From contig VGXV01000020.1 in the NCBI GenBank assembly GCA_016873165.1, forward strand, positions 1 through 64,000: 64,000 nucleotides of DNA, written 5' to 3'. Made by a program: the position numbers and the translations under genes. This stretch comes from Planctomycetota bacterium. Its GTDB lineage: Bacteria > Planctomycetota > Brocadiia > Brocadiales > Brocadiaceae. Below are positions 1 to 64,000 of this stretch, in pieces. How positions within the stretch are numbered: the stretch's first letter is position 1; the number at the start of each line of letters is the position of its first letter. The notes under the pieces were generated by a model. That model saw nothing but the letters and a program-made list of their open reading frames with translations, was not told where the DNA came from and made no database searches.

Positions 1-75
1 TCGAACGATTGTCAGGGATTAAAAATTATTGTCTGCGTGTATCTGCGGAAATCTGCGTCCTAAATATTGTAAATA

Positions 76-258
76 GTTCAAATATTCAGGGAATCCCGTA
101 AAAACGGGAGCTGCCCCGCAACTGTAATCGGCGACGAAATCCGCATAATGCCACTGGAAAATCGGTTAAACGGTTTGAACGGTTTAAACTGATTAAACGG
201 TTTTTTGGGAAGGCGCGGAGAGTCGGATGACCCGAAAGCCAGGAGACCTGTCTTGCAC
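76..258 (+). promoter_or_regulatory. Cobalamin (B12, adenosylcobalamin-type) riboswitch
   Basis: All conserved blocks of the class are present in order: a GGGAA stem start and the GCCCCGCAACTG segment (about 114-124), the GCCACTG block (about 150-156), GGGAAGGCG (about 207-215), the AGTCGGATGACCCG block (about 220-233) and the B12 box AAGCCAGGAGACCTG (about 236-250). It ends about 40 bases before the porin start at 301, so ligand binding could block the ribosome site at 289-294 or end transcription. Between GCCACTG and GGGAAGGCG lies an insert of about 50 bases made of degenerate repeats of a ggtttaaac-like unit. Cobalamin riboswitches normally repress B12 uptake or synthesis genes, which links the downstream porin and propeller to corrinoid supply. 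Confidence 0.95.
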
Positions 259-300
259 AAAATTCTTGTACTTTTTTTTCGAGGGAAAAAGGAGATTTCT

Positions 301-1947
301 ATGAAATATTGTCATTTTTTACCTTTCGTATCTTTCTTTATTTTTTCTATTATTCCATCATTTGCCATAGAATCAGCACAAACAGATTCTTTTTCAAATA
401 ACCAACCATACATCAATGCAACGGAAAACAATTCATGTAAACGAATTGACAGGTTAGAGGTATCACTAAAAAACCTGGAAAACAAAGTCGATGATGCAAT
501 AAATGTGCTTGAACAAAAGTTTGACCAGATATTGAAGATTCTTGAAACCCATCCTGTGGCGCCGCAACACGATCATTCAGGTAACGAAAACAAACAACCA
601 CCTTTACCTGCCACTATTGACAACAGTTTAAATGCTTCCGTACCGGAGATGTCCTCTCCCGATCTTCCGGCAACTGCCGGGATTACTGCCGAACCCACAG
701 GCAGACTTGAAAAAAAGATCAGCAGCATGGAAGAAACCATCAAAGACATACAAAACAGGGCATCCATAATGGATATGGTAGAAGAAGTGCGGCGTGTGCA
801 GGAATACGTATGTAAGAATGGACATATCTATCCAACATGGGGAACGAATCAGCGGTGTCCCGATTGTAATTCAAAGCAAAAATCGCGAGACAGATTTAAA
901 TTATTTAAGTTTGCCCGAAGAGAAAGCATTTCAGAAAGGATTGCATCCGCAGTCGATGAGGCATTCGAAAAACGAATTATTATAGGAGCAAGCGGGACGG
1001 GTATCCTCCAGCAGGTTTTAAGCAGTGATAAGGAAGAAAAAGGATTTGCTTCCGGCTCTCTTGACCTGCTTTTTATCGCAAAACCATTTCTTCATACCAC
1101 CTTTTTGGCAGATCTCGAGGCAATAGGCGGAGACGGACCCGATGAAATCTTTGGAAGTTTTTCAGGACTTAACGATGATTCCGGTTCATTTCAGGACGAT
1201 GATGGCATAGACAGGGTATCCGTTCGTGAAATATGGCTACAGTCATTTCTCTTTGACCAGCGGTTAAAACTTGTCGGGGGGAAGATCGATCTGACTAACT
1301 ATTTCGACAGCAATACCGTGGCAAATGACGAAACATCCCAATTTATCACAAGCGCATTTGTCAATAACCCTACACTTGAAGTGCCGGAAAACGGCCCCGG
1401 GCTGGTCGCCTTTTTTGACACGAAAAAAGGGCTTAATTTCGGATTTGGATTACAAAGCGCTGATAATTCAGGAACAAATATAACCGACGAAATATATGCC
1501 ATAGCCGAACTTGGTTATCGATCTCATCTGTTTTTCGGACGGGATGGAAACTATAGGATATGGGGAAGAATGAATGGAGAAAAAAATGACAATAAAGGAT
1601 TCGGTATCAGCATCGATCAGAATCTATCAACACAATTCACCGCGTTTGCCCGATATGGAGCAAATGAAGAAGACGAAGGGGACGCTGAAGTTGCCAGTGC
1701 ATGGAGCGCGGGTCTGCGCTACCGGTCTCCCTTCTTTTCAAGGGTAAACGATGAGATTGCACTTGCTTTTGGAATGCTTGATATTGTTGGCGGCAGTGAA
1801 GAAAGCGCAACGGAACTGTATTATAAATTTCAACTCAATGAACACTTCGCAATTTCACCAAATGTTCAGGCCATTTTCGATCCTGCCGGTGTTGGTTCGG
1901 AAGATACTGCTTTAGTGGCGGGTATAAGGACGCAGATAGAATTCTAA
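301..1947 (+). CDS. Outer-membrane porin with N-terminal coiled coil, under B12 riboswitch control
   Basis: The protein has 548 residues from ATG 301, preceded by AAGGAG at 290-295. A longer frame starting upstream would lie inside the riboswitch and is rejected. Residues 1-22 form a signal peptide ending near SFAIES. A heptad coiled coil follows (LKNLENKVDDAINVLEQKF), then a Pro/Thr-rich linker, a second coiled coil, and a small Cys segment (CKNGHIYPTWG then CPDC) that resembles a zinc ribbon. The C-terminal 300 residues alternate aromatic and polar residues and end in IEF, as in 16-18-strand beta barrels of the LbtU/phosphate-porin type. It has no TonB plug or TonB box, which is unusual for a gene behind a cobalamin riboswitch. 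I infer corrinoid or cobalt-related uptake; the substrate cannot be read from the sequence. Confidence 0.8.
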   Translation: MKYCHFLPFVSFFIFSIIPSFAIESAQTDSFSNNQPYINATENNSCKRIDRLEVSLKNLENKVDDAINVLEQKFDQILKILETHPVAPQHDHSGNENKQPPLPATIDNSLNASVPEMSSPDLPATAGITAEPTGRLEKKISSMEETIKDIQNRASIMDMVEEVRRVQEYVCKNGHIYPTWGTNQRCPDCNSKQKSRDRFKLFKFARRESISERIASAVDEAFEKRIIIGASGTGILQQVLSSDKEEKGFASGSLDLLFIAKPFLHTTFLADLEAIGGDGPDEIFGSFSGLNDDSGSFQDDDGIDRVSVREIWLQSFLFDQRLKLVGGKIDLTNYFDSNTVANDETSQFITSAFVNNPTLEVPENGPGLVAFFDTKKGLNFGFGLQSADNSGTNITDEIYAIAELGYRSHLFFGRDGNYRIWGRMNGEKNDNKGFGISIDQNLSTQFTAFARYGANEEDEGDAEVASAWSAGLRYRSPFFSRVNDEIALAFGMLDIVGGSEESATELYYKFQLNEHFAISPNVQAIFDPAGVGSEDTALVAGIRTQIEF

Positions 1948-2078
1948 ACGTTCCTTAATTTTCTCTATTGGGAGAAAGATTGTTGCGTCATTATTTAATC
2001 GGTTTATAAGAAAGGAGGTTTTTCGCAATACAAACGTTACGGAAACGTATTACAAAACATTTTTCAGGAGGAATAATA

Positions 2079-3287
2079 ATGAAAAAGTATTTTTGTTTTA
2101 AAAACACATTGATATTGATCAGTTTTTTTACCGTTCTTTCCGGCAGCATTGCCATCAGTAACGCAAGGGGGGATGAAGCCGGTTTTGACCCGAATTCGGT
2201 AGTCTTTGTCACCAACCGCGATTCCAGTGACATAACAATTATCGATATGAATACGGATACAATCATGGACCGTATTGCCTGCGGTGATTGGGGAAATCCG
2301 CATATGGCCTGCCCTACCGATGACGGAAAATATCTGGTCACCACATGCACGCAGGGAAATTATGCTTCCATAATCGATCTGCAAACAAAAGAAGTTGCAA
2401 AGGTACGGCTCGGAATAATGCCTGAGCATTTCTGTGTCTCAACCGATAACAAACACGCGTTTATCGGAAACATGGGCGGAGGATCCGTTTCGGTACTGGA
2501 CATCGGAAACAAAAAGGTAAGCGCAACTATTCCAGGTTTCTTCGAACCGCACGGTCTTGTTTGTACATTGGACGGCTCAAAGGTATATGTTTCCAACATG
2601 GGAGCGCATGAAGTAAGCATTATCGATGCGGAAACATTCAATATCATCAAAAGAATTGAAACAGGAAGCGCGGATGTGCTGGCAATGGTAAATCAGTTGG
2701 ATATGAGCAACAAACTCTCAGAAATTGTCGGAGCGGCAAATCCCACATTTACCATAGACGGCCTGTATGCCTATGTGGCTGACGGAGATTCAAATCAGGT
2801 TGCCGTAATTGATACTTCCAATGACGAAATAATCACGACAATTCCCGTTGGTGATGAGCCTTGGCGCGCATATGCCTCTCCCGATGGAACAAAAATGGTA
2901 GTGCCGAATAACGGCGATCAAACGATTTCCGTCATCGATGTAAAGAAGAACAAGGTAACTGCAACCTTTCCCGGAGATGAAGACATGACAGGGGTGAATT
3001 TTGTGAATGATGGAAAGAAGGCATATGTCATAAGCCGGGGAGAAAGTTCTCTGAGGGTAATGGATCTTCAGAAGATGAAGGAATTAAAGAGAATCAAACT
3101 GCCGGAGGGTTCCAGCCCGGAAACGGCGTCAACCACCCCCGATGGTAAAAAGGTATACCTTGCGGCTTCTCAACGTAATTCCGTTTACGTGTTTGACGCG
3201 GACACCGATAAATACAAAGAAATACCGAATGTCGGTGTTTCGCCATGGGCAGTAACCATCATTGGCGGTGCGAATTATTGTCATTGA
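2079..3287 (+). CDS. Exported YVTN-family beta-propeller protein
   Basis: 402 residues starting at ATG 2079 behind AGGAGGA. An N-terminal signal peptide (about residues 1-28) is followed by seven or so repeats with the YVTN signature, for example VFVTNRDSSDITIIDM, AFIGNMGGGSVSVLDI, VYVSNMGAHEVSIIDA and AYVADGDSNQVAVIDT. This is the YncE/surface-layer-like propeller fold, a periplasmic binding or docking scaffold rather than a known enzyme. It lies 131 bases after the riboswitch-controlled porin with no terminator seen between them, and a strong terminator follows at 3310. Porin and propeller therefore probably form one transcription unit repressed by cobalamin. A role in handling corrinoids in the periplasm is an inference from position only. 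Confidence 0.85.
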   Translation: MKKYFCFKNTLILISFFTVLSGSIAISNARGDEAGFDPNSVVFVTNRDSSDITIIDMNTDTIMDRIACGDWGNPHMACPTDDGKYLVTTCTQGNYASIIDLQTKEVAKVRLGIMPEHFCVSTDNKHAFIGNMGGGSVSVLDIGNKKVSATIPGFFEPHGLVCTLDGSKVYVSNMGAHEVSIIDAETFNIIKRIETGSADVLAMVNQLDMSNKLSEIVGAANPTFTIDGLYAYVADGDSNQVAVIDTSNDEIITTIPVGDEPWRAYASPDGTKMVVPNNGDQTISVIDVKKNKVTATFPGDEDMTGVNFVNDGKKAYVISRGESSLRVMDLQKMKELKRIKLPEGSSPETASTTPDGKKVYLAASQRNSVYVFDADTDKYKEIPNVGVSPWAVTIIGGANYCH

Positions 3288-3309
3288 CAGACGAAATCAT
3301 TTTGCAACT

Positions 3310-3345
3310 CAGGGGGCAAAGAATCTTGTCGTTCTTTGCCCCCTG
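3310..3345 (+). terminator. Intrinsic terminator after the riboswitch operon
   Basis: A perfect 14-bp stem (CAGGGGGCAAAGAA pairing with TTCTTTGCCCCCTG) with an 8-base loop is followed by TTTGTAT. It sits 23 bases after the YVTN gene and separates that unit from the peptidase gene. Confidence 0.85.
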
Positions 3346-3436
3346 TTTGTATCAATACACACTCTCGCCTGACGTCGGAAGGGATATTTACTATCCCCTT
3401 CAATAAGGGGATTTAAGGGGGGGGGGAGGGAAAAAT

Positions 3437-5074
3437 TTGAAATTCCTAAACGTTGAATTAAACCACTTAAAAATGGTATACAAAATACTACTCATACTCT
3501 TTTGCCTGTGCTTGTTTAATCTGCCCTTTATGCAATATTGTTTTTCACACATTCCGGATATTTCTCAAAAGACCGGTAGTCGTACCTTCAACGAACCTCA
3601 CATTCGGGCAAAAATGGTTTCGACAGTTGACGGATACAAAGCGACACTTTTTTATTATCCGGTAGGTAACACAAATATTTATGATTTTTCTGTACAACTT
3701 GAAGTCGATGAATCTGAAATGTTCTATCGGGAAAGCCTCGAGTTTCAAATAATCGATCAGCACAATACTACCTGCATTTCCTATACACCTTTCCTCTCTG
3801 ACGGAAATACCTATAAAATGAGACAGGTTCTGGAAAAGGACGGCAAATATCGGTTTTTGATTATATTTGATGAGAATGGACACCAACGGCACATCGGATT
3901 TTCTCTCGAACTTCAGCAAAGACATACGGAAGACAAATGCCAATGGTGTGGCATGGAAGTGGAAGATTCAAAAACAACGTACTTCTTGTTATTAAACAAT
4001 CATGAAGAGAAAAAAGCCTGCTGTGTTCATTGCGCGGTAAATTACAAGAACACCTTCCGGGATACGCTGATACGAATGGAAACAATAGATTTTCCCACCG
4101 GGAAAAGAGTAGAAAGCAGCAAAACATGGCTGGTACAGAATCCTGATATTACCATCGAAAATTCCATGCCTCCTTTTATCATCGCCTTTGAAACAAAGCA
4201 ATCCGCAATCGATTTTCAGAAAACATATAATGGCGATGTCATCGATTACACAACGCTGGAACAGGAATTACTTATGGAAATGAACGCTACCGACCTTTTA
4301 CCGCTGGCACAAGAAGACGATCCCCCTTCATCCTTCATGCGAAAATTTCTTACCGCCATTAATGAAAATTATTATCAGCGAATAAATGCCGAAGCTCTGA
4401 AAAATAAATCCATAGAAGAAATACTGAACTCACTGGACAAAAACAGTTCATTGCAAAAAATCGAACCATCTTCCCTTGATTTTATCCGGGGTTTCGAGAG
4501 AGATGAAACCATTGCTTATATCAGGGAAATTCACGCTGGCATAGGCTACATCAAAATTCACTATTTTGGCAGGAGGACAAAGGAGGACTTCAAATCAGCC
4601 CTGTTGGACATAAATCATAAAAAATTGAAAGGTTTAATAATAGACATAAGGAACAATCCCGGCGGCAGTCTGGAGGAAGCCGCAGATATTATGCAATATT
4701 TCGTTCCGAACGGTTCCCTCATAGCAACATTTACTACGAAAGAGCGCACGGTAAACTACTTTGCACAAACTGATGAAAAATGGACACTCCCACTGGTAGT
4801 ATTACTCAACAACAACACAGCAAGCAGCGCTGAGATATTCGCGGCAGGACTACGGTATTACAAAAAAGCCATACTTGCAGGCACAAACAGTTACGGGAAA
4901 GGAACGATACAAAAGCCATTCCCCTTAGATCACGAACACACCCTGGTTCTCACCATCGGAACTTGCAGCATGGCCGATGGGACTATGGTTGAAGATTCAG
5001 GCATCACACCGGATTTCACTATTGCAGGAGAGCAGGAACAAATACGTTTTGCTATAGAGTTTTTTGAAAAATAA
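3437..5074 (+). CDS. NosL-like metal-binding domain fused to S41 (C-terminal processing) peptidase
   Basis: 545 residues from TTG 3437, which has GGGAGGG seven bases upstream; ATG 3473 is an alternative. Residues 13-37 form a signal peptide or anchor. Residues 50-160 look like a beta-sandwich. Residues 168-173 are CQWCGM and 195-199 CCVHC, the arrangement of NosL copper chaperones. The S41 core spans about 355-535: GIGYIKIHYF, the DIRNNPGG strand-loop, the nucleophile region TASSAEI at 461-467 and the general-base region SYGKGTIQ with Lys488. No PDZ domain was recognised before the core. S41 peptidases cut exported proteins near the C-terminus. The NosL half suggests a copper-dependent or metalloprotein substrate, but this is inference. 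It is alone after a terminator, and a MITE-like repeat follows. Confidence 0.8.
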   Translation: MKFLNVELNHLKMVYKILLILFCLCLFNLPFMQYCFSHIPDISQKTGSRTFNEPHIRAKMVSTVDGYKATLFYYPVGNTNIYDFSVQLEVDESEMFYRESLEFQIIDQHNTTCISYTPFLSDGNTYKMRQVLEKDGKYRFLIIFDENGHQRHIGFSLELQQRHTEDKCQWCGMEVEDSKTTYFLLLNNHEEKKACCVHCAVNYKNTFRDTLIRMETIDFPTGKRVESSKTWLVQNPDITIENSMPPFIIAFETKQSAIDFQKTYNGDVIDYTTLEQELLMEMNATDLLPLAQEDDPPSSFMRKFLTAINENYYQRINAEALKNKSIEEILNSLDKNSSLQKIEPSSLDFIRGFERDETIAYIREIHAGIGYIKIHYFGRRTKEDFKSALLDINHKKLKGLIIDIRNNPGGSLEEAADIMQYFVPNGSLIATFTTKERTVNYFAQTDEKWTLPLVVLLNNNTASSAEIFAAGLRYYKKAILAGTNSYGKGTIQKPFPLDHEHTLVLTIGTCSMADGTMVEDSGITPDFTIAGEQEQIRFAIEFFEK

Positions 5075-5162
5075 CCAATGTAATGTCATTTGGTTTGAAA
5101 AATCAGAAATATCTGCAGGTGTCTATCGGGTAATAGCGTACACAGCGAAGTATTGGCATTTT

Positions 5163-5313
5163 ACAACGCTTTAGCTTTTTGAAAAAGTAGGGGCAAAGCA
5201 TTTGCCACAAATTGATATAAATGTGTTCGTATCCCAAACTGGCAAATGCTTCGCCTCTACACTGCGTGACAACACCGCTATTATTGGAATTTTTCAAAAA
5301 ACTAAATTGTTGT
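5163..5313. repeat. MITE-like inverted-repeat element, related to the 54.4-kb MITE
   Basis: The ends ACAACGCTTTAGCTTTTTG (5163) and the reverse complement of a matching stretch ending 5313 pair at about 21 of 24 positions. The same TIR motif (CTTTAGCTTTTTGAAAAA) ends the element at 54429-54729. An inner inverted repeat of 21 bases (5187-5207 and 5240-5260, two mismatches) starts with GTAGGGGC. No clean target duplication was found, so this is an old or rearranged copy. It fills the gap between the S41 peptidase and carbamate kinase and could form a bidirectional terminator. Confidence 0.6.
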
Positions 5314-5384
5314 TTCTTTTTTTGTTCTTTGTGATTCCGGGTCTTTGCGCGATTATCTCATCTTATTTGTAAAGAAAATTTTTC

Positions 5385-6344
5385 CTAAGATGATAAATCC
5401 ATTGTAATTTTTGTTCCGGCGTTGCCTTCAAATGCCTCACGCACCTTGTCAAGGGAGGTGATAAGGGCAAATGCGCCTCCCCATTTCAAAAAATCAATGG
5501 CCGCCTGGATTTTTGGTCCCATGCTTCCCGGCGGGAAATGTCCTTCGTTCAGATAGCGCGATGCTTCTTTCGCCGTTATGTGGTAAAGTGGTTGTTTGTC
5601 TGGGTTTTGGTAATTGAGGCAGACATTTTCTTCTCCGGTAAGCATTACAAGGGAATCGGCATGAATATCCCTTGCCAGAACGCTTGAGGCAAGGTCTTTG
5701 TCGATAACAACGTCTACCCCTTCAAGGTCACCGTTTTCCTTTATAATGACGGGAATGCCTCCCCCTCCCACTGCAATGACAATATTGCCTGCCTCCAAAA
5801 GGGATTTGATTGCCTGGATTTCAATAATCTTCAATGGGGCAGGAGACGCCACTACCCTGCGATATCCCCTCTGGCTGTCTTCTGCGATATTCCATCCTCT
5901 TTCCTTCTGAAAACGCTCAGCCTCTTCCTTTTTCATAAAAGGGCCGATGGGTTTTGCAGGACATGAAAAAGCCTTGTCGTTTTTATCCACGACAACCTGA
6001 GTCAGCACTGTGACGGCACAGGTTTCTTTTTTTTCCCTTCGCAACGCATTTGTTAGTGATTGCTGAATCATGTATCCGATTTCCCCTTCGGTATCTGCAA
6101 CGCACACTCCCAGAGTAAGCTCCGGCGTCTGGTCTCTGCATGTTTCGGTCATGAGCAGCAGATTGCCAACTTGCGGGCCGTTTCCATGGGTGATTACAAT
6201 GTTGTATCCCTTCTTTAAACAGTAAAGGACACCCTCCATGCTTTTCCGGATATTTTCGAATTGTTCCTCTATGGTTCCCCGCTGGCCTTTACGAATGAGC
6301 GCATTTCCACCCAGGGCAATCACCATGGTTTTTCTTCGGTTCAT
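5385..6344 (-). CDS. arcC: Carbamate kinase
   Basis: 319 residues, the normal length for the family. It starts IALGGNALI, with ITHGNGPQVGN in the substrate loop, AVGGGGIPV in the nucleotide-binding half, and a C-terminal GSMGPKIQAAIDF segment. The enzyme interconverts carbamoyl phosphate plus ADP with carbamate plus ATP in the cytoplasm. Its start overlaps the stop of the upstream P-loop gene by four bases, so translation is coupled. No arginine deiminase or ornithine transcarbamylase is nearby, so it may serve carbamoyl phosphate balance or cyanate/urea metabolism rather than a full arginine deiminase pathway. Confidence 0.93.
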   Translation of the reverse strand: MNRRKTMVIALGGNALIRKGQRGTIEEQFENIRKSMEGVLYCLKKGYNIVITHGNGPQVGNLLLMTETCRDQTPELTLGVCVADTEGEIGYMIQQSLTNALRREKKETCAVTVLTQVVVDKNDKAFSCPAKPIGPFMKKEEAERFQKERGWNIAEDSQRGYRRVVASPAPLKIIEIQAIKSLLEAGNIVIAVGGGGIPVIIKENGDLEGVDVVIDKDLASSVLARDIHADSLVMLTGEENVCLNYQNPDKQPLYHITAKEASRYLNEGHFPPGSMGPKIQAAIDFLKWGGAFALITSLDKVREAFEGNAGTKITMDLSS

Positions 6345-7660
6345 CGGAGTTTTTTCCTGATAATCTTTTCGAGTCGTGATTCTCCTATTTCCTGCATGCG
6401 GTAGCGTACACGGTCTGTGGGCTTATCGATGATGATGATTTTCCTCAAGTCTATGGGGGTTCCTATGAGCGCCGTATCGCAAGGCGTGCGATTGATGGAT
6501 TCTCTTAATTCTTCAATCTGTTTACGTCCGTATCCCATGGCAGGGAGCAGGTTTTTCAAATGGGGATATTTCTGGTACGTTTCCCGAATTGAACCAACAG
6601 CGTAAGGCCGGGGATCGACAATTTCCAGAGCGCCGTGCTGCCGGGCAGCGAGTATTCCTGCTCCATAAGCCATGCCGCCATGCGTAAGTGTGGGCCCGTC
6701 TTCAATTACCAGCACTCGTTTGTTTTTTATCAGGGCAGCATCTTCAACCGTTACCGGCATTGCGGCATCGATGACCACCGCTCCCGGATTTGTCTTTTGT
6801 ATCGTGTTCTTTACACGGAGTATATTTTCCGCCTCTGCGGTGTCTTCCTTGCCGATAATAATCACATCTGCAAGAAGGAGGTTTGTTTCTCCCGGATAGT
6901 ACGCAATTTCATGTCCCGGCCTGTGGGGATCTGCAACAGTGATATACACATCCGGCACATAGAAGGGGGTATCATTGTTGCCTCCGTCCCACACAATGAC
7001 GTCCGCCTCATTTTCCGCTGCTTCTAAGATGTCTTTGTAGTCAACCCCGGCATACACAATGGTATTTTGTTCCACATGGGGTTCATATTCTTCTATCTCT
7101 TCAATGGTACAGTCATATTTTCTGAAGTCGTCGTAGGTGGTAAACCGCTGCAAACGCTGTTTAAAAAGTTCTCCGTACGGCATGGGATGCCGTATTACCA
7201 CAGGTTTTTTCCCCATCCCTTTCACAATCTCACAGACTTTCCGGGAAACCGGGCTTTTGCCGCATCCTGTCCTTACCGCACAAATTGCAATAACAGGCTT
7301 ACGGCTTTTTATCATGGTCTTCTTCGGGTCAAGAAGGATAAAGGCTGCACCTGATGCATTGACCATGCAAGCCTTGTGCATGACGTACTCGTGGGAAACG
7401 TCACTGTAAGAAAAGACGACCTCGTCTATGGTATGGGATTTTATTAGTGACAATAATTTATCTTCAGATTCAATGGGAATGCCATTCGGGTAACGTTTTC
7501 CTGAAAGTGAGGGGGGATAGCGCCTCCCTTCGATATTGGGAATCTGTGTTGCAGTGAAGGCGGTTACTTCATAGGCATCATTGTCACGGAAGCAGACATT
7601 GAAGTTGTGAAAATCCCTCCCCGCAGCGCCCATGATAATTATTTTTTTCCTGTCAGCCAT
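6341..7660 (-). CDS. Cyclic 2,3-diphosphoglycerate synthetase-like P-loop GTPase
   Basis: 439 residues. The N-terminal third (IIIMGAAGRDFHNFN) is a Rossmann-like domain. A P-loop AVRTGCGKSPVSR occurs near residues 127-139, then VIVWDGGNNDTPF, a Walker-B-like and specificity segment near 225. Annotation pipelines call this family cyclic 2,3-diphosphoglycerate synthetase after the archaeal enzyme, but most bacterial members are uncharacterised. Tight overlap with carbamate kinase suggests that the two act together. A role in carbamoyl phosphate or one-carbon nitrogen metabolism is more likely here than archaeal thermoprotection; that part is inference. Confidence 0.8.
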   Translation of the reverse strand: MADRKKIIIMGAAGRDFHNFNVCFRDNDAYEVTAFTATQIPNIEGRRYPPSLSGKRYPNGIPIESEDKLLSLIKSHTIDEVVFSYSDVSHEYVMHKACMVNASGAAFILLDPKKTMIKSRKPVIAICAVRTGCGKSPVSRKVCEIVKGMGKKPVVIRHPMPYGELFKQRLQRFTTYDDFRKYDCTIEEIEEYEPHVEQNTIVYAGVDYKDILEAAENEADVIVWDGGNNDTPFYVPDVYITVADPHRPGHEIAYYPGETNLLLADVIIIGKEDTAEAENILRVKNTIQKTNPGAVVIDAAMPVTVEDAALIKNKRVLVIEDGPTLTHGGMAYGAGILAARQHGALEIVDPRPYAVGSIRETYQKYPHLKNLLPAMGYGRKQIEELRESINRTPCDTALIGTPIDLRKIIIIDKPTDRVRYRMQEIGESRLEKIIRKKLR

Positions 7661-7792
7661 CGGAACATCCTTATTATGTTATTAAAGACTGGATTCCCGT
7701 TTACACGGGAAGGACAAAAGAAAATTAAAAATCGCTGAAGGTCTAATTTAATTGTAAATTGTGATAGAAAAGCATGGTTTATTTGCCAACGG

Positions 7793-8473
7793 TTAAGGAA
7801 GAATATCCTCCACCGCCTGCCAAATCAAGTCAGCAATTGCCTGTTCCGGCAACAGTGAGCCATCTTTTGTGCAGTCAATGGTCGTCCATTCTTTTTTCCC
7901 CTTTGCAATTTCCATAAAAGTATTCTGTGCGGATTTCATATGATGAATATTTTCTTCATGGATATCTTTTTTTGCGCCTGCAAGATATTCGCGATGTCCT
8001 TTTTTTTCTACGAGGCGATAGGCAATTTCTGCGGGCACATAAAGCAGGATATTGAGATGTGATCGGGGAATTCCGAAAACAGAGTGCTCTAGTTTGTCCA
8101 ACCACTGAAAGAATTTTTCCCTCTCTCCGGGATCATTAATCTTACCACCCTGATGTGCCATATTGTCGCATACATACCGGTTTGATATGATTATTTTCCC
8201 GTCATTGAGCCACGTTTGTATCTGGTTTTTTTCTTCGAAGCGATCTCCGGCATACAGGAGAGAAGCAAAATACGGGCTAACGGAATCTGCGGCGCCGAAG
8301 TCTCCTTTTAAATATTTCGTAACCATTCCGGCAAAGAAGGTTTTACCGTATTGGGGAAAATCGATCGTTACGACGGGATACCCTTCTTTCAGCAATCTTT
8401 CGTAAAGTAGTTTTGTTTGAACCGTCTTGCCGCTTCCGTCAATACCGGTAATAACGATAAGCTTTCCCTGCAT
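7793..8473 (-). CDS. tmk: Thymidylate kinase
   Basis: 226 residues. The Walker A motif ITGIDGSGKTVQTK is at residues 7-20; DFPQYGK and the ISNRYVCDNMAHQG lid/substrate segment follow near 95-108, the usual DR(Y/F) region read here as NRY. It phosphorylates dTMP to dTDP using ATP. It is a single gene, 132 bases upstream (in transcription terms) of the P-loop/carbamate kinase pair, and has a MITE just beyond its 5' side at 8588. The family call is firm; the NRY replacement of the common DRY is a minor variation. Confidence 0.93.
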   Translation of the reverse strand: MQGKLIVITGIDGSGKTVQTKLLYERLLKEGYPVVTIDFPQYGKTFFAGMVTKYLKGDFGAADSVSPYFASLLYAGDRFEEKNQIQTWLNDGKIIISNRYVCDNMAHQGGKINDPGEREKFFQWLDKLEHSVFGIPRSHLNILLYVPAEIAYRLVEKKGHREYLAGAKKDIHEENIHHMKSAQNTFMEIAKGKKEWTTIDCTKDGSLLPEQAIADLIWQAVEDILP

Positions 8474-8587
8474 GATAAATTCTCCGCCAATTTTAAAATG
8501 TTACAGCAGTTTTTCCGAATCCGATAATACTTTATTTCTTCTTTAAAGTACAGACGCAAAATTATGCATCCGTCGTCGGTTTCAAAT

Positions 8588-8727
8588 GGGAGCATTCCCA
8601 ATTTTTTGTAAAATGTGGAGGTATTATGCGGGGGATAAACCACCCGCGCTACGACACATATTGCATGGTAGCGCCGATCCTTTATGGTCGGCTTTATTTT
8701 GATTTACAAAAAATTGGGAATGCTCCC
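8588..8727. mobile_element. MITE (140 bp), family A copy 1, with 8-bp target duplication
   Basis: The element has perfect 25-bp terminal inverted repeats beginning GGGAGCATTCCCAATTTTTT, and is flanked on both sides by TTTCAAAT (8580-8587 and 8728-8735). The interior carries further stems (GCGCTAC/GTAGCGC and GCCGA/TCGGC). A second copy, 139 bp and differing only by one T in a homopolymer, lies at 48478-48616 with its own duplication. It encodes no transposase, so it must be moved in trans. Ends starting GGG and 8-bp duplications fit several IS families (for example IS1595, ISL3, IS256 types). Confidence 0.95.
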
Positions 8728-8735
8728 TTTCAAAT

Positions 8736-9424
8736 CGTGATCATAATTCTCCATGTCCTCACAACGGCATTGCTCCTGTGTCCTCCCTTGTATGATAAAT
8801 GGTTTTTTAGACTGAAATTGATCATCTTATTATACAAGTTATTATACAAGCAGAATAAAACCGAAAAAAACGATGTATACAAAAACACTAAAAACATTTC
8901 ATACTGAAATTGCTATTGCATTATGGAATGTTTTTGATGACTATCCGTAAAAATTTACTTGTTTGTTCTTTGTCTTGGTCTTTTCTTTAAGGTATTGATT
9001 AGCAATACCTTATATTTTCAATATAAAGGTTTTTTGTTTTTTAAGTAGCGTTGGTATATTTTTCGTATAGGTGGTTATGTGTACAAATGCAAGACTTGCA
9101 ATTTACTTTAGTGTTTTTGTGCAGTATATAAGGCGTGGTGGTGCCTTAGTTTTTGGTTGCAATAGTTATTTTGTTGAGAATATCTGGTAAATAAGGGGGA
9201 TGTTCTTGCAGATTTATTTGTTGTGTGGTTTGTTTTTCCTCAGTAACTCGTAGGTAGCGAATAGTTTGTGCCAGGAAAACCGTGTGTATTGTGGCACAGG
9301 TTTGTTCGGAGAAGCCGGTTTTCTGTAAGATTGTAGGTACGGTTGGCCTGGGGCAAAGGTTTTTCTGTGTCAGGTTAGCGAATTATTTTTTTAAGTATCC
9401 AAAAATATTAGGGAGAGGGAAAAA
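8736..9424. other. Non-coding stretch upstream of the HPP gene
   Basis: No convincing gene. An inverted repeat AAGGTATTG/CAATACCTT at 8989-9011 has a 5-base loop and could be a terminator or a regulator site. The rest is AT-rich, then G/T-rich from about 9060, and leads into the ribosome site GGGAGAGGG at 9411-9419. A long untranslated leader for the HPP gene is possible. Confidence 0.5.
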
Positions 9425-9940
9425 ATGTCGCTTTTAGAGTCTGTAAAGAAGTTGCCGAAAGCGCCACAACCTGCGATTCCTTCCAGGGAGTTGTGGCTTG
9501 CATTGTGGGGGGCAATTATAGGCATAGGGATTACGGCCTGGTTTGCGTTTCATTCGAAGTGTCCTATGCTTTTGGGCCCCTTTGGCGCGTCTGCTGTGTT
9601 GATTTACGGGGCGTATAAGGCTCCCCTGGCGCAGCCGAGGAATGTGTTGATGGGGCATTTTATTGGTGCATGCACCGGATGTGTCATACATGATTTGTTT
9701 GGGACTGCCTGGTATTCGCTTGCACTTGGAGTTGGCCTTGCAATAGTGCTTATGATGGTGACATACTCTGTGCATCCTCCTGCTGGCGCTACGACATACG
9801 TGGCGATACAGTCCGGAGGGCTTGGTACCGGATACATGTTTATTTTAAACCCTGTCATGATCGGGGTTGTTATTTTGATGATAGTTGCTCTTGTGTTTAA
9901 TAAACTTGGAAAGCGGGATTATCCTTCGCATTGGTGGTAA
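9425..9940 (+). CDS. HPP-family integral membrane protein (possible nitrite transporter)
   Basis: 171 residues with four hydrophobic segments (about 28-46, 51-66, 80-118 as two, 134-156). The family signature HPPAGATTY occurs near residues 118-126 and CPMLLGPFGASAV near 45-57. Plant plastid HPP proteins have been linked to nitrite transport; bacterial members are mostly uncharacterised. Start ATG 9425 follows GGGAGAGGG. It is the first gene of a plus-strand run with a Cache/PAS sensor and an FNT channel, which supports an anion (nitrite) uptake role in this likely nitrite-consuming organism. That role is inferred from context. Confidence 0.85.
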   Translation: MSLLESVKKLPKAPQPAIPSRELWLALWGAIIGIGITAWFAFHSKCPMLLGPFGASAVLIYGAYKAPLAQPRNVLMGHFIGACTGCVIHDLFGTAWYSLALGVGLAIVLMMVTYSVHPPAGATTYVAIQSGGLGTGYMFILNPVMIGVVILMIVALVFNKLGKRDYPSHWW

Positions 9941-10026
9941 TAGAGAGGGTAAAAAAGTGGAAAAAATGGTTAAGGGTTATATTAGTGATTTCGGATGTGC
10001 AATTTTGTTAAATTACGGAGAAAAAA

Positions 10027-11073
10027 ATGTTTAATTCGATCAGGAATCGACTCATTTTTTTGCTGATTGCATTTACCTTGATCCCCTTAGTGATATTGCG
10101 GATTGTAGCGTATCCCAAAATGCAAGCTGATGTTGAGAGGGAATTGATTAGAAACTTGCAGGGGGTTGAGCAAAAGCAGGCAGATTTGTTGAGTACATGG
10201 ATGAAAGAAAGGCAGAAAGACGCCCGTGTGATCGGGACAAATCCGTTAATTCTTAAGTGTGTGAAAATTTCCAAGAGTGATGCGGATTATACGAGTATTT
10301 TGGGATATTTGGACAGATTAAAAACCGAATATGCATATAAGGAAATATCCGTATGCAACAGCAAGGGTATCGTGACAGTATCAACGGCAGAAAATGTAGT
10401 AGGGAGCGACATCTCGCAAAAAAATTATTTTATAGAGGCCACAAGGGGAAAAACGTTCGTTTCTGAAGTGTTTCCTTCAGATATTCCTGTTATAAACGAG
10501 TTTGCCGAAAAAGAAGTAGGGGTTCCCACTATGTTTGTTTCTGCGCCAGTAAAAGACTCTTCAGGCGTTATAAATGGGGTAATTATTTTGAGGCTTGACG
10601 TTTATGCTCTCAGCGAACTTATCGTGAGTCATGAGTTGGGAAAAACTGCTGAAACGTATCTTGTAAATGCAGAGGGATATATAATCAGCGAGTCGAGGTT
10701 TGGTGAAACACTCAAGGAAATGGGAGTGGTAAAAAGGCGTTGTTCGTTGGAACTGAAATTGGTAGTTCCTGGAACTGATGAGTTGACCGATGGCGTAGCG
10801 AAGTGTATTGCAGGGGCTGATGGATATAACGCAGTTGGATACAAAGACTATAGCGGTGTAATGGTATTGGGCGCATGGCGATGGATGCCTGAGTATAACT
10901 GGGGGTTAATTACTGAAATAGACAGAGATGAAGGGTATGGTGTTGTATATAACCTGCAGTATATTGTAAATGCTATTTTATTATTCCTTGCATTTCCGAT
11001 TATAATTGCTGCTGTTTTTATTGCCCGGCAGATTACAACGGCGAAAGCTCTGGACGAAGAAAAAAAAAAGTGA
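10027..11073 (+). CDS. Membrane sensor, double-Cache domain, first part of a frameshifted sensor
   Basis: 348 residues. A transmembrane segment at about 7-27, an extracytoplasmic dCache-type domain (about 35-300, including VSTAENVVGSDISQKNYF and APVKDSSGVINGVI), and a second transmembrane segment at about 315-338, then TTAKALDEEKKK and stop. Proteins of this type continue into HAMP, PAS or output domains, and here two PAS domains follow in the -1 frame with no gap. The end falls on ten consecutive A residues containing A AAA AAG. The natural product is therefore probably a single Cache-TM-PAS-PAS protein made by slippage, with this shorter form as the unshifted product. The ligand is unknown; HPP and FNT neighbours suggest a small anion. 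Confidence 0.85.
   Translation: MFNSIRNRLIFLLIAFTLIPLVILRIVAYPKMQADVERELIRNLQGVEQKQADLLSTWMKERQKDARVIGTNPLILKCVKISKSDADYTSILGYLDRLKTEYAYKEISVCNSKGIVTVSTAENVVGSDISQKNYFIEATRGKTFVSEVFPSDIPVINEFAEKEVGVPTMFVSAPVKDSSGVINGVIILRLDVYALSELIVSHELGKTAETYLVNAEGYIISESRFGETLKEMGVVKRRCSLELKLVVPGTDELTDGVAKCIAGADGYNAVGYKDYSGVMVLGAWRWMPEYNWGLITEIDRDEGYGVVYNLQYIVNAILLFLAFPIIIAAVFIARQITTAKALDEEKKK
11060..11073 (+). promoter_or_regulatory. Candidate -1 slippery site (A10, heptamer A AAA AAG, then TGA)
   Basis: A run of ten A (11060-11069) is followed by GTGA. In the Cache frame it reads GAA AAA AAA AAG TGA; a -1 slip on A AAA AAG gives AAA AAA GTG ATT and continues directly into the PAS protein as KKVIESERRY. 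The heptamer is the same as in dnaX frameshifting. Transcript slippage on A10 would give the same fusion, and a sequence error cannot be excluded. Confidence 0.65.
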
Positions 11074-11816
11074 TTGAGTCCGAACGTCGCTACAAAGAAT
11101 TGTTTAATTCTTTGAAGGAAGCGATTTATCAGTCAGAGCCGGGATTTGAAGGTGTGTTTACTTTTATTAATAAATCCGGCGCTGAGGTTTTGGGGTTTGA
11201 CAATCCTGAAGATGTTATAGGGAAGAAAGTAAAAGACATATATGTGGACCCTGAAGATAGAAGGCGTCTTTGCGAGAAGCTTGAAAAAGAGGGGGTCTGG
11301 CGTGATTTTGTTTCGCTTTGCAAAAGGAAAAATGGAGAGACTTTCTATGCGGAACGCACAAGCAGCCTGATAAGAGATGGAAGCGGCAAGTCGGTGGCTA
11401 TTCAAGGCGTATTCAGGGATATCTCTGAGCGTAAGAAGACGGAACTGGAGATAATTGAATCTGAAAAACGATACAGGCTGTTATTCAATTCTTTGAAAGA
11501 AGGGATTTTTCAATGTGAACCCGGCAAAGACGGGATATTTACATGGATTAATCAGGCTGGGGCTGATATTCTTGGGTTCGGTTCTCCTGAAGATGTGATT
11601 GGTTCTCGATTGGCGGATATATATGTAAACCCTGATGACAGGAAAGAATTGATAGAGAAGCTGGAAGATGAAGGTGTGTGGAGAGATTTTACCGCGTATT
11701 GCAAAAGGAAGGATGGGGAAAGATTTATTTCTGAAACAACATGTAATCTTGTCCGTGATGAAAACGGTAAACCGTTAAGGATTGAAGGTGTATTTAGGGA
11801 CATAACGGAAAGATAA
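11070..11816 (+). CDS. Tandem PAS-domain protein, probable C-terminal part of the Cache sensor
   Basis: 248 residues if read from GTG 11070, which overlaps the TGA of the Cache gene. Two PAS/PAC units (about 1-120 and 125-246) are near repeats: RYKELFNSLKEAIYQSE and RYRLLFNSLKEGIFQCE, each ending in GVFRDISER or GVFRDITER. There is no convincing ribosome site before GTG, which favours production as a -1 extension of the Cache protein. No kinase, GGDEF or methyl-accepting domain follows, so the output must lie in a partner protein or in PAS-mediated contacts. Confidence 0.8.
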   Translation: MIESERRYKELFNSLKEAIYQSEPGFEGVFTFINKSGAEVLGFDNPEDVIGKKVKDIYVDPEDRRRLCEKLEKEGVWRDFVSLCKRKNGETFYAERTSSLIRDGSGKSVAIQGVFRDISERKKTELEIIESEKRYRLLFNSLKEGIFQCEPGKDGIFTWINQAGADILGFGSPEDVIGSRLADIYVNPDDRKELIEKLEDEGVWRDFTAYCKRKDGERFISETTCNLVRDENGKPLRIEGVFRDITER

Positions 11817-11866
11817 ACGTTTATGTAATCGTGAGAATTTAAATACACTAACGAGGAGTGTAAATT

Positions 11867-12292
11867 ATGGCAAATGAACAGGTAAAAGGTTTCTCGACAA
11901 ATGCAAAAACTTTCATATTGATATTGTTATTCATAAACATTGCATTTGCGGTGAAAATGATAAATAAGTATTATTCCATGAAGGATGTTGGTTACACAAG
12001 GGAAAAAACATTTAAGGAGCAGACAACAAAAAGGATTATGAGGGCTTTTGCATCAGTTGAAGAGGCAAATGCAATCGTCAATGAAATAAAGGCGGATAAA
12101 GAAAAGGCGGAAAAGGCTGCAAATGCGCTTGCGGTAAGGGAGCGGGAATTAAATCGTAAAAATAAGGAAATGGAAGATGCTGTCGCGTTTCTGGAATCGG
12201 AAAAGGCAAAATTGCAAGGGGAAATATGGGCACTTGAGGATCAATTATTGATGGCAAGGCAAACAATAAGTGAGTTGCGGAAAGAAAAATAA
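11867..12292 (+). CDS. Small single-span membrane protein with long coiled coil
   Basis: 141 residues behind GAGGAG. One transmembrane helix (about 15-31, FILILLFINIAFAVKMI) and then an almost continuous charged helix from residue 60 on (EANAIVNEIKADKEKAEKAA, FLESEKAKLQGEIWALEDQL). I do not recognise the family. It lies 50 bases after the PAS protein and before the FNT channel, so it may be a structural or signalling partner of the sensor, whose own output domain is missing. The coil could mediate oligomerisation. No enzymatic motif is visible. Confidence 0.7.
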   Translation: MANEQVKGFSTNAKTFILILLFINIAFAVKMINKYYSMKDVGYTREKTFKEQTTKRIMRAFASVEEANAIVNEIKADKEKAEKAANALAVRERELNRKNKEMEDAVAFLESEKAKLQGEIWALEDQLLMARQTISELRKEK

Positions 12293-12316
12293 TGTAACTG
12301 ACGGGAGAAAAAAGGG

Positions 12317-12345
12317 TTGACTCTGAACTCTCATATTTGTAAATT
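12317..12345 (+). promoter_or_regulatory. Putative sigma-70-type promoter for the FNT gene
   Basis: TTGACT (12317-12322), a 17-base spacer, then TAAATT (12340-12345), about 230 bases before the FNT start. The long leader contains several purine-rich, ribosome-site-like stretches (AAAGGAGG near 12435). Confidence 0.45.
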
Positions 12346-12577
12346 ATTGCCTTTATAAAAGTTTTTGCATTTGGATTGAATAGTGAAAAAGTACAAGTGT
12401 TGTAGACAAAATTGCGAATAATGTGATGAAGAGAAAGGAGGTGTATCAAGTAGTAATTAAAAAGAAGTAGGCAAAGGGTGTATTGGTTTGACCAGAACGT
12501 TTTTTAGTCGTACTTATAAAGCTTAAGGAGAGGTTTTAAGATAGTGTTTTCAACATTATTTTAAGGAGAATAGATTA

Positions 12578-13474
12578 ATGTTATATACTGGTGCTGTTGA
12601 TGCCCTTGCGGCAGTTTCACTTAAAAAAGCGACTGCAATGAAGCATAGTCTTGTGGGCTTTTTGACTCTTTCCGTAATGGCGGGTTTTTATGTAGGATTT
12701 GGTGTTATTCTTGCGTTTATTGTCGCGGCTCCTATTGCGGCGATAAATCCCGGGCTTGGCAAGATAGCTGCCGGAATGACGTTTGGTATCGCATTGTCGC
12801 TCGTAATTATAGCTGGTTGTGAATTATTTACGGGTTATAATTTACTGATATTTAAAGGTACTTTAAGAGGTACGATAACGCTTGGCGACAGTATGTTAGG
12901 GTGGTTTTGGACCTATATGGGCAATTTGGCAGGTTCGATGCTGTTCGCGTTGATGCTTATTCCCACGGGAATTTTTGCGAAAGATCCATGGTTGGGATTT
13001 TTGTTGAAAGTTGCGACATATAAGATGAATGCGCCATGGTGGGAATTGTTTTTCAGGGGTATTTTTTGTAATTGGCTCGTATGTCTTGCCATCTGGTGTA
13101 GTTTCAGACAAACGAGTGATTCTGGTAAGCTCATTATGATTTGGTGGTGTTTGTTCTGCTTTATTACCACAGGTATGGAGCACAGTGTTGCAAATATGAC
13201 AATTCTGACGCTGGCATGTTTATTGCCTCATGATCCTGCAGTTATTAACTTCGGCAAGATGTTCGGATGGAACCTTGTTGCGGTTTCTCTTGGTAATATT
13301 GTGGGAGGCACATTCTTTGTAACATTCCTGTATTGGTTTGCTACCCATATGGATGAGGTCGGCGCAAAGAGGAAAGGCGCCGCTGTTCAGGGCGGATCAG
13401 GCGCTAATGAGTTGTCAGCCGCAAGCCAGACATTCGAAGAAATTAAAGATGTTAAAGTAAGAATGAAGGCTTAA
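12578..13474 (+). CDS. Formate/nitrite transporter (FNT) family channel
   Basis: 298 residues, the usual FNT length, with six membrane helices. Family landmarks: KKATAMKHSLVGFLTLSVMAG at the first helix, ELFTGYN at about residue 85, and a second inverted repeat with GIFCNWLVCLAIW and MEHSVANM carrying the central conserved histidine. Start ATG 12578 follows AAGGAG. FNT channels (FocA, NirC) pass formate or nitrite across the inner membrane. Substrate choice cannot be fixed from sequence by eye. With the HPP protein and Cache/PAS sensor upstream, nitrite is the favoured guess. A perfect terminator follows. Confidence 0.93.
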   Translation: MLYTGAVDALAAVSLKKATAMKHSLVGFLTLSVMAGFYVGFGVILAFIVAAPIAAINPGLGKIAAGMTFGIALSLVIIAGCELFTGYNLLIFKGTLRGTITLGDSMLGWFWTYMGNLAGSMLFALMLIPTGIFAKDPWLGFLLKVATYKMNAPWWELFFRGIFCNWLVCLAIWCSFRQTSDSGKLIMIWWCLFCFITTGMEHSVANMTILTLACLLPHDPAVINFGKMFGWNLVAVSLGNIVGGTFFVTFLYWFATHMDEVGAKRKGAAVQGGSGANELSAASQTFEEIKDVKVRMKA

Positions 13475-13518
13475 TTAAACACAGTTAATTTGGAAAATTT
13501 AAGGTTGGATTAGTAAGA

Positions 13519-13557
13519 AGGGCCAGCAACAAAATTGTTGCTGGCCCTGATTTTTTA
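13519..13557 (+). terminator. Intrinsic terminator after the FNT gene
   Basis: A 12-bp perfect stem AGGGCCAGCAAC/GTTGCTGGCCCT with a 6-base loop (13519-13548), then GATTTTTT. It ends the plus-strand run before the convergent propeller gene. Confidence 0.9.
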
Positions 13558-13613
13558 TCGAACTGAAATACGGAGCTGTTAAAAGAGTTTCTGATGTAAA
13601 CGAAACGGAGAAA

Positions 13614-14807
13614 TTATTTGGCGGTTTTTTCTTCGCCAATTGCGTAAAGCTTGCCATCATTGGAACCGATATAAATTGTGCCATCTTCGTCGATGCAGGG
13701 TGATGATTCAATGGAATCTCCTGTAGTAAGAGACCATTTCAAATTGCCGTTTTGATCCAATGCGTAAATTTTTTTATCTCCTGATGCGCAATAGATAACA
13801 CCATCGGAGGTGACAACAGGTGAAGACCGCATTGAGCTTTTTGCCGTAAAAATCCATTTCAATTTTCCATCAGAGGTAAATGCATACAGATTATTGTCTC
13901 CTGCTCCGACATAAAGATTTCCCTCAGTATCGATTGCCGCGGAAGAATCTATGTCGTATAAAGTATTGTATGTCCATTTTGTTTGACCATCCGGCTGAAA
14001 GACATAAAACTTAGCGTCTTCTGATCCGACGCATATATCGCCATTTGGTCTGATTAAAGGGGATGCATCCATGATATATCGTGTTCCGAAACTCCATGCG
14101 GCGTTTCCGTCTGGTTTCATGGCAAATAAATAGTAATCTTCAGAGCCGAAATATATCATGCCGTCCTGGGCTATTGCCGGAGATGAAACGATATGGTCTG
14201 CAGTGCGTTGAGTCCACTTTAATGTGCCATCGGAAGTGATTGCGTGTAGTTTTCTATCCCAGCATCCGAAATAGATTGTCCCGTCCGGGGCTATTGCCGG
14301 CGAAGATATTATTCCTCCGGGGGCTTTATAATTCCATAATAAACTGCCGTCGGCGTTCAGTGCATAAAGATTGCCATCCCATGATCCGAACAGGATTGTT
14401 CCGTCTTTTCTTATTGCGGGAGAAGATTCAACTTCACCTTGCGTTTGAAATACCCACTTTAGCTTGCCTTCCCTGGTAACCGCGTAAAATTTTTTGTCCT
14501 GAGAACCGAAGTAAATGGTGCCGTCTTTTCCTATACAGGGCGAAGATGTTACGGCGCCTTCTGTCTGAAATGTCCATTTTATGATTGGATTCCGGATTCC
14601 CTTGAAAGGACTTAGTCCGGTATGTTGTAAATCATGCCGGAACATTGGCCATGGCGTATCTGCGAGTTCAGAACAAAGTGAGGTGGATACATGCATCAAA
14701 GCAATAAGAAAAAGGAAGATTGCTGTACAGGGGAAAAAAGATATCTTTTTTTTAGGAAAAAAGAATCCTTTTTTCAAAAAAAAAACAAACGGATGATTAT
14801 TTAACAT
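13614..14807 (-). CDS. Exported PQQ-type (outer-membrane protein assembly BamB-like) beta-propeller
   Basis: 397 residues. A basic N-terminus and hydrophobic stretch (about 22-45) form a signal peptide or anchor, then WPMFRHDLQHTG, the common start of this exported family. About eight repeats follow with the pattern SSPAIxxDGTIYFGSxDxKLYAL, the tryptophan-docking or PQQ-like blade. Members are periplasmic scaffolds or enzymes; no PQQ-ligating or catalytic residues are evident, so a structural role is likely. Its ATG overlaps the hisB stop by one base (TAATG), so it is co-translated with the histidine operon, an odd partner with no obvious metabolic link. Confidence 0.85.
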   Translation of the reverse strand: MLNNHPFVFFLKKGFFFPKKKISFFPCTAIFLFLIALMHVSTSLCSELADTPWPMFRHDLQHTGLSPFKGIRNPIIKWTFQTEGAVTSSPCIGKDGTIYFGSQDKKFYAVTREGKLKWVFQTQGEVESSPAIRKDGTILFGSWDGNLYALNADGSLLWNYKAPGGIISSPAIAPDGTIYFGCWDRKLHAITSDGTLKWTQRTADHIVSSPAIAQDGMIYFGSEDYYLFAMKPDGNAAWSFGTRYIMDASPLIRPNGDICVGSEDAKFYVFQPDGQTKWTYNTLYDIDSSAAIDTEGNLYVGAGDNNLYAFTSDGKLKWIFTAKSSMRSSPVVTSDGVIYCASGDKKIYALDQNGNLKWSLTTGDSIESSPCIDEDGTIYIGSNDGKLYAIGEEKTAK

Positions 14808-15397
14808 TAAAGTATTCCTTTCGTTGAAGGTACGTCAGTTATACGTTCATCAAACCGGGCAGCTTCGCCCAGTACCTTTGCAATGCCTTTAAATACTGCT
14901 TCTGCCATGTGATGAGAATTTGAGCCGTAAGGTATGTTTACGTGTAAATTAATACCGGCATTTGTTGTAAATGATTCAAGAAATTCCTGAATAAGCTCCA
15001 CATCAAAATTTCCAATTTTATCTTTATGAAAATTGACATTAAATACCAATGCGGCCCTTCCGCTTATGTCGATTGCAACATTTGCCAGCGTTTCCTGCAT
15101 GGGAATGCTCGCATTAGCAAAACGCCGTATGCCTTTTTTATTTCCCAGCGCCTCTTTTATTCCAAGACCAAAACAAATTCCAATATCTTCCACGGTATGG
15201 TGATCATCCACCTTAATATCGCCATGGGCGGTAATATCCAGATTAAATAGGGCATGTTTTGTCAGCAGGTCGAGCATGTGGTCTAAGAAACCGACTCCCG
15301 TGTTGATATTGCTGATGCCTTCTCCGTCAATATTCAAAACAAGCTCAATTTGTGTTTCCTTCGTCTTTCTTTCAATTTTTGCAATTCTTTTTTTCAT
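14807..15397 (-). CDS. hisB: Imidazoleglycerol-phosphate dehydratase
   Basis: 196 residues from ATG 15397 (MKKRIAKIERKTKET); a frame 12 codons longer exists but the family starts here. Metal-binding motifs typical of the enzyme are intact: GFLDHMLDLLTKHA, VDDHHTVEDIGI and NSHHMAEAVFKG. It removes water from imidazoleglycerol phosphate in step six of histidine synthesis, with two manganese ions per site. Single-domain form without the phosphatase half. It is third in the order hisD-hisC-hisB on the minus strand. Confidence 0.96.
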   Translation of the reverse strand: MKKRIAKIERKTKETQIELVLNIDGEGISNINTGVGFLDHMLDLLTKHALFNLDITAHGDIKVDDHHTVEDIGICFGLGIKEALGNKKGIRRFANASIPMQETLANVAIDISGRAALVFNVNFHKDKIGNFDVELIQEFLESFTTNAGINLHVNIPYGSNSHHMAEAVFKGIAKVLGEAARFDERITDVPSTKGIL

Positions 15398-15468
15398 GGA
15401 ATTTTGCCTATTAAAATGACAAGGGGGAATCAAGATAGTTTAAACTGCCATTTCGTATCCGACTGAAA

Positions 15469-16536
15469 TTATTTTATTCCTTTTACTCCGATAAGAAGCA
15501 GTTCCTTCAAATTTTTTATTAAAAGATCAATTTCTTCCGGTGTTCCTATGGTGATGCGCAGGCAATCGTCAAGCCGTCTTATATTGAAATACCTTACCAG
15601 AATCTTCCGCTTTTTTAATTCACTGTATAAATTATGCGCGGAAACGCCGTCCATGCATCGGGCCAAAATAAAATTGGTGTGAGAAGGATAGACAAAAAAT
15701 CCCATCTCCTGCAACGCCTTTGTAAGGTATTCCCGCGTTTTTCGTATTTTAACGACATTTTCTTTCATGGCATTCTGGTCATCTATTGCCGCAGTTGCGG
15801 CAACTATTCCTAATCTGTCAACATTGTATGAATCTTTTACCTTCATCATTCCTTGTATGAGAGGTTCCCTGGCTATGCAGAAGCCAAATCTGATGCCCGC
15901 CAGTGAATACGATTTCGAAAGTGTGCGTAAAATAAGAATATTATCGTGTTGTTCGACCAGAGGTACGCAGTTTTCATCGGTAAAATCGGCATATGCTTCA
16001 TCAATAACAAGCACCCCGTCAATTTTCGATGCCAGCCTGGATATTTCACGGGGAGAGATCATCGTTCCCGAAGGTGAATTGGGGTTTGCGATAAAAGTGA
16101 CTTTTGCTCCTTTCACAACAAAATCTCCCGGCAGTGTATAATCTTCCGTAAAATCAATCATACATGGAGTACCGTTTTGCAATTCGGAGAGGGTCATATA
16201 AAGCATGTAAGAAGGATAGGGAAATACTATTTTGTCGCCGGGTCCGGCAAAACTGCGAACAATTATGGAAAGGAGATCGTCAGAGCCGTTTCCCGCCATG
16301 ATACGTTCAGGTTTTGTTCCAAGCACTTCTGCGATTTTTAATCGTGCTGCCGTTGCAATTGGATCCGGATACAAACGAAGGCTTCCGTTTATGGAATCAC
16401 GAAGTGAGTTCAATACCTTCTGTGAAGGGGGATAGGGATTTTCGTTTGTATTAAGTTTTGTGTAAATACCATCTTTTGGTTGTTCGCCGGGCACATACCC
16501 GGTCATTTTATCAATGTGTTCTTTAAAATAACTCAA
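15469..16536 (-). CDS. hisC: Histidinol-phosphate aminotransferase
   Basis: 355 residues if started at TTG 16536, which has CGGAG seven bases upstream and gives the family start SYFKEHIDKMTGYVPGEQP; ATG 16557 adds seven residues. PLP fold-type I features: NENPYPPS, AGNGSDDLL, NPNSPSG, VIDEAYADF and the PLP lysine in TLSKSYSLAGIRFG. It transaminates imidazole acetol phosphate with glutamate. It sits between hisD and hisB with short gaps, one transcription unit. Confidence 0.95.
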   Translation of the reverse strand: MSYFKEHIDKMTGYVPGEQPKDGIYTKLNTNENPYPPSQKVLNSLRDSINGSLRLYPDPIATAARLKIAEVLGTKPERIMAGNGSDDLLSIIVRSFAGPGDKIVFPYPSYMLYMTLSELQNGTPCMIDFTEDYTLPGDFVVKGAKVTFIANPNSPSGTMISPREISRLASKIDGVLVIDEAYADFTDENCVPLVEQHDNILILRTLSKSYSLAGIRFGFCIAREPLIQGMMKVKDSYNVDRLGIVAATAAIDDQNAMKENVVKIRKTREYLTKALQEMGFFVYPSHTNFILARCMDGVSAHNLYSELKKRKILVRYFNIRRLDDCLRITIGTPEEIDLLIKNLKELLLIGVKGIK

Positions 16537-16588
16537 TAGAATGCTCCGATGAATCAAAGAGGATTAATGATAATGGAAAGTGTTTGTT

Positions 16589-17908
16589 TTAACATGAGGG
16601 TGATTTCTTTTTATCAAAATCTAACCTGATTTTAACCGATTTCGTATGTGCGTCAAGCCCTTCGGATTCAGAAATTTCAGCCAAATCCTGTTGTATATTT
16701 CTCAGCGCTGATTGTGAATAGGTAATAACGCTGGTCCTCTTAAGGAAATCATTTACCGATAATCCGGATGAAAAACGCGCAGTGCTTCCCGTAGGGAGCA
16801 CATGTGACGGCCCGGCAATGTAATCCCCAAGAGCTACAGGGGTATAAGCGCCCAAAAATATTGCCCCTGCATGCTTAATTTTTGATAATACGGTTTTTGG
16901 ATTCTGCGTCATAATCTGTAAATGTTCGGGTGCAATAGTATTGGAAAGCATTATGCACTCGTTAAGATTTTTTGCGATAAAAATTACCCCATATTTATTG
17001 ATACATTCACTCGTTCCTGCTGAACGGCTGAGTGTTTTTATTTGATGTTTTATTTCCGATGTCACCTGTTTTGCCAATAAGTTTGAAAAGGTAACTAAAA
17101 TAGAGATGCCCGGCGTATGTTCCGCCTGAGAAAGCAAATCGGAAGCGATAAACGACGGGTTTGCGTGATTATCCGCAATAATTAATACTTCACTCGGGCC
17201 GGCAAGCATATCGATTCCCGCGTATCCGAAAATTTCTTTTTTGGCGAGCGTCACAAATACATTGCCAGGTCCTACGATTTTATCAACCCTGGGAATGGTT
17301 TTCGTTCCAAAAGCAAGGGCAGCAATAGCCTGAACGCCTCCGATCTTGTATATTTCACTGACCCCCGCTTCTTTTGCCGCCACCAGTCTTTCCGGTGGGA
17401 TGTTCCCGTCTTCTTTCGGGGGAGAGACCATGACTATCTTCTCTACACCGGCAACCTGCGCGGGAATGGCATTCATCAGGACGGTAGAAGGATAGGAAGC
17501 CGCCCCACCTGGAACGTATATTCCTGCGCTGTCTATCGGAGTATAAAGTGTGTCAAGAAGCGCTCCTTTTGACCTTAGCTGTTTTACGTTCTGAACACGG
17601 ATATGCTTCTGGTACGTTTGTATGTTTTTTATCGCAAGGCGTATTGATTTGATAAATTTGCCGGATACATGTTTATATGCGTCTTCAATTTCCTTCTCTT
17701 TTGCCTGGAACTCTTCCGGTGAAAGATGAGCCTTGTCAAAACGTTTGCTGTATGTTGTAATTGCCCTATCGCCGTGTTTTTTTACATCCTGGATGATTTT
17801 GAGTACGGTTGTTCTTATGTCTGGGGAACTGTTTAAAGGATTTAATGATTGTTTGATTTTTTCGATTTCCCGGCAGGCATTGCACTCCCGGGTTTTAAGG
17901 ATTTTCAT
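16589..17908 (-). CDS. hisD: Histidinol dehydrogenase
   Basis: 439 residues, standard length. Diagnostic stretches include [45 protein letters not shown], the zinc-binding [11 protein letters not shown] and APEHLQIM, and the late [14 protein letters not shown] segment. It oxidises histidinol to histidine in two NAD-dependent steps. It is the first gene of the minus-strand his unit; the promoter lies at 17986-18014 and a terminator-like hairpin stands just before the start codon, suggesting regulation within the leader. Confidence 0.97.
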
Positions 17909-17921
17909 TCTTTAATTATCC

Positions 17922-17949
17922 AAAAAATTAACGAGGCAGAAAGCCTCGT
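17922..17949 (-). terminator. Terminator-like hairpin in the hisD leader (possible attenuator)
   Basis: On the minus strand, ACGAGGC/GCCTCGT with a 5-base loop (17931-17949) is followed by TTAATTTTTT, then the hisD ATG at 17908. The neighbour on the other side is divergent, so the only transcript it can end on this strand is the his leader itself. Confidence 0.6.
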
Positions 17950-17985
17950 GTTATAAAGAGATACAAAGAAACTATTTAAAGAAAA

Positions 17986-18014
17986 ATTATATTTTCTGTG
18001 GTAAGGGTTGTCAA
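17986..18014 (-). promoter_or_regulatory. Promoter of the his operon
   Basis: Minus-strand TTGACA (18009-18014), 17-base spacer, TATAAT (17986-17991): a full sigma-70-type consensus. The implied leader of about 70 bases has no histidine-rich leader peptide. Confidence 0.75.
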
Positions 18015-18132
18015 GGAAAATGAAAAGAGGGGAATGCTTTAGTTTTTTTAAAGCAGGGGCGAATTGTTATTGAGGAGAATACGGTCGTAACGCGATATTG
18101 AATAAAGAAGGGCGGTTATGTTTGTTTCCTTT

Positions 18133-18160
18133 TTGACTTTCTTTCATGAAACGATATAAT
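18133..18160 (+). promoter_or_regulatory. Promoter of the RNase HII-like gene
   Basis: TTGACT (18133-18138), 16-base spacer, TATAAT (18155-18160), 26 bases before the ATG at 18186. It is divergent from the his promoter about 120 bases away. Confidence 0.7.
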
Positions 18161-18185
18161 ACTGCGAAAATCGAGGTATGTTTCA

Positions 18186-19145
18186 ATGACAATAATTGCC
18201 GGTATTGATGAAGCGGGATACGGCCCGGTGCTTGGCCCTTTGGTAATTAGTGTTGCTGCCTTTGACGTCCCTGATGATAAAGCCGATTGTTCTTTATGGG
18301 ATTTGTTAAAGGATTCTGTTTCAAGCGGGCTTCAAGGAAAAAAACAGCGGCTGACGGTGTGTGACAGCAAGAAACTGTATAATACTCGAAATGGTTTAAA
18401 ACCGCTGGAAGACGCGATTCTCTCGTTTTTAGGGATAAAAGGGCTTAAAATTGCCTCGTTTTATCAGTTGTTGGATGCCTTGTCATGCTTCAACAGAGAG
18501 GTTATAGATGGCTATCCCTGGTACGCGCAAAACGATTACGCATTGCCTTTTGCCACAAATGAGTCGGTTTTCCTGAATTATATCGATTTGCTGCAACACA
18601 GTATGGCGAAGCACGGCATCAGGTTTTCTCACGTGGGGAGTTGTGTTGTCACCGTTCGGGAATTTAATGAACAGGTAAGGGCGACCGGGAACAAAGCTAC
18701 CGTCTTGTTCAACAACAGCATCAAACACATAGCGAAGCTGTTGAAGGAAAGCAGCGGCAATATTGATTTGCTCATCGATAAACAGGGAGGGCGAAACGAG
18801 TATTCGTTCTTATTAAAAAAACATTTTCCCGGAAAAGAGATGCAGGTTTTGAAGGAAAGCAGTGAAGTTTCTTCCTATGTAATACGTGGGAAAAAACGGA
18901 GCATAAAAATATCGTTTGTGGAAAAGGGGGAAACCGTAAGCCTTGCGGCGGCTCTTGCCTCAATGTTCAGCAAATATATCAGGGAATTATTTATGGTGTT
19001 GGAGAACCGGTATTGGCTGCAATTATTGCCCGGTTTGAAACCGACTGCGGGATATTATAAGGACGCGCAACGGTATTTGTCGCAGATAGAGCACATGAGA
19101 AAGCAGAAGGGTATTAATGACGATATTCTCATAAGAATAAAATAA
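18186..19145 (+). CDS. Divergent ribonuclease HII-like protein
   Basis: 319 residues, longer than RNase HII (about 200). It opens with IAGIDEAGYGPVLGPLVIS, matching the RNase HII GIDEAGRGPLAGPVV motif with its catalytic Asp-Glu pair, and has CDSKKLY in place of the usual DSKKLS. A basic, Lys-rich central part (IRGKKRSIKISFVEKGE) and a C-terminal helix pair follow. RNase HII cuts RNA-DNA hybrids at embedded ribonucleotides. The tyrosine for arginine in the first motif and the extra length suggest a subfamily with altered specificity. A clear promoter precedes it; asd follows in the same direction. Confidence 0.75.
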   Translation: MTIIAGIDEAGYGPVLGPLVISVAAFDVPDDKADCSLWDLLKDSVSSGLQGKKQRLTVCDSKKLYNTRNGLKPLEDAILSFLGIKGLKIASFYQLLDALSCFNREVIDGYPWYAQNDYALPFATNESVFLNYIDLLQHSMAKHGIRFSHVGSCVVTVREFNEQVRATGNKATVLFNNSIKHIAKLLKESSGNIDLLIDKQGGRNEYSFLLKKHFPGKEMQVLKESSEVSSYVIRGKKRSIKISFVEKGETVSLAAALASMFSKYIRELFMVLENRYWLQLLPGLKPTAGYYKDAQRYLSQIEHMRKQKGINDDILIRIK

Positions 19146-19217
19146 GAAAGGTTTTTATTAATGTAACAAACGGTAAATGAACGTTTGGGGCAATCAGGAA
19201 AGGAGTTCGTGGTAAAA

Positions 19218-20225
19218 ATGGCTGTTAACATAGCAGTAGTTGGGGCAACCGGCGCGGTGGGCGAGGAGTTTTTAAGGATTTTGGAAAGCAGAAAATTTCC
19301 GATAAAAGAACTAAGATTGCTGGCGTCAGCACGGTCAGCGGGGAAAAAGATCCGGTTTTGCGGAAAAGACCATATCGTGCAGGAATTGACAAAGAATTCA
19401 TTTCAAGGCATTAAGATAGCCCTCTTCAGCGCCGGGGCGAGCATCAGCAGGGAATATGTGCCGTATGCCATTGAAAGCGGCGCGGTGTGTGTGGACAATT
19501 CCAGCGCGTTCAGGATGGACGACGATGTCCCGCTGGTTGTGCCGGAAGTAAATCCCCACGACATTCCGAAGCATCATGGGGTGATTGCCAATCCCAATTG
19601 TTCGACAATTCAAATGGTAGTGGCGTTAAAACCTATTCATGACGCGGCGAAAATCAAAAGAGTCGTGGTTTCAACATACCAGGCGGTATCTGGGGCAGGT
19701 CTGAAAGCGATTGACGAGCTTGAAAAGGAAACAAAGAGTATTTTAGAGGGGAAAGGAGGTTTTCAGCGAAAATTGTTTCCCCATCAGATTGCGTTTAACG
19801 TGCTTCCCCAAATTCCCCAGAGCAACGCGTTTTTGCCCAATGGCTACACATCGGAAGAAATGAAGATGGTGAATGAGACCAAAAAGATCATGGGAGACAA
19901 TTCGATCAGAGTCACCGCGACAACGGTGCGTGTGCCGGTGATTCGGAGTCACAGCGAATCGGTAAATATAGAGACGGAGAAAAAGATTACGGCGGCGGAG
20001 GTGAAAAAACTCCTTTCCGCCGCACCCGGGGTCAAACTAATCGACGATCCTGCCAATCAGTTATATCCATTGGCTACAAATGCGGCAGGAAGGGATGAAG
20101 TCTTTGTAGGGCGTATCCGTGAAGATGTGTCCATTGACAAAGGCATCGATATGTGGATTGTAAGCGACAACATCCGCAAAGGCGCCGCCCTCAACGCCAT
20201 TCAGATTGCTGAGAAGTTATTGTAA
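19218..20225 (+). CDS. asd: Aspartate-semialdehyde dehydrogenase
   Basis: 335 residues from ATG 19218 (MAVNIAVVGATGAVGEEF); GGAG lies 12 bases upstream, and a longer TTG-started frame is not needed. NADP-binding GATGAVG, the catalytic cysteine in NPNCSTIQM, the substrate region STYQAVSGAG and the active-site histidine in RVPVIRSHSESV are all present. It reduces aspartyl phosphate to the semialdehyde for lysine, threonine, methionine and diaminopimelate synthesis. The last gene before a decayed accessory region. Confidence 0.96.
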   Translation: MAVNIAVVGATGAVGEEFLRILESRKFPIKELRLLASARSAGKKIRFCGKDHIVQELTKNSFQGIKIALFSAGASISREYVPYAIESGAVCVDNSSAFRMDDDVPLVVPEVNPHDIPKHHGVIANPNCSTIQMVVALKPIHDAAKIKRVVVSTYQAVSGAGLKAIDELEKETKSILEGKGGFQRKLFPHQIAFNVLPQIPQSNAFLPNGYTSEEMKMVNETKKIMGDNSIRVTATTVRVPVIRSHSESVNIETEKKITAAEVKKLLSAAPGVKLIDDPANQLYPLATNAAGRDEVFVGRIREDVSIDKGIDMWIVSDNIRKGAALNAIQIAEKLL

Positions 20226-20588
20226 TGGCGGGCGTCTGTATCTTCTTTTTAATTAATTTAATGCTTATTAACTTATTATTATGATAAGTTGGCCTGTAAG
20301 TTGGATAGAGAAATGATTGTCGGGACTATATCGGAGCGTTCTACCGGCTTTGCAGCCCCGGAATGCACAGGGAATGTAACGGCTCACTTAGTGATCTTTA
20401 TATTGATCGTACAAAGCAACCCAGACGGGCAATTACCTATAGAATGAGCTAAAAAGCATTGCGCATGAACTCAGCGATTTTTTAAAATCATTTAAACCTG
20501 ACTCTCAATAAATGACAAAAACGAAACAACTTTCACAGAGGATTTCTGCGCTGTAACGCAACAATATCTCCGGTTCGATAAAAAACGT
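20226..20588 (+). other. Degenerate intergenic region
   Basis: No intact gene. A short open stretch ending at 20511 reads SIAHELSDFLKSFKPDSQ then stop, which looks like the tail of a lost coding sequence. The region marks the left edge of the accessory island. Confidence 0.4.
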
Positions 20589-20804
20589 ATGGACATTAAA
20601 GAACGCAAAAATCACAAGGTCTATTTTCAGGTACTTCGCCAAATGTCACCGGAAAAGCGATTACTTAATGCCTTTGAATTATCTCTGTTCAGCAAGCAAC
20701 TTTTTATTCACGGTCTGCGGAAAAGATTCCCCAACCTTTCGGACAAAGATTTTCAAAGAGAACTTCTGAAACGCCTCGATAAATGTCACAACAGGAACTA
20801 TTAA
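20589..20804 (+). CDS. Small conserved protein upstream of a nucleotidyltransferase remnant
   Basis: 71 residues, basic (MDIKERKNHKVYFQVLRQMS, then HGLRKRFPNLSDKDF). It resembles short proteins that precede nucleotidyltransferase (AbiEii-like) genes, with which they often overlap; here the overlap is 22 bases. The partner is broken, so this gene may be a non-functional leftover. Function unknown; a toxin-antitoxin-like pairing is inferred from arrangement only. Confidence 0.6.
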   Translation: MDIKERKNHKVYFQVLRQMSPEKRLLNAFELSLFSKQLFIHGLRKRFPNLSDKDFQRELLKRLDKCHNRNY

Positions 20805-20997
20805 AAAAGGTCATTCAAAAGCTCGAAAATGCCGGAATTGAGCATATGATTACCGGTTCCGTAGCTTCAAGCATGCGGGGTGAACCGAGGTCTACCCATT
20901 AGAAAAACTGGATATGCAGTATCTAACGTTTTGGGTACAAAAGTTAAATATTGAATCATTATGGAACCGGCTGAAAAATAGCGCAGAGATCGATTAG
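20783..20997 (+). pseudogene. Nucleotidyltransferase (AbiEii-like) remnant with internal deletion
   Basis: The 5' part from ATG 20783 reads MSQQELLKKVIQKLENAGIE and goes on to GSVASSMRGEPRSTH, the start of a nucleotidyltransferase fold with its G-S motif, then stops at 20902. From 20899 in another frame the sequence reads LEKLDMQYLTFWVQKLNIES and on to 20997, matching the typical C-terminus of such proteins. The catalytic middle is missing, so an internal deletion with frame change has joined the two ends. Confidence 0.65.
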
Positions 20998-21590
20998 AAA
21001 ACTAGATATTTTGCAAAAAAATATTATTGAGAGAGGATTTGAAACAGCGCCATAGAGAGTGGTGGATGTTGCTAATAATAACGGATGTAATTGGATTTGG
21101 AGTCTTAATTTACCAGATACACCATTGAAAACTTCAAAGGTGGTTAGGAACATCCAGGACTTAAGCCATAAACGACGTGTGATTTTATCCGTGATTATTT
21201 ATAGTAGTCCATGTTTTATTACAGAATTTTGAGTAATAAAAAGAACCTTTTATTCAATAAAACTATAAAGTCTTCATAAGATTATAAAACCTTTATTTGA
21301 TGCTTTTGCTTATAAAAAGCATATATTTGGAAAACAGATGTCACAATAATATGTAAGCCTAAGAAACGAACGGGACTGTGAAAAACGGGATAAACAGCTT
21401 AAGGAGAATTCTGCATCAGGAAAACTTGATTTGATGGCAAAGGGTACCCTTGATGGAAATAAAAAAGGAAATGAAACGAAATCAAATAAACTATGAACAA
21501 TTCTTTCGGGAAATGTTATGATACTTCTTGATTTTATTGTAAGACAGTTATATCTGAGGCGGTGAGAGGAACAAAAAAGGTTAATTTGTC
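20998..21590. other. Non-coding stretch before the DUF262 operon
   Basis: No gene seen. It holds one half of a long-range inverted repeat (21295-21314) that overlaps a local hairpin (ATGCTTTT/AAAAGCAT, 21299-21320). The rest is AT-rich and presumably carries the promoter of the DUF262 operon. Confidence 0.5.
21295..21314 (+). repeat. Left half of island-flanking inverted repeat
   Basis: ATTTGATGCTTTTGCTTATA; its reverse complement with one mismatch is at 25625-25644. After a 14-base offset the similarity seems to continue (GGAAAACAGATG against GGAAACAGGTAG). Confidence 0.5.
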
Positions 21591-22772
21591 ATGAATGAAA
21601 ATGAAATACTTGGCCCATTAGATGAGGATATATCACCTCATTTGTTAAACGTTCAGCAGGAAGGAATTGAGCAAGAAAGTATAGACCCAAAAGTAAAGTT
21701 GATGGAAAAACCATTCAACCCAGCTCTCATCAACATTGATACAAAAACACCTTCCCTCGATACACTGATAAAGCGTATGGAACAACCGGAACCGGAAATA
21801 GAAATGAATACTGAAAACTATTTTCAACGCAAAGCTGATTTGTGGGATGAGGAAAAACAAAGCAGGTTGATTGAATCCATTCTTATCCGTTTTCCTTTAC
21901 CTGCATTTTACTTTGATGGCACGATCCAGAAAAAATGGTTAGTAGTAGATGGCTTACAGCGACTCAGCAGTATCAGAAATTTTGTAATCAAGAAAGTACT
22001 CAAACTTGTGAACCTTGAGTTTTTAACTCAACTCAACGGTAAAGGGTATGATGACCTTGACCGTGATTTACAACGTATCATTCAGGAAACGCAAATAGTT
22101 ACTTACATCATCAATCCGGGAACACCCGATGATGTAAAGTTTAATATCTTCAAACGCATTAATACCGGCGGCCTGGTGTTAGAGCCGCAGGAAATCCGTC
22201 ATGCCTTGAACCAGGGGGAGCCGGCAAAATTTATTGCCGAATTGGCTGGGATAGAAGAGTTTAAACAAGCAACGGATAAGTCGATAAGGCCAGAAAGAAT
22301 GCTAGACCGGGATTTTGCCAATCGCTTTCTTGCCTTTTATCGTTTTGGGTATAAAAACTACATCCCCGACTTAGATACCTTCATGAGTAGGGCAATGGCA
22401 GAGGTAAAAAAGATGACGGAGGTAGAAAAGGAGAAATGTAAAAAAGACTTTACCAATTCAATGAAACTGAACAAGGATATTTTTGGCAAGCATGCTTTCA
22501 GAAAAAGGGAGAGAAATTGGGATGGAAAAAAGCCATTGAATAAGGCATTGTTTGATGTTTTCTCGGTTATCTTTGCAAAGCTGAATGAGGATGAAAGATT
22601 GATACTGAAAGAACAAAAACAACAAATATCCGACGGGTTGATTAATTTGATTGAATGCGACAAAGAATTCTTTACGGCAATTACTTCATCTACCAGTGAC
22701 AAAACACGTGTTATTACAAGGTTCAGCAAGGTTGAAACAATGATCAACACTTTATTAGGCAAGCAAAAATGA
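21591..22772 (+). CDS. DUF262 (GmrSD-type, ParB/Srx-like fold) protein
   Basis: 393 residues. The DUF262 domain covers about 65-215: DLWDEEKQSRLIESILIRFP, LVVDGLQRLSSIRNF (the DGxQR motif of the ParB-like fold) and FKRINTGGLVLEPQEIRHA. The C-terminal part is helical and charged and lacks the DUF1524 HNH nuclease half found in full GmrSD enzymes. In GmrSD the DUF262 half binds and hydrolyses NTP and guides DNA restriction. Its stop overlaps the ATPase start by four bases, so the genes are translationally coupled. The context points to an anti-phage role. Confidence 0.85.
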   Translation: MNENEILGPLDEDISPHLLNVQQEGIEQESIDPKVKLMEKPFNPALINIDTKTPSLDTLIKRMEQPEPEIEMNTENYFQRKADLWDEEKQSRLIESILIRFPLPAFYFDGTIQKKWLVVDGLQRLSSIRNFVIKKVLKLVNLEFLTQLNGKGYDDLDRDLQRIIQETQIVTYIINPGTPDDVKFNIFKRINTGGLVLEPQEIRHALNQGEPAKFIAELAGIEEFKQATDKSIRPERMLDRDFANRFLAFYRFGYKNYIPDLDTFMSRAMAEVKKMTEVEKEKCKKDFTNSMKLNKDIFGKHAFRKRERNWDGKKPLNKALFDVFSVIFAKLNEDERLILKEQKQQISDGLINLIECDKEFFTAITSSTSDKTRVITRFSKVETMINTLLGKQK

Positions 22773-23872
22773 TACAGTCAATAGAACTAAAAAATTTCAA
22801 GTCAATTAAACGTCACCGATTCCCATTAAGAAATCTGAATGTGGTGTTGGGCTTGAACGGTATGGGCAAATCTACATTCATTCAGTCGTTTTTATTGATG
22901 AAGCAATCTGAGAATTTATTTCATGGCACATTACGATTGAACGGACAACTTGTCGAAATCGGAAAAGGCAGTGATGCTTTTTATCAATATAGCAAAGAGA
23001 ATGAAATAGTATTTGACGTCTGTTTTTCCGATAAAAAGAATATGCGATTTGATTTTGAATATAAAAAAGAAACTGATTATTTGAGAACAAAAAAGCAAGA
23101 ATACCTGAACAACTCTTTTTTTGAACAAGCACTTTTTAAAGATAAGTTCCAGTATCTTTCGGCTAGCCGAATTGACCCGAAGGTAATTTATGACAAGTCA
23201 TATACTTCTGTGGTGAATCTTCGCAATATTGGAAAACACGGACAATATACGGCGCACTTTCTTCACGTATTTGGAAACGAAGACATTGCATTCCCAAATC
23301 TCAGACACGTGAAGTCAAAAACTCTACGTTTGATTGACCAGGTGAATTGCTGGATGGGAGAAATATCAACGGGCGTGAAATTCAACACCACAGATATTCC
23401 AAATACGGACAACGTTTTGCTTGACATGCAATTTGAGCAGCCGAATTTAGGTTTTACCGGACGGTTCAGGCCTACCAACGTCGGTTTTGGAATTTCCTAT
23501 GCCTTGCCCGTTGTTACTGCGTTGTTAGCCGCACAACCGGGAGCGCTTATTGTTATCGAAAATCCTGAATCCCACGTTCATCCAAGAGGCCAGGCCGAGT
23601 TGGGAAAACTTATTGCAAAAATAGCAATGAACGACGTGCAGATCATTGTTGAAACCCACAGCGACCATATTGTGAACGGAATCCGGGTTGCAGTAAAAGA
23701 AAAGGACGTTTCCAACGATAAGTTGATGTTCTTCTACTTTGAAAGAAAGACGGAAGAAAATGAACAGTATTCAAAGATTACGAACATCGAAGTTGATAGC
23801 CGCGGTGAATTGAGTTCTTATCCCACAAACCTCCTTGACGAGTGGAGCAATCAACTGGTGAAACTGGTGTGA
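22769..23872 (+). CDS. AAA/ABC-type ATPase with DUF3696 (OLD/RecF-like)
   Basis: 367 residues. The N-terminus IELKNFKSIKRHRFPLRNLN and Walker A GLNGMGKST (about 29-37) are typical of SMC/OLD-like ATPases. The Walker B region is LIVIENPESHVHPRGQ (about 263-278), followed by VETHSDHIVNGIR. The C-terminal DUF3696 patch SSYPTNLLDEWSNQLV is present. Such ATPases act as switches in several defence systems, with a nuclease or other effector supplied by the neighbour. It is middle gene of a coupled trio; the next gene begins two bases after its stop. Confidence 0.88.
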   Translation: MIQSIELKNFKSIKRHRFPLRNLNVVLGLNGMGKSTFIQSFLLMKQSENLFHGTLRLNGQLVEIGKGSDAFYQYSKENEIVFDVCFSDKKNMRFDFEYKKETDYLRTKKQEYLNNSFFEQALFKDKFQYLSASRIDPKVIYDKSYTSVVNLRNIGKHGQYTAHFLHVFGNEDIAFPNLRHVKSKTLRLIDQVNCWMGEISTGVKFNTTDIPNTDNVLLDMQFEQPNLGFTGRFRPTNVGFGISYALPVVTALLAAQPGALIVIENPESHVHPRGQAELGKLIAKIAMNDVQIIVETHSDHIVNGIRVAVKEKDVSNDKLMFFYFERKTEENEQYSKITNIEVDSRGELSSYPTNLLDEWSNQLVKLV

Positions 23873-23873
23873 T

Positions 23874-24728
23874 ATGGAGATGATGTACAATGAGCTTAGC
23901 GCTGCGCCCTTGAGTAATAACAAACAATTAGCCAATCAGAAGGTGGCAAAATTAATTGACTGTTACAAGGCGGCACGACAGCACGGTTTTAAGAAAATCC
24001 GCTTTTCAAAACAATTTCAGGACATTGAAATTGCAGGCGGATATAGTTTGCAGCATTGGTTAAGTGAGACAAACCAACGTAACCTGAAAGATTTAATCCT
24101 TGGCGCAAGAACTTACCCTTTCATAAATGAAGAAGACACTCGGGCTGAAGGCGAATATTTAAAACATTGTTTCAGTTTTGAAGATACAGATTATCAAATT
24201 GCAAGAACGGAATGCTTGGGATTAGCAGCTGCACATATTTACGATACTCTTTCAGTCAGTTTTTCCGGAACTCACCTTTGGGAAAGAAATACACTCCGCA
24301 TTACAAAAATAAATGATAAAACAAAGGAAGTAAAAGAAGTTGATGTAAACAATGTTTTTTCTGCTGATTGTTTTAAACAACAAAGCATAGGAGCCTTTAT
24401 TGAAAGAATCAGTAATGTTGTTTTGGTAGAGTCTTCCTTGCAGCCGAATGAAAAGCAAATTCATCTGAGAGATGATCATGGTACAGATGTATTGAACGCC
24501 TTTGCAGAGCGCATAAGAAACAGCCCGTATGTAAGCAGCATCATCAATTCACTCCCATGGAACAGCCAGACAACAAATTTCATTCGCAGAGTTTATCCCG
24601 ACGGAAAGATTGAAGTGGTTCTCTACTGGACAGACAAAGGTTTGGGAATGGTGATTCAAACCACAGGAAGAAATCAGAGAGAAACGGAGAAAATAGCCCG
24701 CTTATTAGAAGAAGATTATTCTTGCTAA
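23874..24728 (+). CDS. Unknown third protein of the DUF262-ATPase operon
   Basis: 284 residues, ATG 23874 (or M4) directly after the ATPase stop. I do not recognise the fold. It is soluble, with no signal peptide or membrane helix. The first half is helical (ANQKVAKLIDCYKAARQHGF), the second half mixed, with IHLRDDHGTDVLNAFAERI and YPDGKIEVVLYWTDKGLGM near the end. The RDDHGTD cluster of acidic residues and histidine could be catalytic, but this is only a visual impression. By position it is the likely effector or regulator of the system. Confidence 0.7.
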   Translation: MEMMYNELSAAPLSNNKQLANQKVAKLIDCYKAARQHGFKKIRFSKQFQDIEIAGGYSLQHWLSETNQRNLKDLILGARTYPFINEEDTRAEGEYLKHCFSFEDTDYQIARTECLGLAAAHIYDTLSVSFSGTHLWERNTLRITKINDKTKEVKEVDVNNVFSADCFKQQSIGAFIERISNVVLVESSLQPNEKQIHLRDDHGTDVLNAFAERIRNSPYVSSIINSLPWNSQTTNFIRRVYPDGKIEVVLYWTDKGLGMVIQTTGRNQRETEKIARLLEEDYSC

Positions 24729-24895
24729 AGAAAATAGTGGCAGCGATTGTTTTTAGCATAAGAAAAATTAGCGGGAAAATTTTTTATTACCCATAAATTC
24801 TGTAATAGGACTCAGATTGACGCAGATAATCACAGATAAAGTTATAAACTGAGTAGGTTGGGTTTTACTTATACATCCTACCTTATAGAACATAA

Positions 24896-25254
24896 TTACC
24901 TAATTCTATACCCATGTTTGGACAATACGACAAGTCTTCCCTTGAAGGTATTGGCATGGTAGCTCTTAAAGAGGTTATCTACGGCAGAAAGGATGTCCTC
25001 TAGCAGAGGAGGATGAATTCGTATAAGGATGGTACCGAATAAATTCTGTGGAGGATACCGGAGAATATCACCAAAATGTTTATCAAAGGTGACGATGGTT
25101 CTTTCTTCTTTTATTGACAAATCAACAATCGTATCATCCGTTGCTCCGGTGCTCCGGGAATGCCATAATCCTGAATAGCTTTTACGTCATGACCAGATTT
25201 GAGAAGGTGCGATATAAGAGCAGGAAATATGTTCTCATCCGCAAGGAATCTCAA
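24896..25254 (-). pseudogene. DUF5615 (PIN-like) toxin, frameshifted by an 8-bp tandem duplication
   Basis: From TTG 25254, overlapping the antitoxin stop (TTGA), the frame reads LRFLADENIFPALISHLLK and on to DYGIPG, the DUF5615 start with its first acidic residue. At 25140-25155 the plus strand carries GTTGCTCC GGTGCTCC, an 8-bp unit twice with one mismatch; dropping one copy restores a 116-residue frame through DDTIVDLSIKEERTIVTFDK. The downstream piece alone has 74 residues. Toxins of this kind pair with DUF433 antitoxins and are thought to be RNases. The toxin appears to be inactivated. Confidence 0.85.
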
Positions 25255-25490
25255 TGTTGTGTTGCCTCTTCAAATGGAATATATTCCTGATCCTTAATAA
25301 GTGAAGCGGCATAATGCAGACATTGTTTTATATCTTCTTTTGTTATTTTGGGATAATAATCCTTTATAATGTCATCGGGCGTTAAACCGGATTCGAGAAG
25401 TTCAATAATGATATATACCATGATCCTTGTGCCTTTTATACACGGTTGGCCATGGCATATATCGGCGTTTACTTCTATACGGTTGTACAT
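25251..25490 (-). CDS. DUF433 antitoxin
   Basis: 79 residues. The motif NADICHGQPCIKGTRI and a helix-turn-helix-like middle (LLESGLTPDDIIKDYYPKIT) are diagnostic of DUF433 (VapB-like) proteins that pair with DUF5615/PIN toxins. It overlaps the toxin start by four bases. As its partner is frameshifted, the antitoxin may persist as a leftover or as an anti-addiction factor. Both genes run opposite to the DUF262 operon. Confidence 0.88.
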   Translation of the reverse strand: MYNRIEVNADICHGQPCIKGTRIMVYIIIELLESGLTPDDIIKDYYPKITKEDIKQCLHYAASLIKDQEYIPFEEATQH

Positions 25491-25624
25491 AAGAAATATC
25501 TTCTTTCTGGGGTAAGATGCAGGGAAAAATGCTTTTTAAAAAATATAGCATAGAAAAAGGTAAAAAACCAAAAGAGTTTTTTGTGAAAGCAGATGAAGTG
25601 ATCGTTTTTTATCTACCTGTTTCC

Positions 25625-25644
25625 TATAAACAAAAGCATCAAAT
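25625..25644 (-). repeat. Right half of island-flanking inverted repeat
   Basis: Reverse complement of 21295-21314 with one mismatch. Together they bracket the DUF262 operon and the DUF433/DUF5615 pair. Confidence 0.5.
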
Positions 25645-25775
25645 ATAAGCGTCTTTATTGTTCTTCCCAAAATTATCATATCTATGTATCAAGATGTATC
25701 AGTATCAGGGTAAATGGGCAAATCTTTTGTTGCGACGAAAAATACTGCAAATTCCGGGGATGTCCTGCCTGTTTG

Positions 25776-26705
25776 TCATTCTATCCAGCAATCTACTCCT
25801 TTATCCAATAGTATTGTCCTGTAATTTTCCAGGTACGATTGATTAACAGATAGATTTCCTGGCATGAGATACTCGCGGCCAAGGGCATTGTATTTAAACT
25901 CGCCGAACGGATGGTACGGGAGCAAACGTATTTTCTCTATATGCAATTTTCTGCAATGATCCCCTATTTCGGCAACCATTTCCTCTGAAGTGTTAACTCC
26001 CGGAATTACCGGGATGGTGACGATAATTTTGCAGGGGTCAATTTCTGCCAAACGCGCGAGATTTTTCAATATCTCCTCATTGCCGCATCCGGTGACAATC
26101 CGGTGGATTTTTGTATCAAGGCACTTTATGTCAAAATAAAAAAAGTCAAACTTGGTGATAAATGTTTTTACCCTGTCCCAGTCAAATAAACCGCAGGTCT
26201 CAACCCCGACAGATAGACCGGCCTCTTTACAAATATTAACAAAAGCTTCAACAAATTCCGGTTGTGCAAAGGGTTCTCCTCCCGACAAGGTAACACCGCC
26301 GCGGGAATTGCGATAGAAGAGCGAATAAGCGCTGACTTTTTTATAAAGAGATTCCGGTGTCCAGTATTTGCCAACGGCCCTAATCGCCCTTTCAGGACAT
26401 GCTCTCTCACAGACTCTTTCCGTACAGGATTTACAAATTTCCCGCTTAAATTCAGGATAACCATTATTGCCGGGAAAGACACCCCCATGAGGGCATTTCG
26501 AAATGCAGTAGTAATGTTTTTTGCACAATACCTTGCTGTGCATCAATTCAGAATGGGGTGACTGTCCTTCAGGGTTGGCGCACCACCTGCACTGCAGGGG
26601 GCATCCCTTCAGAAAGACTGTTGTTCGGATGCCCATTCCATCCTGGACGGAATACTCCTGGATATGAAAGATCGATCCTAATACATTGCCTTGCTTGTTT
26701 TGCAT
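25776..26705 (-). CDS. Glycyl radical enzyme activating protein (radical SAM)
   Basis: 309 residues. The radical SAM cluster ligands are in FLKGCPLQCRWCANPEG (CxxxCxxC, about 34-41), followed by a ferredoxin-like insert with two Cys groups (CKKHYYCISKCPHGG and CKSCTERVCERACP) as found in PFL-like activases of the extra-cluster type. GGVTLSGGEPF is the SAM-binding GGE motif. It abstracts the hydrogen from the glycine of its partner enzyme. Last of a three-gene minus-strand operon, 41 bases after the radical enzyme. Confidence 0.93.
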   Translation of the reverse strand: MQNKQGNVLGSIFHIQEYSVQDGMGIRTTVFLKGCPLQCRWCANPEGQSPHSELMHSKVLCKKHYYCISKCPHGGVFPGNNGYPEFKREICKSCTERVCERACPERAIRAVGKYWTPESLYKKVSAYSLFYRNSRGGVTLSGGEPFAQPEFVEAFVNICKEAGLSVGVETCGLFDWDRVKTFITKFDFFYFDIKCLDTKIHRIVTGCGNEEILKNLARLAEIDPCKIIVTIPVIPGVNTSEEMVAEIGDHCRKLHIEKIRLLPYHPFGEFKYNALGREYLMPGNLSVNQSYLENYRTILLDKGVDCWIE

Positions 26706-26746
26706 ATAGGTATCCGTTCAATTGAGATTTATCCGGAATGCTTCTG

Positions 26747-29257
26747 TTAGAAACCATACTCCGTTCGGGCAATGATCTGATCCTGAACAGATTTGCTGAG
26801 TTCCACAAAAAATGCGCTGAAACCGGCTACACGGACGATCAGGTCACGATAATTCTGTGGATGCTTCTGAGCATCCCTCAGCATCTCACTATCTACAACA
26901 TTAAACTGGAGTTGAAATCCGGGATGGTCGAAGTACGTCTTAATCAGCGCAAGGAGCTTCTTTGATCCATGGATGCCCTTCAAAGCGGAAGGGTGAAATT
27001 TCATATTGTGCAACCCGCCGCGGATCCTTGTGTGATCAATTTTGCCGGCAGAGAGGAGGACGGAGATGGGCCCCTTGATATCAGTTCCCGGGAATGGGGA
27101 AGTTACTCCATCGCAAAGCGGTTCTCCGGCGCACCTGCCATCCGGTGTTGCCCCGCATACCTTGCCGAATGGGGTATGTGTGCTGATTGCCAGCATAGAT
27201 GGGTCATATGGCTTTCCGAGATAATTCATTCCTTCACTTACGCAATTGCAGTAAAAATCAAAGAGATTTTCGTATATCTTGTCGGCAAAATCATCGTTAT
27301 TTCCCCACTTTGGGACATCCGATACTCTCCTGTGTAATTCTCCATGTTCTTGCCAATTCGTTTTACAGGCAGTGCGCAATTCTTCCAGAGTACAAGCCTT
27401 TTCGTTATCAACGAGCCTTTTTACAACGGCGAGGGCATTGACCACATTGACCATTCCGCTGCTGAGGGTTGTCGGAGTGCCGTTACAGACAGCGCCCCCA
27501 TCGTCCAGTGAAAGCCCTTTCTCCACACAGTCCCTGACCAGCACCGAGGAATAGATCAAATTGCACGTCTGACGATGTGCGGCCATCACATAGTTCCAAT
27601 AATGCTGCCAGTTGCGGATGGCATTCTTCAAATGAAATTTGTACGCATCAAGCAATTCAGAATAATTTGCCGGTATCCCGGTCTTGTCAAATTGAATTCC
27701 GGTTCGCGGATCGATACCACCGTTCATAGCCAACTCAAATACTTTCATATGGTTGATAAACCCGGCCTGAACAATGCCGTAACTCATCCCTTCCAGTGTA
27801 GGCTCCGTGCATCCTCCCATTGCGGCATATTTGCGGATAACGGAGAGAGGCAGTCCGCTCCTCTGAAGTTCATGCTGGAGATATACCTTCAGGTTGAACC
27901 ATGCGGGAAATCCGCATCCCGTCTTGACACATTCGACTGCTTTTAAGAGAAATTCCTCGCTGAGTGTATCATCGTACCAGACGGAAAGAGTTGGTTGGGT
28001 TGTTTGACAATTGATGGCTGCCTGCAGAATCAGCATCGAAAGCTCATTGTCTCCCCGCTGTCCTTTCTCATCCGTTCCTCCCATGATCATGTTCTGGTAA
28101 AGGTTTCCCGATCCGAGTCCCTCCCATGAAAATGAAGCAACGTACTCAATCTCCGTCATTTTTACCCTGAGGGCCTCGATTAATTCAAGGATGTCTTCAT
28201 TGGTAATTTTGCCTGCGTCGATATCTCTTTTGTAATACGGATACATGTACCGGTCAAACCTGCCCGGGCTGTAACCGAGGTGTGAACCCTCAATGTGGCC
28301 TGCCAGGTAGATAAACCAGAATGCCTGCATGGCTTCCCTGAAGTCGCGGGGAGGAGAGGCAGGCACGCGTTCACATCGTTCGGCAATCATGAGGAGTTCC
28401 TCTTTTCTGGCAGGATTATTTTCAGTTTCTGCCATTTCTCCGGCCTTTCTGGCATAGTTATGTGCCCAGCGGACTACAGCCGTAAGAACCCGAATACCGG
28501 CACGCCAGAAATATATCTTTTCAGCGGAATGGAAGTCTGTTACTACGGTCTCTCTTATTTTATTCCTCATTCTTTCGATAATCGTGTTGAAACCATCCGA
28601 AAGCGCCGTCTCAAAATCGAGGACATATCTGCCTTCAGGCGCTGGGTCATGGGGAGCGGTATAGAGGACGGCATTCCAACCGTTTTCTATATAATCAGCA
28701 TTCTTGTATACCTCTTTCCATAAACGGTCGCCAACGTCCTGCATACACTTTCCCTGCCAGTATTCAGCGCTTTCCTTTAACCACTTCTTGTCTTCTTTTG
28801 AGAGCAGGAATTTTTTGGAAAAGAACTCATATTCGCCATTTTCCGCCATCTTCCTTGCTTCTTCTATTCCACCGCCCGTCCCCAGGTCTGTTACCCTGTC
28901 CTGTGCCTCATGTTCTTCCCGCCGAAATTCCTTCAAAATATACTGGCAGGCATAGTTGCAATACGGAATAGCGCCGCGAACATACCGTGTTTTATTGCCA
29001 ACGAATAGTTCCGCATTTCTGATAACCGGGGTGATATTTTCAAGCGCATGTGCATGACACTCTGCCCTTCGTTCCAGGACATTGAGTCCATCCGTTTTCT
29101 TATGTGCTTCCGTATAGAATTTGATGTACTCCGCATCGATCATTAATGGTTCGGAGAGATAACGGGCTCGCATCGTTTTCACAGAGGCAGTCGAAGGAGA
29201 ACCGGTAATTTCCCGTAACATATATTTTTGAGGTTTAGAGGCGCTTTTCATTGTCAT
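26747..29257 (-). CDS. Glycyl radical enzyme of unknown substrate (PFL/diol dehydratase superfamily)
   Basis: 836 residues. The glycyl radical loop RVAGFSAFF with Gly812 is near the C-terminus, followed by QDQIIARTEYGF. The active-site cysteine is in AAMGGCTEPTLEG (Cys483). A single Cys followed by Thr-Glu-Pro differs from the Cys-Cys pair of pyruvate formate-lyase and resembles the GCxEP loop of dehydratase-type and decarboxylase-type members. Other family segments: SLGYSPGRFDRYMYPYY and FGKVCGATPDGR. The reaction cannot be assigned; C-C or C-O cleavage of a small hydroxylated or carboxylated compound is likely. A linked CCG iron-sulfur protein suggests an electron carrier. Confidence 0.9.
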   Translation of the reverse strand: MTMKSASKPQKYMLREITGSPSTASVKTMRARYLSEPLMIDAEYIKFYTEAHKKTDGLNVLERRAECHAHALENITPVIRNAELFVGNKTRYVRGAIPYCNYACQYILKEFRREEHEAQDRVTDLGTGGGIEEARKMAENGEYEFFSKKFLLSKEDKKWLKESAEYWQGKCMQDVGDRLWKEVYKNADYIENGWNAVLYTAPHDPAPEGRYVLDFETALSDGFNTIIERMRNKIRETVVTDFHSAEKIYFWRAGIRVLTAVVRWAHNYARKAGEMAETENNPARKEELLMIAERCERVPASPPRDFREAMQAFWFIYLAGHIEGSHLGYSPGRFDRYMYPYYKRDIDAGKITNEDILELIEALRVKMTEIEYVASFSWEGLGSGNLYQNMIMGGTDEKGQRGDNELSMLILQAAINCQTTQPTLSVWYDDTLSEEFLLKAVECVKTGCGFPAWFNLKVYLQHELQRSGLPLSVIRKYAAMGGCTEPTLEGMSYGIVQAGFINHMKVFELAMNGGIDPRTGIQFDKTGIPANYSELLDAYKFHLKNAIRNWQHYWNYVMAAHRQTCNLIYSSVLVRDCVEKGLSLDDGGAVCNGTPTTLSSGMVNVVNALAVVKRLVDNEKACTLEELRTACKTNWQEHGELHRRVSDVPKWGNNDDFADKIYENLFDFYCNCVSEGMNYLGKPYDPSMLAISTHTPFGKVCGATPDGRCAGEPLCDGVTSPFPGTDIKGPISVLLSAGKIDHTRIRGGLHNMKFHPSALKGIHGSKKLLALIKTYFDHPGFQLQFNVVDSEMLRDAQKHPQNYRDLIVRVAGFSAFFVELSKSVQDQIIARTEYGF

Positions 29258-29287
29258 GTCCTGATTAATAAATAGTGGATATTTATT

Positions 29288-30520
29288 TTATTTAGAATTT
29301 TTCAATAATGCGTTGCGTAGCACCTGAATCGTGTGTGTGCAGGTGACTTTTGATCCTTTTGTGGCAAGGATATCCTCGATTTGCAGCCTGCAACCGGGGC
29401 ATCCGGTTGCTACTGTTTCTGCCTTGCTTTTTTCTATTGCCTTTGCCTTGTATTCCCCGATCTTCATTGACAGATCATAATGCAGCAGATTGAATACTCC
29501 TCCCCCGCCGCAGCACCGTTCCGGAGTATCCATTTCCTGAAAATTAGCGGAGCGCCTCAGAATGTTTCTTGGCTGTTCGGAGATGTTCTGTCCCCAGTAA
29601 AGATGGCAGGGATCATGATAGGTAATTTTTGTTTTTTGTGGTGTGGCTGTGTAAGGCAGGTGTTTTTCAATAAATTCGGATACGTCATAAAGTTTCTTTG
29701 CGAAAATCTGGCTGGGGTTGTTCAATGTGTGTGAATAATCTTTCCTTAATGACCTGCCGCATGTTGCGCAAGCGGTAACGATATAATCGAGATGTTCCTT
29801 TTCAAATATTGCAGTGTTCATTTCCGCAAGTTTACGCGCTGTTTTGAAGTCTCCCAATGAGTTGGCGGGAATGCCGCAGCACAATTGTTCTTTTGGGATA
29901 ATTACTTCAACTCCAAGGTGGGTCAATGTTTCAACTACCGCGTCGGCAATGTCCGGATAAACATAGTTGGTAAGGCATCCGACAAAAAACCCGACTCTCA
30001 TTTTTGCAGTGTTTGTTTTTTGTAGTGATGGATACCGTTTGTTCAGAACCGGTTTTTTTGCCAGAGGGGGTATCCACCTTCCTCCCATAAGCGCAAAAGG
30101 GAGGTGCCGCATAGTGCCATGGCGTTTCAGTGGCGCGAGGCGCTGGAAAATGCCTGCGGTTTTTAAGAAAATGTTAAAAAGCCATCTGCGGGGCAAAACG
30201 GCTCTGAAAATAACACGGGGAACAAACCAGATTCCGATGTGATTCGCCATGTCGTTCAACATGGTTTGTATGATTAAGTCGTAATCAACATTTGAAGGGC
30301 AGATGCTGGAACAACGGAAGCATTTTTTGCACGATAACAAATAATCCCTTAGCCGCTCCGTGTAAAATAGTTCGCCATTCGTTATCGCCTCTGCAAGGCT
30401 GATGCGTCCCCGTGCGACCATTGATTCGTTTCCTGTTTCTATGAAAACAGGGCATATGGAGCGGCATTTGCCGCACTTTGCGCATTTGTCGATTTCTGTC
30501 TTAAAGGCGTTCTTATCCAT
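29288..30520 (-). CDS. Iron-sulfur oxidoreductase subunit with two CCG domains (GlcF/HdrD-like)
   Basis: 410 residues. Two 4Fe-4S motifs at the N-terminus (CAKCGKCRSICP and CKKCFRCSSICP) are followed by two CCG domains: CCGIP near 200 with YVVTAC-type TACATCGRSL, and RCCGGGGVFNL near 330 with TGCPGCRLQ. This layout is that of glycolate oxidase iron-sulfur subunits and heterodisulfide reductase D. It is the first gene of the operon with the radical enzyme and activase, 30 bases apart. No flavin partner is nearby. It could supply electrons for activation or oxidise the reaction product; this is inference. Confidence 0.9.
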   Translation of the reverse strand: MDKNAFKTEIDKCAKCGKCRSICPVFIETGNESMVARGRISLAEAITNGELFYTERLRDYLLSCKKCFRCSSICPSNVDYDLIIQTMLNDMANHIGIWFVPRVIFRAVLPRRWLFNIFLKTAGIFQRLAPLKRHGTMRHLPFALMGGRWIPPLAKKPVLNKRYPSLQKTNTAKMRVGFFVGCLTNYVYPDIADAVVETLTHLGVEVIIPKEQLCCGIPANSLGDFKTARKLAEMNTAIFEKEHLDYIVTACATCGRSLRKDYSHTLNNPSQIFAKKLYDVSEFIEKHLPYTATPQKTKITYHDPCHLYWGQNISEQPRNILRRSANFQEMDTPERCCGGGGVFNLLHYDLSMKIGEYKAKAIEKSKAETVATGCPGCRLQIEDILATKGSKVTCTHTIQVLRNALLKNSK

Positions 30521-30532
30521 AGATTATTTGAA

Positions 30533-30564
30533 AAAGGGGAGACTCTGCCACCGTCTCCCCCTTT
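30533..30564 (-). terminator. Terminator-like hairpin downstream of the low-complexity protein gene
   Basis: AAAGGGGAGAC pairs with GTCTCCCCCTTT (one bulged C), loop of nine; the minus strand continues with TTTTTC, fitting termination of the gene ending at 30691. Confidence 0.65.
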
Positions 30565-30690
30565 ATATTTTAAGTAAATTCATTTTTCACGTTTTTTTTG
30601 AAAAATGAATATTGTGATATCCTTTTCGCTTTGTTGCAATCCATAATGCTTATAAATACAAAAGAATCTCATGCATACGAAAAGGTATTA

Positions 30691-31785
30691 TCAGAAACCA
30701 CTAAAACCGCCTTCTTCGTCCTCATCTTCATCCTCATCCTCTCCATCGTCATCGTCATTTCCTGTTCCCTCATATTTCCCTTTTACTTTAACCGTGTCGC
30801 TTCCCTCAAATTGGGTGCCATCTTCTAGTTCACCTGTTATCGTAAATTTAACAGTTTCCTTTTCATTTTTTCCCAGGGTTAAATCAAGTATAAGGTCTTT
30901 TATTCCAAATTCGACTTTTAACGAATCTTTTTTCTCCTTACAATGAATAGCCGTAGCCCCTTCACAATCTATGGAATCACAAACAATATCCTCAATGTCG
31001 TAGGAGGAAGGCAACTCAATATATGCATGAAATCTTCCGTTGCTGCTTAAATTGATTATTTTTGATTGAATATTTATGGTTGCATCTATTAACGTTGGTG
31101 TTGATGCTGAGGATGGTTCCGGTGATGGCGATGAATCTGGCACAGACGTTGGGGAAGGGGTCGGTGTTGCAGCGCTGAAAGACAATAAACCACCGGGTAC
31201 GAGTATTTCTTCACCGGTATCGGACGCAGAGTGCAGGATTTTTATTGATGCAGGCGTTGAGGTGGGCGAAGCGGTAACTGCCGGAGTTGCTGTCGGTGTG
31301 GTTGCTGGTGAAGCGGAAGCAGTTGCAACCGGGGTGGCAGAAGGCGCTGCCGAAGCCGTGGGAGTGGGAGTTTCTGTTGCTGATTCGGCTTCTGTGACTT
31401 TAACGCTGAGAATCTCGAGCTTATAACCTTCTTTTAGGCCATCCAGTATCATTTCTTCTTCAGCATCGCCATCGCTGATTTCAAAAGGAAATTCGTACAC
31501 GGTGGTTTCTGCTTCGTCATTAATCTCGGTTTCTATGACTAATGAACATGATGCGGAAACAGGTTCTGCTGTGACAAGATATTGCAGGTTTTCTATTGAT
31601 ATCTTTGCAGTTCCAGCCTCAGAAATTGAAACATTGGCTTTCAGTTTGCTTTTGTCATAAAGAATCGAGTCTGTTACGGTCAGTTTTGTATTGTATAAAT
31701 CATCACCGTGGCTTTTTAATGACAATATCATAAAGGCTCCCAGTGTAAAGAAAGTCAAACCGATTCGTCTGGCAGTATTTTTCAT
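30691..31785 (-). CDS. Exported low-complexity protein with Pro/Thr/Ser linkers and acidic tail
   Basis: 364 residues. Signal peptide at 1-27, a beta-rich domain (about 30-140), a long linker of ATPTATPAVTASP-type repeats (about 140-240), a second beta-rich domain (about 245-345) and a tail of 15 or more Asp/Glu residues ending GGFSGF. Family not recognised. The linker is built from short Pro/Thr/Ser/Ala units and could be glycosylated or span a periplasmic gap. The acidic tail could bind calcium or other cations. It is a single gene with its own terminator. The repeat DNA is GC-richer and prone to length change. Confidence 0.75.
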   Translation of the reverse strand: MKNTARRIGLTFFTLGAFMILSLKSHGDDLYNTKLTVTDSILYDKSKLKANVSISEAGTAKISIENLQYLVTAEPVSASCSLVIETEINDEAETTVYEFPFEISDGDAEEEMILDGLKEGYKLEILSVKVTEAESATETPTPTASAAPSATPVATASASPATTPTATPAVTASPTSTPASIKILHSASDTGEEILVPGGLLSFSAATPTPSPTSVPDSSPSPEPSSASTPTLIDATINIQSKIINLSSNGRFHAYIELPSSYDIEDIVCDSIDCEGATAIHCKEKKDSLKVEFGIKDLILDLTLGKNEKETVKFTITGELEDGTQFEGSDTVKVKGKYEGTGNDDDDGEDEDEDEDEEGGFSGF

Positions 31786-32096
31786 GTGTGCTCCCTTCTA
31801 AAAGAATAATGGTTATTAACAGATATAATTGCTTTTTTCATTAGTTGCAGTCTCTCGTTTTCGTATTGTGTTGATGGTTTTTCTATGTAATATTATAAAT
31901 AATAATTATTTGTATGCAATTCATTATGAGACGATATTTCATACAATCAAACCGGCAGGATATTTTTTCTGTAAAGTTTTTTCTTTGATTGTTGTTTGCT
32001 GTGCATATAAAATACCTCTCTGGAGAAAATGAGAATAAAATAATGGGGGTTAAAAATAAACTAACCGTATCATATTTTATAAAAGGAATATTTACT

Positions 32097-33242
32097 ATGA
32101 AATTGAGCATGAAATGTTTTACAAATAATGTGTTGGTGGTATTTGTTTTAATGGCTGTTGGTTTTGGGTGCGCGACGCAAAAGAAAACATTGCTCATTCC
32201 GGAAGAGCCCGGCACAGGGCTGGTGGAAATCAAAGATCCGAAACAGTTTCCTTATTTCAGAGACGATTATGATAGAAGTTCTCTTTTGAAGTCGATAGAA
32301 TGCAGCATCACTTATTTTAACAAAGTGAAATCCAATAAGTATGGATTTCACATGCGGGATTTTTCGCGCGAAAAACTTAAGGAGACATTGGAATTTTTTC
32401 GCAACGGTGTTTCGCAATGCAGCGATGATGCGGAACTTAATGCATTTATCGCAGAGAATTTCAGGGTTTTTCAGGCAGTTGGCAAGAATTTTTACGGTGA
32501 AGTTCACTTTACCGGCTACGGAACACCTATCTATGATGGAAGCCTTACCGCAAATAGTGAATTTAAATATCCACTCTATAAAAAGCCAGCGAATTTCAGA
32601 AAACCGTATTTTACCAGAAGAGAGATTGAAGAAGGTGATCTTTTGAGAGGGAATGAGATTGTCTATCTAAGATCAAAACTGGATGTTTATCTTATCCATG
32701 TGCAGGGATCGGCTCAAATTAATCTTGAGTCAGGACAAAAGCTTTATCTGGGATATGGAGCAGATTCAGGGCATGAATATACCAGTATCGGACAACAGTT
32801 AATTTTAGATGGTAAAATACCTGAAGAAGATCTGACGTTGTCAACTCTTATAAGTTATTTTGACACGCATCCCGATGAGTTGGATACGTATATTAAAAGG
32901 AACGATCGTTTTATTTTCTTTGAAGTGGTAAATCATGCAGTGCCGCATGGGTGTATTGGAGTGCCTGTTACTGCAATGAGAAGCATTGCGACGGATAAGA
33001 AGCTGTTTCCTGCCGGAGGATTGGCGTTTATTATCCTGGAATCGAAGCGGGCAAGAAAAACGGGATGGTTCCGAAAGGAAAAAGTCGATGAGAAATTCTT
33101 TTTTGTGTCGGATCAGGACTCAGGAAGCGCCATACAAACACCAGCCAGGGCGGATATTTATTTTGGAATCGGGGATAGCGCAATGATGGAAGCGGGCAGT
33201 TTGAATACGTACGGAAGGCTTTATTATTTATTAAAACGTTGA
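32097..33242 (+). CDS. mltA: Membrane-bound lytic murein transglycosylase A (MltA-type lipoprotein)
   Basis: 381 residues from ATG 32097, ten bases after AAGGA; a longer frame from 31989 has no support. The N-terminus carries a lipoprotein signal (VFVLMAVGFGC). MltA features follow: GFHMRD-like start, FTGYGTPIYDGS with the FTGY motif, FLIHVQGSAQI-like VYLIHVQGSAQINLE, and the 3D barrel end DQDSGSAIQTPARADIYFGIG with catalytic Asp residues. It cleaves peptidoglycan to 1,6-anhydro-muropeptides at the outer membrane, which implies that this organism makes peptidoglycan. The next operon may recycle the fragments. Confidence 0.92.
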   Translation: MKLSMKCFTNNVLVVFVLMAVGFGCATQKKTLLIPEEPGTGLVEIKDPKQFPYFRDDYDRSSLLKSIECSITYFNKVKSNKYGFHMRDFSREKLKETLEFFRNGVSQCSDDAELNAFIAENFRVFQAVGKNFYGEVHFTGYGTPIYDGSLTANSEFKYPLYKKPANFRKPYFTRREIEEGDLLRGNEIVYLRSKLDVYLIHVQGSAQINLESGQKLYLGYGADSGHEYTSIGQQLILDGKIPEEDLTLSTLISYFDTHPDELDTYIKRNDRFIFFEVVNHAVPHGCIGVPVTAMRSIATDKKLFPAGGLAFIILESKRARKTGWFRKEKVDEKFFFVSDQDSGSAIQTPARADIYFGIGDSAMMEAGSLNTYGRLYYLLKR

Positions 33243-33271
33243 GTTTATTTTTGCCCGCAACATGAATGTTC

Positions 33272-33300
33272 TTGACAACCTATACGCTGTGTGTTAACAT
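33272..33300 (+). promoter_or_regulatory. Promoter of the GcvH-like/DUF1611/epimerase operon
   Basis: TTGACA (33272-33277), exactly 17 bases, TAACAT (33295-33300), 47 bases before the ATG at 33347. Confidence 0.7.
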
Positions 33301-33346
33301 TTTTGCAGTATATGGTGAGTTATAATTTATTGTAGGATATGGTTTT

Positions 33347-33790
33347 ATGGAAATTCCTAGACAGTTTAAATATACCGCGGATCACGGGTGGTTTCTTGAT
33401 AATAAAAAATCAATTACTTTTGGTCTCACCGATTTTTTTATTAGTGATATGGGTAAGCTGCTCTTTTTGGACCTTCCGCGAGTCGGGGATGAAATTCTCT
33501 CCGGCATATCCTTCGGGGAAGTGGAGTCGCTGGATAATTTGATAGATATTATACTCCCTATGAATGGTGAAGTAATTGCCGTTAATGAACGTTTATACGA
33601 AGACCTGGAGACGTTGTGCAACGATCCTTACGGTCGTGGTTGGTTGATAAAGTTTACAACAGACGAAGTCCATGTTCTTGATGAATTGCTCAGTGCACAG
33701 GAATACGCAGAGTGCATTGATAAACATGCGGCATCCCTCAAGCAAAAAAATCAAAGAAAAAGCATTAAAGCAAAGAAGAGAAAGATATAA
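33347..33790 (+). CDS. GcvH-like protein lacking the lipoyl lysine
   Basis: 147 residues, with the glycine cleavage H-protein fold: FKYTADHGWF at the start, SITFGLTDFFISDMGKLLFLDLP, then GEVESLDNLIDIILPMNGEV. In true H-proteins the last segment reads VESVKA, and the lysine carries lipoate; here Asp63 takes its place. The C-terminus beyond 115 is Lys-rich and unlike GcvH. The protein cannot carry an aminomethyl group in the normal way, so it is a repurposed fold. It opens an operon with DUF1611, epimerase and M20 genes, nine bases before DUF1611. Confidence 0.85.
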   Translation: MEIPRQFKYTADHGWFLDNKKSITFGLTDFFISDMGKLLFLDLPRVGDEILSGISFGEVESLDNLIDIILPMNGEVIAVNERLYEDLETLCNDPYGRGWLIKFTTDEVHVLDELLSAQEYAECIDKHAASLKQKNQRKSIKAKKRKI

Positions 33791-33798
33791 CCTTCCCG

Positions 33799-34845
33799 AT
33801 GAATTCTCCACCCAAACGCCGTCTTATTATTTTAACAGAAGGAAAACTTGACATCCACAGCGCAAAGACTGCGGTCAGCGTTATTCGATATTGCAGGAAT
33901 GAAGTTGTTGCAGTCATAGATCGCTTTAATGCAGGAAAAAATCTTGAGGCAATTATCGGGGTAGGGAAAGGCATCCCTATTTTCAGCAAAGTAAAAGAAA
34001 CATTGCACCTTAATCCGGATTCTCTCCTTATTGGAATTGCTCCTATGGGCGGAGCATTGCCGGATACATGGCGGGCACATATCAGAGAATCCCTGCAAAA
34101 TAAACTCAACATTATCAGCGGGCTTCATACTTACATCGGCGATGATCTTGAATTTGCTCAACTTGCCGCTGAGAATCGGTTGCACATTTACGATGTTCGG
34201 AAACCTCCTGAAAACATACCTGTTGGCACTGGAAAGGCGAAAGAGGTTAAGGCATTTCGGTTGCTTACTGTGGGCACCGATTGCAATATCGGGAAGATGG
34301 TTACCTCCATCGAGATTACAAATGCCGCGAAAAAACGGAATATCGACGCCTGTTTTGTTGCGACCGGCCAAACGGGTATCCTCATTGAAGGGAGCGGAAT
34401 TGCGGTGGATCATGTCATTTCTGATTTTATTTCCGGCGCTGCGGAAAAACTTATTCTTGACAGGGCTCAATACAAATTCCTAAACGTTGAAGGACAAGGC
34501 ACAGTTGTGCATCCGGCATATTCAGGCGTGAGTCTCGGGTTGCTTCATGGCACGCTTCCGCAGGGCCTTATTATATGTCACCAGCCGGTCCGTAAAACAC
34601 TTCGTCATTTTGAAAAATTTCCTATTTTGCCTATTCCGCATATTATTGAACTTTACGAACGCCTGGCGCAACCATTTCAGCCATGCAAGGTGCTTGGGGT
34701 ATCGCTCAATTGTTACGGCATGTCTGATAGTGAGGCAATGCGGGAGATTGAAAAAGCAGAAAGAGAAACAAAGCTACCTGCTACCGACCCTATCAAATTT
34801 GGGGTGGACAAATTTTTAGAGGTAATTCAACCTCTCTTGCCATGA
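33799..34845 (+). CDS. DUF1611 protein (DgcN-like, P-loop)
   Basis: 348 residues. N-terminal Rossmann-like domain (IGIAPMGGALPDTWRAHI) and C-terminal P-loop domain with VGTDCNIGKMVTSIEI (about 156-171), then ATGQTGILIEGSG. DUF1611 proteins are almost always next to dipeptide-epimerase-type enolase genes. In a marine bacterium such a pair (DgcN/DgcA) was reported to convert D-glutamate through N-acetyl-D-glutamate. Its stop overlaps the epimerase start by four bases. A role in acylating or moving D-glutamate is thus a reasonable inference. Confidence 0.85.
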   Translation: MNSPPKRRLIILTEGKLDIHSAKTAVSVIRYCRNEVVAVIDRFNAGKNLEAIIGVGKGIPIFSKVKETLHLNPDSLLIGIAPMGGALPDTWRAHIRESLQNKLNIISGLHTYIGDDLEFAQLAAENRLHIYDVRKPPENIPVGTGKAKEVKAFRLLTVGTDCNIGKMVTSIEITNAAKKRNIDACFVATGQTGILIEGSGIAVDHVISDFISGAAEKLILDRAQYKFLNVEGQGTVVHPAYSGVSLGLLHGTLPQGLIICHQPVRKTLRHFEKFPILPIPHIIELYERLAQPFQPCKVLGVSLNCYGMSDSEAMREIEKAERETKLPATDPIKFGVDKFLEVIQPLLP

Positions 34846-35861
34846 AAATTTCTTTTCAACCCTTAGACCTGCAATTAAAACACACATTCAGGATTTCCAG
34901 AGAAACAAAAGACGTACAGAATAACATCATTGTTTCTCTAACAGAAGAAAGTGGGGTTTCCGGCATCGGAGAAGCTGCGCCTTCTCTTTTTTTTGGAGAA
35001 AATCCGGCGCGTGTTATGGAAGTATTTCGCCAGTCCGCCGGTTTGTTACAAAACGCAAATCCATTTCATATTGAAGATATTACCGCTCAATTAAAACAGA
35101 AATTCCCCGGGAATGCGGCAGCGCGTGCGGCAATTGATATAGCCCTCCATGATCTTGCAGGCAAGATATTGAAAGCGCCTCTCTCTGCATTATTGGGGTT
35201 AAACCCGCATCATACAATGGTGACATCCTTTACCATAGGATTGGATACGATAGAAAAGATGTGTGAGAAGATTGAGGAGGTAAAAAACCTTCCTGTGCTG
35301 AAAATAAAAGTCGGCTGTGACGATGATATAACAATTCTTGAAGAACTGCGTAAAATAACCAAAGCTGTTTTTCGTGTGGATGCAAATACAGGATGGAGTG
35401 AGGAGGGGGCTATCAGGCGATTGCATCGCATGGAAGAACTTGGCGTTGAACTTGTGGAACAGCCTTTCCCTGTTGGGAATTTTAAGGCGCTTGCGAAGCT
35501 TAAAAATAAGGTGAAAATTCCTATTTTTGCAGATGAGGATGCGGTAGATTCAAGAAGCATACCGCAGTTAATTCACGCGGTAGACGGAATTAACATAAAA
35601 TTGATGAAATGCGGCGGTATCCGCGAGGCGCTGCGTATGATTCATACTGCAAGGGCTCATGGACTTAAAATCATGATAGGTTGCAACATTGAGAGTTCCG
35701 TATCTATTACGGCGGCGGCGCATTTGATGTCATTGGTGGATTATGTCGACCTTGATGGAAATCTGCTTGTTTCGAATGATCCTTATGAAGGGGTGTATTT
35801 TGAGGGAGGGAGATTGTCTTTGCCCGAAAGAGAAGGTTTGGGCGTTCGGATGCGGGCTTGA
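34842..35861 (+). CDS. Dipeptide (L-Ala-D/L-Glu) or N-acetyl-glutamate epimerase, enolase superfamily
   Basis: 339 residues. Barrel residues are complete: KIKVG with its Lys pair, FRVDANTGW, VELVEQPF, IPIFADED for the metal ligands, and NIKLMKCGGI with the second catalytic lysine. The late DLDGNLLVSNDPY motif is typical of dipeptide epimerases. It inverts the alpha carbon of a glutamyl residue. Upstream coupling to DUF1611 supports N-acetyl-D-glutamate as substrate, while the MltA gene nearby supports muropeptide L-Ala-D-Glu; both would feed D-glutamate recycling. Confidence 0.9.
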   Translation: MKISFQPLDLQLKHTFRISRETKDVQNNIIVSLTEESGVSGIGEAAPSLFFGENPARVMEVFRQSAGLLQNANPFHIEDITAQLKQKFPGNAAARAAIDIALHDLAGKILKAPLSALLGLNPHHTMVTSFTIGLDTIEKMCEKIEEVKNLPVLKIKVGCDDDITILEELRKITKAVFRVDANTGWSEEGAIRRLHRMEELGVELVEQPFPVGNFKALAKLKNKVKIPIFADEDAVDSRSIPQLIHAVDGINIKLMKCGGIREALRMIHTARAHGLKIMIGCNIESSVSITAAAHLMSLVDYVDLDGNLLVSNDPYEGVYFEGGRLSLPEREGLGVRMRA

Positions 35862-35923
35862 TGATTGTTTTTAGAAGAACATATTGTGTTGAAAAATGAA
35901 GATAGTTTTTGGATAGACAGGTA

Positions 35924-37111
35924 ATGATTGTGCAAGACCAGGAAATTGCCCGAAGTGTTCTTTTGCTTGCCAGGGATTCGCATGAGTATATAGTAAAAAT
36001 GCGAAGGGATTTCCATAAATATCCTGAATTGAGCTTTAGTGAAACCCGCACTGCGAAAGTCATTGCTGCGGAATTGGAACACATGGGATTCCATGTGCAA
36101 ACCGGTATTGCGAAAACCGGTGTTATCGCTTCCTTGCCGGTTGCCAATGCCGCGCGAACAGTGGCTTTTCGTGCGGATATGGATGCGCTTCCCATTGAAG
36201 AAGAAAATGATGTAGACTATAAATCATCATATGAAGGAATATTTCATGCGTGCGGGCATGATGCCAATATGGCAATGTTGCTGGGTGCGGCAAAGATTAT
36301 CATATCTTTGAAAGATAAATTAAAACGGCAGGTAAGGTTTCTTTTTCAGCCCGGGGAAGAACAACCGCCGGGGGGAGCGAATTATTTAATAGAACAAGGC
36401 GCTTTGCATGGTGTGGATGAGATTTACGGACTGCATATCGACCCTAATCTTCCTTCTTCGGTATTTGGTTTGCGGTCAGGCGCTGCAATGGCGTCTACCG
36501 ATCGCATTATTATAACGATTCGGGGCAAAGGAGGGCATTCGTCAACTCCGCATTTGTGCGTGGACCCTATTGTTATCGCTGCGGAAATAATATTAGCTAT
36601 TCAGACAATTGTATCGAGAAAGTTAAATCCTTTATCCCCATGTGCGATTTCTTTATGTCAGATTTCCGGGGGCACGGCGTTTAATGTTATTCCGAATCGG
36701 GTAAAAATTCACGGAACGGCAAGGGCCCTTGATGATAATTTAAGAAATAAATTGCCGTTGTTATTGGAAGATACCGTCAAAGGCATTACTTCATACAATA
36801 ACGCTTCCTATGAATTTGAATATTTGCGGGGATATCCCATTTTGTACAATCATCAGGAACAGATAGATTTTGTGCGCTGCGGAATTATAGAGTTATTTGG
36901 AAATGATGCGGTTCAAAATATGGATCCGATTCTGGGGGGAGAGGATTTTTCCTACTATCTGGAGAAAACAAAAGGCGCTTTTATTTTTCTCGGTTCGGGC
37001 AATCGGAAGAAAGGTGTTTGTCATCCCCTGCATAGCCCCCAATTTTTAATTGATGAAGATATTCTTTGCCGGGGCTCTGCATTGTTGGCGTATATTGCCT
37101 GCTGTTCGTAA
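35924..37111 (+). CDS. M20-family amidohydrolase (N-acyl-L-amino acid hydrolase)
   Basis: 395 residues from ATG 35924 (MIVQDQEIARSV); a TTG five codons upstream is possible. Metal-binding motifs: HKYPELSFSE, ACGHDANMAMLLGAA, PGEEQPPGGANYLIEQGA, GLHIDPN, and the late GGEDFSYYLEK. The lid dimerisation domain with GKGGHSSTPHL is present. The family removes acyl groups from amino acids or peptides with two metal ions. As last gene of the operon it would release free L-glutamate after epimerisation. Confidence 0.92.
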   Translation: MIVQDQEIARSVLLLARDSHEYIVKMRRDFHKYPELSFSETRTAKVIAAELEHMGFHVQTGIAKTGVIASLPVANAARTVAFRADMDALPIEEENDVDYKSSYEGIFHACGHDANMAMLLGAAKIIISLKDKLKRQVRFLFQPGEEQPPGGANYLIEQGALHGVDEIYGLHIDPNLPSSVFGLRSGAAMASTDRIIITIRGKGGHSSTPHLCVDPIVIAAEIILAIQTIVSRKLNPLSPCAISLCQISGGTAFNVIPNRVKIHGTARALDDNLRNKLPLLLEDTVKGITSYNNASYEFEYLRGYPILYNHQEQIDFVRCGIIELFGNDAVQNMDPILGGEDFSYYLEKTKGAFIFLGSGNRKKGVCHPLHSPQFLIDEDILCRGSALLAYIACCS

Positions 37112-37209
37112 AAAAGGAAACCGGATTACCGTTTTTTTGCGAGTTTTTCCCTCTCCCTTTTTCATAGTTTCTATGGAGGATTTGGTTATGGCTTTGCTGC
37201 TCCGGGAAT

Positions 37210-37842
37210 TTATTGGAAAAGAGAAACGACTCTTCCGGGGTTTAGGTTGGCTTGGGAAAAAATTGCAGCGGGTGATTGTTGTTGTATAGTATCTTTTATT
37301 ATTTGTAATTGTTGATAGGCAATATCTTCGTCCGTTGCCCAATCTTTATCCAGCATGGATAATCTGTTATTCGTGCTTTCGAATCGTGTGGTTAAACTGC
37401 TTAACCTGCCGGCAATTTTTGATAGCGTTACGCTATCCTTATTTTTATCATCAGTGGAGTTGCCTTCTTCCGCATTATCTGTTTCAGAAGATGAGGTATC
37501 GGTTTTATTTTCAGACGTTGCGAATAGTCTTGCTTGTTTTTTTTCTTCAACCGCACTATCTTCTTCTGCCTTGCGTCTCTCGATAAATTTCCTTTTTCTT
37601 TCTTCTTTTTCCGCTTCTTCAGAAGCCTTTGCTTCTTTTTTTGCTTTTTTTTCTTCCTCGGAAGCCTTTTTTTCTTCTTTTGCGGCTTTTTCTGATTCAA
37701 TTTGTTCTGATTTTTCTGCCTTTTCTTTTTCTGCCTGCAACATTTCCTTTATTTTGCTTGGTTCCTCTGTCTTAAAACTATCAGAAGAAAACCCTAAGGA
37801 ATTTACAGAATCGGAATTGAATAGTATGGCGGAGAGTGCCAT
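37210..37842 (-). CDS. Charged coiled-coil protein with flagellin-like C-terminus
   Basis: 210 residues. After MALSAILFNSDSVNSLGFSS, residues 25-105 are an almost pure Lys/Glu/Ala helix (EEKKASEEEKKAKKEAKAS). A Ser/Asp-rich spacer follows, then a C-terminal helical part ending SPAAIFSQANLNPGRVVSLF and Q. The last stretch resembles the flagellin C-terminus (AMLAQANxxPQxVLSLL), so it may be a short filament-related or secreted protein, but no flagellar gene lies in the window. Family not recognised. It is convergent with the M20 gene, with 98 bases between them. Confidence 0.65.
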   Translation of the reverse strand: MALSAILFNSDSVNSLGFSSDSFKTEEPSKIKEMLQAEKEKAEKSEQIESEKAAKEEKKASEEEKKAKKEAKASEEAEKEERKRKFIERRKAEEDSAVEEKKQARLFATSENKTDTSSSETDNAEEGNSTDDKNKDSVTLSKIAGRLSSLTTRFESTNNRLSMLDKDWATDEDIAYQQLQIIKDTIQQQSPAAIFSQANLNPGRVVSLFQ

Positions 37843-38098
37843 AAGTCTTTAAACTCCTATAAAAATTGCATTTGCCTGTTTTATGGATTAACCTAAAGCC
37901 GAATTAGAAGTTGCTACAACATCAAATAAGAGCAGATTTGAAAAATATTCTTATCTGCCAATAATAATTCAGTCAAAAATCACACAGGTCTAACAGATGG
38001 GGGCGTAGAATACAAACATGATGGAAGAACGAAGTTGCAAAATTTGGGAGTATTGTATCCCATAAATTTAAATATTCAAGTAAATATTTAAAAAAAAT

Positions 38099-38971
38099 TT
38101 AATGGGTTCTGTTTTTGGGAATTACTATTTTTATCAGGCATGAAATGAAAAATATTATTCCTAATAAAGCAATATCTATCGGACCGGTGGGCAAATCAAA
38201 ACGATAGGAAATGTAGAAACCTGTAAAAGCGGCAAAAACACCAATGACTGAGGAAATAATGCAGAAGGGAAAGATTCCGCGGGTGATCATTTTTGCGGTT
38301 ATAGCCGGTAAGAGTAAAAACCCAAAAATAACCATCGGTCCAACGGCCATAACGCCAAAAGAAATAACAATGCCGATGATTAAAAAAAGTAAAATGTTCC
38401 ATACAATAACTTTTTTCCCCATGGCAACTGCCATATCATTATCAAATGAAATTAACATAAAATTACGGTGAAATCCGGTGAGGAAAATAAATATAACTCC
38501 ATAAATTGCAAGTGTTGACCAGAAATATACGTCTGGAATTGTAACAATTTCTCCCTTTAGCAAAGAAATTGCCTCTGAATGTCCATAGGGATTCCATGAC
38601 ACAAATAAAATAGACGCTGCCCCTGCAATGGCATACGTAAGCCCAATGCGGTTTTCGGTAAAACCTTTTCCTTTCCTTTCCAAAATAGCAAGAAGAAATA
38701 TGGCAAAAAGGGTAAAAATGATTGAACCGGTAAGAGCCATAGCCTTTTCAGATTCAACATGAGGGAAAAAATGCCATCCCAGTGTATGCAACAGGAATGC
38801 GAATGTAATTCCTGCATTTGATACCTGGGGAAGTGCAATGCCCATAAGAAGCATGCGCCGTAATACAAAAAAAATTCCTACCTGAGGACAGACAAGGCCT
38901 ATCACCAATCCAGCGTAGAAAGAATTTCTCAGAAGAAAATTTGGACTGATTATTTCAAAAAGTTGATCCAT
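38099..38971 (-). CDS. znuB: Zinc/manganese ABC transporter permease
   Basis: 290 residues with eight or nine membrane helices, starting NFLLRNSFYAGLVIGLVCPQ, with RRMLLMGIALPQVSNAGI (family S-H-x-x-L region here written ALPQVSNAG) and the late helix VMAVGPMVIFGFLLLPAI containing the conserved GPLLVxALLxxPA-like motif. It forms the membrane channel for divalent metal import with the ATPase at 39040 and a ZnuA-type binding protein. The intact znuA is 6 kb away at 44815, because the local copy has been destroyed by rearrangement. Confidence 0.88.
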   Translation of the reverse strand: MDQLFEIISPNFLLRNSFYAGLVIGLVCPQVGIFFVLRRMLLMGIALPQVSNAGITFAFLLHTLGWHFFPHVESEKAMALTGSIIFTLFAIFLLAILERKGKGFTENRIGLTYAIAGAASILFVSWNPYGHSEAISLLKGEIVTIPDVYFWSTLAIYGVIFIFLTGFHRNFMLISFDNDMAVAMGKKVIVWNILLFLIIGIVISFGVMAVGPMVIFGFLLLPAITAKMITRGIFPFCIISSVIGVFAAFTGFYISYRFDLPTGPIDIALLGIIFFISCLIKIVIPKNRTH

Positions 38972-39039
38972 ATATATTGTGTGTAAAAAGTGATTTTGAT
39001 GGCAAATATCCTACCGTATATGATTTTTGCCGTATGTGA

Positions 39040-39720
39040 TTAACGTGCATTTTCTACCACTACCTCATTATTTCTGATCTGAATTGTTTTGTTTATCCAT
39101 GAAGGGATATTGAAAGATTCATGTGTTATCATCATAACAGTAAGAGAATGTTTTTTATGTAACATTGCGATAAGTTCTATAATCATCTTTATGGCATCAG
39201 CATCGATTCCTGTTATTGGTTCATCCATTAGCAATATATTCGGACTTGCTGCCAGCGCACGGGCGATAAGCACCCTTTGCTTCTGACCGCCGGATAATTC
39301 CGAAAATAATTTTTTTCTCGACTCCAGCATTCCTACATCCATTAAGCATTGATTTGCCAAAATACGATTTTTTTTCGGAGTGATTGAAAAGGGTTTTATC
39401 TGGCCAAATGTTCCCATTAATACAATATCTAAGGCAGTAAATGGGTAGATTTCATCGAGGGATTGGCTTTGTGGCACGTAACCAAACCTTACCGGGGGGG
39501 TGTTATTGTAAACAACGTTTCCCTGTAATGGAGGAATAATGCGAAGTATGGTCTTGAAAAGTGTTGTTTTGCCTGAACCGTTTTGACCTAATAAAACGAT
39601 AGCATCCCCCCTGGTTATTGAAAAAGTAACATCTTTTATTATGGGTATTCCATAATATCCGATTGACACATTTTTCAAATCAATACAGCTTTTTTCATCC
39701 ATTCCCAAAATTTTATCCAT
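39040..39720 (-). CDS. znuC: Zinc/manganese ABC transporter ATP-binding protein
   Basis: 226 residues. Walker A LLGQNGSGKTTLF, Q-loop GYVPQSQSLDE, signature LSGGQKQRVLIARAL, Walker B NILLMDEPITGID and switch histidine MITHES are all intact. The C-terminus is short, without the regulatory extension of E. coli ZnuC. It energises the permease encoded 68 bases downstream. Metal type (zinc rather than manganese) is inferred from the ZIP/CDF/ZnuA neighbourhood. Confidence 0.9.
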   Translation of the reverse strand: MDKILGMDEKSCIDLKNVSIGYYGIPIIKDVTFSITRGDAIVLLGQNGSGKTTLFKTILRIIPPLQGNVVYNNTPPVRFGYVPQSQSLDEIYPFTALDIVLMGTFGQIKPFSITPKKNRILANQCLMDVGMLESRKKLFSELSGGQKQRVLIARALAASPNILLMDEPITGIDADAIKMIIELIAMLHKKHSLTVMMITHESFNIPSWINKTIQIRNNEVVVENAR

Positions 39721-39779
39721 GTCATACTAAATATCAGTAATATAATAACGAGCAAACAAACCTGCACACCGCTTCATTC

Positions 39780-40373
39780 TCACAAGGATTGTACAAACAA
39801 ATGGCCAAAAGGAAAATTCTTTCCCGGGCAATCGGTGGTCTTGCAGTCTTTATGCAGAAGAATATTTTCCGTGGAGATATTGCATTGTTTCTGAAGATAT
39901 TGCACCAGAACAACCATTGAAGCCATTTGTGCCCTTGAAGGGTAATGTTCGTTAAAATTCCCGACCATGCAGATTCCTATTCCATAACGATTGTAATTAT
40001 TTATGCCAACGTGCGCCCCGCTTTGTTGTTGTAACCATCTGTCCCCGATTTCTATATATCCGTTTCCGGAACCGTTTCCGTTGCCCACCACAAAGTGATA
40101 TCCCAGTCCGTTTTTCCAGCGCCTTGTTTCTCTGTGATATTTATCAAATTCGGCGGCATTTCCAGTCTTTGTAGCGCTATGGTGAATAATAATATATTTC
40201 CATTCCCGTGTCTTGTACTGTTCGAGTTGCCTGGTTACGCTGTCCAGGCCTGCCAGGAGATGTTCCCCGGTAATAGTTGGCTTGTGAACAGGGAGCATGA
40301 GGTATGCTAACAAACAAGCAATTGCCGGGGAAAAGAAAACAATGTACATGTAACGTTTTACCTGAATATGCAT
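39780..40373 (-). CDS. N-acetylmuramoyl-L-alanine amidase / peptidoglycan-recognition (Amidase_2) protein
   Basis: 197 residues. An N-terminal hydrophobic segment (about 9-27) is a signal anchor. The Amidase_2 fold follows: REWKYIIIHHSATKTG with the first zinc histidine, NGLGYHFVVGNGNG, QQSGAHVGINNYNRYGIGI, and HKDCKTTDCPGKNFPF with the last zinc ligands (His and Cys). It cleaves the bond between MurNAc and L-Ala or binds peptidoglycan in the periplasm. A truncated paralogue lies at 41262. Zinc enzymes next to zinc import genes are common; regulation by zinc status is possible. Confidence 0.88.
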   Translation of the reverse strand: MHIQVKRYMYIVFFSPAIACLLAYLMLPVHKPTITGEHLLAGLDSVTRQLEQYKTREWKYIIIHHSATKTGNAAEFDKYHRETRRWKNGLGYHFVVGNGNGSGNGYIEIGDRWLQQQSGAHVGINNYNRYGIGICMVGNFNEHYPSRAQMASMVVLVQYLQKQCNISTENILLHKDCKTTDCPGKNFPFGHLFVQSL

Positions 40374-40399
40374 GACGACTGTTATGAAAAAAATGGTTC

Positions 40400-41269
40400 C
40401 TATTTCAGTGAAGATATTAGTGAGTCAATATTATAATCGAAAAGAGAGAGATAGTCTTCTGTTTCTTTTTGCCCTCCCGGCATGATCGGCATCGCAATGA
40501 CTTTTGCTCCTGTTTTATCCGCCACAAATTCAGATGTTCTGTGTTCCCGGAATGGCTCTATGATAATAAGTTTTACCCCTTCCTTTTTCATCAGGGGAAT
40601 GAGTTCATTGTAATTTTCCGCAGGCGCAAGCCATGCAATCCGTGCTCCCGGATTTCTCAATCCGTCACCCCCGAAAAAACGATTATTAACCAGCGGTTGA
40701 TCGATAAAATCCCATGAATGGGGATGCGTTTCGTTGAATCTGCCAAATTCAGTGAAAAAGGTTCCGGCTTTTGCCTGCAGGTTGAGCGGCAGTGACATCG
40801 ATGTTAAAAAAGCCTCTTCTACTTCAAGAAATGATTCTCCTTCACTGTCGATTTGAAAGATGATATTTGCCTGTCCATGAAAATAAGGATCTACCGCGCC
40901 TTCAAATGTAGTTTCTAACTGTTGGAGGGTAAATCCGCGCTGATTGGGATCGTGTCCTCCTCCGAAAAGGGTTTGCACGTCCTCATCCGTTGAGGCGCCT
41001 GCAGAGAATAATCCGTTAAAGGAAATATCCATATAATTTCTTCCCGCACTCCATAAAGTTATGGGCTGGGTTGGAGACCAATTTTCCGGCTCTGAATCGG
41101 GGGTAAGTTGTGTGACCGCAACGTTATCCCGTTCTTCCTTTTCAAGGGCGTTGTATTTTAATTCCATATCGTTAAGATGTTGTTCTGTGTCCCGGAGTTG
41201 TTGTACAACATCTTCAAATGCTTCTTTTTTAACAAAAGCGCTTTCGGTATCAATTGATTTTTTATCCAT
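40400..41269 (-). pseudogene. In-frame chimera: porin N-terminal half joined to ZnuA C-terminus
   Basis: 289 codons. Residues 1-50 are coiled coil. About 65-215 match the porin at 45865-47589 almost residue for residue (GGHDPNQRGFT, EEAFLTSMSLPLNLQAKAGT, FFTEFGRF). From about 218 (NELIPLMKKEGVKLIIIEPF) to the end the sequence is ZnuA C-terminus, matching 44815. In the intact locus porin precedes znuA in the same direction, so one deletion from inside a porin paralogue into a znuA paralogue explains it. The junction is near 40610. The porin signal peptide is also lost, so export is not expected. I call it a relic although the frame is open. Confidence 0.85.
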
Positions 41270-41561
41270 TCCCGTTCCCTATGACAAAGTGGTATCCCAA
41301 ACCGTTTTCCCAGTGCCTCTTCTCCCGGTGAAATTTATCAAATTCTGCGGCGCATCCTGACTCTGAGGCGCTGTGGTGAATAACAATATACTTCCATTCG
41401 CGCACGGAGTAGCGGTCCAGATGGCTAATAAAATAGGACGCTTTCTTTTCGGGTGGTTTTGTGGCAGTTATCTGCTTAAACTCTAGCGGCGCATAACAAC
41501 CGGAGAAACCTATCAGAACAATAAAAGACAAGTACCGGTATATCTTTTTTTGAAAATTCAT
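41262..41561 (-). pseudogene. Truncated Amidase_2 lipoprotein paralogue
   Basis: From ATG 41561 (MNFQKKIYRYLSFIVLIGFS then GCYAP, a lipobox) the product follows the amidase at 39780: REWKYIVIHHSASESGCAAE and NGLGYHFVIGNGNG, then stops at 41262 where the intact paralogue continues for 80 residues. The stop overlaps the start of the chimera (GGAATGGATAA), so this is a second rearrangement junction. The two zinc-binding C-terminal residues are missing, so it cannot be active. Confidence 0.85.
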
Positions 41562-41627
41562 GGATGCTTTTCTGAAATAACAGTGAAATATCAGCCTATA
41601 CGCCGTGTTTAAGAAATTTAACAATCC

Positions 41628-42269
41628 TTACCTTACCGAGTTGGTTACCCCAGAAGCGATTTCCAGCATTTTTCTTTTCGCTTCAGCGATTCCCGTTTTC
41701 TTAGCAATATCAAGCAGATCAAACCCTGCAATCCGTTGTAAAATTTCACGTCTTACAGCTTCTCCAGGCACTTCAGAAAGTATCTTTTTCCGCATTTCAG
41801 ACAAAAGCCCGACAAAACTATCGTATTCATCCCCAAACTGATTCTCTAACAATTCCCGTATATTTTTCGCCAAAGCAGGACTCGCCCCACCCGTCGAAAT
41901 ACTAATACAAAGATCACCGCGCATCACAGATGCAGGTACAATAAACGTACAGAATTCTGGCTTGTCGACAACATTGACTAATAGACCTTTTCCAACAGCG
42001 TCATAATATATTTGCTTGTCCATCTCTTCATTGTCAGTGGAGGCAATCACGACAAACGCACCCTCCAGGCATGTTTGATCATATTCTTGCTGAATTCGTT
42101 CAACAGACATATCCTCTTTCAGTTTCGTGCAAAACGCAGGTGATACGACGGTTACCTGTGCACCGGCATCTTTCAGGCTGCAGGCCTTTCTCCATGCAAT
42201 ATTACCGCCCCCCACAACAACACATTTTTTCCCCTGAAGATTTAAAAATACTGGATAATATTTTGCCAT
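41628..42269 (-). CDS. Precorrin-2 dehydrogenase / sirohydrochlorin ferrochelatase (CysG N-terminal type)
   Basis: 213 residues. NAD-binding VVVGGGNIAWRKACSL, AFVVIASTDNEEMD, NVVDKPEFCTFIVPA and STGGASPALAK are standard for the family (Met8/CysG-B). It oxidises precorrin-2 to sirohydrochlorin and may insert iron for sirohaem, or lead to haem d1 or cobalamin in other organisms. It is in the same direction as the zinc genes, 12 bases from the CDF gene, so co-transcription is likely though the link is unclear. Confidence 0.93.
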   Translation of the reverse strand: MAKYYPVFLNLQGKKCVVVGGGNIAWRKACSLKDAGAQVTVVSPAFCTKLKEDMSVERIQQEYDQTCLEGAFVVIASTDNEEMDKQIYYDAVGKGLLVNVVDKPEFCTFIVPASVMRGDLCISISTGGASPALAKNIRELLENQFGDEYDSFVGLLSEMRKKILSEVPGEAVRREILQRIAGFDLLDIAKKTGIAEAKRKMLEIASGVTNSVR

Positions 42270-42280
42270 GTTAACTCCTT

Positions 42281-43177
42281 TTAGAGAAGTTCAAAAATAG
42301 TTATTTGGATCGTAGATTCAAATATATTGTGCCGACTTGTCAAATGTTTCTGTATTTTTTCAATCAGGGTATTTTGGTGAAACGCTAAGTTACCGTTTAT
42401 CTTTACCTTTATGTAGGCAGAAAAGACAAGCATATTTGCTGTTATCGCCCACAGGTGTACATTGCTTATTTCTACCATTTCTGGGAAATTCATTTTGAGG
42501 TCATCAGAAATACTATTAATATCAACTCCAGAGGGGGGCATTTCCAGTAAAATTGCTGTAGATTCCTTTAATATCCCCCATGACCAATACAGAATTACTA
42601 AGGATATGCCTATGCTGACAATTGGGTCAAGGGTGTTCCACCCGGTGAATGATATAATAATTGCTGCCAGTATAATACCGACAGAAGACGCTGCATCCGC
42701 TATCATGTGATAAAATACACTTTTTATATTCAAATCCTCCTTATGGTTGCCATGCAGGATAAAAATACTGGCAATATTTACCGCAAGCCCGATAAGGGCA
42801 ATTATCAACATATGCAGACCCAGAATTTCTCTTGGGTGTATAATTCTCAGCGCCGCCTCATAGAGAATAACACCCACGACTAATAAGAGAAATAATCCGT
42901 TAATAAAGGCTGCTAATATTTCCGCCCTGTAAAGACCAAATGTCTTTTGATGGCATGGCGGCTTTCTGGCGATGAGTATTGCAATCAGGCTTAACCCGAT
43001 AGCAAAACAATGAGTAAACATGTGTCCTGCATCGCTTATTAAGGCAATACTGTGGGTAAGGTATCCGCCAATAAGCTCAACAAACATCACTATCGAAGTG
43101 ATGTAGAGCGACATCATGAGCTTCTTTTTTTCAACAGAACGATATTCGAATAAATGATCAGAGAATGTGTTATTCAT
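42281..43177 (-). CDS. CDF-family cation (zinc) efflux transporter
   Basis: 298 residues, six membrane helices. The zinc site motifs are SDAGHMFTHCFAI (the HxxxD variant is DAGHM) in helix 2 and HMIADAASSVG in helix 5. The C-terminal cytoplasmic domain includes ISNVHLWAITANMLVFSAYI, as in CzcD/ZitB. It exports zinc or related cations by proton exchange, balancing the uptake genes around it. Four bases separate it from the ZIP gene. Confidence 0.93.
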   Translation of the reverse strand: MNNTFSDHLFEYRSVEKKKLMMSLYITSIVMFVELIGGYLTHSIALISDAGHMFTHCFAIGLSLIAILIARKPPCHQKTFGLYRAEILAAFINGLFLLLVVGVILYEAALRIIHPREILGLHMLIIALIGLAVNIASIFILHGNHKEDLNIKSVFYHMIADAASSVGIILAAIIISFTGWNTLDPIVSIGISLVILYWSWGILKESTAILLEMPPSGVDINSISDDLKMNFPEMVEISNVHLWAITANMLVFSAYIKVKINGNLAFHQNTLIEKIQKHLTSRHNIFESTIQITIFELL

Positions 43178-43181
43178 TTTT

Positions 43182-43934
43182 CTATTCCAAAAATGTCATT
43201 AGGACCATCAAACCGATACCCAGTAAAATTGAGATAAATTGAACCAGCGATTTTGAGATGGTATTTTCTTTATGCAGTTCCGGCACCAGGTCTGAACCAG
43301 CCAGATAAAGAAAGCCTCCTGCAGCAAAGGATACTATTAAATTTGATAAATCGCTGACTTTACTGCCAATAAATAAAGCCAGGATAGTTCCAATGACCGC
43401 AGTGGTAGCGGTGAGATAATTAACCCACAACGCCTTGCGTTTACTAAATCCGGCATGCAGCAAAACCCCAAAATCGCCTATCTCCTGCGGAATCTCATGT
43501 AATATAACAGCAATTGTTGTGGTAATTCCAATAGGCAAGCTCACCAGGTAGGATGCCCCTATGAGCAAACCATCTACAAAGTTATGAAGCGCATCGGCAA
43601 GGAGAGTCATATACCCAATCGGATGTATTTTATTGTCCGACTGTTCAGAGTAATGCTCATGCCTCCAGCGTAAAAATTTTTCCATGACAAAAAAGCAAAG
43701 AACACCCCCGAGTATAAAAAGAGAAGCCTTTAACGAATTTCCTGATTCTTCAAATGCCTCTGGTATAAGATGAATCAGGGCATCTCCAAGTAGTCCCCCT
43801 ACAGCCAAACTTACCAGAATATAGATAATCTTTTTGAGTTTGTCTTCTCTTATTGATATGGTTAATATTCCAATCAATGAAATAACGCTGACCAGAAACA
43901 CACTGACGGTTGCATAAACCCAGGTTGCAATCAT
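43182..43934 (-). CDS. ZIP-family metal transporter
   Basis: 250 residues, about eight membrane helices. Metal-binding helix motifs HNFVDGLLIGA and HEIPQEIGDFGVLLHAG are the classic ZIP pair (helices 4 and 5); a His-containing loop (HEHYSEQSDNKIHPIG) precedes them. ZIP proteins import zinc, iron or other divalent metals to the cytosol. The gene overlaps lgt by four bases and lies four bases before the CDF gene. Confidence 0.93.
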   Translation of the reverse strand: MIATWVYATVSVFLVSVISLIGILTISIREDKLKKIIYILVSLAVGGLLGDALIHLIPEAFEESGNSLKASLFILGGVLCFFVMEKFLRWRHEHYSEQSDNKIHPIGYMTLLADALHNFVDGLLIGASYLVSLPIGITTTIAVILHEIPQEIGDFGVLLHAGFSKRKALWVNYLTATTAVIGTILALFIGSKVSDLSNLIVSFAAGGFLYLAGSDLVPELHKENTISKSLVQFISILLGIGLMVLMTFLE

Positions 43935-44734
43935 TCGAACTCCTTTATGACGTTAAAGCCACTTTTGTGTAAAAGTAAAACTACACCTATAGCGATAGCC
44001 GGAATACAGAGGCATTGTCCAATGCTTAACGGTAATTCTGCATCGTAGGAAGCCTGACGTGTTTTCAGAAACTCGAAACAAAACCGCACTACGGGCATAA
44101 CCAACAGAAATAATCCCAGCAGAACCCCATGCCGCATATGCGTGTTCCTCTTCCGGTATACGTTTAACAGCAACAAGAAAAGCAATCCGTATGAAATGGA
44201 CTCATATATCTGCACGGGATGTCTTGGTAATAAATCAACACGGACAAATATAAACGCCCACGGTACGGTGGTGGGGATTCCGACGATCTCAGAATTGAAT
44301 AGATTTCCTATGCGGATAAAGCAACCGCTTAACGTCGCCGGGATGGTAACCCTGTCTAACAACCACAAAAAAGATTGACCGTGTTGCCGGCGTGTATAAA
44401 AATAGAGAGCAGTGAAGATACCGATCCCTCCACCATGGCTCGACAGCCCGCCCTCCCAGATTTTTATAATTTCAAATGGGTGGCTAAAATAATATTCAGG
44501 GTTATAAAAGAGACAATATCCCATGCGTGCCCCAACCACACTGCCGAGGATCGCATAACAGAACAGCCGGTCTAAGTCCTTTTTCGGCTTATTTTCCCGC
44601 CGAAATATCCAGTACATGATCCACAAACCTAGCAAGAATGAGAGTGCGAAAAATATACCATACCAACGCACGGTGAAGGGGCCAAGACTGAACAGTTCAG
44701 GACTCACATCCCAATGCATATTCAAGATCCTCAT
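43931..44734 (-). CDS. lgt: Prolipoprotein diacylglyceryl transferase
   Basis: 267 residues, seven membrane helices. Essential motifs: YGIFFALSFLLGLWI, the ARMGYCLFYNPEYY region, LSSHGGGIGIF and GCFIRIGNLFNSEIVG with the conserved Arg-Ile-Gly-Asn. It transfers diacylglycerol to the lipobox cysteine of lipoproteins at the inner membrane. Several lipoproteins in this window (amidase relic, MltA, multihaem cytochrome) would be substrates. Translationally coupled to the ZIP gene. Confidence 0.95.
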   Translation of the reverse strand: MRILNMHWDVSPELFSLGPFTVRWYGIFFALSFLLGLWIMYWIFRRENKPKKDLDRLFCYAILGSVVGARMGYCLFYNPEYYFSHPFEIIKIWEGGLSSHGGGIGIFTALYFYTRRQHGQSFLWLLDRVTIPATLSGCFIRIGNLFNSEIVGIPTTVPWAFIFVRVDLLPRHPVQIYESISYGLLFLLLLNVYRKRNTHMRHGVLLGLFLLVMPVVRFCFEFLKTRQASYDAELPLSIGQCLCIPAIAIGVVLLLHKSGFNVIKEFE

Positions 44735-44814
44735 AAAGTGTGAATTTTAAACTTATATACGGGGTACGTTCCATCGCTTGTCCCTGATCAGTAACCAATT
44801 CTGTAAGTTATGAG

Positions 44815-45723
44815 TTATCCCCGAAGCGCAGACACAATCTGATGAATGTTGTAATCAAAAAGGGCAATATAATCATCCACTCCCTTTATACCCCAAACCA
44901 TAATCGGCAAAATAACAAGCTTTGCCCCCGTATGGCTTGCAACAAATTCGGGTGTTTTACGCTCCCTGAACGGTTCGATAATAACCAGCTTAACTCCCTC
45001 ATTATTCATCATGGGAATAAGGTTATTGATATGAGTAGGGGAAGGAGGAATACCCGGTTTTGGCTCAAGCGTCCCTACCACATTCAGATTAAATCGTTTT
45101 GCAAAATAAGAAAACGTCTTGTGATAGGAGACCACCTTTAAGCCACGAAAGGGTTCCAGCATCTTTTGCCATTCAGACAATTTCGTTTCTAATCGCTTCG
45201 TAAAATCTACTAAATTTTCCTTATAATAGTTACCATTTGCCGCATCAATTTGACATAATTGTTCGCAGATTCGCGTTGCAACGATCTTTCCATTTAAAGG
45301 ATCCAGCATATAGTGAGGGTTTCCCATGGGATGGACATCCCCCATGGAGCGGTCCATAGAAGGATCGGGAATTTCCAGAGGAGAAATTGCGTTGGACGCA
45401 AGAAGATATCCCGCTTTTCCAACGAGTATCCTGGGATTTCTTGCGCTCAAAACGAGGTTTGGTAACCAGCCTATCTCAAGTTGCATTCCAGCCTCAATAA
45501 GCATATCCGCCTTGTTGAGTTTCACAATAAATCCCGGTTTTGCATCCACGAAATGCGGATCTTCCGTAGGTTTGGCAATGCTTAATACTTCGACCTTGTC
45601 TTTTCCGATTTCCTGGGCTAAAGCCCCGATTTCCGGAGTTGATGCAACGATATTTACTTTTGCATGGGCAACTGATGCCCAGCTTATTATCGCTAATGTG
45701 CAAAGACATAATTTTATTTTCAT
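44815..45723 (-). CDS. znuA: Zinc ABC transporter substrate-binding protein
   Basis: 302 residues. Signal peptide MKIKLCLCTLAIISWASVAHA. The metal ligands of cluster A-1 binding proteins are visible: DPHFVDA (His), GNPHYMLDP (His), VSYHKTFSYF (His) and the late LFDYN with Asp. It lacks the long His-rich loop of E. coli ZnuA, having only a short DVHPMGNPHY loop. It delivers zinc to the permease/ATPase pair at 38-39.7 kb; its relative near those genes is destroyed. It lies 141 bases downstream of the porin gene in the same direction. Confidence 0.93.
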   Translation of the reverse strand: MKIKLCLCTLAIISWASVAHAKVNIVASTPEIGALAQEIGKDKVEVLSIAKPTEDPHFVDAKPGFIVKLNKADMLIEAGMQLEIGWLPNLVLSARNPRILVGKAGYLLASNAISPLEIPDPSMDRSMGDVHPMGNPHYMLDPLNGKIVATRICEQLCQIDAANGNYYKENLVDFTKRLETKLSEWQKMLEPFRGLKVVSYHKTFSYFAKRFNLNVVGTLEPKPGIPPSPTHINNLIPMMNNEGVKLVIIEPFRERKTPEFVASHTGAKLVILPIMVWGIKGVDDYIALFDYNIHQIVSALRG

Positions 45724-45783
45724 TATATCCTCCTGATGTGATTTTCAAATTGTTAATACTTAACCATAAAGATATTAAGGTGC

Positions 45784-45851
45784 GATGCACGATATTTGAT
45801 AGATGATACATGATTCGTTCCGTCTTCCATCGCCATCTTGCATCGTGCATC
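45784..45851. repeat. Inverted repeat between porin and znuA
   Basis: GATGCACGAT (45784-45793) and ATCGTGCATC (45842-45851) with 48 bases between. It may form a processing or partial termination stem between the two genes. Confidence 0.45.
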
Positions 45852-45864
45852 CAGTATCTTGCCT

Positions 45865-47589
45865 CTAGAACTTATGCGCACCATGCGAACCCAATAAGAA
45901 TTCGAATTGCAAGACTACCGTATGTTCTGAAGTATCGTTTCCTAAAATATCATCAAAATTGTATTGCAGACGGATCTTTGAAAATTCTGATGAATAAAAC
46001 GTAAGATTGGGCGAAAACCGGAGCCTCTCAAATCCCAGACCCTCACCATGGTGATGATGCCCTTCCTCTTCCTCCTCTTCCTCATGTCCTTCAAATTCCT
46101 TTAATCCGTCAACGTAATCTACCCTGAATCCGGCCACCCACCGTTTCTTAAATCCCCAGGCGATTTGAGAATAAGCGCCCCAGTTATTCAACGTCTCGTT
46201 TGACAAGCCTGCATCTGCATCCTCACCCGCCTCAAAACGCCTGCCCATGACCTCTGTCTGCCATGTTACAAAGGGAAAACCTCCGGAGGCATAGGAAGAC
46301 TTCCATTTCCAGAACATATCGAGACCATAGACAATCGTATCCTTATCCCTTCCCGTAGAATTTGGCCCAAATGCGGATGATGCGCCTAATAAAACCGTCG
46401 TTTCATCCGTCACATCAAAAGAAGTAGTAACACGCTGGGTATACAGCATATCTTCCATACTTCGGACGCTGGTTTCAACTGCCTCGCGGCCAAACAGCGC
46501 ATCATCATTTCTAAAACTATACGCCGTTTCTCCCTGGCTATCCTGAACGGTGAAGAATAATTCTGTATAGTTGCTTGTAGGAGCTAACCAGGAAAGTCTT
46601 GCTCCAGGACCTCGCAACCCATCGGGACCGAGAAATCTGCCGTTGACTAACGGTTGGTCCGCAAAATCCCACGCGTGAGGATGAAATGGATTCAGCCTCC
46701 CAAATTCAGTAAAGAAGGTACCTGCCTTCGCCTGTAAATTCAAAGGCAGCGACATCGAGGTGAGAAAGGCTTCCTCCACCTCAATAAGCGATTCCCCATC
46801 CTGATCTATTTGAAAAACAATACTTGCCTGCCCTTTGAAGTACGGGTCTACTGCCCCATCAAAGGTAGTTTCCAGATTTTGGACGGTAAACCCACGCTGG
46901 TTGGGATCGTGTCCACCTGAACTAAGACTCCCCAATTCCTCCGCCGTAGACCCCGCTGCAGCAAACAACCCATCAAAGGAAATATTCATGTAGCTCTTTC
47001 CCGTACTCAATAACGTGATCGGTTGTTCCGGGGACCACTTTCCAGCTTCGGGACTTGCAGGCTGAGGAGCAACGGCAACTTTTTGTTGCATTTCTTCGAG
47101 GCGTGAATCATAGGTCTCCTGTATCTCTTTTAAACGAATATTATAATCTGACTCCATTTTCTGAATTTTTTCGACAACCGCACCATATTCCTCTTTTTTC
47201 ATAGGAATGTCTTCAGTGCCTGCAATTGGCGCTTCTTCAGTACTCGCTGGTTGAGAGACTACATCAGTTGTCTGTGTCCTTTCTTTTTCAAGAGCAACAA
47301 TCTTCTCCTGCATCTCATTTAAACGTACTTCATAATCCCGTTTCATAGTAAGAAGCAGTTCCTTCATCCCCTGAAGCTGTCCAACAATCTCATCGAATTC
47401 GTCCTTTCTAATACGGATCTCTTTTGAGTCTGCTGCGTCCTTTTCTTGTTCTTCCGTAGTGCTTATCAGTTGGGAATCTTTGTCGGTTGTTGATGTCGCT
47501 TCGCCATATACGGTAATGGGGGTGAATAGCCATTCGCCCATACATGCAATGAGTATACATAGGAATAATATATAACTTGGCAGTTTCAT
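45865..47589 (-). CDS. Outer-membrane porin with coiled coils and His/Glu-rich loop, zinc cluster
   Basis: 574 residues. Signal peptide about 1-28, two coiled coils (about 50-110 and 130-170) that may reach the cell wall, then a beta barrel from about 190 on: WSPEQPITLLSTGKSYMNIS, GGHDPNQRGFT, KAGTFFTEFGRLNP. Near residue 510 is a loop with seven glutamates followed by four histidines (HEEEEEEEGHHHHGEG), a likely metal trap on the surface or periplasmic side. Position upstream of znuA and in a zinc region suggests a zinc-specific porin. The metal role is inference; similarity to the chimera at 40400 is direct. Confidence 0.85.
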   Translation of the reverse strand: MKLPSYILFLCILIACMGEWLFTPITVYGEATSTTDKDSQLISTTEEQEKDAADSKEIRIRKDEFDEIVGQLQGMKELLLTMKRDYEVRLNEMQEKIVALEKERTQTTDVVSQPASTEEAPIAGTEDIPMKKEEYGAVVEKIQKMESDYNIRLKEIQETYDSRLEEMQQKVAVAPQPASPEAGKWSPEQPITLLSTGKSYMNISFDGLFAAAGSTAEELGSLSSGGHDPNQRGFTVQNLETTFDGAVDPYFKGQASIVFQIDQDGESLIEVEEAFLTSMSLPLNLQAKAGTFFTEFGRLNPFHPHAWDFADQPLVNGRFLGPDGLRGPGARLSWLAPTSNYTELFFTVQDSQGETAYSFRNDDALFGREAVETSVRSMEDMLYTQRVTTSFDVTDETTVLLGASSAFGPNSTGRDKDTIVYGLDMFWKWKSSYASGGFPFVTWQTEVMGRRFEAGEDADAGLSNETLNNWGAYSQIAWGFKKRWVAGFRVDYVDGLKEFEGHEEEEEEEGHHHHGEGLGFERLRFSPNLTFYSSEFSKIRLQYNFDDILGNDTSEHTVVLQFEFLLGSHGAHKF

Positions 47590-47660
47590 ACTATCTATTC
47601 TCCTGTAAAACGATTGAAAATAAAAAGATAGGTAATAAGGTAACGTTTTGGGAATTCAAT

Positions 47661-47688
47661 GTAGGGGCACGGTGCACCGTGCCCCTAC
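47661..47688. repeat. Perfect 28-bp palindrome
   Basis: GTAGGGGCACGGTG followed by its reverse complement CACCGTGCCCCTAC (centre 47674/47675). It starts with GTAGGGGC, as does the inner repeat of the element at 5187. It lies upstream of the porin gene, between it and the small exported protein, and may be a dispersed REP-type repeat. Confidence 0.7.
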
Positions 47689-47729
47689 GGGCTTTGTGCC
47701 TTTGTGTGCAAGTGTCCTAAATTATTTGA

Positions 47730-48128
47730 TTAAGCGGAAAAACAGGAGAAAAAAGGAGGTGGACGGATGGTAAATCTATGGATGGATAAAGAGGAAAGTA
47801 TTGGATTGGAATTTCGGGGAAAACTAATACAGACAAAATCGAATTGTGTGTGTACGGGTAAAAATTGAATTACGACTGAAGGGGACTTCAACCAATGACA
47901 GATTTGACACGTTTCGGAATCGTGCTGTCCGGTTTTTTCCTGATGTTTAATTTGTGCGTTTGCCGTTTCGTCTGAAACAAGTGTTTGAGAATGGTTACAG
48001 TCGCTTATCTCGATGCTGCCATTATGGAAGCCACCCACGGTAAGGGTCAGCAAAAGATAAGGAATGACGAATGCGAGAAACGGGATGTGTGTGAATTTTT
48101 TATTTCGGGAAATATAGCGAATAAACAT
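47730..48128 (-). CDS. Small exported Cys/His protein (DUF2946-like)
   Basis: 132 residues. One hydrophobic helix (about 15-33), then a His/Cys segment with SDCNHSQTL and SETCQICHWLKSP, the CxxC-H pattern of small proteins found in metal-resistance loci. A second hydrophobic patch (about 88-105) may be a membrane hairpin. Start ATG 48128. It heads the minus-strand zinc cluster, so it may sense or bind zinc in the periplasm, but that is inference. No close family assignment. Confidence 0.6.
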   Translation of the reverse strand: MFIRYISRNKKFTHIPFLAFVIPYLLLTLTVGGFHNGSIEISDCNHSQTLVSDETANAQIKHQEKTGQHDSETCQICHWLKSPSVVIQFLPVHTQFDFVCISFPRNSNPILSSLSIHRFTIRPPPFFSCFSA

Positions 48129-48262
48129 GGTATAAAATTCGATAAAAAGTAATAGCTTTGAAACGTTGATTATATGCTAGAGACTTTTATATTGTAAGTC
48201 AAGTTAAAATATGGTTCTGTTATAGAGCAATTGTTTTTATTTTTAAATGAGTGCGATAGCGT

Positions 48263-48682
48263 CTAATAACAAATAATGCGGCGGCGGCGCTCTTGTTTCC
48301 CATAGCCGTTTCTACCGCTTCCGCGATTAATGTTGACTCGCGCGGATTTGCCGTTGCGGTGATGATTGCCGCATCTGCCAGTTTTGCAACTCCAATAGGG
48401 TATCAAACAAATTTAATGGTGTATGGGTCTCGGGGGGGATACAGATTCAGGGATTATCTTAAAATAGGAGTGCCATTGGGAGCATTCCCAATTTTTGTAA
48501 AATGTGGAGGTATTATGCGGGGGATAAACCACCCGCGCTACGACACATATTGCATGGTAGCGCCGATCCTTTATGGTCGGCTTTATTTTGATTTACAAAA
48601 AATTGGGAATGCTCCCGTGCCATTGCAGATTTTAACCGGTATATTAGCGATAGGTTTGATTTACCGGTTTTATTTTTCTTAG
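48263..48682 (+). pseudogene. SLC13-type anion:sodium symporter, 5'-truncated and split by a MITE
   Basis: The translated remnant starts [20 protein letters not shown] and continues [19 protein letters not shown] then [15 protein letters not shown], the last conserved segments of SLC13/DASS permeases. The frame is stopped upstream at 48257, so the first 80% or more of the gene is gone. The MITE interrupts the final helix at 48478; the tail [10 protein letters not shown] follows after it. The gene was already a relic or became one at this insertion. Confidence 0.85.
48478..48616. mobile_element. MITE (139 bp), family A copy 2, with 8-bp target duplication
   Basis: Identical to the copy at 8588 except for one T less in the left T run. 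The flanks are GTGCCATT on both sides (48470-48477 and 48617-48624). It lies inside the SLC13 remnant, and empty-site sequence can be read directly by removing the element and one duplication. Confidence 0.96.
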
Positions 48683-48755
48683 ATAAAAATATGAAGTGAA
48701 AACTTTGAAGGGATGTCAGTAAAAGAGTCGGTAAAGGAAGGGGAGTCCTCTAACT

Positions 48756-49976
48756 ATGAAGATAAATTGCGCTATTAACAAAATAATGCTTCGAAGGAAT
48801 GCAGGGATTGTTTTTTGTGTTTTTGTTGCAATGATATGGATAAGCGGAATATTGGGAAAGGAATTGGCTGCAGGGGAAGAAATTATTGACCAGCAAACGT
48901 ATCGCCGTATTACAAAAACAGGATTGACGGCTTTGGATGAAAATAAAGCCTTGCCCGGTTATGCACTCTATGCTCCTATTGCAGGTTCAGGGGTGGTATA
49001 TCTTGTCAATATCAGGGGGGAAGTAGTCCATCAATGGAATTTGCCGTATCCGCCCGGATTATACGGCTATCTTTTGCCCAACGGCAATCTTTTTTATATG
49101 GGGAAGACTCTCGACGACGAGACGTGGGATCTTTGGCCGGATTGGTATGCGATTAAGGGCGGAGTTCTTATGGAAGTCGACTGGAACGGGAATGTCGTAT
49201 GGGAATATAAGGACCCGTATCAGCATCATGACGCGCGGCGCACGTCAACCGGCGGGGCATTATATCTTGCCATCGAGCAGGTTCCTGAAGATATTGCCGG
49301 ATTGGTAAAGGGAGGGGTCGAGGATACGGACAGCAACGTTATGTGGGCGGATGTTATAATCGAAGTCGACAACGCGGGGAACAGGATTTGGGAGTGGCAT
49401 TCCTACGAACATCTTGATCCTGAAACAGATATGATACAGCCAAATTGTTCACGCACAGAATGGGGACACGCCAATGCAGTGGAGCCGATAGATGAACAGA
49501 GGGTTTTGGTGAGTTTTCGGAATATATCGGTTATCGGTATTGTGGATAAAACAAGCGGTGACTTTGAATGGAAACTGGGCAGTGAAGTATTGTCCCAACA
49601 GCATGATGCAAGCATGCTTCCCAACGGAAATGTTCTTGTATTTGATAACGGAGAATTCAGGCAAAATGAACATATTCCCTATTCGCGCGTTATCGAGGTA
49701 AAGACCTCGACAAAGGACGTGGTGTGGAATTATGAGGACTCTCCTGAATGGAATTTCTTCAGCCCGAGCGTTTCCGGGGTGCAACGTTTGCCCAACGGAA
49801 ATACATTTATTACTGAAGGGTTTTACGGGCGCATGTTCCAGGTGACGCCGGAAGGGCAAGTAGTGTGGGAATATATCAGCCCTCATTTTTCTAAGAATTT
49901 TCATGGCTCGGTCGAAAATATGATTTTTAAGGCCATTTATTATACGGAAGAACAAATTCCCTCTTTATTGGAATAA
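48756..49976 (+). CDS. Exported arylsulfotransferase (ASST)-like beta-propeller
   Basis: 406 residues. Signal anchor at about 14-33. The propeller carries LPGYALYAPI, LPNGNLFYMGK, HHDARRTSTGGALYL and GHANAVEPID, LSQQHDASMLPNGNVLVFDN, and late LPNGNTFITEG: the pattern of the ASST/arylsulfotransferase family, with conserved His positions in HHDA, GHAN and QHDA. Characterised members move sulfate between phenols in the periplasm, but distant ones have unknown activity. Single gene, convergent with the MATE gene. Confidence 0.82.
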   Translation: MKINCAINKIMLRRNAGIVFCVFVAMIWISGILGKELAAGEEIIDQQTYRRITKTGLTALDENKALPGYALYAPIAGSGVVYLVNIRGEVVHQWNLPYPPGLYGYLLPNGNLFYMGKTLDDETWDLWPDWYAIKGGVLMEVDWNGNVVWEYKDPYQHHDARRTSTGGALYLAIEQVPEDIAGLVKGGVEDTDSNVMWADVIIEVDNAGNRIWEWHSYEHLDPETDMIQPNCSRTEWGHANAVEPIDEQRVLVSFRNISVIGIVDKTSGDFEWKLGSEVLSQQHDASMLPNGNVLVFDNGEFRQNEHIPYSRVIEVKTSTKDVVWNYEDSPEWNFFSPSVSGVQRLPNGNTFITEGFYGRMFQVTPEGQVVWEYISPHFSKNFHGSVENMIFKAIYYTEEQIPSLLE

Positions 49977-50013
49977 GAAGGGAACGATCTCTGTTTTTCA
50001 TGAGGTGTTTTAT

Positions 50014-51363
50014 TTATACGATAATTGTTTTCCATCTTCCCCTTTTATAGAGGATGAAAATTGCAATGGCGCGGCATATCCAGTCGATTGCCGCTCCCAG
50101 CCACACTCCCCCTAATCCCCAGCCAAATTGGATTCCAAATAAGTAAGACATGGGAAGATGCAGGCACAACGTGCCGATAATAGTAATAATCATCGGGCTT
50201 AAGGTGTCTCCCGCTCCTCGCAGGCCTCCGGAAAAAACCATGTAGATGGCCAGCGCCGGTTGTTCAATGGCGGCAATCATAATGCACGTTGCTGCTAATG
50301 AAAGCACATCGGGATCAGGGTGGAATATTTTTGCCATGCTCGCCGGGAAAACAAGAAAGATAAAGGCTAAAAAACTCATAAAACAGATGGAAAAGAGAGA
50401 ACTGCGTTTCATACTTTTCAGCGCGAGAGGCGTGTTCTTCATGCCAAGACTTTGTCCCACTAATGTTGCGGTGGACACCGCCAGGGCGAATCCCGGCATG
50501 AATGACATCGATTCGATGCGTATGGCAATTTGATGCGCAGCCAGCGGAACGGTGCCAAGCATGGTTACAATTTTCGTGAAAAATAAGAATCCTGTTTGCG
50601 TTAAAAAGGCATCAATGGCAGCGGGAAGGGAGATGCGAATAATTCTTCTGATAGAGGCAAAATGCAATTTTTTTATATGTTGGAATTGAAGGTGCAGGAC
50701 GCATTTTCCCCCGAATAGTTTTAATAACAGCAAGCCTGCCCCGATTGCAAATGAAATCGCGGTTGCCCACCCTACACCTGTAACTCCGAGCTTTGGAAAT
50801 GGCCCTATCCCGAAGATAAAAAGCCAGTTAAAAAGTATGTTAATGCAATTGATGACAAGCGTTATTTTCATTGGCGTTTTGGTGTCTCCTGCGCCGCGCA
50901 GGATTCCGCTGCTCACAAAAATGATCAGGCGAAAAATGAGAAACCCGGAGACGATTTGAAAATACCCTTTCCCAAGGTCTGCCACCTGTGGTTCAGCGCT
51001 CATCAGGATAAAAATCGTCCTGGCGAAAATTATCAGAAATGGTGTAATGAGCATTCCCATAAACAACGCTATGAGGATAGCCTGAGATGCCACAATCTGC
51101 GCGTGGTCTTTTTCCTTGGCGCCGATGTGCCGCGCTACGATGCTCGATGCGCCATAGCTTAGTGAGGAAGATACCAGGGAGATAAAAAAGAAAATAGAAC
51201 CTGCCAGCCCTGCCGCGGCAATAGCGTCTGTTCCCAGTCTGCCTACCATTATCGTGTCAGAGACAAAAACACTCATGTGCAGCAAATTCTCAATGGCAAC
51301 AGGAATGCAGAGTTTCAGTATATTTTTATTCAGATTTTTTTCTGTCAGTTCAAGCAATGGCAT
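50014..51363 (-). CDS. MATE-family multidrug/toxin exporter
   Basis: 449 residues, twelve membrane helices in two related halves: VFVSDTIMVGRLGTDAIAAAG and FFTKIVTMLGTVPLAAHQIA. The pair SGILRGAGDTKTPM and SGGLRGAGDTLSPM at the end of each half is the family signature. Exports cationic or organic compounds with sodium or proton exchange; the substrate is not predictable. Single gene, its start near 51363, 37 bases convergent with the upstream propeller. Confidence 0.95.
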   Translation of the reverse strand: MPLLELTEKNLNKNILKLCIPVAIENLLHMSVFVSDTIMVGRLGTDAIAAAGLAGSIFFFISLVSSSLSYGASSIVARHIGAKEKDHAQIVASQAILIALFMGMLITPFLIIFARTIFILMSAEPQVADLGKGYFQIVSGFLIFRLIIFVSSGILRGAGDTKTPMKITLVINCINILFNWLFIFGIGPFPKLGVTGVGWATAISFAIGAGLLLLKLFGGKCVLHLQFQHIKKLHFASIRRIIRISLPAAIDAFLTQTGFLFFTKIVTMLGTVPLAAHQIAIRIESMSFMPGFALAVSTATLVGQSLGMKNTPLALKSMKRSSLFSICFMSFLAFIFLVFPASMAKIFHPDPDVLSLAATCIMIAAIEQPALAIYMVFSGGLRGAGDTLSPMIITIIGTLCLHLPMSYLFGIQFGWGLGGVWLGAAIDWICRAIAIFILYKRGRWKTIIV

Positions 51364-51678
51364 TGTACGTAATGAATTATGTTATGTTAAAGAAGTTGCT
51401 CCATTATAAGGAGAAAGTTCGGGAAACAAAATGTAAAAAGGCAAAAGAGCGTAGATAATGATACAGTAAATCAAAATTCTCACTCACTACTGCCAAGTCG
51501 ATGTGCAGGATTGTTATCAATGAAATAATAGCATTGACATAACAATTGGATATGATAAGCTTTAGAACGTAAAATATCAGGAAAGCCGTGTTATATTGAT
51601 GCAATTAGGTAATATAATTCATGATATGCGGAATATTTTCATTTAATAGTACTGATATCCTTGGGAGGAAGATAAAAA

Positions 51679-51931
51679 ATGGATAAAGATGAGGTTCTGC
51701 AGGATTATAAAACACAAGATGCAGTGGTTAGAAATATTGAAATTTTGGGAGAAGCTGTCAAATTGCTATCGGATGAAACAAAAGAAAAAGTATCCAAATA
51801 TTCCATGGAAAGACATTGCCAGAACAAGAGACAAGTTAATCCATGATTATTTTGGGGTAAACATTGATATTATATGGGATATTGCCAAAAATGAAATTCC
51901 AACACTATTTGCGCAGTTAAAAGATATATAG
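51679..51931 (+). pseudogene. HepT-like (DUF86, HEPN) toxin, frameshifted, cassette gene 1
   Basis: ATG 51679 follows GGGAGGAA. The first frame gives DEVLQDYKTQDAVVRNIEIL and GEAVKLLSDETKEK, then breaks. In the next frame it continues YPNIPWKDIARTRDKLIHDY and FGVNIDIIWDIAKNEIP, with the HEPN RxxxxH motif (RDKLIH). The shift falls in a run of five A (51785-51789); four would restore the frame. The N-terminal 25 or so residues usual in HepT are also missing. No MntA nucleotidyltransferase partner is adjacent. Confidence 0.85.
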
Positions 51932-51933
51932 AC

Positions 51934-52148
51934 GACTAACAAGGCGTCGCACCTTCTCATTACTGCTATTTCGCGCTCATACGAGCTTGGTCAAAAAGAT
52001 TACAATTTTATAACTTTTGTTACACGTATTGTATTGTAAGCTGTAGTTAAAAGACTTTTTTGAAAATTCGGATTCATCTATCAGAATGTATTCCGGATAT
52101 CATTCCTTTTTGTATGTTATCCGGAAACTGTAGAATAACTTGTTATAT
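51934..52148 (+). other. Degenerate attC-like site 1
   Basis: Just after the HepT stop, GACTAAC (51934-51940) and AAGGCGTCGCACC look like the left half of an attC. The right core GTTATAT is at 52142-52148. Between them the arms no longer pair well, and an unrelated inverted repeat (TCCGGATA/TATCCGGA) is present. At 215 bases it is longer than usual, so an insertion or fusion of sites is likely. Confidence 0.45.
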
Positions 52149-52159
52149 GGATTCAGATT

Positions 52160-53005
52160 ATGCCAAGCGCAACTATTAAGATATTCTTAGTACACGGTGA
52201 TCCTAAAAGGCTTCGGACTGCGGAGCTGTCAAATTGGACTGGCAAAGCAGTCTCAGGACCACGCAGTGAATTTGAAGGCGTAGTCGGGCGTGAAGAGTCT
52301 GGCAGCTCAGGTGTTTATTTTCTAACTGGTAACGATCCTGAATCAGGGAAGCCAGCCGTATACATAGGTGAAGCGGAAAATATCAGAGATCGTGTTAAGG
52401 CGCATCTGGAGAAAGATTTCTGGAATCAAATGATCTACTTCATTAGCAAGGATGAAAATCTTACAAAAGCTCACATCCGATACTTAGAAGGAAGACTTAT
52501 TGAGCAAGCTCGTCAAGCTGGTAGAGCACTCGTTATGAACGGTCAGAGTAGCGGTGCAAGATTACCGGAGTCTGATCGTGAAGATATGGAAGTCTTTTTG
52601 GAAAAGATAAATCAGTTATTGCCTGTTCTTGGCGTTGAACTTTTAGTCGCTGTTTCCGGCAAAGTCGCTGCTGAGACAGAAAAGGAAATGCTGTATTGTG
52701 AAATTAAAGGCACAAAAGCGAGAGGCCATCTTACTCCTAACGGTTTCATAGTTCTTAAGGGATCACAAGCTGTATTAAACGAGCGTGCATCTTCGCAGAA
52801 ATATCCATGGCCACTGAATATGCGACAAAGACTTAAAGATGATGGTGTTCTTTCTGCTTCTGAAAATCATCTTATATTTACACGTGATGAGGAGTTTTCC
52901 AGTCCGAGTGCTGCGGCAGCGGTAATTCACGGCGGTCATGCTAATGGGCTTATAGCATGGAAAAACAAAAATGGGAAACCCTTAAAAGAAATTGAATCCA
53001 TATAA
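52160..53005 (+). CDS. GIY-YIG nuclease with DUF4357, cassette gene 2
   Basis: 281 residues. The GIY-YIG core reads GVYFLTGNDPESGKPAVYIG with EAENIRDRVKAHL (about residues 51-85; the arginine R and the later Glu of YLEGRLIEQA are in place). The C-terminal DUF4357 segment is GHLTPNGFIVLKGSQAVL through GLIAWKNKNGKPL. Such two-domain proteins are common in accessory regions and may restrict foreign DNA, but none is well characterised to my knowledge. It fills one cassette between core sites GTTATAT and ATATAAC. Confidence 0.9.
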   Translation: MPSATIKIFLVHGDPKRLRTAELSNWTGKAVSGPRSEFEGVVGREESGSSGVYFLTGNDPESGKPAVYIGEAENIRDRVKAHLEKDFWNQMIYFISKDENLTKAHIRYLEGRLIEQARQAGRALVMNGQSSGARLPESDREDMEVFLEKINQLLPVLGVELLVAVSGKVAAETEKEMLYCEIKGTKARGHLTPNGFIVLKGSQAVLNERASSQKYPWPLNMRQRLKDDGVLSASENHLIFTRDEEFSSPSAAAAVIHGGHANGLIAWKNKNGKPLKEIESI

Positions 53006-53132
53006 CAAGTCATTGGCGCGAACGAGTGCCACAGGACACTGTATCAGATAAGCAGTACTTTGAGATTTCCAAATCGTCTTTATGCTATTTCACGTTCTCA
53101 AGTGGCACTCGTCGCTCAATTCTACGTTAGTT
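53000..53132 (+). other. attC site 2 (133 bp)
   Basis: Left core ATATAAC (53000-53006) overlaps the stop of the nuclease gene; right core GTTAGTT is at 53126-53132. The arms GCGAACGAGTGCCAC (53018-53032) and GTGGCACTCGTCGC (53102-53115) pair perfectly except for one extra A, the extrahelical base typical of attC. The left core is the exact complement of GTTATAT at the start of this cassette, as expected if the circle carried one attC. Confidence 0.8.
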
Positions 53133-53165
53133 GCTAATATTGGCACATAAACAGACGGATAATTA

Positions 53166-53759
53166 ATGAAACTGCCTAATAATACTCTGATTGCGCATGA
53201 AAAACTGATACAATATCTATTAGTTCCAAGAAAGCGAAACGATAAATCACAATGGTTAGCAAAGGCAGGCTACACCCTCGAAAACTGGCTGTTATTGGAA
53301 AATGATTTACGCAACCAGATTTTATCACTCGATGTCGTGCTAATTGAAAATACCCAATATGGTCAAATGTATGAAATCAGCGGAAAACTAACCGGACCGA
53401 ATGGAAAAAGTTTGAAAGTATGCACAATTTGGATGACTGAAAATGAAACAGGAGACAGGAGACACAAAGTTCATTACTATGTATCCAAACAAAGGGAGGA
53501 TAGAGAAATGACATATAAATTGTTTGAAGAAGTCGTTTTATTAAAAGATATTCCTGAAAAAAGATTAAAGAGAGGTGACGTTGCCACCATTGTTGAGCAT
53601 CACCCTGTTTCTAAGGGCGAAGACGGATATTCATTAGAAGTATTTAATGCGCTTGGAGACACAATAGCAGTGATAATTGTACATGAGTCAGCAATTGAGC
53701 CCTTAACAGAGAATGAGATTTTTAGTATTCGTTCATTGGTGGCAGAGGGAAAGGAGTAG
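53166..53759 (+). CDS. DUF6883-DUF4926 fusion, cassette gene 3
   Basis: 197 residues. Residues 1-110 (MKLPNNTLIAHEKLIQYLLV, GQMYEISGKLTGPNGKSLKV) match the DUF6883 kind. Residues 115-190 (MTYKLFEEVVLLKDIPEKRL, GDVATIVEHHPV) match DUF4926. These are usually two separate small genes placed as a toxin-antitoxin-like pair. Here they are one frame, but an internal ATG at 53508 has GGGAGGA seven bases upstream, so the second domain can also be made alone. Functions unknown. The cassette starts after GTTAGTT at 53126. Confidence 0.75.
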   Translation: MKLPNNTLIAHEKLIQYLLVPRKRNDKSQWLAKAGYTLENWLLLENDLRNQILSLDVVLIENTQYGQMYEISGKLTGPNGKSLKVCTIWMTENETGDRRHKVHYYVSKQREDREMTYKLFEEVVLLKDIPEKRLKRGDVATIVEHHPVSKGEDGYSLEVFNALGDTIAVIIVHESAIEPLTENEIFSIRSLVAEGKE

Positions 53760-53848
53760 AAGTAACCGGGTACACCTCGATTAAAAAAACTATCGAATTC
53801 TCCTGAAAATCGTTGCAGCAGAATTAAGATTTATGGGAAAAGAAAGCC

Positions 53849-53930
53849 GCCTAACAATGCAATCCAGCGGACGGCAAAAAACGCCGCCGCTGATTTTTGC
53901 CGTTCCTTCCTACCGCTCGGCATTGTGGAT
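53849..53930 (+). other. attC-like site 3 with altered right core
   Basis: GCCTAAC (53849-53855) is a perfect left core. ACGGCAAAAA pairs with TTTTTGCCGT, AGCGG with CCGCT, and AATGC with GCATT. The right end reads GCATTGTGGATT where GCATTGTTAGGC is expected, so the core has decayed or the following cassette was joined by deletion. Confidence 0.7.
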
Positions 53931-53976
53931 TTGAGAAATAATTTTATATAATAATAGAAAATCGAAGGAGAAAAAA

Positions 53977-54189
53977 ATGGCCACCGCAGATAGAATTTTT
54001 AAAGAGGCATCAACCCTTAGCCCCTCCGAAAAGGCACAACTCATCGATATGCTAATTTCCACACTTGATAAGTCTGATAAAGAAATCGATGAATTATGGG
54101 CAAAAGAGGTTGAGGATAGGATTGATGCCTATGATCAAGGAAAAATCAAGGCGATATCTTTAGAAAAGGTTCTTCAGAAATACAGGTAA
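53977..54189 (+). CDS. Addiction module antitoxin (RelB-like component), cassette gene 4a
   Basis: 70 residues: ADRIFKEASTLSPSEKAQLI, DMLISTLDK, then EIDELWAKEVEDRIDAYDQG, the standard putative addiction module component family. ATG 53977 follows GAAGGAG. It ends seven bases before the toxin gene, and its toxin is disrupted by a MITE, so the module is likely inactive or antitoxin-only. Confidence 0.92.
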   Translation: MATADRIFKEASTLSPSEKAQLIDMLISTLDKSDKEIDELWAKEVEDRIDAYDQGKIKAISLEKVLQKYR

Positions 54190-54196
54190 AATAAAA

Positions 54197-54796
54197 ATGA
54201 AGATAAATTTTCTAGAGATTGCTCAAATCGAGTTGGATGAAGCCATCGAGTATTACAATTACGAGGTTCCTGGTCTTGGCGATACTTTTCTGACCGAAGT
54301 GCTGAATGCTCTTGATAGGATTGGCGAATTTCCTGAAGCATGGCAACCCTGTTCAAAACGAACAAGGCGATGTCAAACCCGGCGTTTTCCATACGGAGTT
54401 ATCTACCAAATACGAGAACAAGAAATCTGTAACACTTTACTTTTTTGAAAAATTACCCCTGTCTTAACCCCATGCTTCAGCATGGGGTTAAGGGGAGAAA
54501 TAATCATGGGCTTCAGCCCTGAAGTATAGTTAGCCCAATATCTTTCACTGTACCAGGTTGTAGAGACAGGTTTCAAACCTGTCTCTACCAAAGCCGGTGT
54601 ATTTATTGTGGATATCTCCGCACTAAAGTGCGGAGTTAATGGATGTGAAATGTGCTCCATGCTCCAATATTAGAGGTGCCTTATAAAATAAGGGAAACCG
54701 ATGTCTTTTTCAAAAAGCTAAAGTGTTACAGAAATCTTAATTGTGGCAATTGCTAATCTTCACAGAAAACCAGATTATTGGAAGGATAGGATTTAG
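54197..54796 (+). pseudogene. RelE/ParE-family toxin disrupted by a MITE, cassette gene 4b
   Basis: The first 77 codons read MKINFLEIAQIELDEAIEYY and on to RRFPYGVIYQIREQEI, a ParE-type toxin. After the element at 54429-54729 and its duplicated AGAAATCT, the frame resumes: LIVAIANLHRKPDYW, KDRI and TAG at 54794-54796. Without the element the gene would encode 96 residues, the normal length. As present, reading continues into the element and stops at 54448 (83 residues), replacing the C-terminal part that holds the conserved His-Arg. Confidence 0.95.
54429..54729. mobile_element. MITE family B (301 bp), 8-bp target duplication
   Basis: Ends GTAACACTTTA and TAAAGTGTTAC; inverted similarity extends about 24 bases into CTTTTTTGAAAAA. 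AGAAATCT flanks both sides (54421-54428 and 54730-54737). The interior holds a chain of palindromes: CCCCATGCTTCAGCATGGGG, GGGCTTCAGCCC, GAGACAGG with its complement, and CTCCGCACTAAAGTGCGGAG. No coding capacity. The element near 5163 shares its end motif. Confidence 0.95.
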
Positions 54797-54799
54797 TCT

Positions 54800-54883
54800 G
54801 CCGAACATCCGCTTTGAGAAGGATGTTCATTCCGCTGCGCTCCATTCGCACCTCTCAAGCTGGGCGTTGGCAAAACGTTAGGT
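54800..54883 (+). other. attC site 4 (84 bp)
   Basis: GCCGAAC (54800-54806) just after the toxin stop and a canonical right core GTTAGGT (54877-54883). The arms GCTTTGAGAAGG (54811-54822) and CCTCTCAAGC (54851-54860) pair with two extra bases on the left arm. Size and layout fit a short attC. Confidence 0.7.
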
Positions 54884-54890
54884 AAACAGT

Positions 54891-55271
54891 ATGGGGCGTG
54901 CGGCGATGAAAAGGATGCAGATCAGAAAAGCATTCACTTTGATGGAATCAGGTCCAGTTGTTTTCATTACGACAAATGATGGAGAGAAGAACAACGTAAT
55001 GACTATCTCATGGACCATGGTGATGGGCTTTACGCCGATATTTGCCATTGTTACAGGCCCCTGGAACTATTCCTACACTGCACTCAGGAAATCGAGAGAA
55101 TGCGTAATTGCAATTCCCACTGTGGATCTAATTGATCAAGTCGTTGGTGCGGGAACATGTTCGGGCGCCGGTACAGACAAATTTAAGAAGTTTGGACTAA
55201 CTCCTGTGAAGGGAAAGCATGTCAGGTCACCCCTGATTAAGGAATGCCTGGCAAACATTGAACATGGATAG
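54891..55271 (+). pseudogene. Flavin reductase-like (FMN-binding split barrel) gene, 3'-truncated
   Basis: 126 codons. The product starts with RKAFTLMESGPVVFITTNDG and has NVMTISWTMVMGFTPIF and SYTALRKSRECVIAIPT, as in flavin reductase-like proteins of about 190 residues. It stops after ECLANIEHG, where the family continues for 60 or so residues (binding of flavin and dimer contacts). It starts eight bases after the attC core, so it may be the last captured cassette or a chromosomal gene cut by integration. It abuts the convergent TetR gene by one base. Confidence 0.75.
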
Positions 55272-55272
55272 A

Positions 55273-55863
55273 TTATACGCCTATTCCCTGCCAATAGATG
55301 TTCCACAATTGCGCATGTATTTTTTGGGGTACAAAATTAAACTTTTTATACGACCATACAGTGACGGTAGCCTGGATGAGCCCTAAAAAGGCAATAGCAG
55401 ATGTCATGGAATTTATATTTTTTTTAACGGATCCTGACTGTATTGCGATGGTAAGTATTTTTTCTATCTTTCGTAAATATTTCCGGATAAGCAGTGAAAT
55501 CTTCCTGCGAATAATAGTATCGCTGAATTGCATAGCCCCCATGATGACAATAAATGATGTCTCGCGTCGTTCTCTTGCATAGGTGAGATGGGCAAGGAGC
55601 ACGTTTTTAAGATTCAGTATGGGGTCGTTGTGCACCATTGCCTTGTCTATGGCTTCCATAAGGGTTTCTTCAATATTGTCGATCAGAAAACTTAATATTG
55701 CTCTTTTGCTTTTAAAATGACGGTATATAGCGCCTCTGGTCGTGCCTATCCGCTTTGATATCTCGCCGATTGTTACATATTCAATTCCCTTTGCTGAAAT
55801 AATGTCCCGTATAATATCAATAATTTGCTGTCTTCTGATCTTTGTGTGTTTTCTGGTTTGCAC
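55273..55863 (-). CDS. TetR/AcrR-family transcriptional regulator
   Basis: 196 residues from GTG 55863, which has AAGGAGG eight bases upstream; an ATG 15 codons earlier lies against the operator-like repeat and is less likely. The helix-turn-helix reads YVTIGEISKRIGTTRGAIYR and HFKSKRAIL. The ligand domain is short and helical. It is divergent from otsA across 180 bases, with an inverted repeat at 55910-55933, so it may repress itself and the trehalose genes. Confidence 0.9.
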   Translation of the reverse strand: MQTRKHTKIRRQQIIDIIRDIISAKGIEYVTIGEISKRIGTTRGAIYRHFKSKRAILSFLIDNIEETLMEAIDKAMVHNDPILNLKNVLLAHLTYARERRETSFIVIMGAMQFSDTIIRRKISLLIRKYLRKIEKILTIAIQSGSVKKNINSMTSAIAFLGLIQATVTVWSYKKFNFVPQKIHAQLWNIYWQGIGV

Positions 55864-55909
55864 GGTGTCTGCCTCCTTGAATGTAGGTATGCGATAATTT
55901 ACTTGCATG

Positions 55910-55933
55910 AAGTATAAAATATGAATTATACTT
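55910..55933. promoter_or_regulatory. Probable TetR operator
   Basis: AAGTATAA and TTATACTT separated by eight bases, a 24-bp palindrome-type site in the tetR-otsA gap. A further GTATAC is at about 55947. Confidence 0.6.
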
Positions 55934-56042
55934 TATCAACAACTAAGTATACAGATGTTTACATAACTTGTGCGAATGTGTAAAAGTCTCAAAGGTTATA
56001 AAAAATAAGGTTGTTGTGGTGGCAATCTGAACGAAGAAAGTT

Positions 56043-57512
56043 ATGACGTATACAAAAGAATCATTAAAAGAACTTATTTCCGGAAAACTCAGGGATTACA
56101 AGCTCATTATTGTATCCAACCGCGAGCCGTACATACACAACTATGCAGGCGAGGAGATAAGGTATATTATTCCTGCAAGCGGTATGGTTACCGCGCTGGA
56201 TCCCATTATTCGGGCTGAAGGAGGCACGTGGATTGCCTATGGCAGCGGTGATGCCGATAAGGAGGTTGTGGACGGCAAAGGGCATATTGCCGTTCCGCCG
56301 GATAATCCGCAATACACACTCCGAAGGGTTTGGCTTACCCATGAAGAAGAAGAAAGGTTTTATTACGGCTTTTCCAACGAAGCGTTGTGGCCGCTCTGCC
56401 ATATTGTGTACGTGAAGCCGAAATTTAATGAAGCGGATTGGCAGGTGTATAAATCTGTCAATCAGAAATTTGCCGATGTTGTGTTAGAAGAAGTGGGAAG
56501 TGATAAGGCATTTGTTTTCATCCAGGACTATCATTTCACCTTGCTTCCCAGGATGCTGAAAGAAAGCAGGCCGGATCTGCTTGTGGCGCAGTTTTGGCAT
56601 ATTCCATGGCCTAACCGGGAGGCGTTCCGTATATGCCCCTGGGGACAGGAAATTCTGGAGGGACTTCTGGGAAATGATCTCCTGGGATTCCACGTCCAGT
56701 ATCATTGCAATAACTTTCTCGACACGGTGGACCGAAATCTGGAATCAAGGGTGGATTATAGCAAGTTTTCCGCAACCAAGGGTGGCAAAACCACACACAT
56801 CCGTCCGTTTCCTATCAGCATTGATTTTGATGAATTAAATCTGCAGGCACAAAGCAAGGAAGTTGAAGCTGAGATGTCTCGCTTCAAAAGAGAACTCGGT
56901 TTAAAAGGTCAGATTATAGGTATTGGTCTGGATCGTGTTGATTACACAAAAGGCATCCCCGAACGGTTTATGGCCATTGACAGGTTCCTTGAAAAATATC
57001 CTGAATACAGAGGCAAATTTACCTTTGTGCAGGCAGGCAATATAAGCCGTATTCATATTGATGACTACCGTGATTATAACGACAAGATATACGATCTTAT
57101 GGTTGAGATCAATCACAAGTACCGTGACGGCAGATGGATCCCCATACGTCTGCTGAAATCGCATTTTAACCGCGTAAGCGTGCAAGCATTATATCGTCTG
57201 TCTGATTTCTGTATCGTCAGCGCGTTGCATGACGGGATGAACCTTGTTGCCAAGGAGTTCCTTGCATCACGCTTTGACGAATCGGGCATATTGTTGCTCA
57301 GCCGGTTTACCGGCGCTTCCGAAGAACTCGCAGGGTGTATCCAGATCAATCCTTACGCCACGGATATTTTTGCAGAAGCCATAAAAACTGCTATCGAAAT
57401 GCCTGCTGATGAAAAGAAGAAAAGGATGCAGCGCCTCAGGGAACAGGTGCGTGAACACAATGTATACAACTGGGGTCAAAATATTGTAAACGAATTAATT
57501 AAGCTACAATAA
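56043..57512 (+). CDS. otsA: Trehalose-6-phosphate synthase (GT20)
   Basis: 489 residues. Donor and acceptor motifs of GT20: IIVSNREPYIH, the ASGMVTAL segment (common SGLVTAL), VFIQDYHFTLLPRML, FWHIPWPNREAFRI, GIGLDRVDYTKGIPERF, and LHDGMNLVAKEFLASR. It makes trehalose-6-phosphate from UDP- or ADP-glucose and glucose-6-phosphate, or a related glucoside. Stop and start of the next gene overlap by one base (TAATG). Confidence 0.93.
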   Translation: MTYTKESLKELISGKLRDYKLIIVSNREPYIHNYAGEEIRYIIPASGMVTALDPIIRAEGGTWIAYGSGDADKEVVDGKGHIAVPPDNPQYTLRRVWLTHEEEERFYYGFSNEALWPLCHIVYVKPKFNEADWQVYKSVNQKFADVVLEEVGSDKAFVFIQDYHFTLLPRMLKESRPDLLVAQFWHIPWPNREAFRICPWGQEILEGLLGNDLLGFHVQYHCNNFLDTVDRNLESRVDYSKFSATKGGKTTHIRPFPISIDFDELNLQAQSKEVEAEMSRFKRELGLKGQIIGIGLDRVDYTKGIPERFMAIDRFLEKYPEYRGKFTFVQAGNISRIHIDDYRDYNDKIYDLMVEINHKYRDGRWIPIRLLKSHFNRVSVQALYRLSDFCIVSALHDGMNLVAKEFLASRFDESGILLLSRFTGASEELAGCIQINPYATDIFAEAIKTAIEMPADEKKKRMQRLREQVREHNVYNWGQNIVNELIKLQ

Positions 57513-58075
57513 TGAAATACTTGTTCGAAAATATCCATGCTGTCAATAAACTTCTCCGATCAGGGGGATATACCGTCCTTTTAACGGATTTTGACGGCAC
57601 TTTGACGCCCATACGGAAACATCCTGACCACGCTGTTCTTTCAGAAGAGATACGACAGATGCTGATAAAACTTACCCGGGATGAGAAGGTGTTTTTAGGG
57701 ATAATAACCGGACGTTCCCTGAAGCAGATCAAAGAATTGGTTCAGATTCCTGGTGTTCTCTATGTTGCCAATCATGGCATTGAAATGGAGGGGCCGGGGA
57801 TACGGTCTACCTGTCCTGAAGCCAAAAAGGCACGCAGCACCCTCTGGCATATTTACATGAAACTTTTTAAATCTTTACGGCATATCGAAGGATTTTATAT
57901 TGAAGATAAGGGGCTTTCCGTCAGCGTGCATTATCGTGCAGTTAAAAAACGGGGTGACGTGGAACGGGTGCGTGATACCCTTCACGCCATTATAAAACCT
58001 TTCCTGGAAAGAAAGATGATCCTGCTGAGCGAAGGCAGGATGGTTTATGAGATATGTCTTCCCCAGGAGAAGTAA
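57512..58075 (+). CDS. otsB: Trehalose-6-phosphate phosphatase, C-terminally shortened
   Basis: 187 residues where the family has about 250-270. HAD motif I (LLTDFDGTLTPI), motif II (GIITGRSLKQI), and the cap with YVANHGIEMEGPG, then SVSVHYRAV are normal. It ends at LLSEGRMVYEICLPQEK, just where the motif III lysine and the GDDxTDED motif IV should follow. The loss removes the second metal-binding acidic pair, so catalysis is doubtful unless a partner supplies it. No continuation of the frame was found in the next 300 bases. Sequence error is not the simplest cause. Confidence 0.85.
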   Translation: MKYLFENIHAVNKLLRSGGYTVLLTDFDGTLTPIRKHPDHAVLSEEIRQMLIKLTRDEKVFLGIITGRSLKQIKELVQIPGVLYVANHGIEMEGPGIRSTCPEAKKARSTLWHIYMKLFKSLRHIEGFYIEDKGLSVSVHYRAVKKRGDVERVRDTLHAIIKPFLERKMILLSEGRMVYEICLPQEK

Positions 58076-58120
58076 AGACATTTTTGGAACATCTTTTCGA
58101 ACAGAAGCATGAGGTGTACG

Positions 58121-58822
58121 ATGAATGCCCTCGATAAGGCAAAAGAACCATTTCGATTTAACACACAAGTCTCTATACCGGAACTTACCGGGTTAAAGGC
58201 TGCAACACTGCAGGAATTGCTGGAACTTCTCAAAACAGTTCCCGGTTCGGTTATTTATTATCATACCCACCGTTTTCTCCAGCAGCATCAGTATCTTTCC
58301 CCCGAACCTCCGAATGATTTTGCTTACTGGATTACAGGTATTTTAGGCGAAGAGGAATTGGGAGAGTTGTTGTTTAGCATAGATACGATTCAGTATGCGA
58401 CCATCCGTGAACTTCGTGACGAAATCGTACGTACCATTGAAAATTATATCGTTCGGTATCCACGATCACTTCATAAGTTTGCGACACCCGGAGAAGAGTT
58501 CCATTGTGTAAAATCAGTTAGCTTTGTTTTTCAGACACCCTATACAGCCTCAGACCTCAAAGAATTTCAGGCGGGATTGCAACGGGTGAGCATTAATTCT
58601 CTGTACTTTCACATGTTTGAGGCCAGGCTGCGTATAGGGCGCAGCGCCAATGATTTTTCCCACTGGCTCGAATACAGTCTTTCGGAAAAGAAACTGGCCG
58701 GCAAAATTGCCTCACTTGATCCCTATACCCACACCATGGAAAACCTCCGGCTTACCCTTGTAAAATTGATAGAAAAACGGATTGTTGAGTCTATGGAAAA
58801 ACCTTCCGGGTCTGATAAATAG
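58121..58822 (+). CDS. DUF5752 family protein
   Basis: 233 residues from ATG 58121 behind GAGG. Two similar halves: residues 10-105 (FRFNTQVSIPELTGLKAATL, TGILGEEELGELL) and 125-215 (FHCVKSVSFVFQTPYTASDL, LYFHMFEARLRIGRSANDFS). His-containing YHTHRFLQQHQY and FHMFEARLR segments recur in each half. DUF5752 proteins go with trehalose/sucrose-type glycosyltransferase genes; the role is unknown. It starts 45 bases after the shortened otsB and 2 bases before the flavoprotein gene. Confidence 0.8.
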   Translation: MNALDKAKEPFRFNTQVSIPELTGLKAATLQELLELLKTVPGSVIYYHTHRFLQQHQYLSPEPPNDFAYWITGILGEEELGELLFSIDTIQYATIRELRDEIVRTIENYIVRYPRSLHKFATPGEEFHCVKSVSFVFQTPYTASDLKEFQAGLQRVSINSLYFHMFEARLRIGRSANDFSHWLEYSLSEKKLAGKIASLDPYTHTMENLRLTLVKLIEKRIVESMEKPSGSDK

Positions 58823-58824
58823 AA

Positions 58825-59496
58825 ATGGGTAAAACTATGAAAGTATTGGGTGTATCAGGTTCTCCTATCAATAACAGCAATACGGACAGGGCGCTAAAGG
58901 TAGCTTTGGAGGCAACCGGACTTGAAACTGAATTTATAAAACTTGTTGAATACAATATCACCCCATGCAGGGCATGCATCGGTTGTGTGGAAACAAACCG
59001 GTGTGTAAATACCCATGATGACGGAATTCTCCTTGCAGAAAAGGCAAAAGCGGCAGATGCCTTGATTGTTGCCTGCTATACACCGTACTCTTCAATTGAT
59101 TCGCTAACGAAGGCATTTATAGAAAGGCTCTACCAGCTTCGCCATAAACACGGATTCATGGCAGGCAAGCCGGGAGGCGCAATCGTTGCCTGCGCAATTC
59201 CTGCTTCAAACAAAGCCTTGCCTCCTGCATGTGAAATGGGAACAAATGCCATCATGTATTACATGCTGGAAGAGGGGATGAATTTTGTAGGTTCTGTCAA
59301 AATATTGGGGAATGTCCCATGTATCAAGTGCGGTTACGGCAATGAGTGCAGGACTTCTGGACTCAGGATGATATATGGAAACGAGGCAACGGTGCAATCT
59401 GTCGGAATAAATAAGTTTGAAGAGCAACAGGATGCCCTTGATGCAGCAAGGGCGCTGGGTAAAAAGATAGCGGGCACACTTAAGAAAAAAGCCTGA
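58825..59496 (+). CDS. Flavodoxin-fold NAD(P)H/FMN oxidoreductase (iron-sulfur flavoprotein-like)
   Basis: 223 residues; ATG 58825 or M5 at 58837. The FMN loop is VLGVSGSPINNSNTDRAL, and CRACIGCVETNRCV near residues 48-61 matches the cysteine cluster of iron-sulfur flavoproteins. A second Cys pair (CIKCGYGNEC) near 170 is unusual. Probably a soluble electron carrier or reductase; the partner could be the multihaem cytochrome encoded 21 bases downstream. Confidence 0.82.
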   Translation: MGKTMKVLGVSGSPINNSNTDRALKVALEATGLETEFIKLVEYNITPCRACIGCVETNRCVNTHDDGILLAEKAKAADALIVACYTPYSSIDSLTKAFIERLYQLRHKHGFMAGKPGGAIVACAIPASNKALPPACEMGTNAIMYYMLEEGMNFVGSVKILGNVPCIKCGYGNECRTSGLRMIYGNEATVQSVGINKFEEQQDALDAARALGKKIAGTLKKKA

Positions 59497-59517
59497 GCTA
59501 TCAGAAAGGAACATAGT

Positions 59518-61929
59518 ATGTCCGCACATGACCTGAAATGGAAGGCGCTCTCCGGAGGTGAAAGAAAAAAAATTTCTTTTATTGCTAATTGTATGGTACT
59601 TCTGGGTTTCTTTGTTTTTTTGGGCTGTGCTGCTACCTCACATAATACTATTGTTTCTCCTCGTCAGCCGGATACAAAACAGTTTGCAGAAGAAAAAGGA
59701 TGTCTATCCTGCCATAAGGGAATCGAGATTATTAATGACAATATGCAGCCCTTTCTGCTGAGCTTTGCTAAAAAGCAATACGGAAAAGGTTCCGGGTATG
59801 AATGCGCTGTATGCCACGAAGGCAATCCCTCTTCCGGCAAAAAGGAAGAAGCCCACAGTTCCCTTATACCAAACCCATCGAGCATGTGGGTACTCCATGA
59901 AGGAAAGGGGTGTGCAAAATGCCACGACAGCAAAGGGAGCATAACTACCCTCATGGGAAAACCCCTCAGCCAACCTGTGGGTGGAGAGCTTATATCTGAG
60001 CAGCTCCTTTCCTCAGAACCTTCCGGAGTATTGGGAACGGACTATACCTACAGGATGGCAACGTCCCTGCATGCCCTGATGACGGGGATAGCGAGCAAAA
60101 CGCTATCTTCAAACGGAGTTATACCGAAAGGGACCTTTCCGTATGGCAACTTTGATACGATAGACACCGATGGCCGGATTCCACGAGTCGGTTCTGAAAA
60201 ATACAAGGAATGGATTGGCGCTGCAATAAAATCCGGATTCATGCGAATTGCCGATAAAGTAGATGAAATCCCCGACTTTAAAAATGGCGTCAACCTCTTT
60301 GGTTCAGAGGAAAAAGCAGGTTTTCCGGATACCTACAGAAAACAGTGCGCAAGGTGTCACGTCTGGGGCGAAGGAAGGAATAAGAGGGGAGATTTACGTG
60401 CCTCAGGATGTGCAGCATGCCATGTGCTTTATGGGAATGACGGCAAATATGAAGGCGGCGATCAAAATATCAAAAACACGGGGATACGCCCGCATCCGCT
60501 GCGACATCGCATCACCACTGCCATTCCTGCCGCCCAGTGCACCCATTGCCACACACGGGGAAGGAGAATAGGTACTACCTTTGCAGGCATGTTTGAGTAT
60601 GATTATGTGAAGGATGGAGAAGCGCCCCCGTTTGATGAAAATGCGAAACCGCAGGAACCCCTCTTTACAAAGGAGTATTTGCATGTAAGAAAAGATGTGC
60701 ACTTTGAAAGAGGCATGCAATGCGCCGATTGCCATACATCAATAGACGTGCACGGAGACGGCAATATCTACCCGGCAACGGTCTATCAGGTGGAGATTAC
60801 CTGCTACGACTGTCATGGAACCCCCGAAAAATATCCCTGGGAACTCTCCGTAGGATATGGCACACCGGTAACCCTGGAAGGTGATAGGGGAATATTTAAA
60901 TGCGGCATCAGAGAATATCTCCTTACGTCAAGGGGTAATGTAAAGGCAAATTGGATAAAGGAAGAAGAAAAGGCATACGTAGTGAGTAAATATACCGGCA
61001 AAAGGCATGAAATACCTTTACTCAGGGATATAACGTTACACGACAACTTTAAAACCCAACAGGGCAAGGTTGCAATGTCAACTATTCACAAACATATGGA
61101 AAAGCTGGAATGTTACGCCTGTCATGCAACGTGGGCGCCGCAGTGTTTTGGATGCCACATGCAATATGACAGAAGGGCAAAAGGCACAGACTGGATAACT
61201 ACATCTAAGAAGGTAAACCCCACAACAGGCAGGCAAACGGTAACCGAAGGTTTTGGCGACCTGTCTCTGGAAAACAGATCTTTCATGAGGTGGGAAAGCC
61301 CGATACTGGGAATGAATTTAAGAGGGAAGGTCTCACCCCTCGCCCCGGGTTGTCAGGTCTTTTATACCTTCATAGATGAACAGGGAAATATTAAGGCGCT
61401 TAACAAACATTATACCACCTCCACAGGTCACAATTCCCCGACCCTGTCTCCTATAAATCCCCACGCGACAAGCCTTGTTGCAAGAACCTGTGAGGACTGT
61501 CACACAAACCCCAAGTCCATAGGGTATGGGACGGGCAATTCAAGAAGCGCTGGAAAACTCCTGGGTGATAAACCTTTGTTCCAGGACTTGTCAACAGGTG
61601 TATACGGCGATATTCCTGACGTAATGACCGGGCGGCAGCAGACCCCGGGGATAAAAGAGTTTCCCTATGCATTGGATCAATTGGTTGTAAGAAGCGGAAA
61701 ACAGACACAGAATATGCCCCTTCCCGAAGACAGGCCATTAAATCAGGAAGAGAGAAATCTTATAGAAAGAGAAGGTTTATGTATAGGATGTCATCAGCAT
61801 TACGGAACTTCGGAGTGGGAAAACATGGTTAAAAAGTATGGAAGGGCAGAGACTGCCGAACAGCACGAGAAGATAGTTTCAGAGGCAATGAAAAGCCTGC
61901 TGGGAAAAACAGTGAAGGACACGAAATAA
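59518..61929 (+). CDS. Dodecahaem c-type cytochrome lipoprotein
   Basis: 803 residues. The N-terminus has a basic lead, a hydrophobic helix (about 23-39) and LGCAATS, a lipobox. Twelve CxxCH motifs are visible: CLSCH, CAVCH, CAKCH, CARCH, CAACH, CTHCH, CADCH, CYDCH, CYACH, CFGCH, CEDCH, CIGCH. Several occur in the last 300 residues near His-rich loops. The fold resembles multihaem proteins of the octahaem/nitrite reductase or electron conduit kind, but not HAO, for which the Tyr cross-link region is absent. It should sit on the outer leaf of the inner membrane or outer membrane, exposed to the periplasm, as an electron carrier or reductase. Location among trehalose genes is odd. Confidence 0.9.
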   Translation: MSAHDLKWKALSGGERKKISFIANCMVLLGFFVFLGCAATSHNTIVSPRQPDTKQFAEEKGCLSCHKGIEIINDNMQPFLLSFAKKQYGKGSGYECAVCHEGNPSSGKKEEAHSSLIPNPSSMWVLHEGKGCAKCHDSKGSITTLMGKPLSQPVGGELISEQLLSSEPSGVLGTDYTYRMATSLHALMTGIASKTLSSNGVIPKGTFPYGNFDTIDTDGRIPRVGSEKYKEWIGAAIKSGFMRIADKVDEIPDFKNGVNLFGSEEKAGFPDTYRKQCARCHVWGEGRNKRGDLRASGCAACHVLYGNDGKYEGGDQNIKNTGIRPHPLRHRITTAIPAAQCTHCHTRGRRIGTTFAGMFEYDYVKDGEAPPFDENAKPQEPLFTKEYLHVRKDVHFERGMQCADCHTSIDVHGDGNIYPATVYQVEITCYDCHGTPEKYPWELSVGYGTPVTLEGDRGIFKCGIREYLLTSRGNVKANWIKEEEKAYVVSKYTGKRHEIPLLRDITLHDNFKTQQGKVAMSTIHKHMEKLECYACHATWAPQCFGCHMQYDRRAKGTDWITTSKKVNPTTGRQTVTEGFGDLSLENRSFMRWESPILGMNLRGKVSPLAPGCQVFYTFIDEQGNIKALNKHYTTSTGHNSPTLSPINPHATSLVARTCEDCHTNPKSIGYGTGNSRSAGKLLGDKPLFQDLSTGVYGDIPDVMTGRQQTPGIKEFPYALDQLVVRSGKQTQNMPLPEDRPLNQEERNLIEREGLCIGCHQHYGTSEWENMVKKYGRAETAEQHEKIVSEAMKSLLGKTVKDTK

Positions 61930-63152
61930 TGCCGAAAATAACTGACTACGAACCGATCGTCGGGACCCATACCATTGAAGAATTGCGGATATTAGCGGGC
62001 AAACTGCAGGGAAAGGTGATTCAGAACATCAATTCCACTGCTGTGGGTGGCGGTGTGGCTGAAATCCTGAATCGCATGGTGCCTTTATTGCAGGAACTGG
62101 GGGTAGATGCCCGATGGGATTTTATCAAGGGCGGTGAAAGTTTCTTTAATGTCACAAAAAAATTTCACAATGCGCTTCATGGGAAATCCGAGGAAATCAC
62201 ACCGCAAATGTTTGAAGTCTTCATGGATACAAGCCAGAGAAATATTGACGAAGTCAAGATGTATGGAGATATCATGTTTATCCATGATCCACAGCCTATT
62301 GCGCTGATTAAGAAAAAGGACTCCATGCCTCATAGTAAATGGGTCTGGCGATGCCATATCGATGTCTCAACGCCGAACAAACAGGTGTGGGATTTTCTCA
62401 CACCGTTTATTCATCAATACGATGGCGCTGTTTTTTCTGCTCCTGGTTTTTCACAGTCCTTGCCTATACGGCAATTTTTAATTTCTCCCTCTATTGATCC
62501 TTTAAGCGATAAAAACAGGGATTTGCCCCAGGAAACAGTAGAAAAAGTCCTGGAAAAATATCAGATACCCGGAGATAAACCCATTATCACGCAGATCTCG
62601 CGGTTTGACTATTTGAAAGACCCTGTCGGCGTTATCGAAGCCTATCGCCTGGTGAAGAAGCGCATTGACTGTCAGCTCATTATCGCCGGCGGCACCGCAA
62701 CGGATGACCCGGAATCAACGAAGGTCTTTGCAGAGACAAAAGAGGCAGCAGGAAACGATGCCGACATTCATATCCTTCCTATCCCTTCCGGCAGTGATAT
62801 AGAGATCAATGCCCTTCAGAGGGCGTCCACGGTCATCGTGCAGAAATCACTGCGTGAAGGATTCGGGCTTACCGTAACTGAAGCGTTATGGAAGGCGAGG
62901 CCTGTTGTCGCATCCAGCACCGGTGGGATTCCGTTGCAGGTAAAACACAAATACAGCGGTCTCTTATGTCATAGTGTTTCCGGCGCTGCCTTTGCAATAA
63001 AACAGCTATTAAACAGCCCGGAATACGCCAAGAGGCTGGGCGAAAACGGGCGTGAGCACGTCAGGCAAAATTTCCTTCTCACCCGCCATTTGAAGGACTA
63101 CATGCTCTTGTTTCTGTGCATGTACCATCCGGAAGATATAGTTTATTTGTAA
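61929..63152 (+). CDS. treT: Trehalose synthase-type glycosyltransferase (GT4, TreT-like)
   Basis: 407 residues. NSTAVGGGVAEILNRMVPLL, the WRCHIDVSTPN segment, ISRFDYLKDPVGVIEAY, and VIVQKSLREGFGLTVTEALW match TreT/trehalose glycosyltransferring synthases, which couple NDP-glucose to glucose in one step. Its ATG shares the last base of the cytochrome stop (TAATG). If OtsB is inactive, this enzyme would give a phosphatase-free route to trehalose, which makes the pair of OtsA and TreT-like proteins in one operon meaningful. Confidence 0.88.
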   Translation: MPKITDYEPIVGTHTIEELRILAGKLQGKVIQNINSTAVGGGVAEILNRMVPLLQELGVDARWDFIKGGESFFNVTKKFHNALHGKSEEITPQMFEVFMDTSQRNIDEVKMYGDIMFIHDPQPIALIKKKDSMPHSKWVWRCHIDVSTPNKQVWDFLTPFIHQYDGAVFSAPGFSQSLPIRQFLISPSIDPLSDKNRDLPQETVEKVLEKYQIPGDKPIITQISRFDYLKDPVGVIEAYRLVKKRIDCQLIIAGGTATDDPESTKVFAETKEAAGNDADIHILPIPSGSDIEINALQRASTVIVQKSLREGFGLTVTEALWKARPVVASSTGGIPLQVKHKYSGLLCHSVSGAAFAIKQLLNSPEYAKRLGENGREHVRQNFLLTRHLKDYMLLFLCMYHPEDIVYL

Positions 63153-63265
63153 TTTTCAAAATTACGTTGTAGCTGACGTAACAACAGATATTCCCTTTTT
63201 CATTTTGATTTTCAAGCAGGACTTAATGGTGTGATAAGAAATAATATGAGAATAATGGTGTTTTT

Positions 63266-63982
63266 ATGATAAAATTGGTAATAGTAAGGCACGGAGAAAG
63301 TATATGGAATTACGAAAATATATTTACAGGGTGGACGGATATTGATTTATCAGATAATGGAGTTGCAGAGGCAAAACAAGCAGGGAAAATCTTAAAAAAA
63401 GAGGGTTATGTTTTTGATATAGCCTTCACTTCCATACTCAAAAGAGCAATTAAAACTTTGTGGTATATTTTAGACGAAATGGATTTAACGTGGATACCAG
63501 TATACAATACATGGAGATTGAATGAAAGGCACTATGGCGCATTGCAGGGTTTAAACAAGGCTGAAGTGGCGAAAAAATATGGAACGGAACAAGCGCTTAT
63601 ATGGAGGAGAAGTTATGATGTTCCTCCCCCTTCTCTCACAATAACAGACGATCGTTATCCTGGTAATGATATAAAATACCAAAATATTGATATTGATAAA
63701 AAAGAAATACCTTTAACAGAGAGTTTAAAAGATACCGTTTTTAGATTTTTACCTTACTGGAATGAGGTAATATCACCCGCTATCCGTGAGAAAAAAAAGG
63801 TCGTCATTGTAGCTCACGGGAATAGTTTAAGGGCTTTGGTCAAATATCTTGATAATGTACCAGACGATAAAATAACCGCGTTAAACATCCCGACGGGTAT
63901 ACCTCTTGTGTATGAACTCGACGAGGGATTAAAACCAATCTCGAAATATTATCTTGGAAACGGAATGAGAGGTGAAGAATGA
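63266..63982 (+). CDS. gpmA: 2,3-bisphosphoglycerate-dependent phosphoglycerate mutase
   Basis: 238 residues. [19 protein letters not shown] includes the phosphohistidine [29 protein letters not shown] and [16 protein letters not shown] complete the site. It interconverts 3- and 2-phosphoglycerate. Weak ribosome site at 63255. It follows the treT gene by 113 bases and overlaps the next ORF by four bases (ATGA). Confidence 0.95.
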
Positions 63983-64000
63983 ATTGGTACCAGCTTTCTA
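63979..64000 (+). CDS. Start of a probable cation-transporting P-type ATPase (partial)
   Basis: Only seven codons are in the window: MNWYQLS, cut by the edge. ATG 63979 overlaps the gpmA stop (ATGA) with GAGAGG nearby. Calcium- and cation-transporting P-type ATPases often begin with W-(Y/H)-x-LS, so this is a guess from very little data. Confidence 0.35.

Follow-up and report, generated by a model that had tools for sequence, protein, structure and literature searches.

A ten-adenine run at the frame junction of a split Cache-PAS sensor gene in Kuenenia: a candidate slippage site beside a nitrite transporter

A sensor gene divided between two reading frames

The stretch of DNA analyzed here (the window, 64,000 nucleotides of a Brocadiaceae genome, hereafter the source genome or G000) carries a gene cluster in which a membrane-bound sensor is split between two reading frames (Table 1). 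The first ORF encodes, in order, an N-terminal transmembrane (TM) segment, a dCache_1 domain, a second TM segment, and the linker ALDEEKKK before its stop codon. The dCache_1 domain occupies residues 36-296 and is nearly complete (Pfam positions 3-239 of 240). The 3' end of this ORF reads GAC GAA GAA AAA AAA AAG TGA. In the second ORF, PAS domains lie at about 11091-11429 and 11526-11810, the ORF ending with the second of them, and Pfam detects no kinase or other output domain. Its earliest possible start is a GTG at 11070, which overlaps the stop codon of the first ORF. Structure searches with either half gave no solved relatives at the thresholds used. On the basis of gene order, the transporter gene downstream appears to correspond to focA_2 (kuste3055) of K. 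stuttgartiensis (PMC7438415, PMC6423088).

Table 1. Features of the split sensor locus and its neighbors (window coordinates)
Feature	Position	Strand	Remarks
HPP-family membrane protein, putative nitrite transporter	9425..9940	+	Pfam TM_HPP 1e-47; conserved neighbor; upstream in same cluster
Cache ORF, zero frame, 348 aa, Cache-only product	10027..11073	+	
A10 homopolymer, proposed slippage site	11060..11069	+	Exact in three Kuenenia
Heptamer A_AAA_AAG (A_AAA_AAC in K. hertensis)	11064..11070	+	
Zero-frame stop TGA, directly after the A run	11071..11073	+	Conserved in three species
PAS-PAS ORF, -1 frame, 248 codons	11070..11816	+	
TM and coiled-coil protein of the cluster	11867..12292	+	No Pfam match
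Formate/nitrite transporter (FNT)	12578..13474	+	Pfam 8e-69

A preliminary description of this locus had reported that the Cache ORF ends in AAA AAA AAG TGA with the PAS ORF in the -1 frame and without a ribosome-binding site. The sequence bears out both statements, there being no Shine-Dalgarno (SD) element in the source genome, and a consensus scan, the only method applied to this point, located no sigma-70-like site near 11070 that could serve the PAS ORF as an internal promoter. The same description held that nine or eleven adenines would give one continuous frame. This is incorrect for nine, which yields AAA AGT GAT TGA; a single frame requires 8 or 11.

Conservation within Kuenenia and the intact gene of relatives

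Three Kuenenia genomes were compared: the source genome, K. hertensis YC6 (G019), and a single-contig assembly (G020) that appears to be K. stuttgartiensis. All three have a Cache ORF of 348 aa, a run of exactly ten adenines, a TGA directly after it, and a PAS frame of 248 codons. The source Cache protein is 84% and 77% identical to those of the two other Kuenenia, and not one indel separates the three across 1,790 bp. By the NG86 method, dS between orthologues is 0.85-1.35, dN is 0.10-0.14 for the Cache half and 0.07-0.10 for the PAS half, and dN/dS is about 0.09-0.12 and about 0.08-0.10, respectively. Both halves are under purifying selection, which is as strong on PAS as on Cache. The low dN/dS, the absence of indels, and the retention of the split together indicate that the PAS half is selected as a protein and that the frame break is persistent. 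By themselves, the A10 bases do not stand out in their conservation: invariance among the three Kuenenia is seen in about 5% of 10-nt windows taken in phase along the gene. The evidential weight lies instead in the kept frame break, the length of the run, and the presence of a second A10 in a sister lineage. The viral collection contained no further Kuenenia sequences. A further Cache copy, sharing 52% identity, lies in an unbroken 791-codon frame of K. hertensis (G019:C75:70119-71129), and no counterpart of it was found in the source genome.

Orthologue searches covered 33 genomes of the family and 62 of the order. Outside Kuenenia and G024, a genome of the sister genus, the orthologues occupy one frame, are mostly 762 aa in length, have the architecture Cache-HAMP-PASx3, and contain no long A run. 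In a tree of 30 orthologues, Kuenenia and G024 form one clade (support 100/100), and both the tree and synteny place the Kuenenia sensor in the Cache-HAMP-PAS family of Brocadiaceae. The neighborhood in relatives comprises a Cache-HAMP-PAS-GAF histidine kinase, a sigma-54-type response regulator, an HPP protein, a coiled-coil protein, a receiver protein, and an FNT. For example, one intact Brocadiaceae orthologue (L110:6949-9237) likewise lies in the order HPP, sensor, coiled coil, FNT and has Cache and PAS domains but no kinase; it differs in having one frame, a HAMP domain, three PAS domains, and no A run, whereas the Kuenenia sensor has two PAS domains and no HAMP. These comparisons show the intact Cache-HAMP-PAS gene to be the ancestral state. 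An intact fusion lacking the run had been named beforehand as an observation that would speak against slippage; such fusions do exist, but, being the ancestral form, they are no refutation of slippage in Kuenenia.

All three Kuenenia lack the HAMP segment, about 40 residues. The product obtained by joining the two Kuenenia frames, AKALDEEKKKVIESERRY, matches AKSLDEKTREVVESEKRY residue for residue and without a gap, as would be predicted if the ribosome shifted by -1 or if one A were added. G024, the single genome that samples its genus, retains HAMP and carries an A10 of its own inside it, which also calls for a -1 change to reach the PAS frame. Elsewhere in the source genome there is a paralogue encoding a stand-alone Cache-TM-HAMP protein of about 382 aa, which lacks both an A run and a PAS domain (L004:1501-2505, minus strand); Cache-only membrane proteins are thus normal in this organism. 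Paralogues with open frames of similar length are present in the genomes of many relatives.

Published data are available for K. stuttgartiensis, in which kuste3050-3055 form a 'nitrite transporter gene cluster' (PMC6423088). There, kuste3055 is FocA and kuste3051 is HPP, and expression of the putative operon that includes focA_2 is raised when nitrite is limiting (PMC7438415). Judged by gene order, the Cache half would correspond to kuste3052 and the PAS half to kuste3053. The two are transcribed similarly, with 119 and 115 mapped reads for the former and 118 and 93 for the latter, and in the proteome kuste3052 was quantified and kuste3053 was not detected (PMC6423088). These values fit a main Cache-only product accompanied by a scarce PAS-bearing one, and the two-ORF annotation is consistent with the split being present in that strain too. 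The neighboring HPP gene, which is intact in G000 and G019, has decayed in G020 (L107:9530-10050, minus strand): its frame changes near codon 27, and a TAG interrupts it in frame. A gene broken in this way agrees with the listing of kuste3050 and kuste3051 as two ORFs.

Probable slippage and the alternatives to it

We consider it reasonably likely that the sensor is read into a Cache-only main product and a minor Cache-PAS-PAS fusion made by slippage. Under standard reading, the product would be a membrane-bound Cache-TM protein whose translation ends immediately behind the A10. Slippage, most likely the insertion of one A by RNA polymerase (A11) or the omission of two (A8), would join the Cache-TM portion to the two cytoplasmic PAS domains, and -1 ribosomal slippage at A_AAA_AAG may assist. 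The predicted junction peptide is DEEKKKVIESER from one added A or from a ribosomal -1 shift, and DEEKKVIESER from A8. In other Brocadiaceae, the counterpart of such a fusion would be the intact Cache-HAMP-PAS protein. The Cache-only form may dilute or tune the signaling of the fusion in nitrite-related regulation, and could serve as its decoy or partner. Having no output domain of its own, the sensor probably works as the partner of a kinase.

Transcriptional slippage sites are recognized by a homopolymer of at least 8-9 A or T at the frame junction, and the junction here has A10 in three species; they are further recognized by conservation of the run and the frame break with selection on both ORFs, and this too was found. 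A close known system is tssM1 of Citrobacter rodentium, in which transcript slippage on A11 gives about 20% of the product (PMC4256274). It shares with the Kuenenia gene a poly-A run followed by a premature stop, a short main and a longer slippage product of a membrane protein, and an intact counterpart in relatives. The differences are that tssM1 is a secretion-system component and that slippage was shown there by mass spectrometry of RT-PCR products, whereas in Kuenenia we infer it. The dnaX genes of Thermus thermophilus and E. coli likewise give a short and a long product from one slippery A run, that of T. thermophilus by transcript slippage on A9 at 50% (PMC1088944). In many bacteria, runs of this length show selection against slippage (PMC1088944). 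As in Kuenenia, dnaX of Chlorobia, among a few bacteria, has a zero-frame stop (PMC5009743, PMC3711429). In E. coli dnaX, by contrast, slippage leads to the short form and is helped by an SD and a stem-loop, whereas in Kuenenia it would lead to the long form and conserved stimulators are absent.

The fusion could also arise by classical, dnaX-like -1 programmed ribosomal frameshifting at the heptamer, which on its own we regard as rather unlikely. Heptamers of the X_XXY_YYZ form lie in the zero frame of all three genomes, as A_AAA_AAG in G000 and G020 and as A_AAA_AAC in G019. The former is the most shift-prone heptamer in E. coli (PMC5009743, PMC4066793) and adjoins the zero-frame stop, and a ribosomal shift would give the same fused peptide as an added A. 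The A_AAA_AAC of K. hertensis makes a weaker shifter, but a ribosomal shift is possible there too, as A_AAA_AAA is likewise contained in the run. Against such a mechanism, no SD-like element is conserved at about 10 nt upstream, nor is a stem-loop or pseudoknot conserved at the correct spacing of 5-9 nt downstream. The only hairpin, CAAAGAATT..AATTCTTTG, was considered as a stimulator and rejected: it starts 22 nt downstream, which is the wrong spacing, is imperfect in G020, has a z-score that is not significant, and has comparable pairing in an intact relative. The proposal in the preliminary description of a dnaX-type shift therefore stands as to the heptamer of the source genome, and is weakened by the heptamer of K. 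hertensis and by the lack of a conserved stimulator. Its other proposal, transcript slippage on the ten adenines, gains from their constancy in three Kuenenia. We favor RNA-polymerase slippage over the ribosomal shift, neither being proven, because the A10 itself is constant while no ribosomal-frameshift stimulator is conserved, and because A10 is longer than A9 and close to the A11 of tssM1. Since polymerase and ribosome may slip jointly, the likelihoods accorded to the rival readings are not to be added to that of the main one.

Restart is common in bacteria at overlaps of stop and start codons, and the PAS ORF could be a gene in its own right, whose translation restarts at the overlapping GTG (GTGA), with no fusion made. 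The classic arrangement, GTG overlapping TGA, is present in G000 and G020, and G020 has a GAGG ten bases upstream of the GTG. In K. hertensis, however, CTG replaces GTG and no ATG, GTG or TTG occurs before codon 41 of the PAS part; an SD is absent from both G000 and K. hertensis; and the alignment with relatives runs into the linker without a gap. The PAS half also went undetected as a protein despite similar transcription, which speaks against restart, although it could also mean that the PAS part is not made at all, and this has been counted against the fusion. In sum, we judge restart as doubtful as the purely ribosomal shift.

Phase variation, in which run length would mutate within the population between A10 (off) and A11 or A8 (on), is distinctly improbable: homopolymers this long are prone to replication slippage, but exactly A10 is found in the consensus genomes of three Kuenenia and in G024, with no A8, A9 or A11. 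Sequencing error or a dying gene hardly merits consideration, since, common as homopolymer errors are and broken as the neighboring HPP gene is in G020, the same A10 recurs in three separately assembled genomes, one of them single-contig, and both halves are under purifying selection.

The type of recoding proposed is known, and apparently new in this sensor. Polymerase slippage is known in polymerases, secretion systems, and insertion elements; a limited literature search found no membrane sensor, and nothing relevant on slippage in anammox bacteria or PAS sensors. If the slippage reading is true, then in an anammox genus of central ecological importance slippage recoding would control a signaling protein beside the main nitrite channel, and annotation of kuste3052 and kuste3053 as two unrelated 'hypothetical proteins' would be wrong. 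Public RNA (PRJNA485513, named in PMC6423088) and proteome (PXD011763) data exist for K. stuttgartiensis.

Rarity of A10 runs and the second run in the sister lineage

A genome-wide homopolymer survey, in which exact A10 runs were counted, gave 7 in the source genome (4.05 Mb), 22 in G019, 15 in G020, and 17 in G024. Simple Markov models of the window predict 92-149 for the source genome versus the 7 observed, a 13- to 20-fold depletion. Two of the seven are kept in all three Kuenenia, and the one at the sensor junction is the only sense-coding case; no conserved ORF switch was found at the other A10 sites of the source genome.

The A10 runs of G024 and Kuenenia look independent because they occupy different positions in the same linker. 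By arithmetic from the 17 A10 of its genome, the chance placement of an A10 in the roughly 170-nt linker of G024 is about 4e-4. A tentative extension, which we hold to be possible rather than probable, is that two sister anammox lineages independently gained a linker A10 and that transcript slippage on it sets the ratio of signaling Cache-PAS protein to decoy Cache-only protein.

Two further A10 runs in the source genome lie 949 bp apart (L049:1502 and 2451, L105; G000:C6) and are conserved in K. hertensis; one of this pair, located outside long ORFs, has been retained in G020 as well. Within the window, the minus-strand gene 13614-14807 has a T10 run close to its N-terminus, at 14776-14785 (A10 when read on the plus strand). 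K. hertensis shares this run, and there the gene is divided into two pieces, of 126 and 181 aa (L109:3010-4203).
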